Origin: Chryseobacterium sp. G0186
GTDB lineage: Bacteria > Bacteroidota > Bacteroidia > Flavobacteriales > Weeksellaceae
Assembly: GCF_003815675.1 (NCBI RefSeq)
Contig: NZ_CP033918.1
Coordinates: 4,030,001-4,094,000, forward strand
Length of the DNA stretch: 64,000 bases
Reading direction: 5' to 3'
Made by a program: the position numbers and the translations under genes. Below the pieces are notes generated by a model. It was not told where the DNA came from. It was given only the letters and a program-made list of their open reading frames with translations, and did no database searches. Within the stretch, counting starts at the first letter, position 1. Each line of letters begins with the position of its first letter. Shown here piece after piece: positions 1 through 64,000 of this stretch.

Positions 1-609
1 ATCTATATTTTTCTTATGAATAAGATTTTTGTATTTCTCAAGACCTAAGTTTTCATAGTTCAGTCCGTCTGTATGCTCGAAAGTAAGGAACTTCTCATCT
101 GCAAGGTTTACCTGGCCGTTTTGTACCATTGCTGCATATTCAGGATCTGAAATATGCCCTTTAAAATTAACAGTCTGGTTTTGATCCATCACATATTTCA
201 TATGATCTATCCCCAATACCAATGCTAAATTATCTTTAATAAAATATCCTATTCTGAAATTATACTGCGTTACAGTAAACCAGCTTGGGTCAAAATAGAC
301 GATTCCAAACTTTGTAGGTCTGTCTTGTGCAGTTACATTATTCAACTGAAAATCATACCCGTTTCCCGTAAAATGGATGTCAGAATTACTATAAGCAGCT
401 CTGTTCCAACCATAGAAAAGGAAAACTTGTCCTTTTTTACTTAATGGTAATGGTTTTTCCTTTCTTTCAGCCTTAATCTCCTGCTTTTCATTACTTACAT
501 AAGCTAAGTCCTCTTCAACGGATCTATTATATTGTGTACTATCATTTTTCGTGTTTTGTGCCAACACAAGATTTGACATCATTAATCCAACAACTAATAA
601 CTTCTTCAT
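1..609 (-). CDS. Exported protein, probable outer-membrane beta-barrel (3' end cut by window edge)
   Basis: The reading frame opens at the ATG on the minus strand at 609 and runs off the left edge. The N-terminus (MKKLLVVGLMMSNLVLAQ) is a clean Sec signal peptide with cleavage expected after LAQ. A charged linker (about residues 20-50) follows, then alternating aromatic and polar strands (QVFLFYGWNRAAY, FGIVYFDPSWF, YNFRIGYFI) of the kind found in small outer-membrane barrels. It starts only 6 bp after the nuoF stop and so is probably co-transcribed with the nuo genes, although it is not a known Complex I subunit. I do not recognise the family more precisely. The C-terminus is not in the window. 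Confidence 0.7.
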   Translation of the reverse strand, partial: MKKLLVVGLMMSNLVLAQNTKNDSTQYNRSVEEDLAYVSNEKQEIKAERKEKPLPLSKKGQVFLFYGWNRAAYSNSDIHFTGNGYDFQLNNVTAQDRPTKFGIVYFDPSWFTVTQYNFRIGYFIKDNLALVLGIDHMKYVMDQNQTVNFKGHISDPEYAAMVQNGQVNLADEKFLTFEHTDGLNYENLGLEKYKNLIHKKNID

Positions 610-615
610 TTTTAA

Positions 616-1974
616 CTAAGCATTTTTTTCAACAGCCGGGATAGGATCTGCATAATGTGCCAATCCATAGTTTTGGGTCTGAGATAACTCAGGGTTTTTT
701 ACGTGCCACTCAAATTCATCTCTGAAGTGACGGATTGCTGCTGCAACAGGCCAAGCCGCTGCATCACCTAACGGACAAATTGTATTTCCTTCGATTTTTC
801 TCTGGATATCCCAAAGTAGATCGATGTCTTCCATTTTTCCTTCTCCTTTCTCAATTTTCTTTAAGATCTTATGCATCCATCCCGTTCCTTCACGGCAAGG
901 TGTACATTGTCCACAACTTTCATGGTGATAAAATCTTGCTAAAGTCATGGTGTGATCCACAATACACTGGTCTTCATCCAAAACGATGAAACCTCCAGAT
1001 CCCATCATGGTTCCGGTAGCAAAACCACCGTCTGCCAATGACTCATAGTTCATATATCTTGGCTCTCCGTTCACCGTTCTCAGCAATAGGTTAGCTGGAA
1101 CAATCGGAACAGAACTTCCTCCAGGAATACAAGCCTTTAATCTTTTTCCGTCTTTAATACCACCGCAGTACTCATCAGAGTAAATGAATTCTTCTACAGT
1201 GATGGTCATATCGATTTCGTATACTCCCGGTTTGTTGATGTTTCCACAAGCAGAAATTAATTTCGTTCCTGTAGATCTACCCACTCCGATTTTAGCATAC
1301 TCAGCACCTGTAATATCAATAATTGGAACGATCGCTGCGATAGATTCAACGTTGTTTACCACCGTTGGTCGCTCCCAAAGACCTTTTACAGCCGGGAATG
1401 GTGGTTTTAACCTTGGGTTTCCTCTTTTTCCTTCAAGGGATTCAAGCAATGCAGTTTCTTCACCACAGATGTATGCTCCACCACCTCTTTGTACATAGAT
1501 TTCACAATCGAAACCGGTTCCTAAAATATTTTTACCTAAAAATCCTGCTGCTTTAGCTTCCTCAATAGCTTCTTCCAAAATATCCGGAATCCATGAATAT
1601 TCTCCACGGATGTAGATATAGGAAACATTGGAACCTAAACAGTAAGACGAAATCAGCATTCCCTCAATTAATAAGTGAGGAAGAAATTCCATCAGATATC
1701 TGTCCTTGAATGTTCCTGGTTCAGATTCATCCGCATTGACAACAAGGTGTCTTGGAACGCCTTCCGGTTTAGCCAAAAAGCTCCATTTCATCCCTGTCGG
1801 GAATCCTGCTCCACCACGTCCTCTCAGTCCTGATACTTTTACTTCTTCAAGAATTTCGTCAGGAGTCATTTTCAAGGCTTTCTCTGCTGCTGTGTAACCT
1901 CCCTGTTTACGGTATGTTTCAAAGTAGCGGATACCTTCTATATGTGCGTCTTTAAGTAAAAGTTTTTTACTCAT
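616..1974 (-). CDS. nuoF: NADH-quinone oxidoreductase subunit F (NADH/FMN-binding)
   Basis: 452 aa. This is the 51-kDa-type subunit of respiratory Complex I, which takes electrons from NADH onto FMN and passes them to an iron-sulfur cluster at the cytoplasmic tip of the complex. The glycine-rich nucleotide loop RGRGGAGFPTG (residues 51-61), the SLEGKRGNPRLKPPFP segment and the 4Fe-4S ligands in ESCGQCTPCREG plus TICPLGDA near the C-terminus are all present. Length is normal for the family. It is sixth in a minus-strand operon ordered nuoA-B-C-D-E-F. The next gene downstream is an exported protein rather than nuoG. Confidence 0.97.
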   Translation of the reverse strand: MSKKLLLKDAHIEGIRYFETYRKQGGYTAAEKALKMTPDEILEEVKVSGLRGRGGAGFPTGMKWSFLAKPEGVPRHLVVNADESEPGTFKDRYLMEFLPHLLIEGMLISSYCLGSNVSYIYIRGEYSWIPDILEEAIEEAKAAGFLGKNILGTGFDCEIYVQRGGGAYICGEETALLESLEGKRGNPRLKPPFPAVKGLWERPTVVNNVESIAAIVPIIDITGAEYAKIGVGRSTGTKLISACGNINKPGVYEIDMTITVEEFIYSDEYCGGIKDGKRLKACIPGGSSVPIVPANLLLRTVNGEPRYMNYESLADGGFATGTMMGSGGFIVLDEDQCIVDHTMTLARFYHHESCGQCTPCREGTGWMHKILKKIEKGEGKMEDIDLLWDIQRKIEGNTICPLGDAAAWPVAAAIRHFRDEFEWHVKNPELSQTQNYGLAHYADPIPAVEKNA

Positions 1975-1979
1975 TGTTT

Positions 1980-2016
1980 ATTATGCTTTTAGCTATAGGC
2001 TTATGGCTTCTAGCTT
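1980..2016. repeat. Degenerate AGCTAT/GGCTT intergenic repeat in the nuoE-nuoF spacer
   Basis: The spacer holds near-repeats of the form tttagctat-aggctt-atggctt-ctagctttt. The same theme (tttagctatttgcttccggctattggcta) recurs in the nuoC-nuoD spacer near 3930. It is low-complexity sequence and no reading frame runs through it. Confidence 0.5.
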
Positions 2017-2084
2017 TTTTGTAATTATTTTAAAAATTAACTAAGTTTAAATCCAAAATTCAACATCAGGGATTCAAAATTATT

Positions 2085-2594
2085 TTAGTCTAAAGCAAGC
2101 TGTCCCTGTCTGCAAAGATCAAGGATTTCGTCTACTTTTTCTATTGTTAAATTTTCATGAAAGAATTTCCCAAGCTGCATCATTGGTGCATATCCACATG
2201 CTCCAAGACATTCAGCAGGCTTTAATGTGAACATTCCGTCTTCAGTAGTTTCTCCATCTTTAATGTTCAGTTTGGTTCTGATATGATCAAGAATTTTTTC
2301 GCTTCCACAAACCATACAAGGTCCTGTTCTGCAAACTTCCAAAACATATTTACCTACCGGCTTCATATTAAACATCGTATAGAAAGTAGCCACTTCATAT
2401 ACTTCAATGGGTTGGATACTTAATAGTCCGGCAACATAATCCATCACAGGAACATCTAACCATCCTCCGAATTCTTTCTGTGCTAAGTGAAGTACAGGAA
2501 GAAGAGCAGATTTCTGTCTTCCCTCAGGATATCTTGCGATAATTTTATGTACCTGTGCTAAACTTTCCGGTTTAAAAGCTATTGTTTCGCTCAT
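2085..2594 (-). CDS. nuoE: NADH-quinone oxidoreductase subunit E (24-kDa, 2Fe-2S)
   Basis: 169 aa from the chosen ATG at 2594 (MSETIAFKPESL). An in-frame ATG at 2618 would add eight residues, but these derive from a low-complexity repeat. The protein is thioredoxin-fold and binds the N1a 2Fe-2S cluster of Complex I. The four cysteine ligands are visible in CRTGPCMVCG and ECLGACGYAP. The helical N-terminal part (YPEGRQKSALLPVLHLAQ) is typical. It lies between nuoD and nuoF in the operon and forms the NADH dehydrogenase module with NuoF. Confidence 0.96.
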   Translation of the reverse strand: MSETIAFKPESLAQVHKIIARYPEGRQKSALLPVLHLAQKEFGGWLDVPVMDYVAGLLSIQPIEVYEVATFYTMFNMKPVGKYVLEVCRTGPCMVCGSEKILDHIRTKLNIKDGETTEDGMFTLKPAECLGACGYAPMMQLGKFFHENLTIEKVDEILDLCRQGQLALD

Positions 2595-2597
2595 TTT

Positions 2598-2690
2598 ATT
2601 TGGTTGTAAAATGTACATTGTACAAAGTACAAAGTATTTATTAACTATTTATATTTCAAGTACATTGCACATCTTACATTGTACTTTTTA
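2598..2690. repeat. Degenerate TACATTGTAC-type repeat in the nuoD-nuoE spacer
   Basis: The spacer is built from variations of tacattgtac and aaagtac (gtacattgtacaaagtac, then agtacattgcac, then tacattgtac). It is an imperfect palindromic low-complexity repeat, different from the AGCTAT type in the neighbouring spacers. It supplies the extra N-terminal residues of the longer nuoE frame, which argues for the later start. Confidence 0.55.
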
Positions 2691-2695
2691 CATTT

Positions 2696-3919
2696 TTATG
2701 CGTCTAATTCTCCCGCAATGATATTCATACTACACATCGTTACAATGGCATCTGAAATTACAGAACCTGTAATCATTTCAGGATATGCCTGATAGTAGAT
2801 GAAACATGGTCTTCTGAAGTGAAGCCTATAAGGGCTTCTTCCTCCGTCACTCACAAGATAGAAACCTAATTCTCCGTTTCCTCCCTCTACAGCATGGTAA
2901 ACTTCTCCTTTTGGTACATCAGTTTCTCCCATAACGATTTTGAAATGGTAGATCAATGCTTCCATTTTCTGATATACATCTGCTTTTTCAGGAAGATAGA
3001 AATCAGGAACATCCGCGTGGAATGGTCCTTCCGGAAGGTTTTCGTATGCTTGTTTGATAATTTTAAGTGATTCCCAGATTTCTTGTTGACGAACCATGAA
3101 ACGGTCGTAAGTATCTCCTGAAGTTCCTACAGGAATAATGAAGTCGAAATCTTCGTATGATGAATAAGGTTGTGCAACTCTTACATCGTAATCTACTCCT
3201 GCTGCACGTAGGTTTGGACCTGTGAAACCGTAGCTTAAAGCTCTTTCGGCAGAAATAGCTCCCGTACCGATGGTTCTGTCCATAAAAATTCTGTTTCTTT
3301 CTAATAAAGTACCGAATTCTTTGAATCTTGCAGGGAATGTCTTTAAGAAATCCTGTAATAACTCATGGAATTTTGGAGTGAAGTCTCTTTCAAATCCTCC
3401 GATTCTTCCCATATTGGTGGTCATCCTTGCTCCGCAGATCTGCTCATACATATCATAAATACGTTCTCTTTCGATGAACATATAAGTAAGACCTGTAATT
3501 GCTCCTGAGTCCATCCCGGTTACTCCGTTACAGATCAGGTGATCACCGATTCTTGCCAATTCCATTAGGATAACACGCATATAATCTACACGTTTTGGAA
3601 CTTTAACGCCGATCAGCTTTTCTACCGTCATGTGCCAACCCAGGTTATTGATTGGGGCAGAACAGTAATTCATACGGTCGGTAAGGGTAGTGATCTGAGA
3701 ATAGTTTCTTCTTTCTGAAATTTTCTCAAATGCTCTGTGGATATATCCTACTGTCTGCTCAGCGTGAAGAATTCTTTCTCCATCCATCGTTAAGATATTC
3801 TGGAAAATCCCGTGAGTGGCAGGGTGGGTAGGGCCTAAATTGAGGGTATATAATTGTCCGTCAATCTGTTCCTTACTTTCGTATTGGTTTAGTATATTAG
3901 ATAATGAGTTATCTTTCAT
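2696..3919 (-). CDS. nuoD: NADH-quinone oxidoreductase subunit D (49-kDa)
   Basis: 407 aa. This is the 49-kDa subunit of the peripheral arm, which lines the quinone site together with NuoB. The signature NLGPTHPATHG lies at about residues 27-37, followed by the HRAFEK and GDHLICNGVTGMDSGA segments. The C-terminus (DAIVTMCSMNIIAGELD) is conserved in the family. NuoC is a separate gene here, as in most Bacteroidota, rather than fused as in Escherichia coli. Start and length agree with homologues. Confidence 0.97.
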   Translation of the reverse strand: MKDNSLSNILNQYESKEQIDGQLYTLNLGPTHPATHGIFQNILTMDGERILHAEQTVGYIHRAFEKISERRNYSQITTLTDRMNYCSAPINNLGWHMTVEKLIGVKVPKRVDYMRVILMELARIGDHLICNGVTGMDSGAITGLTYMFIERERIYDMYEQICGARMTTNMGRIGGFERDFTPKFHELLQDFLKTFPARFKEFGTLLERNRIFMDRTIGTGAISAERALSYGFTGPNLRAAGVDYDVRVAQPYSSYEDFDFIIPVGTSGDTYDRFMVRQQEIWESLKIIKQAYENLPEGPFHADVPDFYLPEKADVYQKMEALIYHFKIVMGETDVPKGEVYHAVEGGNGELGFYLVSDGGRSPYRLHFRRPCFIYYQAYPEMITGSVISDAIVTMCSMNIIAGELDA

Positions 3920-3920
3920 A

Positions 3921-3961
3921 ATGATTGCTTTTAGCTATTTGCTTCCGGCTATTGGCTAGAC
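3921..3961. repeat. Degenerate AGCTAT/GGCTA repeat in the nuoC-nuoD spacer
   Basis: This is the second occurrence of the theme seen near 1980: gcttttagctatttgcttccggctattggctag. It occupies most of the gap between the nuoC stop and the nuoD start. Confidence 0.5.
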
Positions 3962-3981
3962 ACCATTGGCCATCCGCTTTT

Positions 3982-4476
3982 TTATCTTCCAAACATATTA
4001 TCGTCCTTGTCGGTTCTGGTACCGTCTTCAAGTCGATATTCCTTCAGCATTGGGTGGTATCCAAGATCTTCCATATTCAAGATAGGTCTAAGATCCGGGT
4101 GTCCTTTAAATTTAATCCCATAGAAATCATACGTTTCTCTTTCCATCCAGTTGGCACCTGCATATAGATCCACAAGAGAATCTACTTCGATGTTTTCTCT
4201 GGACATAAAGATCTTCAGACGTAATCTGAAGTTAGCCATCATATTGTGCAGATGGTAAACAACACCTATTTCTTTTTCCGGAAATTCAGGGTAATGAATA
4301 CCACAAACGTCAGTAAGGAAATTGATTTCTAAAGATGAATCTTTAAGATAATGAATAATCTTCTTGATATCTTCTTTCTTCACTTCAATAGTCAGCATTC
4401 CATACGGTTCTGAACTTGAAATAACAGATTCCGGAAATTCTCTGGTGATTGCTTCTAATACAAATTCGTTTGTCAT
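3982..4476 (-). CDS. nuoC: NADH-quinone oxidoreductase subunit C (30-kDa)
   Basis: 164 aa. This is the 30-kDa peripheral-arm subunit, which packs against NuoD. The family signature ERETYDFYGIKFKGHPDLR is present near the C-terminus, followed by the usual LEDLGYHPMLKEYRLED tail. The N-terminal half holds an alpha-beta domain with LTDVCGIHYPE. It is separated from nuoB by only 6 bp, which supports co-transcription. Confidence 0.95.
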   Translation of the reverse strand: MTNEFVLEAITREFPESVISSSEPYGMLTIEVKKEDIKKIIHYLKDSSLEINFLTDVCGIHYPEFPEKEIGVVYHLHNMMANFRLRLKIFMSRENIEVDSLVDLYAGANWMERETYDFYGIKFKGHPDLRPILNMEDLGYHPMLKEYRLEDGTRTDKDDNMFGR

Positions 4477-4482
4477 TTCCGT

Positions 4483-5043
4483 TTAGTTGCTTATATTGTA
4501 AGAATCTAGTAATTTCTGATATTCAGGCATGTCTCTTCTTCTGATGCTTTCGCTTTCTGCAAGAGCCTGTACCTGCATTACTCCTTCAATGATCTGTTCC
4601 GGTCTTGGAGGACATCCAGGAACGTAAACGTCTACCGGAATAATTTTATCAATTCCTTGAAGCACAGAGTAGGTATCAAAAATACCACCGCTGGAAGCAC
4701 AAGCTCCAACTGCTACTACCCATTTTGGCTCAGCCATTTGAGTATATACTTCTTTTAGGACAGGTCCTAATTTCTTTGATATAGTTCCGCAAACCATTAG
4801 CATATCTGCTTGTCTTGGAGAGAAAGAGTTTCTTTCCATTCCAAATCTTGAAGCATCATAAGTCGGGTTTAGGGTAGCCATAAACTCGATACCACAACAA
4901 GAGGTTGCAAATGGCAATGGCCAAAGTGAAAACTTTCTTGCCATACCGATTACACTGCTCAGTTTTGTTGCGAAAAACCCTTCTCCTTCATATCCTTCGG
5001 GAGCAGGTGCATCTGTTCTTATTACTGGTTTTTTATCTGACAT
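4483..5043 (-). CDS. nuoB: NADH-quinone oxidoreductase subunit B (PSST, N2 cluster)
   Basis: 186 aa. This subunit carries cluster N2, the last iron-sulfur centre before quinone. The adjacent cysteine pair in ATSCCGIEFMA, the GACASSGG segment and VPGCPPRPEQI supply the four ligands. The N-terminal 25 residues are variable. Its position second in the operon after nuoA is standard. Confidence 0.97.
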   Translation of the reverse strand: MSDKKPVIRTDAPAPEGYEGEGFFATKLSSVIGMARKFSLWPLPFATSCCGIEFMATLNPTYDASRFGMERNSFSPRQADMLMVCGTISKKLGPVLKEVYTQMAEPKWVVAVGACASSGGIFDTYSVLQGIDKIIPVDVYVPGCPPRPEQIIEGVMQVQALAESESIRRRDMPEYQKLLDSYNISN

Positions 5044-5125
5044 TTTCTTTGATTTTAGATTTTGAATTATAAACTTTTGGATTTACGTTTTCAAAACCCA
5101 TCATTCACAATTCATAATTTTACTT

Positions 5126-5497
5126 TTATTTATCCCAATCTAACGCGCCACGTTTCCAAACATAGAAAAACGCTACGAAGAAGATCGCAACGAATGTAAG
5201 TACGGCCAGGAATCCTTCCATGCCGAATTCTCTGAAGTTTACCGCGTATGGATAAAAGAATACGATCTCAATATCGAATAGTACGAACAATACCGCAGTC
5301 AGGAAGTACTTGATAGAAAACGGTGTTCTTGCATTTCCCTCACTAGGAACCCCACATTCCCAACTCTGGTTTTTCACAGAATCTCCTTTTTTCTGTTTTG
5401 GACCTAGGAAATGGGCACCAAGTAACGAAACAGCGACAAATCCTACTGCTACCCCTGCCTGGATAAGGATTGGAATATAACTTTCAGGTAAATTCAT
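5126..5497 (-). CDS. nuoA: NADH-quinone oxidoreductase subunit A (membrane)
   Basis: 123 aa with three hydrophobic segments (about residues 9-29, 65-87 and 93-115). The matrix loop contains the family motif SWECGVPSEG and FDIEIVFFYPYA, with acidic residues in the second membrane helix. NuoA sits at the junction of the membrane and peripheral arms near the quinone tunnel. It is the first gene of the minus-strand nuo operon. A TAAATTTG -7 element lies 24 bp upstream of its start. Confidence 0.97.
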   Translation of the reverse strand: MNLPESYIPILIQAGVAVGFVAVSLLGAHFLGPKQKKGDSVKNQSWECGVPSEGNARTPFSIKYFLTAVLFVLFDIEIVFFYPYAVNFREFGMEGFLAVLTFVAIFFVAFFYVWKRGALDWDK

Positions 5498-5520
5498 TTT
5501 TGCATTATTATCTCAATTTG

Positions 5521-5528
5521 CAAATTTA
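5521..5528 (-). promoter_or_regulatory. Probable -7 element of the nuo operon promoter
   Basis: On the minus strand the octamer reads TAAATTTG, a perfect match to the Bacteroidota TAnnTTTG element, 24 bp before the nuoA ATG. I see no convincing TTG at the expected -33 distance. Confidence 0.5.
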
Positions 5529-5618
5529 GCGAATAAACAAGAAAGCATGAAATTTATCAGCTTAAAAGTCGATTGAAAATATAGAAAATATACAATTTAG
5601 AATCAATAAAAATAACGA

Positions 5619-5795
5619 TTATTTCTTCATTTTTTTGAGAAGAGAGTAGGCCATAAATGAAATATATCCAAAAAGAACACTGGCAAAAACAATATTAATA
5701 ACCGTATTTGTTTTGTCATCTTGTGACTGTAAGAAAAAATTATAAATGATAAATCCTGCAATTAAGACGGCAAAGATGATAAGCTGTGGTTTCAT
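5619..5795 (-). CDS. Small two-helix membrane protein, unknown function
   Basis: 58 aa (starts MKPQLIIFAVLIAGF, ends LLKKMKK). It has two hydrophobic segments at about residues 4-21 and 33-54, with a polar loop (LQSQDDKTN) between them and a positively charged C-terminus. It lies alone in the gap between nuoA and the GNAT-like gene, on the same strand. Small two-helix proteins of this kind are common in Flavobacteriia genomes. No function can be assigned. The support is a coherent frame with membrane-protein composition in an otherwise empty gap. Confidence 0.6.
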   Translation of the reverse strand: MKPQLIIFAVLIAGFIIYNFFLQSQDDKTNTVINIVFASVLFGYISFMAYSLLKKMKK

Positions 5796-5865
5796 AGAGT
5801 AAATATAGAAAATTTAAAGATTGCTGGGTCATGAATTGTAAAAGCATTATCCCATTGCTTGTTAC

Positions 5866-7002
5866 TTATTGCCCATCATTTATCATCAAAGAATAGGTTC
5901 TTCTTCTTTTATGGTTTACAGGGTTGTAATCCTGCCAAAGAACCTGTACACTTTTGTTTTCTTCCAGTTCCGGATTAGTTTCCGCAAAATTGATCCCCAT
6001 GCTTGTGAATCGTACAAAAATCTCCTTGAAGATAATTGCCGTTACCCCACGTCTTTGATATTCAGGGTGAATTCCGATCAGGTAAAAATTGGCACGGTCA
6101 TTTTTCTTGCTGGCCTGTAAAAAATGCCACCATCCAAAAGGAAATAGCTTCCCTTTTGATTTTTGTAATGCCTTTGAGTAAGAGGGCATCGTAATGGCAA
6201 AAGAAACCAGTTGCTGGTTTTCATCCACTACACAGATTACATAATTCTTATCAATAAGCGGGAAGTATTTTTCTTTGTAGGTTTTTATCTGTTCCTCTGA
6301 AATTGGAGTATAAGTGGAAAGATGTTTGTACGTTTCATCCAATAACTTGAACATAGGTTCTACATAAGGGAGAATTTCTTCCTTTGATTTGAATTTGAGA
6401 ACGCTAAGCTTATATTTTTGGGCAATTAGTCCACTGAATTTTTCTACCTTTTCAGGAAGTACTTTTGGGAAATTCATTTCATATTCTACCCATTCTTTTT
6501 CCTTAATTAACCCCAGATTTTCAAGATGTTTAGGGTAATATGCATGATTGTAAATTCCAATCATTGTGGCCAGCTTATCAAATCCCATAGTCAGCATACC
6601 TGCCTTGTCAAGATTGGTGAAACCCATTGGTCCCTCAATTTTGTCAATTTGATGTTCTTTGGTATAATCAATGGCTGTTTGGATTAAAGCTTTGGAAACT
6701 TGGGCGTCGTCAATGAAGTCTATCCATCCAAATCGTACCTTTTTGATGCCTAATTCCTTTTCTTCTTTATGATTAATAATTACAGCAATTCTTCCAACTA
6801 CCTTATTGTCTTTTATGGCCAAATATTGTTTGGATTCAGAATAATCTAAGGCTGGATTTTCCTTTGCATCCCAGATCTTCATTTCATCTTTAATAAAGGA
6901 TGGAACATAGTATGGATTATTTTTGTATAAATCCATCGGAAATCTTACGAATTGCTTGAGCTGACCAGCAGTTTTTACTTCAATAATTGAAATTGTAGAC
7001 AT
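5866..7002 (-). CDS. GNAT-fold N-acetyltransferase-like protein (YghO-like)
   Basis: 378 aa. The N-terminal part (PMDLYKNNPYYVPSFIKDE) and the middle (IEGPMGFTNLDKAGMLTMGFD) match a widespread bacterial family related to YghO. The C-terminal third has an acetyl-CoA-binding type motif, YLIGIHPEYQRRGVTAIIF, as in GNAT enzymes. Homologues are sometimes labelled GTP cyclohydrolase in databases, which nothing in this sequence supports. Substrate is unknown. It is monocistronic on the minus strand and divergent from the zinc peptidase. A TATATTTG -7-like octamer lies at 7025-7032. Confidence 0.75.
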   Translation of the reverse strand: MSTISIIEVKTAGQLKQFVRFPMDLYKNNPYYVPSFIKDEMKIWDAKENPALDYSESKQYLAIKDNKVVGRIAVIINHKEEKELGIKKVRFGWIDFIDDAQVSKALIQTAIDYTKEHQIDKIEGPMGFTNLDKAGMLTMGFDKLATMIGIYNHAYYPKHLENLGLIKEKEWVEYEMNFPKVLPEKVEKFSGLIAQKYKLSVLKFKSKEEILPYVEPMFKLLDETYKHLSTYTPISEEQIKTYKEKYFPLIDKNYVICVVDENQQLVSFAITMPSYSKALQKSKGKLFPFGWWHFLQASKKNDRANFYLIGIHPEYQRRGVTAIIFKEIFVRFTSMGINFAETNPELEENKSVQVLWQDYNPVNHKRRRTYSLMINDGQ

Positions 7003-7106
7003 GTTTTTTGAGGTAATTTAAGGACAAATATAAATAATAATATTGTATACTTTGGCACAGTTTTTATATCATTATGGTTAAAAATTGAACACAAAATCTA
7101 TATAAA

Positions 7107-7817
7107 ATGGCGGGTTATTATATCATTATTGGTATTTCAATGCTGGTGAGCTGGTGGGTTTCATCCAGGTTGAAATCAAAATTTGAATATTATTCCAATG
7201 TACATCTGCGAAACGGCCTTTCGGGGAAAGAAGTTGCAGAGAAAATGTTGAGAGATAACGGGATTAATGATGTTCAGGTAATATCAGTTCCCGGACAGTT
7301 GACGGACCACTATAATCCAGCAGATAAAACAGTAAACCTTTCAGAAGGGGTATATATGCAGAGAAATGCAGCATCTGCAGCAGTAGCAGCCCATGAATGC
7401 GGACATGCCGTACAGCATGCCAGAGGATATTCAATGTTGAACCTACGTTCTAAGTTGGTTCCTATTGTCAATATAAGTTCCAATCTGATGCAGTTTGTTC
7501 TTATAGCAGGTATAGCAGTAATGGCAGCCTCAAGAACAATAGAAAATCCAAACGGAAACACCACTGTTTTGGCGATTGGGGTAGCCATGTTTGCAGTAAC
7601 CACTCTTTTTGCTTTTGTAACATTGCCCGTTGAGTATGATGCAAGTAACAGAGCAATGAAATGGCTTAAAGATACTGGAACGGTTACAGCTGAAGAATTT
7701 GTTGGAGTTCAGGATAGTTTGAAATGGGCAGCAAGAACTTATGTGGTAGCAGCCCTAGGATCATTGGCTCAGCTTCTTTACTGGGGATCTTTACTTCTTG
7801 GTGGAAGAAGAGATTAA
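7107..7817 (+). CDS. Membrane zinc metallopeptidase (YugP-type)
   Basis: 236 aa. It has an N-terminal membrane helix (YYIIIGISMLVSWWV) and two further helices at about residues 125-142 and 152-172. The metal-binding motif HECGH lies at residues 96-100 within AAVAAHECGHAVQHA, and the third-ligand region is PVEYDASNRAMKWL. This matches the neutral zinc metallopeptidase family of Bacillus YugP. The active site should face the cytoplasm or membrane. It is a single gene with nothing else in its transcription unit. Confidence 0.85.
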   Translation: MAGYYIIIGISMLVSWWVSSRLKSKFEYYSNVHLRNGLSGKEVAEKMLRDNGINDVQVISVPGQLTDHYNPADKTVNLSEGVYMQRNAASAAVAAHECGHAVQHARGYSMLNLRSKLVPIVNISSNLMQFVLIAGIAVMAASRTIENPNGNTTVLAIGVAMFAVTTLFAFVTLPVEYDASNRAMKWLKDTGTVTAEEFVGVQDSLKWAARTYVVAALGSLAQLLYWGSLLLGGRRD

Positions 7818-7900
7818 TCATTCATTACAATCAATTAAATATAGACATCTCAGATCCTTTTCTGGGATGTTTTTTTATTTTTGGATTTACTATTTTGTGG

Positions 7901-8503
7901 CTAATCATTAAATTCAAATGACACATGTTGAATCTCTGATAGTTTTTCAGATATGCTTTCCTTTTGTGCTAACTTTAATGAAGCGGTAAGGATGCAGTTT
8001 TCATTAGCATCAAAATTAAGCACTTTTGCATCAAATTTTGAAAGAAGCGTAAAGATGATATTCTGCTGATTAAAATTAAACTGAATTTCAATTTCCGTCT
8101 CAAGTTCTCTTGTAATAATATTGGCTTCTTCAAGGGTGAGCTTGGCAGATTCCTTGTATGTTTTTACGAGTCCCGAGACCCCAAGTTTGGTTCCGCCATA
8201 GTAACGAACTACAATAACCAGTATATTGGTGACTTCATGGGCTAACAATTGGTTGAAAATAGGCAAACCTGCACTTCCTGACGGCTCTCCGTCGTCATTA
8301 GCTCTATAATTTTCGCCGGTTAATCCCATTCTGAAAGCATAGCAGTGGTGTGTTGCCTTTGGATGTTCCTCTCTCACTTTTTCCAAGGCACTTTTCAGCT
8401 CCTTTTCATTGGTGACAGGGTAGGCAAATCCAATGAACTTGCTTCCTTTCTCTTTTATTAAGGTATTTTCTATGGGGGTTTCTATGGTTTTGTATTCAAA
8501 CAT
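7901..8503 (-). CDS. YigZ/IMPACT-family protein
   Basis: 200 aa. The N-terminal UPF0029 domain contains the signature GSKFIGFAYPV, then HHCYAFRMG, the DDGEPSGSAGLPI segment and VVRYYGGTKLGVSGLV. A ferredoxin-like C-terminal domain follows from about residue 130. The family is linked to translation regulation (eukaryotic IMPACT, E. coli YigZ), but a biochemical activity is not established. Length and domain order are typical. Confidence 0.9.
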   Translation of the reverse strand: MFEYKTIETPIENTLIKEKGSKFIGFAYPVTNEKELKSALEKVREEHPKATHHCYAFRMGLTGENYRANDDGEPSGSAGLPIFNQLLAHEVTNILVIVVRYYGGTKLGVSGLVKTYKESAKLTLEEANIITRELETEIEIQFNFNQQNIIFTLLSKFDAKVLNFDANENCILTASLKLAQKESISEKLSEIQHVSFEFND

Positions 8504-8586
8504 TTCCTCTCAGCAGTTAGTTTTGCAAATTTAAAACTTTAGAATTCACTATCCATGTGTATTCGTGAAAAAGTCTTTTAATAAAA

Positions 8587-8606
8587 AAAGAGCGTTTCCG
8601 CTCTTT
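8587..8606 (-). terminator. Intrinsic terminator of the bacteriocin-like gene
   Basis: On the minus strand an 8-bp perfect stem (AAAGAGCG/CGCTCTTT) closes a GAAA tetraloop and is followed by a T run. It lies 23 bp beyond the stop of the small Cys-rich peptide gene. Confidence 0.85.
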
Positions 8607-8629
8607 TGATTTGTATGTACTTATAATAG

Positions 8630-8794
8630 TTAGCAAGGGAAACTTCCATCCACCCAAGGTGGTGGGCAGCTCATACTTGAGGGTGTCGGACAGCAATGCT
8701 GCCATGCAGGCGGGTAATATGAGCAACATTTAGGAGCAATGCCTCCCTGTACTTCCTTTAAATTTTTTCTTGAAACTTTCTTTACATTTTTCAT
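8630..8794 (-). CDS. Bacteriocin-like GG-leader peptide, Cys/Pro-rich core
   Basis: 54 aa. The N-terminal leader KNVKKVSRKNLKEVQGG ends in a double glycine at residues 17-18, the hallmark of peptides processed by C39-peptidase ABC exporters, and matches the bacteriocin-like signal family common in Chryseobacterium. The core of 36 residues (starting IAPKCCSYYPP) has six cysteines, two of them as CC pairs, and many prolines, which suggests disulfides or modification. Its own terminator lies just downstream. No exporter or maturase is adjacent. The start is fixed by the leader. Confidence 0.8.
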   Translation of the reverse strand: MKNVKKVSRKNLKEVQGGIAPKCCSYYPPAWQHCCPTPSSMSCPPPWVDGSFPC

Positions 8795-8857
8795 GATAAT
8801 ATTTTTTTGGTAGATCTAATGTAGAGAAATTATTTCATTTATGGGTGATAAAATGCT

Positions 8858-9883
8858 TTATTTTGATTTAAAAAATGAAATGGTATTATCCCTGTAATTT
8901 TCAGTTTTATAAGGAATATAGCGTAATTCCGGAGCTTTTGTCCCGCTTTCTAACTTCAGGGTATCATTTTTAATAATTATTGCTTCGTCCCAAAGATCAG
9001 CATCAATGAATTGCTGTAAGGTAAAGCGGCCTCCTTCTATAATCACAGATTGAATTTGTTCCTTATATAAAATATCCATCAAGTCAGTCAGAAAATTCTC
9101 TTTCCTGATTTTAATGAATTGAATATGGTCTTCAGTAGCTTCTTTGATTGTATTTAAAATCAATGTTTTTGCTTCATTGTTGTAAATCTTAAAATGTTCA
9201 GGAACTTTTAAATCAAAATCAATGAGTATTCGGGTTGGATTTACTCCCTCAACGTTTCTTACTGTCAGACTTGGGTTGTCATTTAAAGCAGTTTGCGTTC
9301 CTACCAAAATGGCATGTTCATCTGCTCTTAATTGGTGTACAAACTGGTTTACCAGTGTATTGGAAATAGCAGTAGGTTTAAAATCCTTATCTAAAAATCC
9401 ATCACCGGATTCTGCCCACTTTAAAATAACATAAGGCCTTTTCTTTTCGTGATAAGTGAAGAATCTTTTATTAAGTTCTATGCATTCTTTTTCAAGAATC
9501 CCGGAAATAGCTTCAATTCCAGCATCCTGAATGATTTTTTTTCCTTTTCCATTCACCTTATCATGGGAATCCATAGCGCCAATCACTACTTTTTTAAAGC
9601 CCAGTTCTTTAATCTTTAAAGCGCAGGGCGGTGTTTTCCCATAATGAGCACAAGGCTCCAAAGAAACATAGATGGTTGATTCGGGAATCAGGTCCTTATT
9701 TTCAACAGAATTGATGGCATTGATTTCTGCATGTGGTTCCCCGGCCTTATGGTGATATCCTTCACCAATGATTTTTCCATTGTGCACGATTACACTTCCG
9801 ACTAGGGGATTGGGGTAGGTCTTTCCCAGTGCTTTTCGGGCCAGCTCAATGCATCTTTTAATATATAATTCGTCGTTGTTCAT
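8858..9883 (-). CDS. ribD: Riboflavin biosynthesis deaminase/reductase RibD
   Basis: 341 aa from the chosen ATG at 9883 (MNNDELYIKRCIELARKA). An upstream in-frame start at 9910 would add a hydrophobic stretch not typical of the family. The enzyme carries out two successive steps of riboflavin synthesis, deamination and side-chain reduction of the pyrimidine intermediate. The deaminase zinc site is visible (HAEINAI and PCAHYGKTPPC), as is the Rossmann-like reductase half (HAILVGTQTALNDNPSLTVR). The C-terminal part is a little short but complete. No FMN riboswitch is evident upstream. Confidence 0.93.
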   Translation of the reverse strand: MNNDELYIKRCIELARKALGKTYPNPLVGSVIVHNGKIIGEGYHHKAGEPHAEINAINSVENKDLIPESTIYVSLEPCAHYGKTPPCALKIKELGFKKVVIGAMDSHDKVNGKGKKIIQDAGIEAISGILEKECIELNKRFFTYHEKKRPYVILKWAESGDGFLDKDFKPTAISNTLVNQFVHQLRADEHAILVGTQTALNDNPSLTVRNVEGVNPTRILIDFDLKVPEHFKIYNNEAKTLILNTIKEATEDHIQFIKIRKENFLTDLMDILYKEQIQSVIIEGGRFTLQQFIDADLWDEAIIIKNDTLKLESGTKAPELRYIPYKTENYRDNTISFFKSK

Positions 9884-9946
9884 ATTGGTAAAAAGAAAAA
9901 GCGAAGACAAATTGCTTTGCTCCGCCTTTATTTGTTTTATTAAGAA

Positions 9947-11749
9947 TTAATCTCCTGTAATGATATTGTGAAGATTCTGCTTTAATGTTTCCAGATGAGC
10001 TTTCTTTTCATCAATGGTATTGTAGGTATCTCTTAAAAGAGGATTTTCCCTTGATGGTTTGTTGAAGAAAGAAAGGTTGTTTTCCAATTTTACTATTTCA
10101 GCTTCAAGATCAGAAATTTGGTTTTTGATCTTTCTGGCCTTATCCGTAAGCTGGTTTTCAGATAAACCTTCTTCTTTCAGCTCAAGTTCGTTGATCTTAT
10201 TGATCTTCAATTTCTCTCTTAACGTTTTATTGAACTCAGAGTTAATTGCGATTTTATCTCTTGGAACTTTTCCGATATTATTCCAGGCTGTCTTGATTTG
10301 CTCGATTTTTTCAATGCTTCCTTCTTCGTTGGAAACAGTTTTTAAATCTTCAAGAAGCGCTTTTTTGTTTTTATAGTTCTCTTTCCAGTTATCTGTGGAT
10401 GTATTACTTTTTTCTCTGTAATTATTGAAGAAAGCGTTACAGGCATCACGGAATTCATCCCAGATTTTATTCGTCATGCTTTTTGGAACGTGACCAACCT
10501 TTTTCCAGTCTTCCTGAAGTTTTTTGAATAATGGAACAACAATATCCCATTCCTCATTATTCATGTTGTCCTGGGCGGTCTGGATCAATTTTAGTTTCTC
10601 TTCCAGGTTAGCTTGCTGAGAACCTTTTAAAGACTTATAATAATTGTTTTTTGTTGTGTTAAATCCTCTAAGTGTTGTCTTGAAATCATTCCAGTTTTGA
10701 TTGGATAATTTTCTTGGAACACTTCCGGTTTTTAAAAACTCTGAGCGCAGATCTTCCACTTTTTTGATGGAGTTTTGCCAGTAGTTGTGGTTAGGCGTTT
10801 CGGCAGGCTCAGAAAGTTTTTTGATTTCAGCAATAATCTCGTTCTTTTTGTCAAGGTTAGCTCCTTGCTCTTTTTCGATGGATGCTGAAAGCTCAGATTT
10901 TCTTTCGTGAATTTTATTGGAGATTTCCTTAAACTCTTCCCATGTCTTTTCACGGAACTCCTCAGCAACAGGTTCTGCTTCTTCTTTCCAAAGCTTATGA
11001 AGATATTGCAGTTCATTTAGAGCTTTCTGGATGACAGGTTCATTTTCCAATTCCTGAGCACGGGCAATAATGTGTTGTCTTTTTTCCAGGTTGTGGCTGT
11101 ATTCCTGCTCTAAAAATTCTTTATTCAGATCCAGCATCTGATAAAACTGATTCAGGTGGTGGAAATAGTTATTGTTAAGGATTTTAAACTCAGATTTAGC
11201 AACCTGTCCTGCTTTTGACCATTCTTCCTTAATTTCACGAATGGATTTGAATAGGTTGGTTCCAGCTTCAGAGTTGGTATAAAGATTTTTTAATCTTTCA
11301 ATAATGCTCTGACGGTGTTCAAGATTTTTCTTCTGCTCCTCTTCCTGTCCTTTCTGGAAATGGTCATGCTTTTCTCTGAAAATATTAACCAGGGCAGAAA
11401 ACTTAGCCTGTGAAGGATGCTCGTAGCTGAATGTTTCAGATGCATTTCCGGCATCTACATATTCGTGCTTTTTATCTTCGACTTCATCATGGATGTAATG
11501 ACTTGCTTTTTCTTTTAACTGATTAAATCTTTTGAAGTTTTCACCAGCATTTTGACTGTTGATGAGTTTTTCCATTTCCTTTAAGGCATCAGCCAGGGAG
11601 ATTTCAACCTCTTCATGTTCTTCCAGGTGTTCTGCATCATCTTCATGGTGGGGCGCATCATGAGAAACGGTGTTCTCTGAAGTCTCCTGAGATACGTCAT
11701 TAGGATTTTTCTTTTCTTCGTTTTCAGAAAGATTGTTTTCTGTAGTCAT
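9947..11749 (-). CDS. DUF349-repeat protein, highly charged and helical
   Basis: 600 aa, very rich in Lys and Glu. After an acidic, low-complexity N-terminus (residues 1-60) come about five copies of the DUF349 helical repeat, each with a W-x-x-x-G-x-V-P/A type core: EWSKAGQVAK, EFLKTGSVPRK, DWKKVGHVPKS, AWNNIGKVPRD, and a degenerate copy around LWKEEAEPVAEEF. The C-terminus forms a coiled coil. The function of DUF349 proteins is unknown. It is likely cytoplasmic, since no signal peptide is present. It lies between aroE and ribD on the same strand. Confidence 0.85.
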   Translation of the reverse strand: MTTENNLSENEEKKNPNDVSQETSENTVSHDAPHHEDDAEHLEEHEEVEISLADALKEMEKLINSQNAGENFKRFNQLKEKASHYIHDEVEDKKHEYVDAGNASETFSYEHPSQAKFSALVNIFREKHDHFQKGQEEEQKKNLEHRQSIIERLKNLYTNSEAGTNLFKSIREIKEEWSKAGQVAKSEFKILNNNYFHHLNQFYQMLDLNKEFLEQEYSHNLEKRQHIIARAQELENEPVIQKALNELQYLHKLWKEEAEPVAEEFREKTWEEFKEISNKIHERKSELSASIEKEQGANLDKKNEIIAEIKKLSEPAETPNHNYWQNSIKKVEDLRSEFLKTGSVPRKLSNQNWNDFKTTLRGFNTTKNNYYKSLKGSQQANLEEKLKLIQTAQDNMNNEEWDIVVPLFKKLQEDWKKVGHVPKSMTNKIWDEFRDACNAFFNNYREKSNTSTDNWKENYKNKKALLEDLKTVSNEEGSIEKIEQIKTAWNNIGKVPRDKIAINSEFNKTLREKLKINKINELELKEEGLSENQLTDKARKIKNQISDLEAEIVKLENNLSFFNKPSRENPLLRDTYNTIDEKKAHLETLKQNLHNIITGD

Positions 11750-11823
11750 AGCAAATCTTTTATGTGAGTGGCGTTAATATCCTCTAAATATAGCTGTGAG
11801 GCCAATTAAAGTACTAATTTATG

Positions 11824-12561
11824 TTATTTTTTTTGAAAATTCCAAATTTCCCAAGCTTTTTCTGCTTGCTGTTCAAGCATGTAGTAACCGTTTACTGTCT
11901 TTGCTCCTTTTTCAGCAGCACGGATGATAAATTGAGTATAGTTGGGATTGTATATTAAATCTATAACTAAATGTTCTGATGAAAGCCCGTCAAAAGGGAA
12001 TGGAAGACAATCTTCAACATTGGGAAACGTTCCTACCGGGGTACACTGAACAATAATTTTATGGTCTTGAACGGTTTCCATATCAAGGTTTTCAAAATTT
12101 GTTTCAGAGTTTCTTGTAATGATTTTGGAGGGAATATTGTGTTTATCCAGGATATATTTTACCGCTTTTGCAGCACCCCCGTTACCAAGGATCAAAGCTC
12201 TGTCCTGCGTTGGCTTTTTATGAAGAAAAAGTGTTTTTTCAAAACCAAAAGCATCTGTATTGTATCCTGTTTTTTTACCATCTTGAATTAAAACACAGTT
12301 TACAGCTCCTATTTTTTCAGCCTCATCACTCAATTCATCAAGGTAGTTGATGATCTGTTCTTTATAAGGAATCGTTACATTGAATCCTAAAAGTTCCGGG
12401 GAAGAAAAAAGATTTTCAACTTCATTGATTTCATTCAGATCAAAAATATCGTAGGAAAAGTCCTTAAGCATAAGCTTTTGAAACTTATTTTCGAAGAATT
12501 TTTTAGAAAAGGAATAAGAAATATTGCGTCCTATCAATCCTAATTTTTTATTGGAATCCAT
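11824..12561 (-). CDS. aroE: Shikimate 5-dehydrogenase
   Basis: 245 aa from ATG 12561 (MDSNKKLGLIGRNISYSFS). It reduces 3-dehydroshikimate with NADPH in aromatic amino-acid synthesis. Visible elements are the substrate-binding SYSFSKKFFENKF region, NVTIPYKEQ with its catalytic lysine, the dinucleotide loop GNGGAAKAV, and the DLIYNPNYTQF segment. The length is slightly below the 270-280 aa average, as is common in Bacteroidota. An ATG nine bases further upstream is also possible. Confidence 0.93.
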   Translation of the reverse strand: MDSNKKLGLIGRNISYSFSKKFFENKFQKLMLKDFSYDIFDLNEINEVENLFSSPELLGFNVTIPYKEQIINYLDELSDEAEKIGAVNCVLIQDGKKTGYNTDAFGFEKTLFLHKKPTQDRALILGNGGAAKAVKYILDKHNIPSKIITRNSETNFENLDMETVQDHKIIVQCTPVGTFPNVEDCLPFPFDGLSSEHLVIDLIYNPNYTQFIIRAAEKGAKTVNGYYMLEQQAEKAWEIWNFQKK

Positions 12562-12576
12562 ATAGATCAAAATTAA

Positions 12577-12602
12577 AAAAAAGACCGGATAAATCCGGCC
12601 TT
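12577..12602 (-). terminator. Intrinsic terminator after the endonuclease gene
   Basis: On the minus strand AAGGCCGGA/TCCGGTCTT pairs (one G-U) around a TTTA loop and runs into TTTTTT. It lies 24 bp past the stop of the secreted endonuclease and just before the aroE start. Confidence 0.85.
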
Positions 12603-12625
12603 TAGTTTTAAATATTTTGTAATAA

Positions 12626-14419
12626 TTATTCTACGATGAATTTGGTAGAAGAATGATCTGTTTTTAGGATGTAAGTTCCTTTCACCAACCCTTTAAGATT
12701 AATCTTGTTTGAGTTTTTAAAAGGATTTGCAATGACTTCAATCACTTTCCCTGAAAGATCATAAATCTCAGCCTTTGAAACTTTACTCAGGTTTTCACCT
12801 TTTACAAATAGTTCGTTATTTCTTACCGGGTTAGGGTAGATGGTGAAATCTGATTTACCTTTTGCTGTTTCAGTGGTTCCTAATGATCCATTATAGCAAG
12901 TCCACATTAAGTCATCCAAAGCAGGTCTATCTTCTGTAGATGAATTGGTAAATTTAATTGTAATATTTCCACTTATATTAATATTGTTGATGGTAGTAGT
13001 GGTTGCTGTTGAGCTATAAGGAATAGTTCCTACATTCACATCATTAATAAGAACATTTAAATAACCAGGATTTCCTGTGAATTTTAATTGAGTAGTCAGA
13101 GTAAGATTTTGGATTCCCCCTGAAATTACAGAACTTGTTAAAGTCCCATTTCTAATTGTTATTGCTTTACCATTGATCGTTTGATCAATTCTTGCATCTG
13201 TTGCAGTCCATGTTATATTATTATTGGTCCATACTCTTGTATTGTATGCTGGGGTGGTAGATGTAGGAATGTTACTAAAGTTTTCTGTTCCACAATTTCC
13301 ACCTCCAGAAGGTCCATCAAGTGTAACTCCTGTTGCAGGATTACTTTGTTGAGAACTATTTCCGGATGCATCTCTGGCAATGATATAGAATGAATAGGTT
13401 GTAACCGGAGATAATCCTGAAACAACAGCCGTTGTAGAGGTTCCTGGTACTGACGTTTTCAATGTACCATTTACATAAATATCATAAGTCGTTACGCCAA
13501 CATTGTCTGTTGCTGCTGTCCAGCTTAGAGAGATTGAATTTGATGTAGGATTGCTTGTCGTTAGGTTGGTAGCTGCTGTAGGAGCTTGGTTATCCACAGG
13601 TAAATTACCCCAGATAAGATCTGCATATGCTGAATTATCTATAAATGGGTTTCTGTTTCCCTGGAATGCATACGCTGCATTATTTCTTGCTGTTTCAGCA
13701 GGAGATACGGGGTCCATGGCATTCCAAGCTAGAAGCTGCTGAAGTTCCCATTGCTGAAGACCCGGGAATGCTGATCCTCCAAGCATATCTCCGCTAGAAA
13801 AACCGGCAAGTTGTGTTTCATATCTTGTTACAAAGTAAAAGATCATTCTTGCAACATCTCCCTTGAATGCATCAATAGGTTCAAATACAGTCCCTGAATA
13901 TCCTGGAGAAACTGAACTTCCTAATTTAGAGCCGTTCTGAGAGGTCTGAGAAGGGTTAGGACCTACTTTTCCAAAAGGATAGCTGGATCTTATCCCATTT
14001 ACCTTACCATCTGTAGCACGGATAAAGTGGATGTCAGATTTCATTGGGAATTGTTCGTTGAACAAGCTTTGCGGAACAATGTGCTCTCTGTTGTAGCATT
14101 GCCCTTCAGTACTGTACTGTCCACATTGGTTTGTTCCTACAGTGAAATTGTAAGGATCTGGACCAGTAGGATTTTCAGAGTAAATATCCATAATGGTTCC
14201 GTCATTTTCATAGGTAGTATCACGGTCTGTTGTGAAATAGGCTGTCCACAAACCAGAGTAACCTTTGTCCTGATGTCCTTCCTTGATGATCAATCTTAGG
14301 GCTGATTTAAGAGGGGCTCCTGTTAAACCCGCTGCAGGGTCATAATAACCAGAAGGAACTTGAGCGAATGCGTTAATGAATGCAAAGCTTAATAAAAAAA
14401 AAGATAAAATTCGTTTCAT
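12626..14419 (-). CDS. Secreted endonuclease I with fibronectin III and T9SS sorting domain
   Basis: 597 aa. A Sec signal (MKRILSFFLLSFAFINAFAQ) precedes an endonuclease_1 domain (about residues 40-275) with the NREHIVPQSLFN motif that carries the catalytic His and Asn. A fibronectin type III domain follows (about 281-370, APTAATNLTTSNPTSN), then a beta-rich region. A type IX secretion C-terminal domain comes last (about 525-597), with YPNPVRNNELFVKG and ending in GTYILKTDHSSTKFIVE. It is expected to be exported to the cell surface or medium to degrade DNA or RNA. It carries its own terminator. Confidence 0.93.
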   Translation of the reverse strand: MKRILSFFLLSFAFINAFAQVPSGYYDPAAGLTGAPLKSALRLIIKEGHQDKGYSGLWTAYFTTDRDTTYENDGTIMDIYSENPTGPDPYNFTVGTNQCGQYSTEGQCYNREHIVPQSLFNEQFPMKSDIHFIRATDGKVNGIRSSYPFGKVGPNPSQTSQNGSKLGSSVSPGYSGTVFEPIDAFKGDVARMIFYFVTRYETQLAGFSSGDMLGGSAFPGLQQWELQQLLAWNAMDPVSPAETARNNAAYAFQGNRNPFIDNSAYADLIWGNLPVDNQAPTAATNLTTSNPTSNSISLSWTAATDNVGVTTYDIYVNGTLKTSVPGTSTTAVVSGLSPVTTYSFYIIARDASGNSSQQSNPATGVTLDGPSGGGNCGTENFSNIPTSTTPAYNTRVWTNNNITWTATDARIDQTINGKAITIRNGTLTSSVISGGIQNLTLTTQLKFTGNPGYLNVLINDVNVGTIPYSSTATTTTINNINISGNITIKFTNSSTEDRPALDDLMWTCYNGSLGTTETAKGKSDFTIYPNPVRNNELFVKGENLSKVSKAEIYDLSGKVIEVIANPFKNSNKINLKGLVKGTYILKTDHSSTKFIVE

Positions 14420-14467
14420 TTTTTTAAATTGGGGCGTAAAGGTACAAAAAAATGAAAGCGAAACATG

Positions 14468-15673
14468 TTAATTTTTAGTAATATACTCTTTGCTGATCTT
14501 TGAAAAGAACCAGGATATAGCTACGCCAAATAAAGATGCTGTAAGGGTTACAATAATATAATTTTTACCTACAATTTTTACCGGGAATGGTAAGGCTTCA
14601 TTGGCTCTGAAGAATTCTGTATAAAGCTGGAAGTAGCATAAAGCAGTTCCAAGGATTAATCCTGTAATTATACCTAAAATTACAATCAGAATTCCGGTAT
14701 AGAAGTAGGTCATTCTCAGATGACTTAAAGGAAACCCTAATGAGATAAGGGATTTTGCCTGTTCCTTTTTATCCAGTTGAAGGATAATAATAGCTCCGGC
14801 AAGATTAAAGGTTGTAATAAAAATTACCAGGGCAAAGATCAGATAGATGAACATTTTTTCAGTATTGATCATCTTCCAGAAAGCAGCATTTTCCTCCTCC
14901 TTGGTTTTGATATCAATGTCTTTGCCAAAGGAAGAGAGCAGGCTCTGTTTCACTGCATCTGCATTTTCCGGATTTTTTAATTTAATAACGATTTGGTAGG
15001 CCGATTTCTTTGGTAGGCCTAATAGTTCTTCAGTAAGTTCAATAGGAGAGATGATGTAATTGTCCAATTGATCCTTTCCGGGAAAAATTCCTGTTACAAG
15101 AATATCTCTTTTATTGTAAATATCTTCCTCTTTATTAATGATCCCGGTTCCGGGTTTCGGCATAAAGACTGTCGCATAATGATTGGAAGAATCTACCGGG
15201 ATGGATAACCTGTTATCCAGGCTATTTTCCATCAATACCTCGTTAGAATATTTGAAGCTGGGATATGTTCCGTAGAAAACATCCTTATTGATGGGATTTA
15301 CCTTTGTATAGGCAGAATCTACACCTCTTAAATAGGCGATATCCCCTTTTCCGTTGAAATTGATGTATATTTTTTCCTCAATTACACGGGAATAGTTTCC
15401 GATTTCCTTATTGCTGTTTAAAACCTTATAAACCTTATCCAGGTTTTTAATGGTTTTTCCCGATGCACTTTTTAAGGTCAGATCTGCATGAAGATTGGAA
15501 ATAAGGTCTTTATTTAGATCTTCAAGCCCTGAAAAAACTGAAATAATAACGAACATTGCAACCACAGCAACCGTCATGGCACCGGCAGCCAGCCACGTGA
15601 TAAACGTAACGGCAGTACTGCCTTTTTTAGCCAAAAGGTATCTGGATGCTATGTAAAATGCAATATTCTTCAA
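14468..15673 (-). CDS. LolC/LolE-like ABC transporter permease (FtsX domain)
   Basis: 401 aa. The N-terminal helix (residues 22-48) with FITWLAAGAMTVAVVAMFVIISVFSG is followed by a large periplasmic MacB-type core. Three membrane helices near 275-300, 325-350 and 368-392 form the FtsX fold. It fits the LolCE-type permeases that pass lipoproteins to the outer membrane, although the ATPase partner is not adjacent. The gene starts 3 bp after the rbfA stop, so the two are probably co-transcribed. Confidence 0.88.
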   Translation of the reverse strand: MKNIAFYIASRYLLAKKGSTAVTFITWLAAGAMTVAVVAMFVIISVFSGLEDLNKDLISNLHADLTLKSASGKTIKNLDKVYKVLNSNKEIGNYSRVIEEKIYINFNGKGDIAYLRGVDSAYTKVNPINKDVFYGTYPSFKYSNEVLMENSLDNRLSIPVDSSNHYATVFMPKPGTGIINKEEDIYNKRDILVTGIFPGKDQLDNYIISPIELTEELLGLPKKSAYQIVIKLKNPENADAVKQSLLSSFGKDIDIKTKEEENAAFWKMINTEKMFIYLIFALVIFITTFNLAGAIIILQLDKKEQAKSLISLGFPLSHLRMTYFYTGILIVILGIITGLILGTALCYFQLYTEFFRANEALPFPVKIVGKNYIIVTLTASLFGVAISWFFSKISKEYITKN

Positions 15674-15676
15674 GAT

Positions 15677-16036
15677 CTATAAAACAGGGTTGTCTCCTTC
15701 TCCTCTTAATTCTCTCTCCAGTTTTTCAACATCATCAAGAGCAGTATCCAGATAAAAGTTAAGTTGCGGGATGATACGTACCTGTTTTGCCATTTTCTGG
15801 CCAATGAAGTTTCTGTACTGAGGTTTGTTTTCCTCTATTTCTTTCATCACAGCAGTACGGAATTCTTGTGGGAAAATGCTTAAATAAATTTTAGCAATCC
15901 CTAAATCTGCCGTTACCTTTACATCTGAAACGGATACCAATATACTCTGCTTGCTGTCTGAAGCCTGTTTGCGGAAAAGTTCAGCAAAATCTTCCTGAAT
16001 GATTTGTGCTACTTTTCTTTGTCTGTTACTTTCCAT
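15677..16036 (-). CDS. rbfA: 30S ribosome-binding factor A
   Basis: 119 aa. This is a small KH-fold protein needed for late 30S subunit maturation. The start MESNRQRKVAQIIQEDFAEL and the segment VSDVKVTADLGIAKIYLSIF are characteristic, as is the C-terminal PQLNFYLDTALDDVEKLE. It lies directly upstream of the permease gene. On the minus strand a TAAATTTG -7-like octamer at 16045-16052 lies just upstream of the ATG. Confidence 0.95.
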   Translation of the reverse strand: MESNRQRKVAQIIQEDFAELFRKQASDSKQSILVSVSDVKVTADLGIAKIYLSIFPQEFRTAVMKEIEENKPQYRNFIGQKMAKQVRIIPQLNFYLDTALDDVEKLERELRGEGDNPVL

Positions 16037-16129
16037 AATTTATGCAAATTTAGTACTTTTGTTTGAATTGATACTTTGAAATTAAGCTTGAGTATCAAAT
16101 TTACGATTTAATTATATTTATTAGTATTT

Positions 16130-16528
16130 ATGAAGCTAGAACATATTGGTATTGCTGTAAAATCTTTAGGGATCTCAGATGAGCTTTTCACCAAACTATT
16201 AGGAAAGGAATCCTACAAACAAGAAACTGTGGAAAGAGAGGGGGTGGTAACTTCTTTTTATGAAACAGGAGAAAGTAAAATTGAATTATTGGAAGCCAGT
16301 AATCCTGAAAGTCCGATCTCAAAATTCATCGAAAAAAAGGGCGAGGGGATCCATCATTTGGCATTTGGCGTAGAAAACATCCTGGAAGAAGTAAAAAGAT
16401 TAAAAAAAGAAGGGTTTCAATTTATCTCTGAAGAACCTAAAGAAGGTGCTGATAACAAATTAGTTGTATTCCTGCATCCTAAGTCAACAAACGGCGTGCT
16501 GGTAGAACTTTGCCAAGAAAAGCAATAA
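16130..16528 (+). CDS. mce: Methylmalonyl-CoA epimerase
   Basis: 132 aa. This VOC-fold metalloenzyme epimerises methylmalonyl-CoA. The N-terminal metal ligand is in KLEHIGIAVKSLG, followed by the ESKIELLEASNPESPISKFI motif and GEGIHHLAFGVENI. The C-terminal HPKSTNGVLVELCQ supplies the last ligand. All the residues expected for the family are present. It is divergent from rbfA and is followed by a tRNA gene. Confidence 0.93.
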   Translation: MKLEHIGIAVKSLGISDELFTKLLGKESYKQETVEREGVVTSFYETGESKIELLEASNPESPISKFIEKKGEGIHHLAFGVENILEEVKRLKKEGFQFISEEPKEGADNKLVVFLHPKSTNGVLVELCQEKQ

Positions 16529-16534
16529 AAAATT

Positions 16535-16563
16535 TTGTAGTGAAATAATTTTTACTATTTTTG
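16535..16563 (+). promoter_or_regulatory. Bacteroidota promoter of the CAU tRNA
   Basis: TTG at 16535-16537, an 18-bp spacer, and TATTTTTG at 16556-16563 make a textbook Bacteroidota housekeeping promoter. It ends 27 bp before the tRNA. Confidence 0.85.
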
Positions 16564-16590
16564 CAAACACAAAATTTAACCAAGTTTTGA

Positions 16591-16664
16591 GGTCCTATAG
16601 CTCAGTTGGTTAGAGCACCTGACTCATAATCAGGTGGTCCCTGGTTCGAGCCCAGGTGGGACCA
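16591..16664 (+). tRNA. tRNA with CAU anticodon (Met or Ile2)
   Basis: A full cloverleaf can be drawn. The acceptor GGTCCTA pairs with TGGGACC (one G-U), the D arm is GCTC/GAGC, the anticodon stem CCTGA/TCAGG encloses CTCATAA, and the T arm is CCTGG/CCAGG. The discriminator is A and no CCA is encoded. The CAU anticodon may be elongator Met or lysidine-modified Ile; I cannot separate these by eye. It marks the left border of a small decayed island. Confidence 0.93.
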
Positions 16665-16675
16665 CTCTAAAAATC

Positions 16676-16708
16676 AAGCACTTACAGAAATGTAGGTGCT
16701 TTTGTTTT
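16676..16708 (+). terminator. Terminator downstream of the tRNA
   Basis: An 11-bp stem (AAGCACTTACA/TGTAGGTGCTT, one G-U) closes a GAAA loop and is followed by TTGTTTTG. It starts 11 bp after the tRNA. Confidence 0.8.
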
Positions 16709-16770
16709 GTAATGGGTCAAGGTATAGGTCAAGTTTAAAAGTAAACACAAGTAAACTGAATAACCTTTAT

Positions 16771-17301
16771 TTAACTTCGGAAATAATGTCTGTTACTTTC
16801 AAAATAATCACACATTATATTTCTTGCTGTACTTTCCCAATCAATATAAATATAGTTGGGCAAACTTTCAGGAATACTTTCTTCTAAAATATACTGTGCA
16901 AATGTTTCATCGTCTGAATATTCACCAATATAATAATTTATTACACCATCATAAACACTTTGAAAATCCATTTTTCCAATACAATCTACATAAGCCTCAA
17001 AAATTTCAAGTTCATAGTTAGAATCATTTATTTGCTCTGCTATTTCAAATATTTCATTGGATAAATGACTTTCTGCAATTAATCCTAGCTTTTCAAAAAA
17101 AGAACAGTTTTCATAATCTTGAAACATAAATTCTGGATCGTGTTCGTCTTGGTGAAGTTCTTTCATTGCTTCTAATAGCTTGTCATAGTCTAAATAATCC
17201 GAAAGATTGAGCCATTTTCCGTAAAGGTTTCTGTTGTTGTACTTCTGATATGTTCCTACATAGATACTGCAAGAATCAAGACAATTTTTTAAATTTGTCA
17301 T
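16771..17301 (-). CDS. ArdA-family antirestriction protein
   Basis: 176 aa from ATG 17301 (MTNLKNCLDSCSIYVGTY). The upstream in-frame ATG at 17370 would add residues unlike the family. The core IYVGTYQKYNNRNLYGKWL followed by an acidic ELHQDEHDPEFMFQDYEN and the terminal YIDWESTARNIMCDY match ArdA, a DNA-mimic dimer that blocks type I restriction enzymes. Glu and Asp dominate the composition. It lies next to a tRNA and an IS on the opposite strand, as expected for a leftover of an integrated conjugative element. Confidence 0.85.
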   Translation of the reverse strand: MTNLKNCLDSCSIYVGTYQKYNNRNLYGKWLNLSDYLDYDKLLEAMKELHQDEHDPEFMFQDYENCSFFEKLGLIAESHLSNEIFEIAEQINDSNYELEIFEAYVDCIGKMDFQSVYDGVINYYIGEYSDDETFAQYILEESIPESLPNYIYIDWESTARNIMCDYFESNRHYFRS

Positions 17302-17925
17302 GTTGATAAGTTTTAAGTTGGTTTTAAAATTTATTGACTTGCCTAGCAGTACGCCAATACTTCTAGGCATTTTTTATATATATTGTGAAAATCTATGTAG
17401 AAAAAAGAACCTGAAATAGTTCTTTGCCATACTAATAAAGTCAATATTCATGCCAGCTGACAGAGATTTTAATCTAAAAATTAAAGTTTTTAAAATATTT
17501 TTAAGTACAAACCGCAAAAAACAAAAACTGTCAAAAAAAGATCAATAAGACATATAGTTTAAAGAGTATAGCCAGTAGAAAATGTAAGTGGAAAATAAAA
17601 ACAGATCTACAAAAACCAAATAAAGTAAAACTTACTTTTGAAAAAATGTTGACAGTTTGGGTAGGGGATAGAAAAAAGACCTCGCCTAAGGGTATACCTT
17701 TACATTCAGTGGGGAATATCCCTACACTCAAATATTTTATTGGTGTTAAATTGAGGTAAATTCTACTATAAAGGATTGCTTCATTTTTTTTATGAATTCT
17801 AGGATATATTTTGTTGCCTTTCCTTTGACCCTTGTATTTTTAAATAGCAAAATTTATCTTTTCTAGCTACATTCTTTTGAAGAAAAATTGTATTTTGAAA
17901 TTTAATTATTTTAAATATAAATTAC
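17302..17925. other. Gene-free AT-rich stretch inside the tRNA-linked island
   Basis: No convincing reading frame is found on either strand. A 7-bp inverted repeat (TGCCTAG/CTAGGCA) at about 17340-17370 followed by a T run could end transcription on the plus strand or lie in the ardA leader. A weaker dyad (AGTGGGGAATATCCC-TACACT) sits near 17710. The rest looks like decayed DNA. Confidence 0.4.
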
Positions 17926-18129
17926 ATGACACATCTAGATGGGATTATCAAATTCTATTTACAAAATGAAACTAATAATTCACTGTTAATAACGGGAGAT
18001 TGGGGAGTTGGTAAAACGTATTATTACAAAAATATTTTAGAAAAAGAAATTGAGACTTTTCCCACTTATTTTGATAATAAAAAGAAATATAAATCTATAG
18101 TTGTATCATTGTTTGGTATTTCATCAATT
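17926..18129 (+). pseudogene. KAP-type P-loop NTPase fragment cut by the IS element
   Basis: 68 codons remain, starting MTHLDGIIKFYLQNETNNS. A P-loop GDWGVGKT lies at about residues 24-31 and is followed by VVSLFGISSI, the usual start of KAP-family NTPases (membrane-linked or phage-defence ATPases). The frame enters the IS3-family element at 18130 and the rest of the gene is missing. No matching C-terminal part is seen after the IS, so a deletion probably accompanied or preceded the insertion. Confidence 0.7.
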
Positions 18130-18156
18130 TGTAAGCTACCCAACTTTGTCTCCATT

Positions 18157-18987
18157 CTAAATGATAGATTGTTTCATTTTATACTTATACTCTTTAGGGC
18201 TTATATTTCCTAGTGCTTCATGTGGTCTGTTGTAATTATATTCTATCCACCATTGATTTGCTTTTTCTTCTGCATCCTGCAAGTTCTTAAAAACATACAT
18301 ATTAAGAAGTTCATCTCTACAGCTTTTATTCAGCCTTTCAATAAGGCTGTTCTGTGTTGGCTTTCCTGGCTGTATGTATTGAATATGCACCTTATTTTCC
18401 TGCGCCCACAACTGAAGAGTTTTGGAGATAAATTCAGGGCCATTATCTACCCGTATTCGTTGTGGTTTCCGCCCCTGCTGTTTTAACTGATCCAAACCCC
18501 TTACAACTCTTGCAGAAGTAATACTGGTATCAACTTCCATAGAAAGTAATTCCCGATTATAGTCATCAGCAATATTTAATATCCTGAACCTTCTCCCATC
18601 ATATAAACTATCGCTCATAAAATCCATACTCCAGCATTCATCAGACCTCAAAGGAATCTGGATATTCTCTTTAATACGGCTGGGTAACCTTTTTCTTATC
18701 CTTCTGCGGATACTCATTTTTAAGGCTACATAAACCCTGTGAACTCGTTTATGATTCCAGCCATAGCCTAAATTCCGAATCTTATGATAGAGCTTCCAAA
18801 ATCCGTAACCAGGATGTTCTTCCGAGATTTGCGTTAAGACGAAGATTAATTCATCATCATTTTTCTTGCTCTTATAACGATAACTACGCCTGCTGATACC
18901 AATTGCTAAACAACTTTTCCTTTCACTTAAATTGTAGGTATGACGGATAAAGTTGACAATTTCACGTAAACCAGAAGGCTTTACCAC
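18157..18987 (-). CDS. IS3-family transposase OrfB (DDE integrase core)
   Basis: 276 aa. An N-terminal HTH_21 region (ERKSCLAIGISRRSYRYK) precedes an rve integrase core with the catalytic triad visible: Asp in WSMDFMSD, Asp in RVDNGPEF, and Glu in SLIERLNKSCRDELL. It overlaps orfA in the -1 frame and would normally be made as an OrfAB fusion by frameshifting at A-AAA-AAG (minus strand, about 18988-18994). The predicted independent start is a GTG. It appears intact. Confidence 0.9.
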   Translation of the reverse strand: MVKPSGLREIVNFIRHTYNLSERKSCLAIGISRRSYRYKSKKNDDELIFVLTQISEEHPGYGFWKLYHKIRNLGYGWNHKRVHRVYVALKMSIRRRIRKRLPSRIKENIQIPLRSDECWSMDFMSDSLYDGRRFRILNIADDYNRELLSMEVDTSITSARVVRGLDQLKQQGRKPQRIRVDNGPEFISKTLQLWAQENKVHIQYIQPGKPTQNSLIERLNKSCRDELLNMYVFKNLQDAEEKANQWWIEYNYNRPHEALGNISPKEYKYKMKQSII

Positions 18988-19298
18988 TTTTTTGACAAAA
19001 CATCCTTTAAGGCTTCAATCTCTAAACAGCGTTCTGCATAAAGTTTCTTAAGTTTTGAGTTTTCAGATTCTAATTCTCGCATCTTTTGAATATCTGAACT
19101 TTCCATACCCGAATATTTGCTCTTCCAACGATAGAAAGTTCCTTGCGTAATGCCATGATTGCGACAAATTTCAATAACACTCTTTCCCTGTTCCTGTTCT
19201 TTTAAGATTCCAAAAACCTGGAGTTCCGAATATTTACTCTTTTTCATATTTAAATTTAAAATTTTTATTGTAAAAATTCTATCTTTAAATGGATACAT
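18981..19298 (-). CDS. IS3-family transposase OrfA (HTH, leucine zipper)
   Basis: 105 aa. A helix-turn-helix (KSVIEICRNHGITQGTFYRWKS) is followed by a short leucine zipper (ELESENSKLKKLYAERCLEIEALKD). The start is uncertain: the ATG at the chosen position adds a few residues before MKKSKYSEL, a more usual start (ATG at 19247). The end contains the slippery run TCA-AAA-AAG that allows a -1 shift into orfB. Confidence 0.85.
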   Translation of the reverse strand: MYPFKDRIFTIKILNLNMKKSKYSELQVFGILKEQEQGKSVIEICRNHGITQGTFYRWKSKYSGMESSDIQKMRELESENSKLKKLYAERCLEIEALKDVLSKKW

Positions 19299-19323
19299 TT
19301 TTAGGGAAGTTTACATATCAATT

Positions 19324-19561
19324 CTAACTCAAAAATCAAAAACAATTGTAACTAATTATCAACTACAAAAAAAGACAAAAAGAAGATGGTTCTACATTCT
19401 ATGTACAAGAAGTTCAGGGAGGTATTCAAATGGTTATGAGCCAAACTACAAATCAGTTCTATTTCACATCCAAAAAGGCCTCTATTTCATTGAAATTTGA
19501 TGCCAACAAAAAATACAACAATTGCGGTATTGCAAGCCCCCTCTTATTTATAGAATTTTGA
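19324..19561 (+). pseudogene. Frameshifted C-terminal remnant of an unrecognised gene
   Basis: Just right of the IS the sequence reads in one frame as LTQKSKTIVTNYQLQKK. After an A-rich run near 19368-19382 it continues in another frame as EDGSTFYVQEVQGGIQMVM and then SQTTNQFYFTSKKASISLKF, up to a TGA at 19559-19561. The peptide is well-behaved coding-like sequence with no start codon, so I read it as the 3' end of a gene broken by a frameshift and truncated by the IS or an earlier deletion. The family is not recognised. Confidence 0.45.
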
Positions 19562-19658
19562 TGTAAAATACGAATTACTTGTGGTAGGTCTTTGGTGTTG
19601 CCTTTTGCAAAAAATCAAATGATACCTACCTAAAACTAAAACCAAAAAACTCAAAATT

Positions 19659-21707
19659 ATGTCAAAAAAAATTTCAAAGATTCCGGTTTTCGGGGAAAAC
19701 GGAAAACACGTAGCAGTATTGCAGCAAGTTCTGGCAGACTCAGGATTTGGAGATATTGTAGAGAATATTGATGGTGGCTTTGGCCCCAAAACAAAAAATG
19801 CCATTATCGCATATCAGAAAAGAGAAAGAATAGTAGTAACAGGTACAATAGATATTGCTACACAATATGCCCTTGATATTGAAGTTGATGAAGATCTGTA
19901 TCCTTATAACCTTTCTTTTTTAGAGAAAATAACTATAGATAAACTGATTACCTCAGATGAGGGGCTGGAATTTCTAAATGGAATGGTTGCATTATGTAAT
20001 GATATCACTCAAGTGTCTCAGGCAAAAAATGAAGCCCATAGAGAAGCTCCTGTGGATGCAGAGTGTGCCACTACCTGTTCTACTTTCCTTGAATATGCCT
20101 TTAGAAATGCAGGATTGGCGACACAGGCAGGTTTATTTAACGACCATACAAAATATTACCCTACCCATAACGTGGAGATCATGTTGTACCGTTTAGGATT
20201 TAAATATTATCTGAAAAAAGAATATAAAACACAGAAAGGAGCTGTAGGAGTTATGGCGAGAGGGAAGTTTTATGAAACCTTTGATCATACATTTCATATT
20301 TATGTAATTCTGGAAGAAGAGAATGAGTTGTATGATAAAAAAATGGATAATGGTAAATACGGAGTTGTCTATACAGAACAAGAAGTAAAAGTAGCTACCA
20401 GTGGATTTTGGTTGCCAAATGGTATTGTACCGGAGCGAAGAACTCCAGTTGCTATACCTGCGGTACCTGTAGTTGTTCAGAATTACCCTGTATTTGATGA
20501 GGACGAGGGTTCTCCGGTAAAATTTAAAACCCTTGGAAATATTCCGTCTTATGAATGGAAAGACTCTAATGTGATTTCGTTTACAAGCGGGATGAGAATA
20601 GATGCAGACGGTTCGCCGAGGGCCTATCACAGGGAAAGCTCTCTGGCATTAGACTATCTTGGGAACGCCGGACATCCGGGTAATTGGTGGGCGCTGGCAA
20701 CAGACAACAGAGAAGAATCCGGAAATCCATTGATTCAAAAAAGTACAGACCCTGCTCCGGGGTATTATATATCAATGACCTCTCTTCAGGATAAAACTAA
20801 AAATTATAGCGATCCTACCAGGTATGTAGACTCAGAGGCAGTACCATATATTGTGTTACCGAGTGGATTTTCTGATGACTTTTCATTAGGGGATATTGCA
20901 TTGGTTATTAACAAAGACAATAATAAGCAATGTTTTGCCATTTTTGCTGATCACGGTCCAAAGGGTAAACTAGGAGAGGGATCTGTAAATCTGGCAAAGC
21001 AATTAGGGATTAATGGCAGTGCGAAATCCGGAGGTAAGGACTCTAACGTTCAGTATATTTTGATTAAAAATTCAGGAAATGGAAGTATTTTAACCAATGA
21101 AGAGATTCAGGAACTAGGAGCTGAAAAGCTGAATATGGGGGGCATTAATAAATTTGCAGATTACCGTTTTCCTACTAACAATAAAAAAGAAATTGCCCTT
21201 AGACTTGCTGAAACCATCGGACAAAGAAAGGCACTTGAAAGATTATTTAATTTCAAAGATGCACAGGGGAGTCATGCCAATTTTTGGGCTATTGTTGACT
21301 TTAATAAACCCAGTTCGGAGGAACGATTGTTTATTTTTAATTTAGTTGATGAAACCTATAAAAAATATCTGGTTGCCCATGGTAAAAACTCCGGGGATAA
21401 ATATGCCAAAACCTTTTCGAATATAAATGGCTCCAACTGTTCAAGCCTCGGTGTTTACAAAACAAGTGAAACTTATATAGGCAAACATGGAAAATCATTA
21501 CGCGTAGATGGCTTGGAAAGTTCTAATTCTAATGTTCGGGATAGGGATATTGTCATTCACAGTGCCGATTATGTCGTTCCGAATTATGCGAATACCGGTC
21601 GTGCAGGACGTTCTGAGGGATGTTTTGCCGTACATCCATCCGTATCCAATGAAGTGATAGAGAATTTAAAAGAGGGGTCTTACTTATTAGCATGGTATCA
21701 GGGATAA
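19659..21707 (+). CDS. Four-domain cell-wall enzyme: PG-binding, Cys/His, GH75-like, L,D-transpeptidase (YkuD_2)
   Basis: 682 aa. Residues 8-75 form a peptidoglycan-binding domain (VAVLQQVLADSGFGD and GGFGPKTKNAIIAYQ). Residues about 80-265 contain a Cys motif (ECATTCSTFLEYAF) and a later FDHTFHIYV His, suggesting a papain-like or CHAP-type fold. Residues about 300-475 resemble GH75 chitosanases, with DADGSPRAYH, YVDSEAVPYIVLP and the acidic pair in FADHGPKGKLGEGS. Residues 560-682 match the murein L,D-transpeptidase catalytic family, with IVIHSADYV (His near 632) and GRSEGCFAV (Cys near 657). No signal peptide is present, so export would need a dedicated system or lysis. The substrate is inferred. 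Confidence 0.8.
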   Translation: MSKKISKIPVFGENGKHVAVLQQVLADSGFGDIVENIDGGFGPKTKNAIIAYQKRERIVVTGTIDIATQYALDIEVDEDLYPYNLSFLEKITIDKLITSDEGLEFLNGMVALCNDITQVSQAKNEAHREAPVDAECATTCSTFLEYAFRNAGLATQAGLFNDHTKYYPTHNVEIMLYRLGFKYYLKKEYKTQKGAVGVMARGKFYETFDHTFHIYVILEEENELYDKKMDNGKYGVVYTEQEVKVATSGFWLPNGIVPERRTPVAIPAVPVVVQNYPVFDEDEGSPVKFKTLGNIPSYEWKDSNVISFTSGMRIDADGSPRAYHRESSLALDYLGNAGHPGNWWALATDNREESGNPLIQKSTDPAPGYYISMTSLQDKTKNYSDPTRYVDSEAVPYIVLPSGFSDDFSLGDIALVINKDNNKQCFAIFADHGPKGKLGEGSVNLAKQLGINGSAKSGGKDSNVQYILIKNSGNGSILTNEEIQELGAEKLNMGGINKFADYRFPTNNKKEIALRLAETIGQRKALERLFNFKDAQGSHANFWAIVDFNKPSSEERLFIFNLVDETYKKYLVAHGKNSGDKYAKTFSNINGSNCSSLGVYKTSETYIGKHGKSLRVDGLESSNSNVRDRDIVIHSADYVVPNYANTGRAGRSEGCFAVHPSVSNEVIENLKEGSYLLAWYQG

Positions 21708-21740
21708 TAAAATAATATTTTAATAGAATAATGTGTATAC

Positions 21741-21776
21741 AAACCCACTCGCAATCCTGTAAGTGGGTTTTATTTT
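21741..21776 (+). terminator. Terminator after the multidomain cell-wall gene
   Basis: AAACCCACT and AGTGGGTTT form a 9-bp stem with an 11-nt loop, followed by TATTTT, 33 bp past the stop. Confidence 0.8.
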
Positions 21777-21880
21777 AAAAAAAAGCATTAAACGTATGTT
21801 TAAAAAAGTGTAAGAATTAATTAAAATACAGTTAACAGCATTCTTCAACAGATACTGTTGTTTTGCAGAAAAAAGTAATG

Positions 21881-23629
21881 ATGGAAAACAACAATCAGTT
21901 CAACAGAAGAAAATTTCTTAAAAACTCACTATTGGCGGCAGGAGGAATCTTTATTGCCCCATTAATTGAAAGCTGCAGTGATGATTTTACAGAGAGTGGG
22001 ACCGCTCCGAATGACCTTAAAAATGCAGGATTTGAATCCGGTGTAGCAAGTTTTGATCCTACCTCAACGGGAGTAATCATCTGGACAAGATATTCTGTAG
22101 GGACTGATGCTGAAATCACCTGGGAAATAAGTAAAAACAGTAACTTTTCTGAAGTGGTAAGAAGAGGACAAGCCAATGCAACGGCAATCAATGATTTTAC
22201 TGTAGCAGTGGATGTTCAGAATATTCCATCCAATACGAGATATTATTATAGATTTTATAATACGAAAACCAGGGAAGCAAGTGCAATAGGAGAAACCCTT
22301 ACACTGCCTTCCAAGACAGATACGGTAAATGAAGTGAAAATGGCTGTCGTATCATGCTCCAACTTTCCTGCAGGTCTTTTTAATGTTTACGGAGCGATCG
22401 CCAAATCTGAAGCAGACGTGGTAGTACATCTTGGGGATTATATTTATGAATATGCTCCGGGGCAGTACGGGACAAATCCTTACACCAATCAACTGGGAAG
22501 AGCACATCAGCCGGCTAAGGAAATCCTTAATCTGAGTGACTACAGAGAAAGATACAGACAGTACAGAGGAGATAAAAATCTTCAGCTTCTTCACCAGAAA
22601 AAACCTTTCATCTGTGTATGGGATGACCATGAGTTTGCAAATGATACCTATAAATCAGGGGCGGAAAATCATCAGCCTAATGAGGGAGACTTCCAGGTAA
22701 GAAAAATGGCTGCATTTCAGGCGTACAGTGAATACATTCCTTTGAAAACAGGAAAAGACCTAAAGATTTACAGAAGTTTCAACTTTGGAAATATAGTATC
22801 CCTTTACATGATGGATACGAGAGTAATTGCAAGAGATAAGCAGATGGAGTATTCTGATTATCTGGATAGTGCCGGAAATTTTAATCAGGTACAATTTAAG
22901 ACAGACTTTTTAAGTACTACCAGAAAGCTGATCGGAAATGAGCAGATGACATGGCTGGGATCTCAGATCAATGCTGATACGGCAAAATGGAAAGTTTTGG
23001 GACAGCAAATTCTAATGACGAAAATGATGGTTCCTGCCGAACTGTTGATGCTACTGAACCAAATCCTTGCAGAAATAAAGCAACACGGAAGTGCCCAACC
23101 GGCAACCATGCAGGCTCTTCAGGCGACCATTACCCAATTAATTGTTCTTAAAACAAGATACAAACAACAGGATCCTACACTTACTCCACAGGAAATAGCA
23201 AGAATTACAACCACCTTGCCTTATAATTTGGATGCATGGGACGGATATTTCATAGAAAGAGAACAGCTGTATTCCATTCTTGCTGGGAAAAACGTGGTGG
23301 TGCTGGCAGGAGATACCCATAATGCCTGGCTGGGTAAGCTTACCAATGCTCAGGGTAATTTTATTGGAACTGAGTTGGCATGCAGCTCTGTGTCCTCACC
23401 GGGACTTGAGGGATACTTGGGAATCACATCAGATCCTACCAAGGCGATAGAACTGGCGCAGGCATTTTCATTCTTGATTGATGATTTAGATTATGCCAAC
23501 CTGTATAAAAGGGGATATCTGCATGTGAAATTTACTTCCGGCAGCTCCGTAGCAGAATGGCGATTTGTAGATAACGTAATCTCAGAAACCTATAATGTAA
23601 CCACCGAAAAAACATATACAATCTCATAG
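21881..23629 (+). CDS. PhoD-like alkaline phosphatase, Tat-exported lipoprotein
   Basis: 582 aa from ATG 21881; an ATG three bases earlier is equally possible. The N-terminus NRRKFLKNSLLAAGG is a twin-arginine signal. It ends in a lipobox (PLIESCSDD), so the product should be a Tat-translocated lipoprotein. The PhoD metallophosphatase core shows VVHLGDYIYEY, FICVWDDHEFANDTY, and LAGDTHNAWLGKL. It contains a PhoD N-terminal beta domain (about residues 40-145). It is likely a phosphate-scavenging phosphodiesterase or monoesterase acting at the membrane surface. Confidence 0.9.
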   Translation: MENNNQFNRRKFLKNSLLAAGGIFIAPLIESCSDDFTESGTAPNDLKNAGFESGVASFDPTSTGVIIWTRYSVGTDAEITWEISKNSNFSEVVRRGQANATAINDFTVAVDVQNIPSNTRYYYRFYNTKTREASAIGETLTLPSKTDTVNEVKMAVVSCSNFPAGLFNVYGAIAKSEADVVVHLGDYIYEYAPGQYGTNPYTNQLGRAHQPAKEILNLSDYRERYRQYRGDKNLQLLHQKKPFICVWDDHEFANDTYKSGAENHQPNEGDFQVRKMAAFQAYSEYIPLKTGKDLKIYRSFNFGNIVSLYMMDTRVIARDKQMEYSDYLDSAGNFNQVQFKTDFLSTTRKLIGNEQMTWLGSQINADTAKWKVLGQQILMTKMMVPAELLMLLNQILAEIKQHGSAQPATMQALQATITQLIVLKTRYKQQDPTLTPQEIARITTTLPYNLDAWDGYFIEREQLYSILAGKNVVVLAGDTHNAWLGKLTNAQGNFIGTELACSSVSSPGLEGYLGITSDPTKAIELAQAFSFLIDDLDYANLYKRGYLHVKFTSGSSVAEWRFVDNVISETYNVTTEKTYTIS

Positions 23630-23726
23630 TTTCAAAAAACATATTTTATTTTCAATTTTGTACAAGGGCTGCAGGGAACTACTGTGGCTCTTTTTTATTT
23701 TAACAACTTTTTCGTATCTTGAACAG

Positions 23727-24422
23727 ATGCAAGAGGATGTAAGAAAAGAATTTTTACCTTTAGTTTCTAAGTCGTCATGGCTGCTGACAGTGGTGACCCG
23801 AAGTTTCGCAGTACTTCTATTAGTGGCTTTTTTTCTGGGAATTTTAATAGTACCGGCTATGATTTGTCCGAACTTAACAGTATTTATAGTCGTAGCGATA
23901 CCATATTATCCAGGTTTGATATATCTGCTTTACCGCTTTTTTCGCTATCAGAAAAAAATGAGAAAGAAAGAGGTCAGGAAGATTGTGGTTGATGATAAGG
24001 GAGTTCATTACGAAAGAGCTGACGGTACTGTGGATGAGGTTCTTTATGAAAATTTGACAGAGTATTATTTTTCAGATGATTATGATATAAATGTTAGCCC
24101 CATCAATAAGCAATATATGCTGAAAGTGAATGACAGGGGGGATAGAATAGACGTTGATTTTAATGGTGTGGATGCCGGCTATCGTTATTATATTACAAAT
24201 CTGAGAGCCTTACGCAGAAGATATATTCAGGGTATTGCATATTTTAGACCCGATTTGCGTATCAATCCCCGGGTTTATGAGGTATATTACATTCATCCTG
24301 TAGACTTTACATTCAATTGGAAAGAATATTGGTCTATAACCTTAAAGGTGGCAGGGGTAATGATTCTTCTATGCTTAGGAGGTAGTTTTTTACTTTATCA
24401 ATTAGGCAAAATAATCTTTTAA
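23727..24422 (+). CDS. Membrane protein of unknown function (three helices)
   Basis: 231 aa from ATG 23727 (MQEDVRKEFLPLVSK). The longer frame from 23658 adds 23 less plausible residues. Two adjacent membrane helices (about 20-65) are followed by a basic linker (RYQKKMRKKEVRKI), a soluble domain with VDDKGVHYERADGTVDEVLY, and a last helix at 205-226. The soluble part resembles a PH-like beta domain between helices, but I cannot name the family. It may be co-directional with the downstream antiporter, from which it is separated by 157 bp. Confidence 0.65.
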   Translation: MQEDVRKEFLPLVSKSSWLLTVVTRSFAVLLLVAFFLGILIVPAMICPNLTVFIVVAIPYYPGLIYLLYRFFRYQKKMRKKEVRKIVVDDKGVHYERADGTVDEVLYENLTEYYFSDDYDINVSPINKQYMLKVNDRGDRIDVDFNGVDAGYRYYITNLRALRRRYIQGIAYFRPDLRINPRVYEVYYIHPVDFTFNWKEYWSITLKVAGVMILLCLGGSFLLYQLGKIIF

Positions 24423-24579
24423 AATACGAGAAAAAGATCACTACTTTGAGCATAAAAAGTAAGCAATAAATTAAAATCTTATCCTTATATTTATTTTTCC
24501 ATTAACGTTTTGACCGAATAAAACATAGCATATTTCTCAAAAATTATATAATTTGGTTTAAAAATTAATTGAAAAACAC

Positions 24580-26160
24580 ATGGTAGAAAATTTTATTTAT
24601 TACTTAGGACTCGTTCTGGTCATTATAGGTTCCATTATGCTGGCCAACCGGTTAAAAGTGGCCTATCCCATTATATTGGTAATTGCCGGCCTGCTGATCA
24701 GCTTTATTCCTGGTTTACCGGCTGTAAAAATAGATCCTGAACTTATCTTTATCATTTTTCTGCCTCCGCTTTTGTATGAAGCAGCCTTTGCTGTCTCATG
24801 GAAAGAAATGTGGAAGCTCAGGCGGATCATTACCAGTTTTGCTTTTATTGTCGTTTTCCTTACCGCAATATCTGTGGCTTTTATCGCCAATTCATTTATT
24901 CCCGGATTTTCATTGGCATTGGGGTTTGTGTTGGGCGGAATCGTTTCCCCACCGGATGCTGTAAGTGCCGGTGCCATTTTAAAATTTGTAAAAGTTCCGA
25001 AAAATGTATCTACTGTTCTGGAGGGAGAGAGCCTGTTCAACGATGCTTCTTCACTCATCATCTTTAGATTTGCCATGGTGGCCGTAGCTACCGGACAATT
25101 TATATGGCAGGATGCTGCCCTAAGTTTTGGATGGATGGTTTTTGGAGGGTTGGGAATAGGAATTGTATTGGCTTTTATATTTCTGAAAATTGAAAAAATA
25201 TTTCCTACCGATGTCAATATGGATGCTATTCTTAGTCTGGTGGCTCCGTATGTAATGTACATTGCTGCAGAAGAAGTACATGCCTCCGGAGTATTGGCCG
25301 TAGTAAGTGGCGGTTTGTTTCTTTCCATAAGAAGACATGAAATTTTCAGAACCTCAGAATCCCGATTAAGAGGCTCTAATGTATGGGAAAGTTTTGTATT
25401 CCTGATCAATGGTATTGTTTTCTTACTCATTGGATTAGATTTACCGGAAATATTGGTAGGTTTGAATAAAGAGGGAATAAGCCTATCCGATGCCATAGGT
25501 TATGGATTATTGGTAACAGGAGTATTGATTGTTGTTCGCTTTCTGGCCTCATTTGGAGCCGTTTTCGTTACATTAATCATGCGGAATTTTATAGATGTAG
25601 CAGATAGAGACCCCGGAATGAAAGCTCCCATACTGATGAGCTGGACCGGAATGCGCGGGGTGGTTTCCCTTGCTGCTGCTCTTTCCATTCCTATAATGAT
25701 GGAAAACGGACAGCCTTTTCCACACCGAGATCTTATTTTATTTATAACTTTCGTCGTTATTTTGGTTACCCTGATTCTTCAGGGGTTAACATTACCTACC
25801 TTAATTCAAAAACTCAACCTGTCTGATAATAAAGAAGGGTATCTGTCTGAGGAAGCCTCCGAAAAATTTCTGAGAAAAGGAATGCGTCGTATTGCCATCA
25901 ACTACCTTAATGAAAATTATAGAGAGAGGAGAAAGGAAAACGAATATTTTAACAAGATAATGGACCGTTGGGAGCAGGAAGACAAAGATGATTCCATTCA
26001 CAAAATGTCTGAAGAGGCGAAAGGAATCTACTTTGAAGCATTAGAACAGCAACGCATCTGGCTTCGCGAGGAAAACAGACGCAATCTCAATATAGATGAA
26101 GAATATATAAGACATTATTTAACAAGGCTGGATCTGGAAGAAGAAAGGCTTAGAATGTAA
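24580..26160 (+). CDS. Na+/H+ antiporter, CPA1 family
   Basis: 526 aa with 12-13 membrane helices in the first 400 residues. The CPA1/NHE hallmark GESLFNDASSLIIF carries the ND ion-binding pair, PPDAVSAGAILKF lies upstream, and TGMRGVVSLAAALSIP lies near residue 360. A cytoplasmic, highly charged C-terminal tail of about 110 residues follows. It should exchange cytoplasmic Na+ (or K+) for protons across the inner membrane. The next gene follows after 12 bp. Confidence 0.92.
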   Translation: MVENFIYYLGLVLVIIGSIMLANRLKVAYPIILVIAGLLISFIPGLPAVKIDPELIFIIFLPPLLYEAAFAVSWKEMWKLRRIITSFAFIVVFLTAISVAFIANSFIPGFSLALGFVLGGIVSPPDAVSAGAILKFVKVPKNVSTVLEGESLFNDASSLIIFRFAMVAVATGQFIWQDAALSFGWMVFGGLGIGIVLAFIFLKIEKIFPTDVNMDAILSLVAPYVMYIAAEEVHASGVLAVVSGGLFLSIRRHEIFRTSESRLRGSNVWESFVFLINGIVFLLIGLDLPEILVGLNKEGISLSDAIGYGLLVTGVLIVVRFLASFGAVFVTLIMRNFIDVADRDPGMKAPILMSWTGMRGVVSLAAALSIPIMMENGQPFPHRDLILFITFVVILVTLILQGLTLPTLIQKLNLSDNKEGYLSEEASEKFLRKGMRRIAINYLNENYRERRKENEYFNKIMDRWEQEDKDDSIHKMSEEAKGIYFEALEQQRIWLREENRRNLNIDEEYIRHYLTRLDLEEERLRM

Positions 26161-26172
26161 AAAATAAAGGGA

Positions 26173-27219
26173 ATGAATTTAGTAAAGCAACTCGGGCAGT
26201 TTCCCGATGAAAAAAGAAAAGAATACTTCAGTACACTTTCCAATTATACCAATGGAAAGTTTCAGAATATACTCATTACGCCCCCTTTATTAGAGGGTGA
26301 AAGTATGACCAAGGCCCTTGTGCAAAGTCTTTGTAAAGTAGAGCATACCTCACCGCAAAAGGCACTTCCATTTGTCATTACAGACCTGAAAAATCTTGCT
26401 CCGGAAGAAAATGTTCTGATATGGTTTGGGCATAGCTCCTATTTCATACAGATTGATGGTAAAAGATTTCTGATAGACCCTGTCTTCAGTGGAAATGCAT
26501 CACCAATGCCGGGTTCCATAAATGCATTTCAGGGATCAGACTATTATAAACCTGAACATATGCCTGATATTGATTTTCTGCTGATTTCCCATGATCATTG
26601 GGATCATTTGGATTATAAAACCGTTCAGGCTTTAAAGAATAAGGTCAGTACAGTGATTTGTGGTCTCGGAACCGGTCAGCACTTTGAATATTGGGGCTGG
26701 GACTCTGAAAAAATCATTGAAAGAAACTGGTGGGAAAGCATTGATATTGCAGACGGCTTCAGAATTACCCTTACTCCGGCAAGGCATTTCTCAGGAAGAT
26801 TGCTGAACAGAAATATCTCACTTTGGACCTCCTTTGTATTGAAAACACCTACCAAAAATTTATTTCTGGGTGGAGACAGCGGCTATGGAAATCATTTTTC
26901 CGAAATAGGAAAGAAATACGGCCCATTTGACTTAGCCGTAATGGAATGCGGGCAATACAACGAAAAGTGGCCCTACATCCATACACTGCCTGAGCAACTC
27001 CTGGGAGAAATACAGGAATTAAAAGCAGCTAACTTTATTCCGGTACATCACTCGAAATTCAAACTGGCTCAGCATGCTTGGTTTGAACCGTTAGAACTGG
27101 CTGCTAAAAACGCTGAAGAAAAACAACAGCCTATTACATTGCCCATGATAGGTGAAAAAGTAAGTTTGGATCAATTAGGAAAAGTAACCTGGAGAAAATG
27201 GTGGGAAGATTGTTGGTAA
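26173..27219 (+). CDS. Metallo-beta-lactamase-fold hydrolase (UlaG/NAPE-PLD-like)
   Basis: 348 aa. The HxHxDH metal motif is in LLISHDHWDHLD. Other metal-binding segments are TPARHFSG, GGDSGYGNHF and FIPVHHSKF. The upstream WFGHSSYFIQIDGKRFLIDPVF is typical of the subgroup that includes NAPE-PLD and UlaG. It has no signal peptide and is probably cytoplasmic. Substrate is unknown. The gene is closely spaced behind the antiporter, suggesting an operon, and ends before a stem-loop terminator. Confidence 0.88.
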   Translation: MNLVKQLGQFPDEKRKEYFSTLSNYTNGKFQNILITPPLLEGESMTKALVQSLCKVEHTSPQKALPFVITDLKNLAPEENVLIWFGHSSYFIQIDGKRFLIDPVFSGNASPMPGSINAFQGSDYYKPEHMPDIDFLLISHDHWDHLDYKTVQALKNKVSTVICGLGTGQHFEYWGWDSEKIIERNWWESIDIADGFRITLTPARHFSGRLLNRNISLWTSFVLKTPTKNLFLGGDSGYGNHFSEIGKKYGPFDLAVMECGQYNEKWPYIHTLPEQLLGEIQELKAANFIPVHHSKFKLAQHAWFEPLELAAKNAEEKQQPITLPMIGEKVSLDQLGKVTWRKWWEDCW

Positions 27220-27280
27220 GAGCTATTGCTTGTACCTTTTAATGGACAAGAGCACTCACTTATGAAATTCAATATGAAAT

Positions 27281-27310
27281 AAAACCTGCCCATATCTGGA
27301 CAGGTTTTCC
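27281..27310. terminator. Stem-loop terminator between convergent genes
   Basis: AAAACCTG and CAGGTTTT flank CCC/GG pairing with a short ATATCT loop, followed by TTCCTTATT. It lies between the MBL-fold gene and the oppositely oriented DUF4822 lipoprotein and may serve both. Confidence 0.7.
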
Positions 27311-27332
27311 TTATTATCAAAAAAAATAATCA

Positions 27333-28193
27333 CTACTGAGGCTCATTATGACTCACCTTAGTATGAATGATGTCGTAAAATACTGCTGGATTAGTTGCGT
27401 CAGGAATAATTCTGTAGGTAAATGTAGTTTCATTCAGAGCAAGAATATCCACAACACGGGTGAAAGTAACATTACCATTACTATCCAGGCCAACAAGGGT
27501 TCTCTTCTTTCCATCAGGGGAAATAGACCATGTTCCCTGAGATCTTACTACATCATTTAACCCAAAGATTTTGAAGGTCCCGTTTGCTTTAAAGTAAGAA
27601 TATCCTACATAACCAGCCACACTGGAATCGTTTAAGGCTACTGTATTTCCATTTTTATCCTTAGCACCTGTAGTTTCCCAAGGAGTAGAGGCTAAAGTAA
27701 GCTGTCCGTTAGCAGGCTCAGCATGAGAAGTCTTCGTATGGATGATGTCGTAATAAACAGATGGGTCAGCGGCATTAGGACGAATTCTGTATGTGAATTC
27801 ATTTTTATTTAAAACCAATATTTCCACATCACGCTTGAAGATTGTAGTTCCATCCGGATTCAAAGCTGCAATGGTTCTTGTTTTTCCCTGAGCATCTACA
27901 GACCATGTCCCTCTGGATCTCAATACATCAGTCAGACTGTAAATGGCAAAATTTCCATCTGCTTTGAAGTAAGCAAAACCTACATAACCAGATACGCTGG
28001 CGTCAGTTAATGCTACACTACTACCGTTTTTATCCTTAGCTCCCGTAGTTTCCCATGGAGTAGAAGACAGAACTTGCGAGGGAGTCTGCTGTTCTATAGC
28101 AATTTCCGTATCATCATCATTAGAACATGATACAAAAGAAGCAGATAAAATAACTGCTGCAGACAGATAACATAATTTTTTCAGTGTATTCAT
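27333..28193 (-). CDS. Lipoprotein with two tandem DUF4822-like domains
   Basis: 286 aa. A lipoprotein signal (LSAAVILSASFVSCSND) has its lipobox cysteine at about residue 23. Two copies of a roughly 120-residue domain follow, each starting STPWETTGAKDKNG and ending in YDIIHTKxSHxEP. The copies are about two-thirds identical, implying a recent internal duplication. It is probably anchored in the outer or inner membrane. The function of the family is not known. Confidence 0.85.
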   Translation of the reverse strand: MNTLKKLCYLSAAVILSASFVSCSNDDDTEIAIEQQTPSQVLSSTPWETTGAKDKNGSSVALTDASVSGYVGFAYFKADGNFAIYSLTDVLRSRGTWSVDAQGKTRTIAALNPDGTTIFKRDVEILVLNKNEFTYRIRPNAADPSVYYDIIHTKTSHAEPANGQLTLASTPWETTGAKDKNGNTVALNDSSVAGYVGYSYFKANGTFKIFGLNDVVRSQGTWSISPDGKKRTLVGLDSNGNVTFTRVVDILALNETTFTYRIIPDATNPAVFYDIIHTKVSHNEPQ

Positions 28194-28310
28194 AAGAGTA
28201 TTTTTAAGTCTTTTGCAAACTTATCCCTAATAAATATCAAAGCTTTGTATAAAATATCTCTTTTGTTGTAAAATATATAACAGATGCTTCACAATGGAAG
28301 TTAAATGATA

Positions 28311-29177
28311 TTACCATCCCGTTACCAGTAGATTTCTTGCTGCTTTCTCACTGCATTTCTGATATTTTGAATAGGCAAGTGCTGCCCTCGTTCTGATCTG
28401 TTCACCCGATTCATTATGGAGATACCCGGTTAGAGCATCATGAAGAATATAGGCTTCCGGAGCCATCAGATGACTGCTCCATACCAAAGGATGAGCCTTG
28501 GTTTCCTGTAATAGAGGAGAGAAGAACTTTTTACTGTAACAGGCAAGAACAATGCAGTCCCTTGTTTTTCCATCTGTGTTTTTGAAAGACTCTGACAATT
28601 GAAAATCCATCAATCCATCATGACCTACATAAGAAACCAAACTGGAATTTCCGTAAATACCAATCGTCGTATTATTAACGGATACTACATCCTTCATCTG
28701 TCCCGAACTGCTGTAGAAAAAATCCTTTGTGCAGTCTTTGATGTACTGCCCGTCATAGGCATCAGCAACCAAATAATAGTTTTTCTTGGTGACATGTTGA
28801 AAAATAAGCCTTTCCATCCTTATCGAATCTGTTTTTTCAGACTTTAAAAATTTCCAGTCCTTACTTTTTTTGAAGTAAGTACGTACTCCATACGCGGCTC
28901 CCCAGTATAAATTCTGATCCGGATCCTGGCCATTGCCTATTTTTTCAGGAACCGGAACAATTCCCTGATACTTATTGTCACACAAAGCTACCAGAACATG
29001 AATTGTTTTTGTATCATTGTTAAACTTGTCAATATTTTTAAGTTTTTGTTTTGATGCATTTCCAGGCAAACCAATTGTATCGATAAGCCTCTCTTTACCC
29101 TTATTTTCACAACTATGAAAAGATAGGACAAAAGAAATAAGCAGGAAAAAAAATGAAACTGGATGCTGAACTTTCAT
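28311..29177 (-). CDS. Lipoprotein of unknown function
   Basis: 288 aa from ATG 29177. The open frame extends 46 codons further, but the chosen Met begins a lipoprotein signal (SFFFLLISFVLSFHSCENK, Cys at about residue 23). The mature part contains HVLVALCDNKYQGIVPVPE, GAAYGVRTYFKK, and LVADAYDGQYIKD. These features resemble a family of surface or periplasmic proteins in Bacteroidota that I cannot name. It is monocistronic and divergent from the DUF434 gene. Confidence 0.65.
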   Translation of the reverse strand: MKVQHPVSFFFLLISFVLSFHSCENKGKERLIDTIGLPGNASKQKLKNIDKFNNDTKTIHVLVALCDNKYQGIVPVPEKIGNGQDPDQNLYWGAAYGVRTYFKKSKDWKFLKSEKTDSIRMERLIFQHVTKKNYYLVADAYDGQYIKDCTKDFFYSSSGQMKDVVSVNNTTIGIYGNSSLVSYVGHDGLMDFQLSESFKNTDGKTRDCIVLACYSKKFFSPLLQETKAHPLVWSSHLMAPEAYILHDALTGYLHNESGEQIRTRAALAYSKYQKCSEKAARNLLVTGW

Positions 29178-29372
29178 CACTTGGTGCAATTTCATTAAAA
29201 GTACAATAAACTCTTCATACAAGAAAATATTTACAGGAATTTTATCTTCTGATGATGACACAGATATTGGTGGAAAACTCTGCATAATCCGATACATCTG
29301 TGAGCCTATCCTCATTATTATTTTTATCGTTAAAATTAGTATCCACGTAATAACAAAACTCTATTTTTGAGT

Positions 29373-30086
29373 ATGAATAATAGAAACCGCGGAAAAAATA
29401 CGGGTGACGACAACCTTTTCGGCTCAGAAAAGCAGATCAGCAAACTGAAGATGGCTGTTCAGGATATGCAGTATTTACTGACAAGAGGCTACGCGGAAAA
29501 AGCAAGTTCTGAGCTTATTGGAAATAGATTCAGAATGAAAACCCGTCAGATACAGGCTTTACGTAGCGCATCGGCTTCCGATAGGCAAATTCATGACAGA
29601 AAATTAAAACAATTAGAGATCTCAGATTTGAAGGGAACAAGCATTTATCTTGATGGATTTAATGTGTTGATTTTACTGGAAAGTTTATTGTCCGGAGCCT
29701 ATATTTTTGAGGGAGCTGACGGATGTTTCCGGGATCTTTCAGGAGTTCATGGGACTTATAAGAGAGTGAATCAAACCCTGAGAGCTGTAGAGCTTGTTTC
29801 TATATTTTTTCATAAAAGCCACGCTCAGAAATTGATTTGGGTTTTTGATCAGCCGGTTTCCAACAGTGGACGAATTAAAGAAATTGTCCTTGATTTTGCC
29901 AGAGAAAATAACCTCAATTGGGACGCTGAATTGCAATATAGCCCCGATAAATTTCTGGCCGAAAGTTCAGAAATAGCCATTTCTTCCGATGCCTGGATTC
30001 TGGATCATTGTAAAGAATGGTTCAATCTGATAGCCTATTTAGCTGAAGAAGAAAAACTGCCTGTAAACCTAATTAAAATGAAATAA
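29373..30086 (+). CDS. DUF434 protein, possible PIN/NYN-type nuclease
   Basis: 237 aa from ATG 29373; a TTG six bases earlier is possible. The N-terminal helical part is rich in Arg and Lys. The C-terminal half (from about residue 88) reads GTSIYLDGFNVLILLESLLSG, with later FDQPVSNSGRIKEI and ISSDAWILDHC, a spread of conserved acids like that of PIN/NYN ribonucleases. The fold assignment is inference and the family has no proven activity. The next gene starts 3 bp after the stop, so the pair is an operon. Confidence 0.7.
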   Translation: MNNRNRGKNTGDDNLFGSEKQISKLKMAVQDMQYLLTRGYAEKASSELIGNRFRMKTRQIQALRSASASDRQIHDRKLKQLEISDLKGTSIYLDGFNVLILLESLLSGAYIFEGADGCFRDLSGVHGTYKRVNQTLRAVELVSIFFHKSHAQKLIWVFDQPVSNSGRIKEIVLDFARENNLNWDAELQYSPDKFLAESSEIAISSDAWILDHCKEWFNLIAYLAEEEKLPVNLIKMK

Positions 30087-30089
30087 GAA

Positions 30090-30740
30090 ATGAGTTGGCT
30101 TGAAAAATATATTCCCTTGATTTCAGATTCATGGAAAGAAAAATACCATGGTCTTTTACAAGAAGAGCATATAAAACAATTGGAGGGCAACATTCATCAC
30201 TTTAAAAACGGTTCCTTAGAATGGAATCTGCCTTATTTTAATGAAGAAATAATCATCAATCGGGAAGAAATTTTCAACCAACTGATCAGCCTGTTTGAAG
30301 ACTCAGATTCAGATGAGGTAAAAGCAAAATATCTTGAAGCCATTCCCTTTGAAAATTGGCTTATCGTGTTGGGACAACGACTTACTTCTGCGAGTATCCG
30401 TGATGAAAGGGCAATTCCTCCTCTTTCCCCGCTATTAATTGAAGCTTGTAAAGAACCTTTTAACAAGGAGATTACCATTGCCCAGCGAGCCTGGGAAAAA
30501 CATACAGGAAGAATGGATGATGATTTCTGGGGTGAAGTCAAAGGAAATAATCAACAGAAACAGGAGAAAGTAATGCAAAAAATCCATTATATCCTTGAAA
30601 ATAGAACCTGGTGGAATCTTTTCTTTCACTATAAACATGAACTTGTGTTTGAAGTTCGGGAAAAAGAAGGATATGGAATCCGTTGGAGCCACGGTGGAAA
30701 AAAACTGATTGGCTTTCTGGAGAAATTTATCAATGAATAA
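30090..30740 (+). CDS. Hypothetical protein, helical, paired with DUF434
   Basis: 216 aa, soluble, mostly helical and rich in Glu, Lys and Trp (starts MSWLEKYIPLISDSWKEKY). It has no membrane segment or motif I recognise. Immediate adjacency to the DUF434 gene (3-bp gap) suggests a shared function. The stop lies 6 bp before the dyad-type operator that precedes the tatD-like gene. Confidence 0.6.
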   Translation: MSWLEKYIPLISDSWKEKYHGLLQEEHIKQLEGNIHHFKNGSLEWNLPYFNEEIIINREEIFNQLISLFEDSDSDEVKAKYLEAIPFENWLIVLGQRLTSASIRDERAIPPLSPLLIEACKEPFNKEITIAQRAWEKHTGRMDDDFWGEVKGNNQQKQEKVMQKIHYILENRTWWNLFFHYKHELVFEVREKEGYGIRWSHGGKKLIGFLEKFINE

Positions 30741-30746
30741 TTTTAC

Positions 30747-30782
30747 TACGCAAAATGACTGCGTTCTTGATCAGTAATTTTG
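30747..30782 (+). promoter_or_regulatory. Dyad operator plus -7 element upstream of tatD-like gene
   Basis: TACGCA-N7-TGCGTT at 30747-30765 is followed after 9 bp by TAATTTTG (30775-30782), a perfect TAnnTTTG element. The dyad takes the place of the usual -33 TTG. The same dyad at the same spacing precedes the TROVE gene (56020) and the small gene at 58462. Confidence 0.65.
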
Positions 30783-30832
30783 CCAACGTGAAAAAAAAAT
30801 TCACTCAATATTTATACACAAATTAAAAACAA

Positions 30833-31618
30833 ATGAATACATACATTGATATTGGCATAAATCTGACCAATAGACAGTTCTATAATGAACATGAAGAAAT
30901 TATCAACCGTGCTCTTGATAATGGTGTAGCCCATATGATCCTCACAGGAACAAGCGTTCGCGGAAGTAAGGAATCTGCCAAAATTGCAGAAGAATATCCG
31001 GATATTTTATTTTCAACAGCAGGAATTCATCCTCATGATGCCAAGTCCTTTACTCATGAAAGTAGTAACGAGTTAAGAAAATTACTGAGATTGGATCATG
31101 TCATTTCAGTTGGAGAATGCGGACTGGATTTTGACCGTGATTTTTCACCAAGACCCATACAGGAAAAATGCTACCAAGCTCAGTTAGAATTGGCGATTGA
31201 AGTCAATAAACCTCTTTTTCTTCATGAAAGATCAGCCTTTAAACGATTTAATGAGATTACAGATGAATATCTTCCCCAATTTCCGAAAGCTGTAGTACAC
31301 TGCTTTACAGGAACGCTGGATGAAGCAAAAACGTATCTGGACAAAGGTTTTTACCTTGGATTTACCGGAGCCATCAGCGATGAAAAAAGATTTAAACATC
31401 TGGAAGACGTTATTAAATATACCCCTCTTGATAGAATGATGATTGAAACAGACGCACCTTTTATGCTCCCTAAGAATATGCCGAGAATGCAGAACAGACG
31501 GAATGAACCTTCATTTTTACCCTATGTGGCGCAAACCATTGCCCATCTGAAGAAGATAAGTATATCCGAAGTTGCAGAGGAAACCACAGATGTCGCCAGA
31601 AATTTTTTCAGACTATAA
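30833..31618 (+). CDS. TatD-family metal-dependent nuclease
   Basis: 261 aa TIM-barrel hydrolase. The metal ligands are seen in IDIGINLTN (a Gly-Asn variant of the usual DxHxH start), VGECGLDFDRD, FLHERSAF, VHCFTGT and MIETDAPFMLP. The first motif lacks the canonical HxH pair, which suggests an altered metal site or a TatD subgroup (compare eukaryotic TATDN1, which also has DIGINLT). TatD enzymes are exonucleases on DNA and RNA with roles in repair and RNA quality control. The shared operator links it to the Ro60 gene. Confidence 0.88.
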   Translation: MNTYIDIGINLTNRQFYNEHEEIINRALDNGVAHMILTGTSVRGSKESAKIAEEYPDILFSTAGIHPHDAKSFTHESSNELRKLLRLDHVISVGECGLDFDRDFSPRPIQEKCYQAQLELAIEVNKPLFLHERSAFKRFNEITDEYLPQFPKAVVHCFTGTLDEAKTYLDKGFYLGFTGAISDEKRFKHLEDVIKYTPLDRMMIETDAPFMLPKNMPRMQNRRNEPSFLPYVAQTIAHLKKISISEVAEETTDVARNFFRL

Positions 31619-31655
31619 AAAAGAGCTCTACTGATAAAGTAAAGCTCTTTTTTTA
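31616..31655 (+). terminator. Terminator after tatD-like gene
   Basis: AAAAAGAGCT pairs with AAGCTCTTTTT around a loop of about 13 nt and runs into a T7 tract directly after the stop codon. Confidence 0.8.
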
Positions 31656-31715
31656 TGGTAATATTTGAAAAAAGATGGATCAACAAGCAAGCTTGTCTTT
31701 TATCCTTTTTACTTA

Positions 31716-32426
31716 TTATAAACTCTTAAGTGCTGATTCTAAAGCCAGTTCCATCATTGGTTTCAAGGCTGTTTCTCTTTCGTCAGCAGAGATTTTCTCA
31801 TGAGTTGGGATAATGTCAGTTACCGTAAGAATGGTAGCTGCATTTTTACCTAAATGTTGAGCATTGGCAAATAATCCAAAAGCTTCCATTTCTACTGCCG
31901 GGCAGTTATATTTTGTTGCAATCTCAGGTGTATTAGGATCTTTTCTGTAGAAGATATCACTACTGTGGATATTGATCGCCTTAGCGTTTAATGATAATTC
32001 CTTAGAAGTTTCGTTAATTGTATTGAAAACATTTCCCTGGTGAGAAAGGATCTCCTCCTCAATTCCCCATGCATACTTTGCATATGTACTTTCGCTGGCT
32101 GCATTTTCAATATTTAAGATATCAAAAAGCTTTAGATCAGTATTGTAGGCTCCACAAGTTCCGATTCTGATGATCGTATCTACTTCATATTCTGTAAATA
32201 ACTCAAAAGAATAGATCCCGATACTTGGGAATCCCATTCCGCTAGCTCCTACAGTGATTTCCTTACCTTTGTAAAGTCCTGTATAATAAAAGATTCCTCT
32301 GGTTTTGCTTACCAGTTTTGCATTTTCTAAATAATTTTCAGCAATATACTGTGCACGAAGCGGATCCCCCGGCTGCAATACTACTTTGGCAATTTCTCCT
32401 TTTTTTGCACTGATGTGAATACTCAT
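31716..32426 (-). CDS. deoD: Purine-nucleoside phosphorylase
   Basis: 236 aa, E. coli DeoD-type hexameric enzyme that splits purine nucleosides with phosphate. The phosphate-binding GDPLRAQYIA near the start, GMGFPSIGIYS, RIGTCGAY, and PAVEMEAFGLF are characteristic. A nucleobase-site Asp falls in ILTVTDI. The start MSIHISAKKGEIAKVV fits homologues. It is monocistronic and convergent with tatD. Confidence 0.95.
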   Translation of the reverse strand: MSIHISAKKGEIAKVVLQPGDPLRAQYIAENYLENAKLVSKTRGIFYYTGLYKGKEITVGASGMGFPSIGIYSFELFTEYEVDTIIRIGTCGAYNTDLKLFDILNIENAASESTYAKYAWGIEEEILSHQGNVFNTINETSKELSLNAKAINIHSSDIFYRKDPNTPEIATKYNCPAVEMEAFGLFANAQHLGKNAATILTVTDIIPTHEKISADERETALKPMMELALESALKSL

Positions 32427-32472
32427 AATTTTATTTTGACTGCCACAAATATAATAACTTTTATATTGATCA

Positions 32473-32507
32473 TGTCATTGTGGGGAGTGAAACTACAAAG
32501 CAATCTT
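32473..32507. repeat. Degenerate TGTCATTGCGAGGAGCGAAG-type palindromic repeat
   Basis: The sequence tgtcattgtggggagtgaaa-ctacaaagcaatctta is a decayed copy of the palindromic intergenic repeat that is common in Bacteroidota genomes. It lies in the 276-bp gap between deoD and the VOC gene, which holds nothing else I recognise. Confidence 0.5.
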
Positions 32508-32702
32508 ATACCATTCCGATGCATAAAATGTTATCAATAAATGCTTTAAACATGATGGTATAGAAAGTCTTTTGAAAATATCACATTCTTTCTGCTTAAA
32601 ATGGAATATGACAATACAGAACAAAGTTACAATAACAGGGAGCGGGTATCCATCAACCTAAGCTATTAATTTTGCAGGATTCAATACCATAAAAATAAAA
32701 AA

Positions 32703-33092
32703 ATGAAAATAGAGCATATTGCTATTTGGGTAAAAGATCTTGAAAAATCCAGAGCATTTTATCAGAAATATTTTGGGGCAGTTTCCAATGAAAAATACCA
32801 TAATCCTGTAAAAAATTTTGAATCCTATTTTTTAAGCTTTGATAATGGCTGCAGAATAGAAATCATGACCAGACCGGATATCATTGAAAGCGAAAATTCC
32901 TATGAGTCTCAACAGTTTGGAATCATTCATCTGGCCTTTTCAGCAGGAAATAAAGAAAAAGTGGACGAACTTACGGAGACTTTAAGAAAAGAAGGCTATA
33001 CCATTGCAGGAGAGCCTCGTACCACAGGAGACGGCTACTATGAAAGCGTTATTTTAGATCCTGAAAATAATATTGTTGAGATTGTAGCTTAA
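32703..33092 (+). CDS. VOC-family (glyoxalase-fold) protein
   Basis: 129 aa. Two beta-alpha-beta-beta-beta modules with metal-ligand positions in KIEHIAIWVKDLEKS, CRIEIMTRP, FGIIHLAFSAG and DPENNIVEIVA. Close relatives are annotated as glyoxalase or bleomycin-resistance-like. Substrate is unknown. It is a single gene between repeat-rich spacers. Confidence 0.85.
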   Translation: MKIEHIAIWVKDLEKSRAFYQKYFGAVSNEKYHNPVKNFESYFLSFDNGCRIEIMTRPDIIESENSYESQQFGIIHLAFSAGNKEKVDELTETLRKEGYTIAGEPRTTGDGYYESVILDPENNIVEIVA

Positions 33093-33138
33093 TGCAGGCA
33101 TTGTAGAGACTATTCCAAAAACAATGTGAAGATTAACA

Positions 33139-33264
33139 CTTCAAACCTTATAGGTTTCTAAAACCTATAAGGTTTATTATTTTCAAAAACTTTCTATGTA
33201 AAGTCAGCGTGAAGATAAAGACTTCAAACCTCATAGGTTTACTATTTTCAAAAAACTTTCTATA
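33139..33264. repeat. Duplicated intergenic repeat with long perfect palindrome
   Basis: The unit acttcaaacctNataggttt...attttcaaaaactttctat occurs twice (from about 33139 and from about 33220). The first copy has a perfect 15-bp inverted repeat, AAACCTTATAGGTTT at 33143-33157 with AAACCTATAAGGTTT at 33161-33175, separated by 3 nt. It fills the gap before the MoxR operon. This AAACCT-type palindrome is a frequent intergenic element in Flavobacteriia. Confidence 0.7.
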
Positions 33265-33383
33265 CTCATAATTTTGCATCCGGTTATCTTTATTGTTAGC
33301 AATTAGTCAACAGGAAATTATATTTAAGATTAATCCTTTCTTTAAAAATTTTATTCTCACCGAAATAGTTTTATTTTTGTTAG

Positions 33384-34031
33384 ATGACGGAACCCAAATC
33401 ACCATTTTTAGATACCATTTTTCTGCTTAGAAAGAAAGAGTGCATTACTCTTTTCTCAAATCTAAAGGAAGTTTCCACTCAGGAAGAGCAGGAAGCTGAA
33501 ATCTATTTTGAAGCAGAATTTGAAAAAGAAAGACTTGAGTTTTTGTCTGATCAGCTTATCTGTGATAAAGCAACGGCAGTCTGGGCTGCAAAAGTGGTGT
33601 ATCATAGCGCTCAGTTGTATCTGATAAGAGAAAATACAGCTAACAATCTTGAAAACCTCATCCCAAGGTTTAAAGGAAGAAGAGAAGTATCCACCATATT
33701 GTCTGCAGACTTATCACTGAGATTTTTGCCGGAGATTATTCTTGCCCTGAACTCTGTGGATCCTGAAGATCCCCTGATTCCATTGCTTGAAGATATCCTT
33801 ACAGAATTTCATTATTCAGGAATTGGATATGAACTTGATCTGAAAAGGGTAAATTGGGAAGAAGAATTGAAAGACAACACCTACCGGAAATTATATCTGG
33901 AAAGAATTGTTGAAAAAAAAGATTATAAACTGGCAGAAGTTCCGTTAATTAATAGATTGCTTATTGCAGAATTTGGAATGCATAAAGATGCATTCTGGAG
34001 AGAATTAAAAATAATAACCGAAGAAAATTAA
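33384..34031 (+). CDS. Hypothetical protein, first gene of MoxR-vWA operon
   Basis: 215 aa, soluble and helical, rich in Glu and Leu (starts MTEPKSPFLDTIFLLRKKE). I recognise no domain. The stop overlaps the moxR start (TAATG), so translation is probably coupled. Its fixed place at the head of the operon suggests an adaptor or regulator of the ATPase module. A TATTTTTG -7-like octamer at 33372-33379 lies very near its ATG. Confidence 0.65.
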   Translation: MTEPKSPFLDTIFLLRKKECITLFSNLKEVSTQEEQEAEIYFEAEFEKERLEFLSDQLICDKATAVWAAKVVYHSAQLYLIRENTANNLENLIPRFKGRREVSTILSADLSLRFLPEIILALNSVDPEDPLIPLLEDILTEFHYSGIGYELDLKRVNWEEELKDNTYRKLYLERIVEKKDYKLAEVPLINRLLIAEFGMHKDAFWRELKIITEEN

Positions 34032-35164
34032 TGACTCAGAATATCAATAAACTCAATACAGTTCTTAACTACGTAAAAAATACTTTTATAGGGAAGAACG
34101 ATGTCGTAGATCTGTTGGGAATCTGTCTTTTGGCAAGAGAAAATGCCTTTTTGTATGGACCTCCGGGAACTGCGAAGTCAGCTATTGTAAGAACGTTGTC
34201 AAAGACGGTCAAAGATGGAAAGAATTTTGAATATTTATTAACCCGTTTTACAGAGCCAAATGAAATCTTTGGTCCATTTGATATCAGGAAATTAAAGGAG
34301 GGGGAGCTCCTTACCAATACAGAAGGGATGATGCCTGAAGCTTCCATGATTTTCCTGGATGAGATCTTCAATGCCAATTCTGCGATCCTGAATTCATTGC
34401 TGATGGCTCTGAACGAGAAGGTCTTCAAGAGAGGAAAAGAAACGAAGCGCTTACCCGCGTTGATGTTCGTAGGTGCAAGTAATATTCTTCCGGAAGATGA
34501 AGCTTTGAATGCATTATTTGACCGTTTTTTGGTAAGAATTAATGTAGATTATGTCAATCCTGAACTCTTACAACAAGTTCTTTTAGCAGGAAGGAAATTG
34601 GAAAATGAAGAAGAAACTGAGATTCCGGAAATTCATGCAGATGAAATAAGAGAACTTCAGAATGTATGCAGAACAGTAGATCTTAAACCTATCTATGAAG
34701 TATATCTGAATACCATTATGAGCTTACGGAATACAGGAATTGCCATTTCGGACCGTAGAGCGGTGAAACTTCAGAATCTTATTGCGGCCAGTGCCCTGAT
34801 CTGTGGACGAAACGAAGCTGTACTTTCTGACCTTTGGGTTTTAAAACATATCTGGGATACAGAAGAGCAAATTGAAATTCTGGAAGGAATCATCAATAGA
34901 ACCATCGAAAAAGATGATAACCTGAAGTCTCATCCCCAGGCAATGCAGAACAAAACTCCCAACCCTGAAGAAGTGATGAGGGATGTAAAAATCCTTGTGG
35001 ATAAATGGAATGAGGGAATGTTGAGTTTTGAAGAACAAAACGTTATAAAAGATAAATTAAGGTATTTGCAGACCCGTTGCGACTGGATCAGAAATCCTGA
35101 ACAGAAGCAATACATTCAGCAGGAAATTGAAAGCTTATGGCAGAAAATTCTTCAAACAATATAA
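34031..35164 (+). CDS. MoxR-family AAA+ ATPase (RavA/YehL-like)
   Basis: 377 aa. Walker A GPPGTAKS is at residues 43-50, Walker B is in MIFLDEIFNANSAILNSLL, sensor 1 is in MFVGASNILPED, and an arginine-finger region is ALFDRFLVRI. The C-terminal part (EEQNVIKDKLRYLQTRCDW) is a helical extension. MoxR ATPases work with a partner vWA protein to remodel complexes or insert metals. The vWA partner is encoded two genes downstream. Downstream overlap is 28 bp. Confidence 0.92.
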   Translation: MTQNINKLNTVLNYVKNTFIGKNDVVDLLGICLLARENAFLYGPPGTAKSAIVRTLSKTVKDGKNFEYLLTRFTEPNEIFGPFDIRKLKEGELLTNTEGMMPEASMIFLDEIFNANSAILNSLLMALNEKVFKRGKETKRLPALMFVGASNILPEDEALNALFDRFLVRINVDYVNPELLQQVLLAGRKLENEEETEIPEIHADEIRELQNVCRTVDLKPIYEVYLNTIMSLRNTGIAISDRRAVKLQNLIAASALICGRNEAVLSDLWVLKHIWDTEEQIEILEGIINRTIEKDDNLKSHPQAMQNKTPNPEEVMRDVKILVDKWNEGMLSFEEQNVIKDKLRYLQTRCDWIRNPEQKQYIQQEIESLWQKILQTI

Positions 35165-35880
35165 AGGAATTCTGGGCGGAACTTCCCCGTACTGACGAAG
35201 ACTTTCTTGGCTCTATCAGAGACTGGAAGAATGTTCAGATGGCGGTGGATGATGAATCAATCTGGCTTAAAGGCTTTACCAATGAACAGGCTGTTTCATC
35301 GGAGATACATCAATTGCCCAATTTTTTGCTGTATGAACTGCGTGATGGTCTTTTATTCAAAAAAGGAGCATTGGTTCCCAGTAAAAAAATGCGGACAGCC
35401 CTGCTTTGGATGCCGATAGATAAAGCCCTGCGTCTTACCTTTCCGATTTCTAACAATAATTATTTCGGAATTAATGAGAAAGTTCAGATGAAACTAAAGG
35501 AAAGTAACGAAGAATATCCGGTCATTGCGATGTTGTGTACTATTGCCGATAGTAAAGCTAATATTGTAGCATTGCCTAAGTTCAGACTGGAAAAAATAGA
35601 ATGGACACTTATTGGAGATAAGGCTCTTTTTTTAGGAACCCCGCTATTAAGTCTGCCCGGTAAAACCTATTGGACAAAAGACGGTCATCTTCTGCCATCC
35701 GGTTTTGATTTTGAATTTAAAAACCTGAGTATACCTTTACAGAATAAATATAATAAAGAGTTTGATGGATGGCTTTTATGGGATGAAAATGGTCATTATC
35801 TTTCCATTAGGAAGACCGATTTCCGACCGTTGTCCGTAAGCTCATTCCGCCTTACTGAAAAATCAAGAGAATGGAATTAA
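35137..35880 (+). CDS. MoxR-vWA system accessory protein (bpX-like, tentative)
   Basis: 247 aa with no membrane segment. It is beta-rich in its second half (KTYWTKDGHLLPSGFDFEF, DGWLLWDENGHYLSI). By position and composition it corresponds to the bpX-type proteins of the MoxR-vWA-beta-propeller ternary systems described in bacterial conflict loci. That match is by context, not a motif I can point to. It overlaps both the ATPase gene (28 bp) and the vWA gene (10 bp). Confidence 0.6.
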   Translation: MAENSSNNIKEFWAELPRTDEDFLGSIRDWKNVQMAVDDESIWLKGFTNEQAVSSEIHQLPNFLLYELRDGLLFKKGALVPSKKMRTALLWMPIDKALRLTFPISNNNYFGINEKVQMKLKESNEEYPVIAMLCTIADSKANIVALPKFRLEKIEWTLIGDKALFLGTPLLSLPGKTYWTKDGHLLPSGFDFEFKNLSIPLQNKYNKEFDGWLLWDENGHYLSIRKTDFRPLSVSSFRLTEKSREWN

Positions 35881-38249
35881 AGGCCTATTTCCAGTCCTAC
35901 GAAAACTATTTCTGGGAATGGAAAACCGATGAAGATGTTCCCGGTGATTCCGGATATAATGATAACAATCTCCTCTCTGTACCCGGGGTGGGAGCCATTG
36001 CGTATAGACCTTACATCATTGAGATTTTAAAAGAACTTCAACCACAGGGGTGGCCTCCGTTTGGAGCCTTACTGATGGTTTTATATGCTATGCAGGAAGG
36101 CTATATAGATTTTGCAGGTCCCTTAAGACGTACTGTAGATTTCTGTAGTATGGGAAATTTTGAGTTCAATGCAGAAAGAGAAATTGAATTCCTTGAAAAA
36201 ATAAAGGCACTTCCAAAGATCTACAAACAAAAACAAAATAAAATTGTTCTCTTGCAGACCTTGTTTAAAAATGTTCATAACAGAACATCTTCTACAAGTG
36301 CTGAAGCCATTCTGAAGGTATACTATAAACGGCCATATGAACTGGCCTTTAGTGCAGAAAAACAACATGCGGGACCATCCGCCCTGAATAAGGATCTGAC
36401 AGCGATAGATCTCAATGAAAGGTTTCCAACCACTCAATCCATCATTGATGCCATGAAAGGGCTTATTGATGAACCGGAACTGGATGATGAGGTTGTACAG
36501 GAAGAAGCTACTGCAGAAACAAACAAGGATTTTATCCGGGAACTGATTGAAGAGCCCAAAACATTCCAGGTGGGAAGTCTCATCAAAAGAATTTGGAGTG
36601 GACTGAAAATTCCTATGCGACATCTTTCTCCCGGAGAACAACCTATCGGAGGAATTTCCGATATGACCAATAAAGGAGATTTTCACAGAATGCTCTTGTC
36701 AGAATTTGCCAATGAAGATGAGGTGTTCATGAATCGTGTAGCCAATAATGAAGCATTATACATTCAAAGAGAAATACCACCCGAAGAAAATATTTTTGAA
36801 AGAATAATTCTGATCGATACCTCTCTTAGAAACTGGGGAACTCCAAAAGTATTGGCATTTGCTTCAGCTATAGCCGTTATCAAGCATCCTAAGGCACATT
36901 CAGAATGCAGGGTTTTTGCATTGGGACAGGCGGGAATTCCCATCTCTTTGAACAAAATTGAAGAGGTTGTTGAAAATTTAAATCAGGTAAGTCCTGTTCT
37001 GGAGGTTTCAGATGCTTTGGAAAAATTTTTTAATGAAGAACATTCCCAAAAGGATATTGAAGTTTTTTTTATTACGCATCAGGAAAATATGGGCGACGAA
37101 AAAATGCAGAAAGTGATCCATCAAAACAGGGATCGGCTTAAATTTTTGGTGACTACAACTTCAGATGGTGAAATCAATTTTTATAAACATCATAATGGCA
37201 CAAGAAAGCATATTCAGAAAATAAAGCTTCCACTTCAGGAATTGTGGGCTAACCCTTCCCAACAAAAAACAAAAGTAATTGATTCTAATGGAAAGAAAAC
37301 AGAGCTTCCGTTGAATTATCCTATTTTATACCCGACACCAATTAATACAATTGCACAGTTTTTATACGAGGGAGAGTTTTTTATCCTCAGTTCAAAAAAG
37401 CAATTGCTGAAAACATACCTTTCAGACAACTATTATGATAGGCATTATTATGAATATTATAAAACCTATCATGGGTGTGAAATTTTATTCGAGAATATTT
37501 CTGTAAAACCTACAGGGAAGTTTGCCCTGGCAAAAGATAAACAGCAGCATTTTATTCTTTGTCAGTATCAGCCGGCCAAAAAACTAATATCCAAGCTTAA
37601 CTTAAATACAAAAGAATACTCTGAGCAGAATCTTACCGGATTAAATATCCCGGATTCTTACGAGCTGATTTATTTTGGAAAAAGCTTTTATCTTCATCAA
37701 TTGGATAATCCTTTATTGTATAAAATAAATGTGGAGGGAAATCTCTCACTTGAAACCCTTTCCGGAAGAGATAGAGAACTAGAAAAAAATAATACAAAAG
37801 TTGAGGCAGAAATTGCTAAACTGAGTCCAATGGGGCTTAAAATTATCAACAGCTTCAATAAAATTGGGATTAATACTAAAGAGAAACTGGTTTTTTCCGG
37901 GTGTGAAATAAGTAATGTATATGATAATACACTAAGCCTGTACAAAAACAGATTTGAAATAAAAATCTTAGCAGAGCAGAATAAAAATAAATTCACCTTT
38001 CCCGATGGCAGTGAAATTATTACAGATTCCCGTGGAATGATGACATTCAGAAGCAGCAATAAAGGAATAGATGAATTTTATATGCCTGCTACCTCATACG
38101 GTTTCCTTTCCCTGGCGACTTACACAGAGTTTAGCGGACCGGAATATTATCTTCCGGAATATACATTGCTGAAAGTAAGAACGGTGGAAGAAATGTATGA
38201 TCAATATTTAAGACCGTTTATAGATAAGATTTTGGATTATGGAGCTTAG
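35871..38249 (+). CDS. vWA domain plus C-terminal beta-propeller-like protein
   Basis: 792 aa. The N-terminal 230 residues are helical. A von Willebrand A-like domain begins at about residue 310, with IILIDTSLRNWG in the MIDAS position; the canonical DxSxS is altered to DTSLR, so metal binding may be weakened. From about residue 480 the sequence becomes beta-rich with repeated YF/ILC strands (FFILSSKKQLL, FALAKDKQQHFILC, FYLHQLDNPLLY), consistent with a propeller. It is the likely partner of the MoxR ATPase. Overlap with both neighbours is about 10 bp. Confidence 0.75.
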   Translation: MELKAYFQSYENYFWEWKTDEDVPGDSGYNDNNLLSVPGVGAIAYRPYIIEILKELQPQGWPPFGALLMVLYAMQEGYIDFAGPLRRTVDFCSMGNFEFNAEREIEFLEKIKALPKIYKQKQNKIVLLQTLFKNVHNRTSSTSAEAILKVYYKRPYELAFSAEKQHAGPSALNKDLTAIDLNERFPTTQSIIDAMKGLIDEPELDDEVVQEEATAETNKDFIRELIEEPKTFQVGSLIKRIWSGLKIPMRHLSPGEQPIGGISDMTNKGDFHRMLLSEFANEDEVFMNRVANNEALYIQREIPPEENIFERIILIDTSLRNWGTPKVLAFASAIAVIKHPKAHSECRVFALGQAGIPISLNKIEEVVENLNQVSPVLEVSDALEKFFNEEHSQKDIEVFFITHQENMGDEKMQKVIHQNRDRLKFLVTTTSDGEINFYKHHNGTRKHIQKIKLPLQELWANPSQQKTKVIDSNGKKTELPLNYPILYPTPINTIAQFLYEGEFFILSSKKQLLKTYLSDNYYDRHYYEYYKTYHGCEILFENISVKPTGKFALAKDKQQHFILCQYQPAKKLISKLNLNTKEYSEQNLTGLNIPDSYELIYFGKSFYLHQLDNPLLYKINVEGNLSLETLSGRDRELEKNNTKVEAEIAKLSPMGLKIINSFNKIGINTKEKLVFSGCEISNVYDNTLSLYKNRFEIKILAEQNKNKFTFPDGSEIITDSRGMMTFRSSNKGIDEFYMPATSYGFLSLATYTEFSGPEYYLPEYTLLKVRTVEEMYDQYLRPFIDKILDYGA

Positions 38250-39939
38250 AATTAAACCTTTCCCGAAAAATAATTATCCTAAAAAAGGGCTTTTGATCAA
38301 AGGCTCTTCACCTGTGATATGGCTTCAGGAAATGGAAATACTGGGGATCAATCTTGACCAGGTAAAATCCTATGCTGTTCCGGCAGATATTCCTAATCTG
38401 TTATACGGATGTTTTCTGATTTTTAATGAATACCCACCACAGGAAATTGGTCGTAATGCCTACTTCCAGTGTGTTGAAAACAAACTTTTTATTCCCGAAA
38501 ACACAACATTCTATCCAAAAATAAATAAAGAGGATTGGGAAACAATAAATTCAGATTTTCTCATTATGCATCCTGAATTTGGTTTGGTGAAACTATCCGA
38601 GCAGATTGATTGGATAGCATTAATTCAGGAGCCGGGAAATATAGATGAAACAGTCAGAAAACCTTTGAATGGGGTTACCATTCCTCAACAGATAGAAAGT
38701 TATACGGTTGAAATGGATGACGAGAAAATGCTCGAAGCATTACAGAAACCTCAAACCGAAGAAGAGTGGATGAATAACCTGCCTTTTGATATGAAAAAGG
38801 TGATGGCCGGAAATAAAAAAGAGATAGAAAAATATTTACAGTACATTGAAAAATATCCGGAAAGAGCAATAGAATTAGGAGTTCCTTTAGATATTATGGG
38901 AACATCCAGAGGCAACGGTTCTGGTAAATTTACATGGCTGGAAGGCTTGTTTGGGGGAAGCTCCGGTGGTAAACAGGAAAGCTCCAGCACCCGAAATTTC
39001 CGTAGAATATTCTGGGCTGTAATTGTAATAGCTATTCTTTTAAAAATTGCTCTTCCATCAGATAAGAAAGAATCTGAACAGGAAGAAAATGTTACTTCTT
39101 CAGGAAAAATTGTAACCGATGCGGTGAAAGCACATTCAGATATGATTGCTTTTCAGTCAGGGATTACAGAAATAGATCAAAAGATAGATTCCCTGTACCA
39201 AAAAGAAAGAAAAAGTTTGTCCAACGAACTTCTTAATGCCGGAATGCTTGAGGGGCAAACAGAAAAAGCAAAAGAAGAATATAAAAAGAAAGGTGGAAGA
39301 AATGTAAATGAAATAGGACGTGATATTCAAAAGCTTAACCATAAAGAGAAGCAGAGCAGAGATTCCCTCAAAACAATTTATACAAAGATAATAACCAAGC
39401 ATATTGAAAAAAGAAGTGAGCCGCTGAAACGTAAAATTTCAGACTCACTGAAGCAATATACCAAAGGAAAACCGGTAAATGGCGATGTTGTAAAATATCT
39501 TTTAAAGAAGAAACAGGTCTTGATGCAAGACTCTTTGGGAAAACTTTACGGAACCCTTGATCTTATTGATATGTCGCCTCCGTCACCCATCAAAGATTCA
39601 AAAGTCAAAGGAATAGAATCAGGGAATGGCGGTTTGAAGAAAGATCCCCCAATTTCAGATATTGTGTATATGGTGATCCTGATGATTGCTGCAGTGGGGT
39701 TGTTTTTATTTCTCTTTAAAAATAAATCCTTAAACCTTGGTGGGGATTATGTACCAGTTTGGGTGAAGTTTCTTTTGACAGCCATATTGGTAGCGATGTT
39801 AGTATACCTGTTCTATCCGTTGGTAAAGATGTTTGGGTACAACTGGTTTGTGTGGGGATTGGTGATCTGTGTCATCTTGCTTCTCTACCGTTTATTCAGG
39901 GAAGATAAAACCATTTTAAAGTCTGAAGATGATGAATAA
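38239..39939 (+). CDS. Membrane protein of the MoxR-vWA operon
   Basis: 566 aa. The first 200 residues are soluble (MELRIKPFPKNNYPKKG, then FLIMHPEFGLVKLSEQIDW), followed by a Gly/Ser-rich linker. A membrane helix lies at about 255-275, a long charged coiled-coil region from about 300 to 460, and three more helices between 475 and 553. The layout suggests a membrane anchor with a coiled-coil stalk. I do not recognise the family beyond its link to MoxR-bpX operons. It overlaps the genes on both sides. Confidence 0.7.
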   Translation: MELRIKPFPKNNYPKKGLLIKGSSPVIWLQEMEILGINLDQVKSYAVPADIPNLLYGCFLIFNEYPPQEIGRNAYFQCVENKLFIPENTTFYPKINKEDWETINSDFLIMHPEFGLVKLSEQIDWIALIQEPGNIDETVRKPLNGVTIPQQIESYTVEMDDEKMLEALQKPQTEEEWMNNLPFDMKKVMAGNKKEIEKYLQYIEKYPERAIELGVPLDIMGTSRGNGSGKFTWLEGLFGGSSGGKQESSSTRNFRRIFWAVIVIAILLKIALPSDKKESEQEENVTSSGKIVTDAVKAHSDMIAFQSGITEIDQKIDSLYQKERKSLSNELLNAGMLEGQTEKAKEEYKKKGGRNVNEIGRDIQKLNHKEKQSRDSLKTIYTKIITKHIEKRSEPLKRKISDSLKQYTKGKPVNGDVVKYLLKKKQVLMQDSLGKLYGTLDLIDMSPPSPIKDSKVKGIESGNGGLKKDPPISDIVYMVILMIAAVGLFLFLFKNKSLNLGGDYVPVWVKFLLTAILVAMLVYLFYPLVKMFGYNWFVWGLVICVILLLYRLFREDKTILKSEDDE

Positions 39940-40951
39940 GCAAAAGTTTATAGACAAATTTATGGCAGCATTTGTATTGTTGGCCATGTTTAAGATCATC
40001 GGAATTGTTGCTCAGCTGTTTCATGAAAGTTTCTGGAGCGTTATTGGAACCCTGATTATTTTCTTAATTGTAGCCTTCATCATTCTTATGGTCATTGCTG
40101 CTTTGAAAGACAAGGAACAAAATGAGCGAAACTCAAGGCGAAAAGGAGCTGCCGGAGGAAACTTCTATCTTGAAACCTCACTCTTTGACAGAATCAGAAG
40201 TAAATATGAAGAGCTTGCCGAAAAATACATCGCCGAAAAAGATTATAAAAAAGCCGCAAAAGTCTATATGAATCTGCTTCAGGACAATTACAGAGGAGCA
40301 AAAACCCTCGAAAATGGATTGTTCTACAACGAAGCAGCAGCTGTATACCTTAAAAAATTAAAAAATAAATCTGATGCAGCAAGTTGCTATGAAAAAGCAA
40401 AACAGTACAAAAAAGCAATAGATCTATACAAGGATATGGAGCAGAAAGAAAAAGTAGGAGATCTTTATAAGGAAATCAATGATCTTCAAAATGCCCATAC
40501 CTATTATCAGATGGTTGCCGATGACTATACAACCAATAAGCAGATGGTAAAAGCTTCCCTTGTCTATCGCAAGAAAATGGAAAAAACAGAAGAAGCTCAA
40601 AAGATACTCTTAAAAGGTTGGGAAGAGGACAAAGATGCGTTCAACTGTCTGAACAACTATTTTGCTAACATTGTTGATGTAAAAAAACTGGAAACAGAAA
40701 TACAGGATCTGTATGCAAAAACTCCCGATTACAAAAAGATCATCTATCTGGATGCTATGAAACATGAATTTAAGAAAGATCCTGAGCTGCAAAGCATCAC
40801 CAGAAATATCGCCTATGAAATCATTGCAGAAAAAGTAGGAAACCGTTCAGAAATTGTCAATGAGCTGAAACATTTTAATCCAGATGATGAAGTCATTTTA
40901 AAAGATATTTCAAGGTTTAAAACAGGACGAAATAAGATGTTCAGAAATTAA
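39929..40951 (+). CDS. Membrane-anchored TPR protein, last gene of MoxR-vWA operon
   Basis: 340 aa. Two N-terminal membrane helices (about residues 11-31 and 36-60) are followed by a basic stretch (RNSRRKGAAGG) and tetratricopeptide-like repeats from about 75 to 250 (YIAEKDYKKAAKVYMNLLQ, DAASCYEKAKQYKKAIDLY). It is expected to display the TPR array on the cytoplasmic face as a docking platform. It overlaps the previous gene by 11 bp and closes the operon. Confidence 0.8.
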   Translation: MMNKQKFIDKFMAAFVLLAMFKIIGIVAQLFHESFWSVIGTLIIFLIVAFIILMVIAALKDKEQNERNSRRKGAAGGNFYLETSLFDRIRSKYEELAEKYIAEKDYKKAAKVYMNLLQDNYRGAKTLENGLFYNEAAAVYLKKLKNKSDAASCYEKAKQYKKAIDLYKDMEQKEKVGDLYKEINDLQNAHTYYQMVADDYTTNKQMVKASLVYRKKMEKTEEAQKILLKGWEEDKDAFNCLNNYFANIVDVKKLETEIQDLYAKTPDYKKIIYLDAMKHEFKKDPELQSITRNIAYEIIAEKVGNRSEIVNELKHFNPDDEVILKDISRFKTGRNKMFRN

Positions 40952-41036
40952 AAAATAAAGATAAGATTCATTAGCAGGAGCTTATTTGTTGCCTGTATTA
41001 TATCCCCCATATGGGTGAACGAAAGTAGAATTTGAC

Positions 41037-41065
41037 TTGTTAAAACACAATTTTTCATATCTTAG
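41037..41065 (+). promoter_or_regulatory. Promoter of the first tiny ORF in the RNA array
   Basis: TTG at 41037-41039, an 18-bp spacer and TATCTTAG at 41058-41065 (one mismatch to TAnnTTTG) form a good Bacteroidota promoter 12 bp before the ATG at 41078. Confidence 0.65.
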
Positions 41066-41077
41066 CGCCAGAAAATT

Positions 41078-41206
41078 ATGACAATACAAAGAGCACATAT
41101 CAATGCAGAACTATGCGAAAGCCCATCAAAACTGGGATTATTCGGATATGATGAGGTGATATGGAATGAGGCAAAATGTGCTGACTTTGGAAATTATTTA
41201 CTGTAA
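41078..41206 (+). CDS. Tiny ORF 1 of the tRNA-array region (42 aa)
   Basis: 42 aa (starts MTIQRAHINAELCESPSK and contains LGLFGYDEVIWNEAKC). It has its own promoter 12 bp upstream and a strong terminator 33 bp downstream, so it forms an independent small transcript. No family is recognised. It is soluble, with two cysteines and a mixed charge. The second tiny gene at 41595 has the same promoter-ORF-terminator arrangement. The short length leaves room for a non-coding interpretation. Confidence 0.5.
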   Translation: MTIQRAHINAELCESPSKLGLFGYDEVIWNEAKCADFGNYLL

Positions 41207-41238
41207 ACTTGTAAAAAATTAATCAAAATACAACAGAA

Positions 41239-41266
41239 ACGCCTCGATTTTTCGAGGCGTTTTTTG
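41239..41266 (+). terminator. Terminator after tiny ORF 1
   Basis: A perfect 9-bp stem (ACGCCTCGA/TCGAGGCGT) with a TTTT loop is followed by TTTTTTG. Confidence 0.92.
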
Positions 41267-41363
41267 TTTTTTACGTCAGAAATTATTTAGAATGAAAAAA
41301 AATAACCATAAACATGAAAATTTTTTAATTAACAATGAAACTTTAATACGATAAAATAGAGTG

Positions 41364-41438
41364 ATAAGCAACCCGGTGAGAGACAGTCATTTAGGTAATT
41401 AAGATATCCGCAAAATATTGCGGACAGAAATTGCTTAT
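41364..41438 (+). ncRNA. Candidate structured RNA upstream of the tRNA array
   Basis: An outer 8-bp perfect stem (ATAAGCAA at 41364-41371, TTGCTTAT at 41431-41438) encloses an inner perfect 7-bp hairpin (TCCGCAA, AATA loop, TTGCGGA at 41407-41424) and an unpaired GGTGAGAGACAGTC stretch. It lies in a 388-bp gap between two tiny genes with no ORF. The function is unknown. Confidence 0.45.
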
Positions 41439-41594
41439 TCTAAAATCAAAACATAACTGTTTGATTTTCAATGATTTAATTCAATAATTTGTTTGTGAGT
41501 TTCAAAAATTCATATTTACTTTGCAACCGAAAATTGAAAGCAACAGGTTTTCAGGATTCAACAAAAAATAATTTAAAAACAAAACAAAAATAAA

Positions 41595-41720
41595 ATGAAA
41601 CAATTGCATAACATACTCAACCAGTATTCAGAACTATTCGGACAGGAGCCGGCAGGTACTGTGTGTGTATTTGATGGAAAAATTGTGGATAAAAGGTGCT
41701 TATATATAGGGGTCAGTTAA
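41595..41720 (+). CDS. Tiny ORF 2 of the tRNA-array region (41 aa)
   Basis: 41 aa (starts MKQLHNILNQYSELFGQE, then GTVCVFDGKIVDKRCLY). A TTACTTTG -7-like element lies at 41517-41524, and a strong terminator follows at 41745. No homologue is recognised. The long leader (about 65 nt) is A-rich. Like tiny ORF 1 it has two cysteines and no membrane segment. It may be a small regulatory or toxin-antitoxin peptide, but nothing in the sequence decides this. Confidence 0.45.
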   Translation: MKQLHNILNQYSELFGQEPAGTVCVFDGKIVDKRCLYIGVS

Positions 41721-41744
41721 TGATCTTTCATGTCAAAATATAAC

Positions 41745-41775
41745 AAGCGCCTCCCAAAAAGAGGCGCTTTTTTTA
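41745..41775 (+). terminator. Terminator after tiny ORF 2
   Basis: AAGCGCCTC and GAGGCGCTT form a perfect 9-bp stem with a CCAAAAA loop and a following T7 tract. The first tRNA of the array begins 2 bp later, so the array needs read-through, or is released by processing, or has a promoter I cannot see. Confidence 0.9.
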
Positions 41776-41776
41776 T

Positions 41777-41849
41777 GGTTTCTTTAGCTTATTTGGTAAA
41801 GCGTCGGTCTGTGGAACCGAAGAACAGGGTTCGATTCCCGGAGATACCC
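41777..41849 (+). tRNA. tRNA-His (GTG)
   Basis: The acceptor GGTTTCT pairs with AGATACC (one T-T mismatch). The D arm is GCTT/AAGC. The anticodon stem TCGGT/ACCGA has loop CTGTGGA, and the T loop is TTCGATT with one mismatch in the stem. Discriminator C fits histidine, but the usual G-1 is not encoded. It is somewhat degenerate compared with a housekeeping tRNA. Confidence 0.75.
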
Positions 41850-41917
41850 AAATTGATTTCATTGCTCAAATATCGGTATTGATGTCGAAAGTGAGAGATC
41901 AGAATGATAATGCATAA

Positions 41918-41989
41918 GGTCTATTGAGGTAATGGCTAACCTGCCCGACTGTCTCTTGGGCACTGCGAGTTCGATTCTCGCATAGACCG
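41918..41989 (+). tRNA. tRNA-Asp (GTC)
   Basis: There is a perfect 7-bp acceptor (GGTCTAT/ATAGACC), anticodon stem CCCGA/TTGGG around CTGTCTC, a perfect T arm (GCGAG/CTCGC) and discriminator G, as expected for Asp. The D stem is short (AGG/CCT). Confidence 0.85.
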
Positions 41990-41992
41990 CAA

Positions 41993-42052
41993 AGATTCAT
42001 GGAAAATTTTCAGCTCCGACTGTCTCTCGGAAAAGAATATTGAAGTGAATCT
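41993..42052 (+). ncRNA. T-armless tRNA-Asp-like element
   Basis: A perfect 7-bp acceptor-like stem (AGATTCA/TGAATCT) and a perfect anticodon arm (TCCGA, loop CTGTCTC identical to the tRNA-Asp just upstream, TCGGA) are present. The D position holds GAAAATTTTC, and the T arm is replaced by about 14 nt (AAAGAATATTGAAG) without a TTC loop. It is 60 nt long, either a decayed tRNA or a minimal tRNA mimic. Confidence 0.5.
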
Positions 42053-42071
42053 GCAAAACTGGAAAGATAAC

Positions 42072-42139
42072 GGTGGTTGTTTACCCGTCTTGGACGCGGG
42101 AGGTCGCAAGTTCGAAATGCAGGGCATTCGTGAACACCA
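42072..42139 (+). tRNA. tRNA-Pro-like (TGG), D arm reduced
   Basis: The acceptor GGTGGTT/GAACACC has one mismatch and one G-U. The anticodon stem CCCGT/GCGGG encloses CTTGGAC (anticodon TGG). A TTCGAAA T-loop-like segment sits in a poor stem (GCA/TGC). Only five bases stand between the acceptor and the anticodon arm, so the D arm is missing in this fold. Confidence 0.5.
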
Positions 42140-42223
42140 TTAAAAATATGAAATAAAAGGGTGAACAATCTTGCTTTCCAGACAAAAATGCAAATGAAAA
42201 GTTAATTGTTTCAGGAGAAAAGT

Positions 42224-42281
42224 AAAAGTTTGTCGAGAGCAGAAGATCTTTACACCAAACACGAAAAACGGACAGGCTTTT
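42224..42281 (+). ncRNA. Array hairpin repeat, copy 1
   Basis: An 11-bp stem (AAAAGTTTGTC at 42224-42234, GACAGGCTTTT at 42271-42281, two G-U) encloses the conserved loop starting GAGAGCAGAAGATCTTTAC, followed by CAAACA-type sequence. Confidence 0.75.
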
Positions 42282-42342
42282 TCTTATCTCAATAAAAGAC
42301 AATTAGAATTAAAAAATATCATTTATAAAATTTTAGGTAAAA

Positions 42343-42401
42343 ATAAAGTTTGTCAAGCGCAGAAGTTCTTATATCAAACAAAAAATTAGGACAGACTTTA
42401 T
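42343..42401 (+). ncRNA. Array hairpin repeat, copy 2
   Basis: A 12-bp stem (ATAAAGTTTGTC at 42343-42354, GACAGACTTTAT at 42390-42401, one G-U) encloses AAGCGCAGAAGTTCTTATAT and CAAACAAAAAA. A run of seven T follows, so this copy could act as a terminator. Confidence 0.78.
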
Positions 42402-42468
42402 TTTTTTAATGAAAATGTAAATGAAAAGAATAATCAGTAAGGTGAATAGTACTTATTGTTTATAAAAT

Positions 42469-42550
42469 GATGGTTCGCCGAAGGGGAAGAGTCGGGGCGG
42501 TCTGCAAAACCGTTGCATAAGCTGAGTGGGTTTGAATCCCATAGCCATCT
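42469..42550 (+). tRNA. tRNA-Cys (GCA)
   Basis: The acceptor GATGGTT/AGCCATC has one G-U, the D arm CCGA/TCGG is perfect, the anticodon stem GCGGT/ACCGT encloses CTGCAAA, and the T arm is GTGGG/CCCAT with TTTGAAT. Discriminator T fits cysteine. The variable region is long (about 12 nt), unusual for tRNA-Cys. Confidence 0.8.
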
Positions 42551-42589
42551 CAAATAACTAAAATGAGATTAGTTCCGGAGAAAAAAATA

Positions 42590-42645
42590 AAAGTTTGTCG
42601 AGCGTAGAAGTTCTTATATCAAACAAAAAAAATAGGACAAACTTT
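42590..42645 (+). ncRNA. Array hairpin repeat, copy 3
   Basis: A perfect 10-bp stem (AAAGTTTGTC at 42590-42599, GACAAACTTT at 42636-42645) encloses GAGCGTAGAAGTTCTTATAT and a CAAACAAAAAA stretch. The loop is almost the same as in copy 2. Confidence 0.78.
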
Positions 42646-42681
42646 ATTTACTCCAATAAGAACTCATTACTCATTAGATCC

Positions 42682-42819
42682 GGAAGTACGCCAAAGTTGG
42701 AGAGTCAAGGCAGACTGATATGAGGAACGAATTGAATAATTCCTTTAAAAAATGAAAATAACAGATTTAAAACCTGTTGCATCATTGCTGAGTAGGTTCG
42801 AATCCTACTACTTCCACCA
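42682..42819 (+). tRNA. tRNA-Leu (TAA) with an insertion of about 45 nt
   Basis: There is a perfect acceptor (GGAAGTA/TACTTCC), a perfect T arm (GTAGG, TTCGAAT, CCTAC), discriminator A and an encoded CCA. The anticodon arm AACAG/CTGTT carries TTTAAAA. Between the D arm (GCC...GGC, ending about 42711) and the anticodon arm lie about 45 extra nt that themselves form a hairpin (AGGAA/TTCCT). It may be an intron-like insertion or a decayed gene. Confidence 0.6.
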
Positions 42820-42821
42820 AA

Positions 42822-42892
42822 CCGCTTATAATGTAATGGCAGCATGCAGGAAATGTACTCTTGTTGTTTAGGTTCGATTCCTAATTGGTGGG
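42822..42892 (+). tRNA. tRNA-Thr-like (TGT), non-canonical anticodon loop
   Basis: The acceptor CCGCTTA/TTGGTGG has two G-U and one mismatch. The D arm is ATG/CAT, the anticodon stem CAGGA/TCTTG, and the T arm TTAGG/CCTAA is perfect. The loop AATGTAC has A instead of the universal T33, so decoding ability is doubtful. Confidence 0.55.
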
Positions 42893-42899
42893 TTTTATT

Positions 42900-42971
42900 G
42901 CTCTATTCGTCTAACGGTGAGGACGCCTGCCTTTCGAGCAGAAAATAAGGGTTCGATTCCCTTATAGAGTA
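42900..42971 (+). tRNA. tRNA-Glu (TTC)
   Basis: The acceptor GCTCTAT/ATAGAGT has one G-U. The anticodon stem CTGC/GCAG encloses CTTTCGA. The T arm AAGGG/CCCTT has TTCGATT, and the discriminator is A. It looks functional apart from the 4-bp anticodon stem. Confidence 0.83.
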
Positions 42972-43071
42972 CAGGATGTGGATGAACTGGTCAATCTTGA
43001 ATTGATATTAATACCATGAAAGTTCAAATTTGAAAAAATTGGCCAGTTACCATTCACACAAAAATAGGAAA

Positions 43072-43154
43072 GAGAAAGGTTTGTCGAGCGCAGAAGATCT
43101 TTACAAACAAAAACAGGCATAATTTATATAATTTATAGTAGACAGGGCTTTCTC
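43072..43154 (+). ncRNA. Array hairpin repeat, copy 4 (extended loop)
   Basis: A 14-position stem (GAGAAAGGTTTGTC at 43072-43085, GACAGGGCTTTCTC at 43141-43154) has 13 pairs including two G-U. The loop starts GAGCGCAGAAGATCTTTACA like copy 1 and carries about 25 extra AT-rich nt. The outer pairs differ from the other copies yet still pair, which is evidence of a conserved structure. Confidence 0.75.
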
Positions 43155-43191
43155 AAACCTACAAATTATAAGTAATCTTATAAAAATAACT

Positions 43192-43264
43192 GCGGGAATG
43201 GTGGAATGGCAGACACACTTGATTTAGGATCAAGGTATTGGGGGTTCGAATCCCTCTTCCCGTA
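43192..43264 (+). tRNA. tRNA-Leu (TAG), short variable loop
   Basis: The acceptor GCGGGAA/TTCCCGT has one G-U, the D arm is GTG/CAC, the anticodon stem CTTGA/TCAAG is perfect and encloses TTTAGGA, and the T arm is GGGGG/CCCTC. Discriminator A. The variable region is only about five nt, whereas bacterial tRNA-Leu normally has a long variable arm. Confidence 0.82.
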
Positions 43265-43363
43265 CAAAGGCTGAATGATGAATAATAGGTTTTAAAATTT
43301 ACCGCGGATCATTCACTTATCAATTATTAAATATAAACGATCAATTATAAATATGTAGAAAAA

Positions 43364-43849
43364 ATGGAAACGCAACAACAAATATGGCAGAACATGAGTG
43401 GGAAATTTTTCCAACATCCTATCACACAGCTGGTAGAAGAAGCCATCATTCGCGAACAGGCAAACGGCTACCGTCTGAAAGTATGTGTGGGATCAGATTC
43501 CCATGTATACGGAGAAGCTATTAATTATGCCACGGCAGTAGTGTTTATTCGTGAGGGAAAAGGAGCGTTTACCTTTATTAGAAAAGAAAGAGAAATACAG
43601 AGTATCAGTATCAAGGAGCGAATGCTGAATGAGGTCAACAAATCCGTTGAAATTGCCTACGCTATCTGCTCTGTGTTGGATGCTTATGGTGTGGAAATGG
43701 AGGTACACGCAGACATTAATACCGACCCCGACTTTAAGTCCAATGTAGCATTAAGAGATGCCATGGGTTATATTCTGGGAATGGGATATGTGTTTAGAGC
43801 AAAACCCTTTGCTTTCGCCAGTTCCAACTGTGCTGATATGATGGTTTAA
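43364..43849 (+). CDS. YkuK-family RNase H-like protein (DUF458)
   Basis: 161 aa. The fold is RNase H-like. The first strand carries KVCVGSDSHVYGEAINYATAVVFI with its acidic residue, and a later acidic motif is in EMEVHADINTDPDF. The C-terminal YVFRAKPFAFASSNCADM is typical of the family. An RNA- or nucleic-acid-directed role is likely, but activity is unproven. It is the first protein gene after the tRNA array and leads the RNA-repair-type cluster. The gap of 99 bp after the last tRNA has no clear terminator, so read-through from the array is possible. Confidence 0.82.
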   Translation: METQQQIWQNMSGKFFQHPITQLVEEAIIREQANGYRLKVCVGSDSHVYGEAINYATAVVFIREGKGAFTFIRKEREIQSISIKERMLNEVNKSVEIAYAICSVLDAYGVEMEVHADINTDPDFKSNVALRDAMGYILGMGYVFRAKPFAFASSNCADMMV

Positions 43850-44018
43850 TTTTCTAAATGATCGCTATATAAGTAATTTTAGAATAATGATACCTATCCT
43901 TTCCGGGTTTCCTGAAAATGTAAATCCGGAATGATTAAAGATGATGAAAAGTATAATTAAAGCATTGAATATTTACTTTTCCGATTAAAAAAATAAAAAA
44001 CAAATTAAAACTAAAAAC

Positions 44019-44804
44019 ATGACTCATAATAGAATAGCCGTTATCGGTTTACACGAACAGGAATATCAATATATAAGACAACATTATGATGGCCTTATGA
44101 TCTGGCATCAATCCATTCCGAAGATAAAAGTAGTAGACGGAACATTATATGTAGAAAAAACCCAGGGAGTAGGGATGCTTCCGGTGGATAAAGTTGTTTA
44201 TCACGGAATTTTTGAAGATGATCTGGATTTTATTTCAGGGTTGGCTTTGTGGAATGGTCCCTGTTTCCCAAACGCTTATGGAATGCTTGAGTGCAGATTG
44301 AAAATTCCTTGTTTGGCCAAAGCCATGAAATATTCAAAATTTAATTCCCAAAGAGGATTTATTTCTGCAGACACCTATATAAAAACAGATTCCGAGTTGG
44401 TAGCCAAATGGGGCAACTGGCATTGCGGAGAAAACAAACATAAGTTTACAGGAACCTGGGAAAGTACAGAAAACAGTGTATTGGAACCTTATTTTGAGGG
44501 GGAAGCTGTAAGAATTCTGAACATTGGTGAACAATCATGGCAAATCAAACTTGAAGGAGAAACATGGTTGAAATCCATACATCCGGATAATGCCCAATTC
44601 ACAGAAATTGATGCCGAACTTTTACAAGATACACTGACATTAAAGGAAAAAATTGGGATGGATGTTATTGCCAATGATTATATCGTTCAAAAAGATGGTA
44701 AAAAACACTTGTTGGAAATTAATCATATCCCCAATATCACAAGGTTTGAAGAAGTAAGATTATATTTTCTGAAGACTGTTGTAGATTGGATTGATGAAGA
44801 TTGA
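44019..44804 (+). CDS. ATP-grasp-fold protein
   Basis: 261 aa. The N-terminal part (RIAVIGLHEQEYQYIRQHY) resembles a pre-ATP-grasp domain. The middle (KAMKYSKFNSQRGFISAD, VLEPYFEGEAVRILNIG) and the metal site near the end (DVIANDYIVQKDGKKHLLEINHIPN) match ATP-grasp ligases. The substrate is unknown. Such enzymes occur in bacterial conflict and RNA-repair gene clusters. The next gene follows after 10 bp. Confidence 0.75.
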   Translation: MTHNRIAVIGLHEQEYQYIRQHYDGLMIWHQSIPKIKVVDGTLYVEKTQGVGMLPVDKVVYHGIFEDDLDFISGLALWNGPCFPNAYGMLECRLKIPCLAKAMKYSKFNSQRGFISADTYIKTDSELVAKWGNWHCGENKHKFTGTWESTENSVLEPYFEGEAVRILNIGEQSWQIKLEGETWLKSIHPDNAQFTEIDAELLQDTLTLKEKIGMDVIANDYIVQKDGKKHLLEINHIPNITRFEEVRLYFLKTVVDWIDED

Positions 44805-44814
44805 ATAATAAGCA

Positions 44815-45192
44815 ATGGAAATGACAAAAAGATTATTGTTTCTGGATGATATACGATATCCTATTGAGGCGTATCATTATACCAGACAAGATATTTTCCT
44901 CAGACAAGATTGGTACATTGTTCGGAATTACGAACAGTTTGTCAACAGAATTTTGGAAAATGGACTTCCGGAAATAATCTCTTTTGACCACGACCTTGGA
45001 GATGAACATGATCTAAAGCCGGATGCTCAGGATTTTGTTGAAAAAACAGGATATGATTGTGCAAAATGGATAGTAGAATATTGTCTTGATAACCATTTAG
45101 ATTTGCCAAAATTCTATTGTCATTCAATGAATCCTGTAGGAAAGGAAAATATTGAAGGCCTTTTAAAAAACTTTAAAAAACTAAAAAAATGA
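44815..45192 (+). CDS. Cyclic-phosphate-processing receiver-domain protein (cREC)
   Basis: 125 aa. It has a receiver-like fold with the acidic pocket in RLLFLDDIRYP and IISFDHDLGDEHD, and a conserved CHSMNPVGKENI near the C-terminus. The family is predicted to process 2',3'-cyclic phosphates at RNA ends and is found with RNA ligases. Its stop overlaps the RNA ligase start (ATGA), so translation is coupled. An in-frame ATG two codons downstream is an alternative start. Confidence 0.8.
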   Translation: MEMTKRLLFLDDIRYPIEAYHYTRQDIFLRQDWYIVRNYEQFVNRILENGLPEIISFDHDLGDEHDLKPDAQDFVEKTGYDCAKWIVEYCLDNHLDLPKFYCHSMNPVGKENIEGLLKNFKKLKK

Positions 45193-46202
45193 TTTTCAAA
45201 ACATATAACTCTATAGAAAATGCTTACCAAACCCGCATGATCGATCAGATCAGGTTGCAGGGCTTTGGGGATGAGGTTTTCATCGTGCAGGAAAAAGTTC
45301 ATGGAGCTAATTTCTCTTTCTTTACCGACGGAAAGGAAATTAAGATCGCCAAAAGAACAGCTTTCATAGAAAAAGATGAAAAATTCTATAATGCACATCA
45401 GATTTTGGAGCGCTACAGAAAAAATGTAATTAAAGTGTTTCAAAAAGTGAAAACAATATACCCGAATGTAGAAACTGTAGTCATCTATGGTGAATTGTTC
45501 GGTGGCGGTTACAAACATAAAGACGTAGAACCGATAAGAGATGCTGTAAAAGTGCAGGCTGGTATTGAATATGCACCTTACAACGAATTTTATGCATTCG
45601 ATATTAAGCTCAATGGAATTACTTATTTGGATACAGATATTGTAAACGAGATTTTTGAGGAAACAGGATTCTTCTATGCACAAACATTATTTCAAGGGAC
45701 TTTAGAAGAAGCTTTGAGGTTTCCGAATGTTTTCAATTCCAAGATTCCAACCTGGTTAGGGTTACCGGAATTGAATAATATGTGTGAGGGAACCATCATC
45801 AAAACATTAAAAACCAAATATTTTGGAAACGGTGCCAGAGTCATTCTTAAAAATAAGAATGAAAAGTGGATCGAAAAATCTAAAATGGTTAAAAAACAGG
45901 CTAAAACAGTCCATAAACAAATTGTTTTTGGTGAAAAAGCGCAACAGATTTGGGAAGAGATCCAAAAATATGTCACTGCCAACCGCTTGAATAATGTTGT
46001 AAGTAAAATTGGTGAATTTGAACCCAAAATGATTGGGAAGATCATTGGCCTTTTTGCACAGGATATTTTAGAAGACTTTGAAAAGGATTTTCCATCAGTT
46101 TTCACTATGATAGAAAAAGAAGAACAGAAAAGGATCAACAAAAAGTTGAATACTTTAGTGATTGATTTTATAAAAGAAGAGTTGATGACTCTTAAAGTTT
46201 AG
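45189..46202 (+). CDS. RNA ligase, Rnl2-like
   Basis: 337 aa. The nucleotidyltransferase motif I KVHG, with adenylated lysine at about residue 36, is in VQEKVHGANFSFF. Motif III is VVIYGELFGGGYKH, motif IV is EFYAFDIKL, and motif V is in CEGTIIKTLK with a further VILKNKNEKW. This is the T4 Rnl2 family, which seals 3'-OH/5'-phosphate nicks in RNA. With the upstream cREC protein and the tRNA array, the natural reading is repair of cleaved tRNAs. Confidence 0.9.
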   Translation: MIFKTYNSIENAYQTRMIDQIRLQGFGDEVFIVQEKVHGANFSFFTDGKEIKIAKRTAFIEKDEKFYNAHQILERYRKNVIKVFQKVKTIYPNVETVVIYGELFGGGYKHKDVEPIRDAVKVQAGIEYAPYNEFYAFDIKLNGITYLDTDIVNEIFEETGFFYAQTLFQGTLEEALRFPNVFNSKIPTWLGLPELNNMCEGTIIKTLKTKYFGNGARVILKNKNEKWIEKSKMVKKQAKTVHKQIVFGEKAQQIWEEIQKYVTANRLNNVVSKIGEFEPKMIGKIIGLFAQDILEDFEKDFPSVFTMIEKEEQKRINKKLNTLVIDFIKEELMTLKV

Positions 46203-46231
46203 TTTCGGTAATGTATTATCGAAACTTTTTT
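46198..46231 (+). terminator. Terminator after the RNA ligase gene
   Basis: AGTTTCG and CGAAACT pair around a loop of about 12 nt and lead into T6, overlapping the ligase stop codon. Confidence 0.75.
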
Positions 46232-46290
46232 AGGTATAAATTCAATTGAAAACTTTTTGAAGACTTATGATTTTCACTATAGGGCTAAGC

Positions 46291-46312
46291 TGTCATTTCG
46301 TAGGAATCTCAA
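46291..46312. repeat. Degenerate TGTCATTTCGTAGGAATCTC intergenic repeat
   Basis: This is a short copy of a repeat often seen between Flavobacteriia genes. It lies in the gap between ligase and phosphoesterase genes. A further small hairpin (AAAAGAG/CTCTTTT) lies at about 46339-46359. Confidence 0.4.
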
Positions 46313-46392
46313 CTGTTGAAAATCTAGAACGATTACAATGAAAAGAGAGAAGTTCTCTTTTAAAACTAAACAATTTTAAAAAAATTAAAAAA

Positions 46393-46956
46393 ATGAAACC
46401 CAATATATTTTTCACAGCAGACCATCATTTTGGTCATGAAAATATTATAAAATTTTCCGAAAGACCTTTTGAGTCTCCGGAGCATATGAATGAAGAATTA
46501 ATCAAAAGATGGAATGAGAAAATCGGAGCCGGAGATACAGTCTACCATTTAGGAGATTTCAGTTTAGGAAAACCTGATTTTACAAAGGATATTTTAGATC
46601 AGTTGAATGGGAATATCCATTTGATAAAAGGAAATCATGAGGGAGCAGCATTAACATATCCTAAGCGGTTTACCTCCATCAGAGATTATCATGAACTGAA
46701 AATTGATGAACAGGACAACAATAACGGAAAACAGAAGATCATTTTATTTCACTATGCAATGCGTACCTGGAACGGCTCACATCGTGGAGTATGGCAGTTA
46801 TACGGACATTCTCACGGAACATTACCGGATGATGAAATGGCACTAAGCATTGATGTCGGGGTAGATTGTCACGATTTTTACCCGATTTCCTACGAAGAAG
46901 TGAAAGAAATCATGAAAAGGAAAAAATGGACACCACCATTTGGACCGAGAGAGTAG
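46393..46956 (+). CDS. Calcineurin-like metallophosphoesterase
   Basis: 187 aa. Metal-binding motifs appear in order: FTADHHFGHENI, YHLGDFSLG, IKGNHEG, then HYAMRTWNG and LYGHSHG. This small single-domain phosphoesterase family is common beside RNA or nucleotide-processing genes. Here it could trim RNA end phosphates, which is inference from context. It has its own A-rich leader after the ligase terminator. Confidence 0.88.
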   Translation: MKPNIFFTADHHFGHENIIKFSERPFESPEHMNEELIKRWNEKIGAGDTVYHLGDFSLGKPDFTKDILDQLNGNIHLIKGNHEGAALTYPKRFTSIRDYHELKIDEQDNNNGKQKIILFHYAMRTWNGSHRGVWQLYGHSHGTLPDDEMALSIDVGVDCHDFYPISYEEVKEIMKRKKWTPPFGPRE

Positions 46957-47089
46957 TTAGGTAGGAGAGTTTGAGAGTGCTAGGGTTTTAGAGTGAAAAA
47001 AATTAGGGTAGAAGAGCATTGCCATTGAAATTTTAACCTCTGGAATCCGGGACCTCATCTTTCACCATAAATACCGGATACAAAAAACC

Positions 47090-47635
47090 ATGAAAACAAC
47101 AAATGAAATATTAATTATCGATTTGGAAGCAACCTGTTGGGAAAACGACAGGATTCCAATCGGACAGAAAGTCGATATTATAGAAATAGGGATTTGCAAA
47201 CTGGATCTGAAGTCCAATACTATTTCCCAAAAGCAAAGCATCTATGTTATTCCTGAAAGGTCAGAAGTGAACAGTTTTTGTACAAAACTTACAGGAATTA
47301 CTCCACAGCAGATTGAAGAAAAAGGAATCTATTTCGAAGAAGCCTGTGAATTGATCAGGGATGAATACAATTCAAAACCACTTACCTGGGCAGGATATGG
47401 GAATTTCGATAGAGAGCAGATCATCGAACAGTGTGATTGGCTCGGAATAGAGAATCCTTTTTCAGAACAATACCTGAATGTGATGTATGAATTCAAAAGA
47501 AAGTTCAGGCTGCATAAATCAATAGGACTGAAGAGAGCCCTGGATTACCTGAAGATGGACTTTGATGGAAATCATCACAGCGGAGCAGATGATGCTTACA
47601 ATACGGCCAAGATTTTAAATGAGATTTTGGCATAA
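47090..47635 (+). CDS. DEDDh 3'-5' exonuclease, KapD-like (copy 1)
   Basis: 181 aa. Exo I is IIDLEATCW, Exo II is in TWAGYGNFDREQI, and Exo III is HHSGADDAYNTAKIL, all with catalytic acids and the His. The family includes KapD and eukaryotic ERI1-like exonucleases that act on structured RNA ends. A near paralogue follows 83 bp downstream. The upstream spacer has low-complexity agagttt/gagtgct repeats. Confidence 0.88.
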   Translation: MKTTNEILIIDLEATCWENDRIPIGQKVDIIEIGICKLDLKSNTISQKQSIYVIPERSEVNSFCTKLTGITPQQIEEKGIYFEEACELIRDEYNSKPLTWAGYGNFDREQIIEQCDWLGIENPFSEQYLNVMYEFKRKFRLHKSIGLKRALDYLKMDFDGNHHSGADDAYNTAKILNEILA

Positions 47636-47718
47636 TTTAAAAATAAACTACTATCCACAACAATCATAAAAATAATTGTAATACAGAATTTTTTGTGGAT
47701 ATATAAAAATGTAAACAA

Positions 47719-48270
47719 GTGAAAACAACAGAAAATATATTAATTATAGACCTTGAAGCAACATGTTGGGACAACCGACCGCCACGAGGTCAGGAAAGTG
47801 AGATTATCGAAATCGGAGTTTGTATTATGAATGCAAAAACCGGTAAAATCTCCAAGAATGAGGGAATCTTAATCAAACCTCAGTATTCAAAGGTAAGCCC
47901 GTTCTGTACAGAACTTACAACGCTTACCCAAAATATGCTGGATAGCGAGGGGATCATGCTGGATGATGCTTTTGACATTCTAAGAGCTGAATATGATTCC
48001 GAAGAATTAACATGGGCAAGTTATGGTAATTATGACCTGAATATGCTTAAGGATCAGGCCCAAAGATTTTACTTGGATTATCCATTAAGTGATGATCATA
48101 TTAATGTAAAAACATTATTTGGAGAATTGCATCCTACAGTAAGAAAAAGCGTCGGAATGCAGAGAGCCTTGAATGAATTGGGATTCAAGTTGGACGGTAC
48201 TCATCACAGAGGAGTGGATGATGCCAAGAATATCGCAAAAATTCTGAATTGGTGCTTAAATAAAAATTAA
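47719..48270 (+). CDS. DEDDh 3'-5' exonuclease, KapD-like (copy 2)
   Basis: 183 aa with a GTG start (MKTTENILIIDLEATCWDN), which aligns exactly with the ATG of copy 1. Exo motifs are IIDLEATCW, TWASYGNYDLNML and HHRGVDDAKNIAKIL. The two proteins are roughly half identical, pointing to an old tandem duplication. The transcript ends at the stem-loop at 48298. Confidence 0.87.
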   Translation: MKTTENILIIDLEATCWDNRPPRGQESEIIEIGVCIMNAKTGKISKNEGILIKPQYSKVSPFCTELTTLTQNMLDSEGIMLDDAFDILRAEYDSEELTWASYGNYDLNMLKDQAQRFYLDYPLSDDHINVKTLFGELHPTVRKSVGMQRALNELGFKLDGTHHRGVDDAKNIAKILNWCLNKN

Positions 48271-48608
48271 GATCAACACAGAGAAGCATACAATGAAAGG
48301 CTGTACATTATTGTACAGCTTTTTTCTTTGAATAACGGGACTGTTGTTTATTTAGGATAAGCTTCCTTTAGTAAAAGGGAGTATAAGTTCGCAAAAGAAA
48401 TTTAAAGGATAAATTTATCTTAAAAAAATTAACTCTTTTTAAGACTTTTGTTAAATATATCTTTAAACAGGGAATTTTTATAACCAAGTTAAAATAAGTA
48501 ATAGTACTAGTTTTATTAACTTAATATTTTGTTAAAAAATTCACTTTTTAGGGATAATTTACTGTCTGTCAGTCAATTTTTGTTATTTTAGCTGACAAGA
48601 ATGAATTT
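48271..48608. other. Intergenic region: terminator, then featureless AT-rich DNA
   Basis: A 9-bp stem (GGCTGTACA/TGTACAGCT, TTAT loop, T6) at 48298-48327 ends the exonuclease transcript. The rest is AT-rich with no ORF. A short CTGTCTGTCAGTC...GCTGACA near-inverted repeat at about 48562-48598 precedes the next operon and might be a control site. Confidence 0.5.
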
Positions 48609-51128
48609 ATGCTTATTGAGGCGGAGTTTAAGGCAATATATTTAAACTATAAAGTAAAGGAAATTGTTCCATTTCTTAAAAAGCTTACACTACAAGACAA
48701 AAGAGAGGTAGCTTCCATTTTAAAGAAACACATCAATAAAGAATGGGGGCACAATACAATCTCGGTGGTGGCTGCTTTGGCATGTAGCAAAACGAAGGAG
48801 GAATATGAAAAAATAAAACCGGGATATTATTCCATTCCGGATCACCTCATTGATGAGCTCTTTCAATCCTATGTTCCGGAGTGGGTGGGAGAAAGCCATT
48901 TATTTTTAGAAGGATTTGATTATCTGAAAGTATTGGAATGGGAGCAGAAAGGCTATTTTACACTTAATGAAGAGGTATGCGCCTCATTACTTTCATCTTC
49001 ATCGAAATCCGATGAAGTTTTGTTTACCTACCCCGTTACAGTAGAATCTCATATCTGGCTTTTATTCAAGTATGAATGCAGCGTCACGGGATCTTACCAA
49101 GGTAGAAATTGGAAAGATATTTTGAAAAACCTTGTTCAGGATCATAAGATTGAACGTATTAAAGTCTTACAATCAAGTCTTAACGCGATGAGTATCAATC
49201 TTTCAAAAGACCATAATACATGGTTTCTGGAGCTTTTTATGTACCTGGAACCTACAGATCAAGAAATTGTAGAATTACAGGATGAGTTGTTCATGATCTT
49301 TCATTCTACACAGCAATCTTTATTTCCGGGAGTCTTAAAAATTGTAAATCCGATAGTCACTGAAAGTAATTTTAAGACAGAAGATTTTTTACATGCAACA
49401 GCATCGTTGATGACCATTCCTACGAAGAATATCATCAATGCACTGCTTCAGACCTTAGAGAAAATAGCAAAGAACAATAAAGAATATCATCAGGAAATTT
49501 GTTCGCTTTTGCTGCCTGTTTTTCTGAACAAAGAAAATAGTCTGCAGACAAAAGGAGCAAAAATTCTGGCGAAATATGGTGATCCTGATTCAGTGGAGAT
49601 AAGGAAGGAATTAATGTTCTATAAAGGATCTGTTCTTTCAGATGCCCGAACCTTATTGGAAAAGTTTTTTGTTGAAAAAGATTCTTCTGAAACTGAGGAA
49701 GAGAAGACTTATAAAGAAATGCCATGGCATAACCCACAGCCCATTCTGCCTATAGAATCAGCAGACGATTTTATATTTTTGGCTTCACAGATATTCAACA
49801 ATAATGAAACCTATCATTTTGATTTGTTTTTAGATGCCTTGGTAAAGTTTAACGAAGATTTTCAAGAAGACCATTTTAATCAGCTTGAACCTGCTTTTAA
49901 AGCTGCGTTGAAAAGAAAAGAAACCGGCGGACTTCATCATTTGCTGGCAACATTTCTTATTCATTATGGTTTATTGAAACAGAAAAAGAAATCACAGGTT
50001 TTGCTGGATGCTCGTTTGGGCTTTCCAAGCCTTGATAACTGGAGCGAAAAGAAAACTCCTCTTATCTTCAAGGCATACCACCAGTTTTTACTGGGTATTT
50101 TTGAATTATTAAAGCAAAATAAAAAACTTCCGGTTCTTTCAGTTCCGGATCATACCCCTTGTTGGATTAACATTCATACTCTTGTTGATAAGTTGAAAAT
50201 TTATCAGAAGCAGAATGAACAACCCATACCTTTTGACCTGCAGATCGCCGTACTTCGCGTTAAAAAAGAAAATCTGACAAATGCCGAAGAATATGCAAAA
50301 AAACAGCTTAAAAAAGAGTATTTTGATCTTTTGGAACCAGTCTTCAATCCAAACTATTTCAAAGACCAATATAAAAAGGAATATTTGGAAGGTAACTTTG
50401 ATTGGGAGCTAGGATACAGGAAAATTTATAAGTGGAATGCTACAGAAGAGATTCCGCAAGTTTTGATTACCATTGAAAACAAGAAAGAGCTTCCTGAAAA
50501 TGCACTTCTTTTGGATTATTTATTCAACTCTTATCATGGTGTTTATCATAATGACCTGATCCATATTTTATATTTAGCACCCTATTTTTCAGGATCTATT
50601 GTTGCGAAAAAGCATAATGAAGATTTGTCAAATGCTGTTTACCAGTATGATATCAAAGGAAATATAGACTTCCTTGATGCATGGATGAAACTTAACTTAC
50701 CTTTCCAGCCTGTACATTATTTATTTCTGTCCGCAGGACTGTTTAATAAAAATAAGACGCTCTCTGGTATGGCTTTTGAAGTCTTAGTAAACAAGGCAGT
50801 TTCCGAGGATTTCGGAGTACAGGAACTGGGAATATTGATTGGTAAAAAAATCAATTTTGAATGGGCACCTGTAAAACGATTTACAGATGGTTTATCAGGA
50901 TTTATTAATTTGAGTACCAGTCATAACCGTTTTTTTGAGAAATTGCTGATTTCCATTCTTTCAGCGATTGAAAAACCTGTTTTTAACCTTAAAAAGCTTT
51001 TGGAGCTGTACTATGAGCTACTCAGCCAAAATCAAAATAAGGTAGATAAAACCATTAGCAGTTTGCTTATAGAATGGGAAAAAGAGAATAACCTGAAAAA
51101 AATTATACATCAAATTAAAAACCAATGA
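48609..51128 (+). CDS. DUF6493-like large helical protein, copy 1
   Basis: 839 aa, almost all helical with HEAT-like repeats and no membrane segment. The N-terminus VKEIVPFLKKLTLQDKREV and the C-terminus EWAPVKRFTDGL followed by KPVFNLKKLLELYYELL align with the next protein, so the two are paralogues. They resemble a Bacteroidota family that sits next to SWIM zinc-finger proteins and, in other genomes, MoxR and vWA genes. The molecular role is unknown. The stop overlaps the next start (ATGA). Confidence 0.7.
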   Translation: MLIEAEFKAIYLNYKVKEIVPFLKKLTLQDKREVASILKKHINKEWGHNTISVVAALACSKTKEEYEKIKPGYYSIPDHLIDELFQSYVPEWVGESHLFLEGFDYLKVLEWEQKGYFTLNEEVCASLLSSSSKSDEVLFTYPVTVESHIWLLFKYECSVTGSYQGRNWKDILKNLVQDHKIERIKVLQSSLNAMSINLSKDHNTWFLELFMYLEPTDQEIVELQDELFMIFHSTQQSLFPGVLKIVNPIVTESNFKTEDFLHATASLMTIPTKNIINALLQTLEKIAKNNKEYHQEICSLLLPVFLNKENSLQTKGAKILAKYGDPDSVEIRKELMFYKGSVLSDARTLLEKFFVEKDSSETEEEKTYKEMPWHNPQPILPIESADDFIFLASQIFNNNETYHFDLFLDALVKFNEDFQEDHFNQLEPAFKAALKRKETGGLHHLLATFLIHYGLLKQKKKSQVLLDARLGFPSLDNWSEKKTPLIFKAYHQFLLGIFELLKQNKKLPVLSVPDHTPCWINIHTLVDKLKIYQKQNEQPIPFDLQIAVLRVKKENLTNAEEYAKKQLKKEYFDLLEPVFNPNYFKDQYKKEYLEGNFDWELGYRKIYKWNATEEIPQVLITIENKKELPENALLLDYLFNSYHGVYHNDLIHILYLAPYFSGSIVAKKHNEDLSNAVYQYDIKGNIDFLDAWMKLNLPFQPVHYLFLSAGLFNKNKTLSGMAFEVLVNKAVSEDFGVQELGILIGKKINFEWAPVKRFTDGLSGFINLSTSHNRFFEKLLISILSAIEKPVFNLKKLLELYYELLSQNQNKVDKTISSLLIEWEKENNLKKIIHQIKNQ

Positions 51129-53821
51129 AAGAAAGACTTTATGAAATTCTTAATGAGGAAAAAATACATGAGATCATCCCTTTTTTGAAACAGCTAACTG
51201 TAGAAGAAAAGAAAATATTAGTACCCACGATAAAGAAAATGGATCGTGAGATCAGTAAGATGGTCATGACCAAGAATTCTTATCATACTGCTGGTTCCGT
51301 GAATCAACATTCCATTATTGATATTGCATCATTTGTCTGTATGGATCAGAAGAACTTTGGTAAGAATTACTGGAGCCTCTTCCGAAATATTGAACAGACA
51401 GAGCAAATCTTGGAATGGGGATGTCCGGATTGGTTTTCAGACTTTATCAATGATTCCATTGATGCTGAATTCACGGCCTTTAATTATCAGCATATTTTAG
51501 GATGGACAGAAAAAGGGTACGTACAGCCTAAACCTGAATTGTTGGGGCATCATTTGAGTAATTATCCCTCTGATCTGGATGACCATCCTGAGACACTTAA
51601 TACCCATTTCTGGTATCTGTGTGAATTCCCATCCAAGTCGTTACCATTCCGTAAAGAATGGTTTCCATTGGTGCAAAAACTTATCACAGAGCAGAAGATA
51701 GAGCGAAAAAGATTTCTAAAAGAATGTCTTTTGGCTGCTAACAGAAACTTTAATAAGAATGTAACAGGCTGGTTTATGGATGCATTTACGACATTAAAAC
51801 CAACTGAAGAAGAATTAATTGATCTTCAGGACGACCTGCTTGCCGGCTTGGCCTCTGCACAGTCCAAAGCTATTAATACCATTCTTGTTCATATGAAGAA
51901 GATTGTAGGATTACCTGCTTTTAAAAATGGTGATTTTTCACATTATCTTCCTAATTTGCTAAGTTCAGAAGTTAAAACGGTGGTCATTGCCAGCCTAAGC
52001 TTAACCGAAAAAATATTTCAGCACAAAAAGCTTGATCCTGAAATGTTGGGCATAGCGTTAAGTTCTGCATTTGTTAGCAAGGATGACAGCATACAGTCGA
52101 AAGTGGCAAAAATTATTCTGAAATATATCCCAGCCTCTGAAAACATAAAAGAGGCACTTTCTCATTATTCAGATAATATTCTGACGAATGTACGCCCTGT
52201 TTTAGCAAAATATATTGAAGAAAAACAAACGGAACTTGAAGCTATAACTTCTGAAAAGTTATCACTGACTGCTGAGGAAAATAAAATCAAACAGCTTGAA
52301 AGCTTTGAAGATTTAATGTTTTTTCTTCCACTGGCTATAGATGATCCATACAGTTTCCATTGTGATGTAGCCTTAGCTGGCTTTATCCGCTTTGCTAATG
52401 ATGCTGATGCAGAATCTGTAAAGCTCATAGAACCGGTATTTCTTAAAGCCTGTAAAACAATTGCCAAATGGGAGGTTCCTTATTTGAATGTTTTACTGTG
52501 CAATCTGATCATCAATTATGGATTAAGTTTATTGAAAAAGTATCCGATCCAACTTAAAAACCTGGAAAAGATCTATCAAAAAACGTGTGATGATGAAGCT
52601 TCAAGAGAAATCTATTCAAATTACCAGAAAAAAATTGGTCCGGTAGAAAAAATAGGTACAGGAAGTATTACAACCAAGGCGTTCAAGGAATTTGCAATTT
52701 ATGCTTATCAGAAGATAACGTCAGGAAATGATACCCCACTGATGTTTACAATCACCCATTCTCCTTGTTGGATTTCACCGATCAGCTTAGTAGAAAGATT
52801 TGAAATTTATCAAAATAAAAATATAGAACCTCACCATCTGGATGTTCAGTTGGCATTGCAGCGTTGTGCCTTAGATGATACCTCAGAAGCACTGGAACAG
52901 GTAAAGAAAAGATTAAAGGGAGAATACAAGGAACTATTACTTTTCTTTTTTGATAAGGATGCGAATCCTAAAGGAAACTTTGAGCATCTATCATGGTGGA
53001 TGACAGCCGGGCTTACCCGTTCGCCAGAGATGGTGTTTGATGAATTTAAAAGCTTTGGATATGACGATATCCCTGTAGAATTCCTTTCAGGAAATTATGA
53101 ATGGAAAACAATTGACAGTAAGAAAAATTCATACTATCCTGCTGAATTGAATATTACTATTCCTAAATATGATATTGTAGATAGAAAAGAACCTTTGTTT
53201 CTGGAATATTTTATTGCCGAGCAAAAGGAGCTTTCTGAAATTCCGGCAATGATGTGGTGTTTTCCAAATACGCCAGCCAATGGACTTGTAAAAGTAATTA
53301 AGAACTGTTTGTTCTATTCAGGAATTGCTGAAGTGTATGAAAGAAATTTAGTTTTAAATACCTCACAGGCACTTTATCAAATTAAAAAACCTTTGGATGG
53401 AATGGGCTACCTGTTTCTTGGAACTATTTTCCTGGATGGAGATAAGACCATTCGTGGAACAGCTGCTGAAATCTGGTTGGAGCATGTTTCCTATCAGATG
53501 ATTGACAATGCACAACTGGGTAAGGTAATCGGGCTGCATGAAAAACTGGAGTGGGCGCCTGTTAAAAGATTAACAGACCTTATACAGCATCATATGCTGA
53601 ATGTCAGTAAAAATCATAACATAGCGATTGAAGAGCTGATTACCAGTATATTGCTTCAAATGGGAGAGCCTGTTACCAATTTGAAAAAACTATTGGAGGT
53701 TTACCATGAAGTATTAGGCTTAAACCAATCGGAAGCCAATAAAGAGATATTAGAAAAACTAAATAACTGGAAAGAAAACTCTAGTCTGAAAAAAATCTGC
53801 AATCTTCTTCTAAAAAAATAA
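51125..53821 (+). CDS. DUF6493-like large helical protein, copy 2
   Basis: 898 aa, paralogue of the preceding gene. Matching blocks include IHEIIPFLKQLTVEEKK at the N-terminus, ITHSPCWISPISLVERFEIY in the middle, and EWAPVKRLTDLI with TNLKKLLEVYHEVLG at the C-terminus. Tandem copies with diverged middles suggest a heteromeric complex. It starts within the stop of copy 1, and the SWIM gene follows after 3 bp, making a tight three-gene operon. Confidence 0.7.
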   Translation: MKERLYEILNEEKIHEIIPFLKQLTVEEKKILVPTIKKMDREISKMVMTKNSYHTAGSVNQHSIIDIASFVCMDQKNFGKNYWSLFRNIEQTEQILEWGCPDWFSDFINDSIDAEFTAFNYQHILGWTEKGYVQPKPELLGHHLSNYPSDLDDHPETLNTHFWYLCEFPSKSLPFRKEWFPLVQKLITEQKIERKRFLKECLLAANRNFNKNVTGWFMDAFTTLKPTEEELIDLQDDLLAGLASAQSKAINTILVHMKKIVGLPAFKNGDFSHYLPNLLSSEVKTVVIASLSLTEKIFQHKKLDPEMLGIALSSAFVSKDDSIQSKVAKIILKYIPASENIKEALSHYSDNILTNVRPVLAKYIEEKQTELEAITSEKLSLTAEENKIKQLESFEDLMFFLPLAIDDPYSFHCDVALAGFIRFANDADAESVKLIEPVFLKACKTIAKWEVPYLNVLLCNLIINYGLSLLKKYPIQLKNLEKIYQKTCDDEASREIYSNYQKKIGPVEKIGTGSITTKAFKEFAIYAYQKITSGNDTPLMFTITHSPCWISPISLVERFEIYQNKNIEPHHLDVQLALQRCALDDTSEALEQVKKRLKGEYKELLLFFFDKDANPKGNFEHLSWWMTAGLTRSPEMVFDEFKSFGYDDIPVEFLSGNYEWKTIDSKKNSYYPAELNITIPKYDIVDRKEPLFLEYFIAEQKELSEIPAMMWCFPNTPANGLVKVIKNCLFYSGIAEVYERNLVLNTSQALYQIKKPLDGMGYLFLGTIFLDGDKTIRGTAAEIWLEHVSYQMIDNAQLGKVIGLHEKLEWAPVKRLTDLIQHHMLNVSKNHNIAIEELITSILLQMGEPVTNLKKLLEVYHEVLGLNQSEANKEILEKLNNWKENSSLKKICNLLLKK

Positions 53822-53824
53822 ATT

Positions 53825-55168
53825 ATGGAAGATACGCTTACTTACAACTATTCCAGAACATCCTCATTGACAAAGAAAGATACTCTGGAAGAACTTTTTC
53901 TCGCCCAATATAGCGAGATACAGAAAAATACAAATGTTCCCTGCTTTTTTTGGGGGAACGTGGGACAACCTTTTATTTTAGCCCGTTGCCTGATTACACT
54001 CTCCAATATTGTGAAGTCAAGCTTTAATCTTTCACCGTTTCAAATGTCCTTACTAAAGGATCCTATTGTAACAGCTGGAAATCAAAGGTTGCGTTTTGAA
54101 GGATTTTCTCACTGTGCAGGAGTTTATGCAAGAGTAGACGTACTGCCGGATGGTTTGGATGGAGAGTTTCTGGAAAACGGAACAACCAATGTGGATTTCA
54201 ACCAACCTATGATAACCGCGTTGGGAAGCATTCGTCCTAATGAAAAAATTATGCTTTCGGTAGGGGAAAAAGAAGTTGGATTATACAAGGAAGAAGAAAA
54301 GGTAGTGGAAAGAAAAGTTCCATTGCCTACAAAATGGATTAAAGGGTTGGGAACCGTTCAGCTATACCTTTCCGAATCAGAGAAACAGCATACTTTTAAT
54401 AAGATTCAGACCCAGCAACTGTTCAGAGGAATGCCAAAAGGAGTTGTGAAATCTGACTATTACCTTATCATAAGAGGAAATAAGCCTATGTTTTCACCTG
54501 TAAAATCCACAGATGCTGTTTGTATCGGAGGACTTCACAGGCTTCGTTTGCTGGAACCATTACTTCCGTATATAGATTATATGCAGGTTTTTCCACATTC
54601 CAACATGCAGTCTACTACCTGGCAGCTTTATATGGGGAATATTAAATTTAGTTTCTCCCTATCAAGAGAAAGCTGGAGAGGATTTTCAGGGGAGGGTGCT
54701 GTATTGAATAGCCTTACCACAGAAGTGCCTGATGAATGGATTGATGCGTTGGATAAGTATGCCTATGCCAACCAGTCATTCAATGCAACGGTTTTAGCAT
54801 TAGAAGAAAACCTGAGCCTGAATACAGCAGAGAATATTACAGGAAGACTTGCAGCAATGGGGTTATTGGGGTATGATCTTGATGATAATGAGTTTTTCTA
54901 CAGAAGATTACCCTTTAAGCTCAGCCGAATCTTAGGTTTAAATCCAAGGATGAAAAATGCTGAAAAGTTGATTGAAGACGGAAAAGTAGAAATCTTAAAT
55001 AATAATAAAAAAAGAACGGAAGCTAGAGTAGCAGGTACTGGAGTGCATCATACCGTTATCATTGAAGAAGAAAAAGAACGTTGCACCTGCGAGTGGTTTA
55101 GTAAGTACCAAGGCGAAAGAGGTTCTTGTAAACATGTTTTAGCAGTAAAAAAACTTGTAAATAGTTAA
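53825..55168 (+). CDS. SWIM zinc-finger protein
   Basis: 447 aa. The SWIM motif CxCxnCxH is at the C-terminus (about residues 419-437), seen as RCTCEWFSKYQGERGSCKHVL. The rest is a mixed alpha-beta domain with ARVDVLPDGLDGEFLENG and IDYMQVFPHSNMQSTTW. SWIM domains bind nucleic acid or protein. In enterobacteria a SWIM protein (YehQ) sits with a MoxR ATPase and a vWA protein, which links this operon to the MoxR-vWA genes at 33-41 kb. Confidence 0.82.
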   Translation: MEDTLTYNYSRTSSLTKKDTLEELFLAQYSEIQKNTNVPCFFWGNVGQPFILARCLITLSNIVKSSFNLSPFQMSLLKDPIVTAGNQRLRFEGFSHCAGVYARVDVLPDGLDGEFLENGTTNVDFNQPMITALGSIRPNEKIMLSVGEKEVGLYKEEEKVVERKVPLPTKWIKGLGTVQLYLSESEKQHTFNKIQTQQLFRGMPKGVVKSDYYLIIRGNKPMFSPVKSTDAVCIGGLHRLRLLEPLLPYIDYMQVFPHSNMQSTTWQLYMGNIKFSFSLSRESWRGFSGEGAVLNSLTTEVPDEWIDALDKYAYANQSFNATVLALEENLSLNTAENITGRLAAMGLLGYDLDDNEFFYRRLPFKLSRILGLNPRMKNAEKLIEDGKVEILNNNKKRTEARVAGTGVHHTVIIEEEKERCTCEWFSKYQGERGSCKHVLAVKKLVNS

Positions 55169-55181
55169 TAACAAATAAAAA

Positions 55182-55242
55182 GGTAAGCAACTGCAAAAGG
55201 GTAAGAAAGATGACGATCATTTTGGCCTTTGCGGTTGCTAAC
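55182..55242 (+). terminator. Long extended hairpin ending the SWIM operon
   Basis: GTAAGCAACTGCAAAAGG and CCTTTGCGGTTGCTAAC pair with one G-U and one bulge, and an inner AAGATGA/TCATTTT pairing extends it. It lies 14 bp past the SWIM stop. No long T run follows, so it may be a processing or stability element rather than a simple terminator. Confidence 0.55.
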
Positions 55243-55258
55243 AAATTATAGTTTTATA

Positions 55259-55711
55259 TTAGCCCTGAGTCTGTTTCATCCATTCATCATAAGAAAGAAC
55301 TCCCAACTCAGGCTTTCCATCTCCCTCCAAAATAGAAATAAATTCCAATTGATTGCCGTCCGGATCATTGAAGTAGATCGCCAATGCAGGCATCCATGCA
55401 AATACCATAGGTTCTACAGTTCCATTCTTTAGAAAATTGTAAGGTTTTAAATTTTTATTCTCCAGAAATTTCACAGAATAGCTTAAAATATCCTCTTTAT
55501 TGCTGGAAAAAGCAAAATGTCTGGGCTGAAGATTTTCTTTCTGTTCCCATAATCCCAACATAAACTCCTTTTCTTCTCCAATCCACAAGAATGCAATAGG
55601 CCTTGTTTCATCTTTATGAGCAAATCTTAACCCTAATACTTCTGTATAAAATTGAATGGCATTTTCCAAATTGCTCACCTGAACATGAGTCTCATATAAC
55701 CCTTTAATCAT
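55259..55711 (-). CDS. VOC-family protein
   Basis: 150 aa from ATG 55711 (MIKGLYETHVQVSNLE). An in-frame ATG at 55732 is less typical. The paired VOC modules are visible: ETHVQVSNLENAIQFYTEV with a metal His, EKEFMLGLWE, RHFAFSSNKEDI, and DPDGNQLEFISI. It is related to lactoylglutathione lyase-like proteins of unknown substrate. It is convergent with the SWIM operon. Confidence 0.85.
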   Translation of the reverse strand: MIKGLYETHVQVSNLENAIQFYTEVLGLRFAHKDETRPIAFLWIGEEKEFMLGLWEQKENLQPRHFAFSSNKEDILSYSVKFLENKNLKPYNFLKNGTVEPMVFAWMPALAIYFNDPDGNQLEFISILEGDGKPELGVLSYDEWMKQTQG

Positions 55712-55732
55712 AGCTGTAATTTTAATAATCAC

Positions 55733-56019
55733 AAAGCTAGTAAACCAATGCTTAAAAGCCGTTTGTTACTGATTTCTTTACGTGATATGAATGATAGATG
55801 GTTTAAATGAATGATGAATCGTTTTTTACTAAATCCCATTCTTACGTAACTGAAATATTTAGATAAAACATTCAATAGGAGCGGGCTTTAGCCCGTTCAA
55901 TCAAATAAATGATATTCATTCGGCTTTAGCCAAAACCTAAATGCTTGTAAATACTCTTATTTTCAGCAATAAGATGATATTTTTTAAAATAAAAAATAAA
56001 TTTTCACGGAAAAATAAAC
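55733..56019. other. Intergenic region upstream of TROVE with REP-like palindrome
   Basis: A CGGGCTTTAGCCCG palindrome at about 55881-55895 and a partner CGGCTTTAGCC at about 55920-55931 form the GCTTTAGC-type repeat common between Chryseobacterium genes. No ORF is seen. Confidence 0.6.
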
Positions 56020-56055
56020 TGCGCAAAAAGAATGCGTAATACTGTTTTTACTTTG
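56020..56055 (+). promoter_or_regulatory. Dyad operator plus -7 element upstream of TROVE gene
   Basis: TGCGCA-N7-TGCGTA at 56020-56038 lies 9 bp before TTACTTTG (56048-56055), a one-mismatch -7 element. Both sequence and spacing match the sites at 30747 and 58346. Confidence 0.7.
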
Positions 56056-56115
56056 CATCAGAAATCAGGGAGAACATAATAACTCTTCTAAATGTTTAAC
56101 AAAAAACAGTAACTC

Positions 56116-57633
56116 ATGAAATTTAATTTTTTGAAAAAAGAAAATAAAATAGTTTTGAACTACGAAGGAGCAAAAGCATATGTGATGACTCCTGCAGAAG
56201 AATTGTATAGTGCTGTGGTTACAACAGGACTCTCTAACATAACCTATGAAAAAGGGAATGACAGATTACAGAGAATACAATCCCTGATTAAGAAAAATGA
56301 TCCGGAATTTGTAGCAAAACTAGCTATTTATGCAAGGAAAGAGATGTACTTGCGTTCCATTCCGTTGGTCTTGGCTACAGAGTTGGCGAAAGAGGCTTCC
56401 GGTTCAGACCTGGTGAGTAAAACAGTAGACGGAATTGTTCAGAGAGCAGATGAAATCACTGAACTTTTGGCCTATTACCAACTTGCCAATGAAAGAACGG
56501 AAATCAAAAAACTTAACAAACTGTCTAAGCAGATTCAAAAAGGATTGGTAAAATCATTCAATAAGTTTGATGAATATCAGTTTGCAAAATATAACAGAAA
56601 AACAGAAGTAACCCTGAAAGATGCTTTGTTTCTGGTGCATCCAAAAGCAAAGGATGAAAATCAACAAGTCATTTTCAATAAAATTGCCAATGATATGTTA
56701 GAGACACCATACACATGGGAAGTTGAACTTTCTGTACTGGGACAGAAAAAATTTGCGAATGAAGCAGAAAGAAAACAGGCTTTCAAAATCAAATGGGAAG
56801 AACTGATCTTCAGCAATAAGTTGGGGTATATGGCCATCTTGAGAAACCTGAGAAATATTCTGGAAGCAGAAGTATCGCCTGAAGCAATGAACAAAGTTTG
56901 TCATTATTTGGCTGATGAAAGAGCAGTAGGTAATTCAAAGCAGCTACCATTCCGTTTTCTGGCAGCATACAGAGAATTGAAAACCATCGATTCACCTTAT
57001 CTGTCTTCCATATTGGAAGCTTTGGAAAGTGCTGTGATGCTGAGTGCTAAAAATATAAAAGGCTTTGGCCTTGATACCTCTGTTGTAATAGCGGCTGACG
57101 TTTCAGGATCAATGCAGAAATCAATTTCGCCAAAAAGTAAGGTTTTACTTTATGATATTGGTTTACTGATGTCAATGATCTTGCAGTCACAATGTAAAAA
57201 TGTAGTCACAGGAATGTTTGGTGATCGTTGGTTACGTGTTCCAATGCCTAAAAATAGTATCCTGAGAAATGTAGATGGATTCTACAAGCGTGAGGGAGAA
57301 GTTGGGTATTCTACAAACGGTTATCTGGTCATTGAAGATCTGATCACAAGAAAAGAAGTTGTGAATAAAGTAATGCTGTTTACAGACATCCAGATGTGGG
57401 ATAGTTCCGGAAACAAAAATTCTTTTGAAGATTCATGGAATAGGTATAAAACGATAGCACCTGATGCTCAACTCTATATTTTTGATCTTGCGGGCTATGG
57501 CAGACAACCCATTGATGTGAGAAGAAATGACGTATACCTTATTGCAGGTTGGTCAGACAAGATTTTTGAGGTCCTGAATGCCTTGGAAGACAAAAAATCT
57601 GCCATGGAAATGATAAAAAGAGTAGTGCTGTAG
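56116..57633 (+). CDS. rsr: TROVE-domain protein, bacterial Ro60 orthologue (Rsr)
   Basis: 505 aa. The N-terminal two-thirds are TROVE HEAT-like repeats (KNDPEFVAKLAIYARKEMYLR, IPLVLATELAKEASG). The C-terminal vWA domain begins at about residue 320, with an intact MIDAS DVSGSM near residue 327 and MLFTDIQMWDSSG. Ro60 proteins form a ring that binds Y RNAs on its outer face and misfolded or damaged RNA ends in its cavity. They assist RNA decay and repair after stress. Y RNA genes lie 1 kb downstream, and a stress-type operator precedes the gene. Confidence 0.92.
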   Translation: MKFNFLKKENKIVLNYEGAKAYVMTPAEELYSAVVTTGLSNITYEKGNDRLQRIQSLIKKNDPEFVAKLAIYARKEMYLRSIPLVLATELAKEASGSDLVSKTVDGIVQRADEITELLAYYQLANERTEIKKLNKLSKQIQKGLVKSFNKFDEYQFAKYNRKTEVTLKDALFLVHPKAKDENQQVIFNKIANDMLETPYTWEVELSVLGQKKFANEAERKQAFKIKWEELIFSNKLGYMAILRNLRNILEAEVSPEAMNKVCHYLADERAVGNSKQLPFRFLAAYRELKTIDSPYLSSILEALESAVMLSAKNIKGFGLDTSVVIAADVSGSMQKSISPKSKVLLYDIGLLMSMILQSQCKNVVTGMFGDRWLRVPMPKNSILRNVDGFYKREGEVGYSTNGYLVIEDLITRKEVVNKVMLFTDIQMWDSSGNKNSFEDSWNRYKTIAPDAQLYIFDLAGYGRQPIDVRRNDVYLIAGWSDKIFEVLNALEDKKSAMEMIKRVVL

Positions 57634-57800
57634 CAGGCACTGTTCTTTAAGACGATCAAATAATTAGTTTAATAAAAACATAGCTATAAAAGTTATCGGT
57701 AACGATCCGGTATTTGCAGATGTTGTACGAATTTGAATTATAATTATTGATGTTATAAAGAAACTTTTACAAACTGCGAGAGTTTTAAATAAAAAATAGG

Positions 57801-58331
57801 ATGATGAAAAATCTATTTTACAAAATTGAACAAGATATTAAAGAAGGGAGAAAGAAAAAGGCCTGTGACAGGCTAAGGAATATGATTAATCAGTTTCCCA
57901 ATGATATTTCCCTGAGAAGAAAACTAGGACAGATTTATTTTGAAGCAGGATTTATTGATGAAGCAGGTAAATTTTGGATTCTTTCTACACCTGAAAATAT
58001 TGAAATGGAAAAGGCTGTAGAGATTTACAGAAAATCTTTAAGAAATTCAGGGAATGCTATTTTGATGGATATTGTGTTCAGAGGAAGCAAAGAGATGTTG
58101 GATGAATATGCTAAGAGAGTTATGATAGAACTTGAGCGAGATAGTTTTGAAAGAACAAAATATATTCCTGATTTTAAACCAAAATTTAAAGATAAAGGTA
58201 ATTATTCAGAACCTGAAGCCAAGAATAAATTTCTAAATGCTATAGGGTTTTATATGTTGGGTATAATAATAATTTTACTTCCAATTTTAGGGGTTTTTAA
58301 ACTGTTTGAACTTATAACCTCATTTTTTTAG
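57801..58331 (+). CDS. DUF6584-like protein with C-terminal membrane helix
   Basis: 176 aa. The first 110 residues look TPR-like (KACDRLRNMINQFPNDISLR, LGQIYFEAGFIDEAGKFW), as in DUF6584 proteins. A membrane helix lies at about residues 150-172. It sits between the TROVE gene and the Y RNA region on the same strand, 167 bp after TROVE. A role in this system is possible but rests on location only. Confidence 0.6.
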   Translation: MMKNLFYKIEQDIKEGRKKKACDRLRNMINQFPNDISLRRKLGQIYFEAGFIDEAGKFWILSTPENIEMEKAVEIYRKSLRNSGNAILMDIVFRGSKEMLDEYAKRVMIELERDSFERTKYIPDFKPKFKDKGNYSEPEAKNKFLNAIGFYMLGIIIILLPILGVFKLFELITSFF

Positions 58332-58345
58332 AAATAAAATTCAAC

Positions 58346-58381
58346 TACGTAAAAAGAATGCGCACTAGCCCAATACCTTTG
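58346..58381 (+). promoter_or_regulatory. Dyad operator plus -7 element before the small gene and Y RNAs
   Basis: TACGTA-N7-TGCGCA at 58346-58364 lies 9 bp before TACCTTTG (58374-58381), a perfect -7 element. The central seven bases (aaaagaa) are the same as in the TROVE operator. Downstream, a 13-codon mini-ORF (58402-58443) precedes the gene at 58462. Confidence 0.7.
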
Positions 58382-58461
58382 TAAACGTAAAACTAATAAC
58401 TATGATTTTTTATAAACCCAATCTTAAAGGAGCAGTGTATTGAAGTTAATATTCAATACTC

Positions 58462-58683
58462 ATGAAAAATACAAAACCTTTAAGACACACTCTCGGAATC
58501 AATGAATATGGATTAATTGATTTTCCATGGAAGATCTCCGGAAGACAGATCTCAAGAATTATATATGGAAGTAAAATGGGTTGTTCACATTGTTTTCCTC
58601 ACGGCTGGGAAGTCGTGAATGCAAAATATATAAAATTTCAGCGTAACTGGAAAAAATACAGAAGAACCCAGTGGGAAAATTAA
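58462..58683 (+). CDS. Small basic protein of the Ro60/Y RNA locus
   Basis: 73 aa, strongly basic (KFQRNWKKYRRTQWEN at the C-terminus) with a GCSHCFPHGWEV motif that could bind metal. The stop codon directly abuts the first Y RNA, so both are probably on one transcript from the operator-controlled promoter at 58346. I do not recognise the family. Basic charge and location suggest an RNA-binding partner of the Y RNAs or Ro60, as inference. The leader holds a short stem (TTGAA/TTCAA) before the ATG. Confidence 0.6.
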   Translation: MKNTKPLRHTLGINEYGLIDFPWKISGRQISRIIYGSKMGCSHCFPHGWEVVNAKYIKFQRNWKKYRRTQWEN

Positions 58684-58815
58684 AGGTAAGTGCCGTAAAA
58701 CAGAGTTACTTCGTTAGGGTAATGGTAGCGCAGGTTCAAATCCTGCTCTGCAAAAAGCAGATGGTGTAAAGATAGCACTCCGTTAATAGTCTCTGTTTGA
58801 TTCATTGCCTTACCT
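58684..58815 (+). ncRNA. yrlA: Y RNA a (YrlA-like) with permuted tRNA module
   Basis: The basal stem is AGGTAAG/CTTACCT (7 bp), followed by the Ro-type motif TGCCGTAAAACAGAGTTACT and a second stem AAACAGAG/CTCTGTTT (8 bp). Inside, in this order, are a T arm (GCAGG, TTCAAAT, CCTGC), a capped acceptor stem (TCTGC, five A, GCAGA) and a D arm (GTG/CAC). The order T-acceptor-D is the permuted tRNA-like module known from bacterial Y RNAs. Confidence 0.78.
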
Positions 58816-58817
58816 AA

Positions 58818-58959
58818 TATCAAGTGTCGTTTTGGAATCATACTTCGAGATTTTAAACATTGGGTCGCAGGTTCGAGTCCTGCCTTTTCCCTCGAAAAGG
58901 AGATGTAGCTCAGTCGGTAGAGCAGATGCACGGACGATTCTAAGAGTATTACCTTGATA
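58818..58959 (+). ncRNA. yrlA: Y RNA b (YrlA-like) with permuted tRNA module
   Basis: The basal stem is TATCAAG/CTTGATA (7 bp, different bases from copy a but still paired), with motif TGTCGTTTTGGAATCATACT and second stem GGAATC/GATTCT. The T arm is GCAGG, TTCGAGT, CCTGC. The acceptor CTTTTCC pairs with GGAGATG across an 8-nt linker (one mismatch, one G-U). The D arm is GCTC/GAGC. Confidence 0.78.
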
Positions 58960-58968
58960 ATTTTAAAT

Positions 58969-59121
58969 AAACAAGTGCCGTAGAATAGTGTTACTTCGAT
59001 CATCACGACGGGGGCACGGGTTCGAGTCCCGTCTCTTCCACAACAAAAAAACACAGTCATTATAGGAAGAGTAGCTCAGTTGGTTAGAGCACGACATCAC
59101 TTTTTGCTTGTCGCCTTGTTT
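58969..59121 (+). ncRNA. yrlA: Y RNA c (YrlA-like) with perfect permuted acceptor
   Basis: The basal stem is AAACAAG/CTTGTTT, the motif TGCCGTAGAATAGTGTTACT, and the second stem AATAGTG/CACTTTT (one mismatch). The T arm is ACGGG, TTCGAGT, CCCGT. The 3' acceptor CTCTTCC pairs perfectly with the downstream GGAAGAG across a linker of about 25 nt. The D arm is GCTC/GAGC with an AGTTGGTTA loop. This is the clearest permuted copy. Confidence 0.82.
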
Positions 59122-59135
59122 TCTTTACAAATAAA

Positions 59136-59268
59136 TGCAAAGTGCCGTTAGGAAAAAATCCATCGTACGCAATTTGGGGAGGAATAGCGAAGTCGGTAAC
59201 CCCGGCAAGGCTATCCGGTTCGATTCCGGCCAACGTAGCCCCAGGTTTTTCCTTATTTTGCCTTTACA
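59136..59268 (+). ncRNA. yrlA: Y RNA d (YrlA-like), divergent D-before-T module
   Basis: The basal stem is TGCAAAG/CTTTACA (one mismatch), the motif starts TGCCGTTAGG, and the second stem is AGGAAAAA/TTTTTCCT (8 bp). The inner part has GGGG/CCCC enclosing a D-loop-like AGTCGGTA, then GGCTA/TAGCC enclosing CCGG, TTCGATT, CCGG. The tRNA-like parts occur in normal order (D then T), unlike the other copies. Confidence 0.68.
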
Positions 59269-59303
59269 AAAAAAGCCGATATATTATGTGTCGGCTTTTT
59301 TCG
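59268..59303 (+). terminator. Terminator of the Y RNA array
   Basis: AAAAAGCCGA and TCGGCTTTTT form a 10-bp stem with an 11-nt loop and a T6 tract, right after Y RNA d. It overlaps the 3' end of the convergent HTH gene and may serve both strands. Confidence 0.88.
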
Positions 59304-59634
59304 TTGAATCTTCAAGCTCATTCTCAAACATCAGTTTCCATTTTGTAAGAGTCGTTCTGCTGATCTTATATTTTTTAGACATATAACTGGTAGAATGGCC
59401 GTGCTTCTTTTGATACTGAAGAAGCTTGAGCATTGTTTTTTTGTCATAAGTCTTAAGCTTTTGATTATTTTTCTGGCTTTCCCGGGAGGATTTGAAAAGT
59501 TTTTCATTGAACTTAAGTACATCTTCAGTGGTATCCAGTTTTCCAAGAAGTTCCTTGATCTTCGGATCCTTTAATTTGTCCGGATATTCAAGCTTGAGCA
59601 TATCCTGGTAAATCTTTTTATAATTGGGACGCAT
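59284..59634 (-). CDS. Small HTH protein (transposase OrfA-like)
   Basis: 116 aa. A C-terminal helix-turn-helix (STSYMSKKYKISRTTLTKWK) is preceded by a Lys-rich helical region. The overall look is that of IS3-type OrfA or HTH domain proteins, but no OrfB or IS ends are nearby. It is followed after 11 bp (upstream) by a second HTH gene on the same strand. Such pairs occur in several Chryseobacterium genomes. Function is unknown. Confidence 0.6.
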   Translation of the reverse strand: MRPNYKKIYQDMLKLEYPDKLKDPKIKELLGKLDTTEDVLKFNEKLFKSSRESQKNNQKLKTYDKKTMLKLLQYQKKHGHSTSYMSKKYKISRTTLTKWKLMFENELEDSTKKADT

Positions 59635-59645
59635 TTCTTATCAAT

Positions 59646-60074
59646 TTATCCGTTTATATTATCACTTTTCTGAAGCCATCTGTGAAGAGTGCTTTTAGGA
59701 ATCGAATATTCCTTAATCACTTCGCTCTGTGTCATTTCACCCGAAAGAATTCTTTTCATAATAAATTCCTTAATTTCCTGAGTGTAAATGTTTTTTCTGA
59801 AGTAAGGAATTTTATCTGATTTCTGCTGACTTTTGTTGACAGCCGATGGAGGGGCATATAAAATAAGATGTGAACTGTAGAGTCTGAAAAAATCATATTC
59901 CAGTAATTTGCTCCATCTTAGAAGAAGGTCCGAATCTATGGATTTGCTTTCATACATGTTTTCCACAGCATCTTCATTCCTGTCCAGAAATTTACATATC
60001 CTCTCCACTGTTATTTCGTTCTCATCTACCCTTTCCTTAATAAATTTTCCAATATGGATCTCTTTGTATAACAT
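59646..60074 (-). CDS. Small HTH protein (transposase-like regulator)
   Basis: 142 aa. An N-terminal region (VERICKFLDRNEDAVENMYES) looks like a degenerate helix-turn-helix. The C-terminal part (SGEMTQSEVIKEYSIPKSTLHRWLQK) is a clear helix-turn-helix. Together with the downstream neighbour it may be a domesticated transposon regulator. It is divergent from the SulP gene, with a 633-bp gap between them. Confidence 0.62.
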   Translation of the reverse strand: MLYKEIHIGKFIKERVDENEITVERICKFLDRNEDAVENMYESKSIDSDLLLRWSKLLEYDFFRLYSSHLILYAPPSAVNKSQQKSDKIPYFRKNIYTQEIKEFIMKRILSGEMTQSEVIKEYSIPKSTLHRWLQKSDNING

Positions 60075-60707
60075 TTTTACTTAATATTATCTATTTATTA
60101 AAATTTATGTATAATAAAACGTAAAATTGGTAATATATATTATTGTGAATTAAGATTTATAATTCACTTAATTTTGAAATCGAAAAAAATCAAGGAATTA
60201 TTTAAGGGGGTTAGGATACCATAAATAAAGCCGTGAAATTTTTAAAAACGGATCAGGATAGCTTAATATCTTAAAAAGGATGTGATGGTTATCACTATAA
60301 AGTACCTTTAGGTATATTGCTTATTCTCAATGGGTTTATAACTCTTCTTCTTTTTCAAACTTCTTTTTTTTCCATTTGTGTAAATAATATATAACCTATT
60401 ACAGCTTTTCTATACAATTTTATTTGTGCTAAGCTTTTACTTGTTGTATATATTGACAACCAGTTTTTTATGTTTAGAATATTGTGTTTAGTACCTAATA
60501 ATCTGCTTAATTGCTTTCAAATTTAAACAAAAATCAGAACAGATCGTAAAAATAAATATAAAAAAGTTTAGTTATGGGGAAGTTTTAATTAAAATTAACA
60601 TATTATTTAAACAGATGTGTGAATTATTTCAAAAGACAAAAAAAGATTTAAAAGAAGAAAAATAAAAAATTGTTTACCATTCACCAAGTATCTACCTTTG
60701 CAGTTCA
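60075..60707 (+). promoter_or_regulatory. Long divergent intergenic region with SulP promoter
   Basis: The only clear signal is a promoter at the right end: TTG at 60670-60672, a 20-bp spacer and TACCTTTG at 60693-60700. That leaves only 7 nt before the SulP ATG, so the mRNA may be nearly leaderless. A small TACCTTTAGGTA dyad lies near 60302. The rest is AT-rich without ORFs. Confidence 0.5.
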
Positions 60708-62246
60708 ATGAAAAATACCATAAGCTTATTCGATTTTTCGAAGAAAATAAATTATAAAAATGAATTGCTGGCAGGCTTTACCGTAGCCATGACCATGATT
60801 CCCGAATCCCTTTCATTTGCAATTCTGGCAGGACTTTCCCCACTTACAGGACTTTACGCTGCCTTTATGATGGGATTGGTGACTGCTGTTTTGGGTGGAC
60901 GTCCCGGGATGGTTTCCGGAGGAGCAGGAGCTACCATTGTAGTTTTGATTGCTTTGATAAAATCTCATGGAATTGACTATCTTTTTGCGACAGTGGTGCT
61001 CGCAGGAATTCTTCAGATGATGGTAGGGGTTTTTAAACTGGGGAAATTTGTCAGGCTTATCCCGCAACCTGTGATGTACGGCTTTTTGAATGGGCTGGCT
61101 ATTATTATTTTTATGGCGCAGGTAGAACAATTTAAAATTACAGACAGTAATGGAGTGGTAAACTGGCTTCAGGGAGTTCCCTTGTATACCATGGCAGGTT
61201 TAACGGCCCTTACAATTGCTGTCGTATACTTTTTCCCGAAATTGACAAAAGCTATTCCCGCTTCCTTGGTAGCCATTATCATAGTATTTGCCATTGTTTT
61301 AGGGTTTGATATTCCCACCAAAACAGTTGCAGATATTGCCCATATCAGTGGAAACCTTCCAAGTTTTCATATTCCGCAAATTCCTTTTTCCATTGAAACC
61401 TTACAAATTATCTTTCCTTATGCCTTAATTATGGCAGGGGTAGGTCTCATTGAATCTCTTCTGACCTTATCAATGGTGGATGAAATTACCAATTCGAAAG
61501 GAAACGCAAACAAAGAATCAGTAGCTCAGGGCGTAGCCAATATTACCAATGGTTTTTTTGGAGGAATGGGGGGATGTGCGATGGTTGCCCAAACGTTGGT
61601 CAATCTTAATGCGGGGTCCAGAGCACGGTTGTCGGGAATTATTGCCTCCATTATGATCTTAATAATCATTCTTTTTGGAGCTCCCGTTATTGAAAAAATC
61701 CCAATGGCAGCATTGGTAGGAGTGATGATGATGGTTGCCATCAGTACGTTCCAGTGGGTTTCAATCAGAATAGTGAATAAAATGCCGAAGTCAGACATCT
61801 TTGTTGGAATTACAGTGGCCTTGATCACGGTGATTCTGCATAATCTGGCCCTGGCAGTTTTGGTAGGTGTGATTATCTCAGCCTTGGTTTTTGCATGGGA
61901 CAGCGCCAAAAAAATTCGGGCAAAAAAATATACCGATGAAAACGGGGTGAAGCATTATGAAATCTATGGGCCATTGTTCTTTGGTTCGGCGACAGCCTTT
62001 GCAGATAAGTTTGATCCAATGAATGACCCCGATGAAGTGATTGTAGATTTTAAAGAAAGCCGTATTGTAGATATGAGTGCCATTGATGCGGTGGATAAAT
62101 TATCAAAACGCTACCAGCAGCAGGGAAAAATAGTATTTCTCCGTCACCTTAGTGAAGATTGCCGTAAGATGCTGAAGAATGCTGAAGCAGTAGTGGAAGT
62201 CAATATTCAGGAAGATCCAACGTATAAAGTAATGCCGGAAAAGTAA
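60708..62246 (+). CDS. SulP-family anion transporter with STAS domain
   Basis: 512 aa. The signature MTMIPESLSFAILAGLSPLTGLYAA lies in the first membrane segments, GGRPGMVSGGAGATIVV follows, and there are about 11-12 helices up to residue 400. A C-terminal STAS domain (about 420-505) contains VIVDFKESRIVDMSAIDAVDKL. The family moves sulfate, bicarbonate or related anions with H+ or Na+. The substrate cannot be read from sequence. Confidence 0.92.
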   Translation: MKNTISLFDFSKKINYKNELLAGFTVAMTMIPESLSFAILAGLSPLTGLYAAFMMGLVTAVLGGRPGMVSGGAGATIVVLIALIKSHGIDYLFATVVLAGILQMMVGVFKLGKFVRLIPQPVMYGFLNGLAIIIFMAQVEQFKITDSNGVVNWLQGVPLYTMAGLTALTIAVVYFFPKLTKAIPASLVAIIIVFAIVLGFDIPTKTVADIAHISGNLPSFHIPQIPFSIETLQIIFPYALIMAGVGLIESLLTLSMVDEITNSKGNANKESVAQGVANITNGFFGGMGGCAMVAQTLVNLNAGSRARLSGIIASIMILIIILFGAPVIEKIPMAALVGVMMMVAISTFQWVSIRIVNKMPKSDIFVGITVALITVILHNLALAVLVGVIISALVFAWDSAKKIRAKKYTDENGVKHYEIYGPLFFGSATAFADKFDPMNDPDEVIVDFKESRIVDMSAIDAVDKLSKRYQQQGKIVFLRHLSEDCRKMLKNAEAVVEVNIQEDPTYKVMPEK

Positions 62247-62334
62247 CAACCAGCAATTGTCTATAAGGAATTTTAACGTGTTTTAAACAAATGACAAATA
62301 CAAGAGATTGACAATAGGCCATTTAAAAAGACAG

Positions 62335-62363
62335 GAACTGCTAATTTCGGCAGTTCTTTTTTT
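62335..62363 (+). terminator. Terminator after SulP gene
   Basis: A perfect 7-bp stem (GAACTGC/GCAGTTC) with an 8-nt loop is followed by T7. A TATCTTTG -7 element for the next operon lies downstream at 62449-62456. Confidence 0.85.
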
Positions 62364-62547
62364 ATGGGAATTACATCCCAATAATTTCATGAAATCATAA
62401 AGTCTCTTAAAACGGAAAACTAAAGGTATACATTTATGATAAAAATTTTATCTTTGGGAAGAATAGAAAACTAAACACTTGTTGATGATTGAAAATTTTT
62501 AAATCTTTTTCAAGAAAGCTAAATAAAAACTTTTAACTTAAAATCTA

Positions 62548-63216
62548 TTGAAAACAGATATCGACATTCACAACCACTGTCATTTTTCCTTTGACTTGTG
62601 GCTCACCCTAATCAAATCTCACCCTGAATTTAAAGCGAAAAGAGTTGAGCTGTTCTCCTCATTTTTCAATGTAAATAAGCCAATAGAGGAAGTTGCAAAA
62701 ACCGTAAAATACTATGATGATCTTTGCAATACCATTAATGAAGTTACAGGAGGAAATATAGATACTTTTGAAATTTATCTGATGATTCTGGGAGCATTGA
62801 ATGTGGATGTAAAGCTTTTAAATAAAGAAAAGCTGAATGAATTTTATGTGAAAAGCGAAGAGCTGTTTCTGGAGTATAAACCTGTTGTCATTTTTGAAAA
62901 TATTCATGATTTTTTTGATAAAATTAAAAATCAGGGAAAAACCATCAATATTCTAAGCAATACAGGATTTATCAAAGGAACAACAATGAGAAAGTTTCTG
63001 ATTCATGAAAATCTGGATCAGTATATTGATTTTCATATTTATTCCGATGAAATCAATTGTTCTAAACCGAATCCACTTATTTTTCAGGAAGTGAAGAATA
63101 ATCTTAAGGATCAGGACTTACCACTGCATCAGATCCTGCATATCGGGGATAATCCGGTGGCAGATTATAAAGGGGCCATGGACTTTGGTTTCAGTGCACA
63201 TTTACTTAAACACTAA
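62548..63216 (+). CDS. HAD-family hydrolase of a Ter-type stress operon
   Basis: 222 aa with a TTG start. HAD motif I is altered: SFDLWLTL with the nucleophile Asp in FDLWLT. Motif II is INILSNTG. Motif III/IV is SKPNPLIFQEV followed by ILHIGDNPVADYKGAMDFG. HAD and phosphoribosyltransferase genes in this order occur in the biosynthetic module of tellurite-resistance (Ter) loci. The next gene starts 8 bp after the stop. Assignment to Ter is by context, since the rest is outside the window. Confidence 0.82.
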   Translation: MKTDIDIHNHCHFSFDLWLTLIKSHPEFKAKRVELFSSFFNVNKPIEEVAKTVKYYDDLCNTINEVTGGNIDTFEIYLMILGALNVDVKLLNKEKLNEFYVKSEELFLEYKPVVIFENIHDFFDKIKNQGKTINILSNTGFIKGTTMRKFLIHENLDQYIDFHIYSDEINCSKPNPLIFQEVKNNLKDQDLPLHQILHIGDNPVADYKGAMDFGFSAHLLKH

Positions 63217-63224
63217 AAATAAAC

Positions 63225-64000
63225 ATGAATAAAAGATACAGCTTACACCACATTCATTCAGCGGATGAGTTTACTTTCTCACCTGCGGAATACAGTTATT
63301 TCAAGTATGGCGATAAGTCGTATGCTGAAAAATTTGCTAAAGAATTATTCGACGGATTTATCTCTGAAAATGAAGAGCTTTTACATAGCGGTAAGGAAAT
63401 AGTAGTGCTTCCAAGCCCTTATATGGCGATTCCTACGGCTTCCAACTTTTTATGCTTTTACTTTAAAAAACTTTTGGATTTTTATCTGTTTCAAAAAGAA
63501 AAGAAGTCAAGTATTCTTTCTAAGATCAACCGAAACCATACTTATATCACAGATTATGGGAACCTTAACTTTGAGGATCGCAAAAATCTGATAGCCAATG
63601 ATACTTATTACATCGATAAGGACTTTTTAAGAGGAAAACTTTGTATTTTTATAGACGATATAAAAATTACAGGGAGTCACGAGTTTACGGTAAACAGAAT
63701 CTTGGATGAATATGATGTAAAGGCAGATTTTATGTTCCTGTACTATGCAGAGCTGATGAACTTTGAACTTGATCCCAAAATTGAAAACTTTTTCAATTAT
63801 TATGCAGTGAAAAATGTAAAACACGTTGCAGAAGTGATGAATAAAGCCAATTTTGAGTTCAATACAAGGATTGTAAAATATATTTTAGGCCTGGATTCAA
63901 GTAATTTTGATTATCTTACGTCTAATGTAAAAAAGGAACAGATGGATCTCCTGTTGGAGTTGGCCATCAGTAACAACTATCATTTAATAAAAGAATATAA
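63225..64000 (+). CDS. Phosphoribosyltransferase-like protein (3' end outside window)
   Basis: At least 258 aa, open at the right edge. The PRPP-binding motif of type I phosphoribosyltransferases is visible in LCIFIDDIKITGSHEF, and the N-terminal part (VLPSPYMAIPTASNF) forms the early strand and loop. It pairs with the upstream HAD hydrolase as in Ter-associated gene clusters that make an unknown nucleoside-like product. The start is the first ATG after the HAD stop (MNKRYSLHHIHSADEF). Confidence 0.78.
   Translation, partial: MNKRYSLHHIHSADEFTFSPAEYSYFKYGDKSYAEKFAKELFDGFISENEELLHSGKEIVVLPSPYMAIPTASNFLCFYFKKLLDFYLFQKEKKSSILSKINRNHTYITDYGNLNFEDRKNLIANDTYYIDKDFLRGKLCIFIDDIKITGSHEFTVNRILDEYDVKADFMFLYYAELMNFELDPKIENFFNYYAVKNVKHVAEVMNKANFEFNTRIVKYILGLDSSNFDYLTSNVKKEQMDLLLELAISNNYHLIKEY

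Follow-up and report, generated by a model that had tools for sequence, protein, structure and literature searches.

The Ro60 locus and its product

Within the window, that is, the whole stretch of 64,000 nucleotides analysed from Chryseobacterium sp. G0186, a Ro60 gene is followed by an array of four Y RNA-like units, and copies of one operator precede both the gene and the array. The features, all on the plus strand, are as follows:

56020–56038, +, operator copy 1 (TGCGCA-N7-TGCGTA), 5' of Ro60
56048–56055, +, predicted -7 promoter box TTACTTTG, 9 nt past operator copy 1
56116–57633, +, Ro60/Rsr (TROVE) gene, 505 aa, with MIDAS residues (Pfam, PDB profile search, Foldseek)
57801–58331, +, DUF6584 protein, 176 aa, in the interval between Ro60 and the array (Pfam)
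58346–58364, +, operator copy 2 (TACGTA-N7-TGCGCA), 5' of the array
58374–58381, +, predicted -7 promoter box TACCTTTG, 9 nt past operator copy 2
58462–58683, +, 73-aa ORF, its last base directly abutting unit 1
58684–58815, +, unit 1 (class 6): frame and permuted module, with the T half closest to tRNA-Tyr and the D half closest to tRNA-Gln
58818–58959, +, unit 2 (class 1): permuted tRNA-like module whose acceptor loop is short
58969–59121, +, unit 3 (class 4): permuted tRNA-like module, its acceptor of 7 bp (GGAAGAG/CTCTTCC)
59136–59268, +, unit 4 (class 5): frame with a hairpin that covaries (ATAGC/GCTAT, GTCGG/CCGGC) and one resembling a T arm, without permutation
59269–59305, +, terminator-like hairpin and T run, immediately 3' of unit 4

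The Ro60 product scored 105.3 bits against the Pfam TROVE profile, above the curated cut-off of 23, and a genome-wide search found no second TROVE gene. Residues D328, S330, S332, T400 and D424, which we take to be the MIDAS of the vWA domain, did not vary in 15 sequences (the window's and those of 14 relatives), in agreement with the proposal, made in a sequence-only reading of this DNA, of a TROVE protein with an intact MIDAS. Profile searches of the PDB retrieved the Ro ribonucleoprotein 1yvp, presumably that of Xenopus (E 9.9e-7), and human RO60 (4.7e-5). All 13 Foldseek matches at E ≤ 0.001 were Ro60/TROVE entries, 2nvo included, with TM scores of 0.38–0.47 from a weak model; this whole-protein model (pLDDT 61.7), considered for a HEAT-repeat ring and a vWA fold, gives support at fold level only.

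The 73-aa ORF retrieved 12 protein matches, five of the seven named ones being from Chryseobacterium, and showed no Pfam or NCBIfam domain match; the NCBIfam search covered five proteins and returned no matches. As judged by eye, DUF6584-like ORFs also occur 3' of Ro60 in some relatives. The terminator-like hairpin is strong when folded as 59262–59305 (-18 kcal/mol, z -6.3).

Four units with a common frame

The four units occupy the positions first proposed for them, with 2, 9 and 14 nt between consecutive units. They share a frame built of a basal stem, a bulged U, GYCGU, a second stem and either ACUUCG or CAUCG, with URC ahead of the closing strand; unit 4 is the one with CATCG in place of (A)CUUCG. 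In the alignments, the basal helix runs on beyond the single bulged U, and the pair past this U covaries among 379 units (C-G in 193, U-A in 167, U-G in 19 and C-A in none); the pairing itself was left out of the search pattern, in which the two positions had to be a pyrimidine (C or U) and a purine (A or G). Animal Y RNAs have a bulged Ro-binding helix, which the basal helix past the bulged U resembles. The frame end common to the four units is a likely Ro60-binding handle.

We searched for further units with a descriptor consisting of stem 1, TGYCGT, stem 2 and TTCG/CATCG. With strict settings we retrieved 332 units 3' of Ro60 in 61 loci, including the window, while eight divergent TROVE loci had none; the controls gave two matches on the opposite strand of these regions and none in the upstream and gene part. 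On both strands of the 64-kb window, this strict descriptor found three of the four units, missing unit 3, and nothing else. Looser thresholds, picked partly to admit unit 3 and with units overlapping the next unit dropped, recovered all four and defined 11 sequence clusters of at least two units.

Compensatory changes were evaluated within the classes of units 1 to 4, whose members, restricted to lengths of 111–164 nt, numbered, respectively, 33/38, 52/52, 41/43 and 38/40, with 32/32, 42/52, 37/40 and 34/38 distinct sequences used in the alignments. Respectively, 95.2, 97.3, 97.6 and 96.9% of the cells were paired and 16, 10, 9 and 20 pairs were altered on both sides, and none of 500 shuffles equalled any class on both measures; these cell counts, like the counts of units, overstate the independent evidence because the sequences share descent and the structures being counted derive either from those very alignments or from units of the window. 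A third measure, of further pair types, was unremarkable for unit 2 (83/500 shuffles) and unit 3 (175/500). The basal stems are unlike in sequence between units and still pair, as initially noted, and the covariation claimed for them was borne out in the classes of units 1, 2 and 4; in the unit-3 class no basal pair was altered on both sides, the variation being too little to tell, and the D stems of the unit-2 and unit-3 classes were invariant. When single sequences were folded, with slightly different boundaries, unit 1 stood out (z -3.27) and units 2 to 4 did not (-1.33, -0.18 and -1.15).

Modules and their relation to YrlA and tRNAs

The tRNA-like arms attributed to every unit are present in units 1 to 3, as a circularly permuted series of T arm, acceptor and D arm, but not in unit 4, where the likeness is clear in the T arm only. 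The modules do differ between units, as the same reading held, and comprise three distinct permuted modules and one of another type. Their match to real tRNA halves reaches 21/21 for the D half of unit 3 and 21/22 for the T half of unit 2. Ordinary tRNA genes were rejected as an explanation: the RF00005 match at 58899–59040 spans 142 nt, joining the 5' half of unit 2 with the 3' half of unit 3, and ARAGORN calls no tRNA at that place.

A match of the Rfam YrlA model to all four units, which had been expected, was not obtained: RF02553, whose gathering score is 69 bits, gave 33.7 bits on unit 3, 32.6 on unit 2 and 22.1 on unit 1 and did not match unit 4. Plain membership of YrlA was thus rejected, every unit being below that score. 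Likewise, at gathering score the loci of 12 relatives gave no YrlA match, with Flavo-1 found in three loci and a tRNA in one. The array is like YrlA in that it adjoins Ro60, in the pairing of 5' and 3' ends as a basal stem and in the permutation of units 1 to 3, the module of bacterial Y RNA being described as circularly permuted in the excerpted text of PMC11472068; it is unlike YrlA in these scores and because the common frame also bears modules that are not tRNA-like. Position beside Ro60 and a covarying basal stem support a reading of the units as putative bacterial Y RNAs in the broad sense.

Distribution in relatives

The scan for Ro60 retained 80 of 229 relatives; the locus sets L033–L078 (with others) and L259–L338 (the named relatives) share some genomes and are not independent. 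Four tandem units had been considered unusual for one bacterium, which does not hold: across the loci of 78 named relatives the median is six (range 2–11), so that four lies below it. One further congener has 13 units, and Chryseobacterium-type loci thus contain 2 to 13 each. An array peculiar to the G0186 genome was accordingly rejected, since comparable arrays occur in relatives' loci. Other ORFs are interposed between units in relatives.

All 12 Ro60-bearing congeners tested contained the motif, in two to six copies each (37 in total), all of them, by coordinates, within a few kb 3' of the Ro60 match; 12 congener genomes without Ro60 had one copy altogether. As a chance background, the reversed motif matched 15 times in the Ro60-bearing set and 5 times in the Ro60-lacking set, of 12 genomes each.

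Eleven of the 80 named relatives have one more unit, in which the common frame carries a module resembling 23S rRNA. These were counted by sequence, because looser clustering gave no cluster of ca. 228 nt. In locus L051, this unit is identical to the rRNA stretch at 33/33 positions, and Rfam gave for it a single weak match (E 0.72). Y RNAs near Ro60 are said to have been noted by Chen in 2014 in more than 250 species. Our literature search, judged by title or abstract opening, listed no paper on arrays of Y RNAs in either Chryseobacterium or Flavobacterium, though these may have been mentioned earlier.

An operator common to Ro60, the array and RtcB

A pattern search for the palindromic 19-bp operator, placed 9 bp ahead of a -7-like box, found three sites in the 5.04 Mb genome, which precede Ro60, the array and a gene for a Pfam RtcB RNA ligase some 620 kb away; the reversed pattern gave none in 18 genomes. 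The operator described at the Ro60 locus is therefore a genuine motif, and a wide regulon in the G0186 genome was rejected, there being only three sites at the pattern searched. We take TANNTTTG to be the Bacteroidota -7 consensus, from which TTACTTTG differs at one base.

Of the 80 named relatives, 77 have such a site no more than 200 bp 5' of Ro60, and the gap of 9 nt between operator and box is kept in 63 of these 77 and in 70 of 92 downstream sites in the named relatives. In other genomes the operator also occurs 5' of RlaP, of another RtcB and of a TROVE paralogue. The company of RtcB and RlaP suggests the stress link that had been proposed for the operator. RtcR (PF06956) was found in none of nine genomes, G0186 included, and was detected in the E. 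coli control. The operator thus joins Ro60 and the Y RNAs to RtcB where RtcR is not found, which points to another regulator of RNA repair.

Interpretation and alternative explanations

We consider it fairly probable, from sequence comparisons, that the four tandem Y RNA-like units are interchangeable Ro60 adaptors, in which one handle and different modules would link Ro60 to enzymes handling tRNAs or structured RNAs, under regulation shared with RNA repair. They would be cut from one transcript starting at about 58.38 kb, because the spacers are of 2–14 nt, and one regulator sensing RNA damage would read the operator. The handle of each unit would bind Ro60 and its module would recruit a partner, for example PNPase, the one known from Deinococcus, with damaged or cleaved RNA then being degraded or passed to RtcB. 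Since one DNA site precedes the array, Ro60 and the predicted RNA ligase, the set likely acts jointly on damaged RNA.

The close copies of tRNA halves (21/21 for the D half of unit 3, 21/22 for the T half of unit 2), the copied rRNA stretch of the 23S-like unit (33/33) and the operator shared by RtcB and the array would also fit units that act as decoys, baiting RNA-cutting toxins or nucleases that attack tRNA (in relatives, a 23S site) and so sparing the real targets, with Ro60 merely stabilising them. Hughes et al. suggest, in excerpted text of PMC7790460, that YrlA could inhibit an anticodon nuclease. We regard such a role as unlikely, because the permuted units do not have the anticodon arm, which is the usual target, and cleavage fragments of Salmonella YrlA were not seen, as far as those excerpts go (PMC7790460), although an inhibitor that works by competition could stay intact.

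It is highly improbable that the units are selfish or decaying repeats of tRNA origin, brought beside Ro60 by drift and devoid of RNA function. Their tRNA-derived pieces, the change in number from 2 to 13 between Chryseobacterium-type loci and the ORFs that interrupt arrays in relatives could be so explained, but not easily the compensatory changes in all four classes (0/500 shuffles), the presence of units following that of Ro60 across 24 genomes or the mostly fixed operator spacing. Unit 3 raises a separate question. Its linker, which is long, A-rich and starts with ACAA, could be excised to leave an RNA in two pieces whose tRNA-like acceptor end is free, would receive CCA and might even be charged, like permuted tmRNA. 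In 37 sequences of this class, all acceptor pairs with letters on both sides are paired (one sequence is gapped at 3/7), the acceptor is followed by A, then C, in all but one (36/37), the linkers of 6–28 nt start with ACAA in 15 and with ACCA in five, and a sub-threshold permuted-tmRNA match covers unit 3 (23.9 bits, cut-off 47). Nevertheless, CCA is not the commonest start, and in the crystallised YrlA module the acceptor end reportedly forms a closed loop; we see this processing as quite improbable.

As putative adaptors of Ro60, the units can be compared with known systems. Animal Ro60–Y RNA complexes are similar in the profile matches of Ro60 to 1yvp and human RO60 and in a basal helix with a single-nucleotide bulge. 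In Deinococcus, a Y RNA tethers Rsr to PNPase, according to excerpts of PMC7790460 and PMC8394870; the Deinococcus radiodurans complex shares with the G0186 locus a Ro60 fold, predicted in G0186 (2nvo being among the Foldseek matches), and Y RNAs with a basal stem, and differs, in what those excerpts describe, from the several module types per genome found here. The rsr-yrlBA-rtcBA operon of Salmonella, which responds to tRNA fragments (excerpts of PMC7790460), likewise has Ro60, Y RNAs and RtcB under one type of control, predicted in our case. As far as the same excerpts describe the Salmonella system, G0186 differs from it in having three separate predicted promoters instead of one operon, with RtcB ca. 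620 kb away, and in having a palindromic operator beside a TANNTTTG-like box and no RtcR found (0/9 genomes); sigma-54 would have no role at these promoters. The Salmonella operon has two Y RNAs in that description, and Chryseobacterium-type arrays are larger.

More tentatively, Ro60 of Bacteroidota might be a programmable platform, with one conserved bulged-helix handle and exchangeable bait modules that copy different tRNAs or, as in some Chryseobacterium, helix 69/70 of 23S rRNA. A dedicated operator would induce all of these along with RtcB, and a single class of RNP could then inspect or salvage many kinds of damaged RNA. These loci offer, in named species, a natural side-by-side series of a constant handle and many modules, an rRNA-like one among them, and bear on what Y RNA modules recruit. 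The recurrence of the operator before the array and RtcB, and the 23S-like unit in relatives, go beyond the earlier account of this locus.

Ro60 locus and array of RNA units

A genome search found a single TROVE gene in the 5.04 Mb genome of the window (G000). A profile of its product matched animal Ro60 chains, and a weak structure model of the protein gave 13 PDB matches at E<=0.001, every one of them Ro60/TROVE and Deinococcus Rsr among them. On the 3' side of this gene, DUF6584 comes first, followed by a 19-bp palindromic site (the operator) and its predicted promoter, an ORF of 73 aa, the array of four Y RNA-like units and a terminator-like hairpin. The limits of the four units proposed in the sequence-only reading were reproduced exactly.

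Features of the locus (window positions)
56020..56038, operator copy before Ro60
56116-57633, TROVE protein (Ro60), 505 aa, by Pfam
58346..58364, operator copy before the array
58462-58683, ORF of 73 aa whose end abuts unit 1, labelled 'phosphate ABC transporter substrate-binding protein' by one source
58684-58815, unit 1
58818-58959, unit 2
58969-59121, unit 3
59136-59268, unit 4

The 73-aa ORF has no recognised domain, and a similar ORF precedes a unit in four of the eight relatives compared. In relatives' loci, including L033 (2974-3810), a 279-aa ORF with no Pfam match sits between array units. Upstream of Ro60, the window contains two DUF6493/DUF7824/DUF7825 proteins and a SWIM zinc-finger protein (48609-55168, Pfam), as well as a tRNA gene cluster (His, Asp, Thr, Glu, Leu; 41777-43265) with low covariance scores for some. 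Flavo-1 RNA (RF01705) lies just past Ro60 on the opposite, minus strand in three relatives' loci (L035, L057 and L071, ca. 2280-2370); Rfam returned none in the window.

A common frame supported by covariation

Alignments of each unit class with relatives converge on one frame: a basal stem closing in AAG/CUU, a bulged U, a helix resuming with GY/RC, and then CGU, a second stem and ACUUCG, replaced by CAUCG in unit 4. Across the four classes 95.2–97.6% of cells are paired, and 16, 10, 9 and 20 pairs are changed on both sides in the classes of units 1, 2, 3 and 4, respectively, counts that lean towards the scored structures because these were taken from the same alignments or from the window's units. 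None of 500 shuffles, which ignore kinship, was as high for paired cells and double-sided changes in any class; by a third measure, further pair types, the classes of units 2 and 3 were not outstanding against shuffles. Single-sequence folding on its own was unconvincing for units 2-4.

The frame was also searched as a pattern (stem1, TGYCGT, stem2, TTCG/CATCG). The search demanded basal-stem pairing, which is thus in part built into the full set of 379 units; at the Y-R pair beyond the bulged U, the search asked for C or U on one side and A or G on the other without demanding pairing, and we counted 193 C-G, 167 U-A, 19 U-G and no C-A.

Distribution of arrays

Of 60 genomes in the genus, G000 included, 48 matched the Ro60 query, two of them through a divergent paralogue alone and two through a short piece alone. 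With a looser descriptor, 80 named loci from Chryseobacterium, Epilithonimonas, Flavobacterium and Flavobacteriales yielded 466 units, and 4 on the reverse strand. The median was 6 units per locus (range 2-11) in the 78 named loci whose downstream stretch reached 3 kb or more, and the largest array, of 13 units, was found in a congener (L071). The 19 loci that represent other families in the phylum (L182-L200) split into 6 with 4-7 units and 13 with 0-2, and there were two reverse-strand matches. In 24 congeners, the motif occurred 37 times in the 12 with Ro60, always downstream of this gene by coordinates, and once in the 12 without it; the reversed-motif control gave 15 and 5 copies, respectively.

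Eight loci of divergent TROVE relatives contained no units under the strict descriptor. Some congeners carry a second, divergent TROVE gene (32-37% identical; L073-L076, L258), without Y RNA units; in G019 and G022 it is under the same operator, and in L258 an RlaP-like gene then follows.

tRNA-like and rRNA-like modules

In units 1-3, the module is ordered as T arm, acceptor stem and D arm; circular permutation of this kind is described for bacterial Y RNA (PMC11472068). Compared with 44 distinct tRNAs found by ARAGORN in fetched stretches of G000, the halves of unit 1 are nearest to tRNAs Tyr and Gln, those of unit 2 to Pro and, in a tie, Phe/Gly, and those of unit 3 to Asp and Met, both with near ties to others. 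In unit 4, a T-arm-like hairpin is joined by a second, covarying one that resembles any tRNA weakly at best. The expectation that the Rfam YrlA covariance model would match all four units did not hold: units 3, 2 and 1 scored 33.7, 32.6 and 22.1 bits against a cut-off of 69, and unit 4 gave no match.

Some relatives have a further unit of ca. 228 nt with the same frame and a stretch matching 23S rRNA around helix 69/70. It occurs in 11 of 81 loci (L035, L045, L051, L053, L058, L059, L061, L067, L068, L070 and L071) and in 11 of the 80 named loci (L262 among them), the two genome sets overlapping. Its best agreement with 23S rRNA is 33/33 bases (L051), and 17 distinct sequences align over a conserved core of ca. 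200 nt. G000 lacks this unit, the exact 16-mer being present seven times and never near the array.

An operator shared with RtcB

With zero mismatches, the pattern RCGYAAAAAGAATGCG hits only the Ro60 and array sites in G000; there were no 1-mismatch sites, and 22 2-mismatch sites versus 7 for the reversed pattern. The wider pattern TRCGYANAANNANTGCGYA, whose reversed form had no sites in 18 genomes, adds one more site in G000.

Third operator copy in G000
G000:C1:4708348 (locus L251), 27 nt ahead of an RtcB RNA ligase gene (464 aa, identified by Pfam)

The next larger ORF there (260 aa) has no Pfam match. A -7-like box sits 9 nt past the operator at all three sites. An operator-form site was found upstream of Ro60 in 77 of the 80 named relatives; among these, 63 keep the 9-nt gap, 7 have a different gap and 7 no recognised box. 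Such a site was also found in 12 of the 19 loci from other families; four Ro60-lacking congeners had 0-2 operator sites each. In other genomes the operator also precedes another RtcB, a TROVE paralogue and RlaP (RNA repair pathway DNA polymerase beta family), as well as TatD, an SDR with Sir2 downstream, one Hsp90-like and one ATPase-like ORF (both by eye) and an ORF of 115 aa (L253, L254, L257, L237, L225). RtcR was not found in any of the nine genomes searched.

Proposed role and candidate regulators

Ro60, Y RNAs, tRNA mimicry and permutation all have precedents, as does the connection with RtcB. In the literature covered, namely search listings and passages of PMC7790460, PMC8394870, PMC11472068 and PMC7765460, there was no description of large arrays with a common frame, of modules as varied as these, an rRNA-like one included, or of a dedicated operator.

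According to PMC7790460, Rsr is tethered to PNPase by Y RNA in Deinococcus, and rsr-yrlBA-rtcBA is switched on by tRNA fragments in Salmonella. By analogy with both precedents, the likeliest role of the units is that of an adaptor set linking Ro60 to partners, in which the handle offered to Ro60 would stay constant from unit to unit and the module offered to partners would vary. The main rival is that the units act as decoys, a bait for RNA-cutting toxins or nucleases. As adaptors, the units would be made together with RtcB upon RNA damage. Separate promoters would not fit into spacers of 2-14 nt, and therefore the four units would be cut out of a single transcript.

Two convergent HTH-like proteins of 116 and 142 aa (59284-60074, minus strand) are candidate regulators; both have counterparts past the array in four of eight relatives, and one of them in a fifth.
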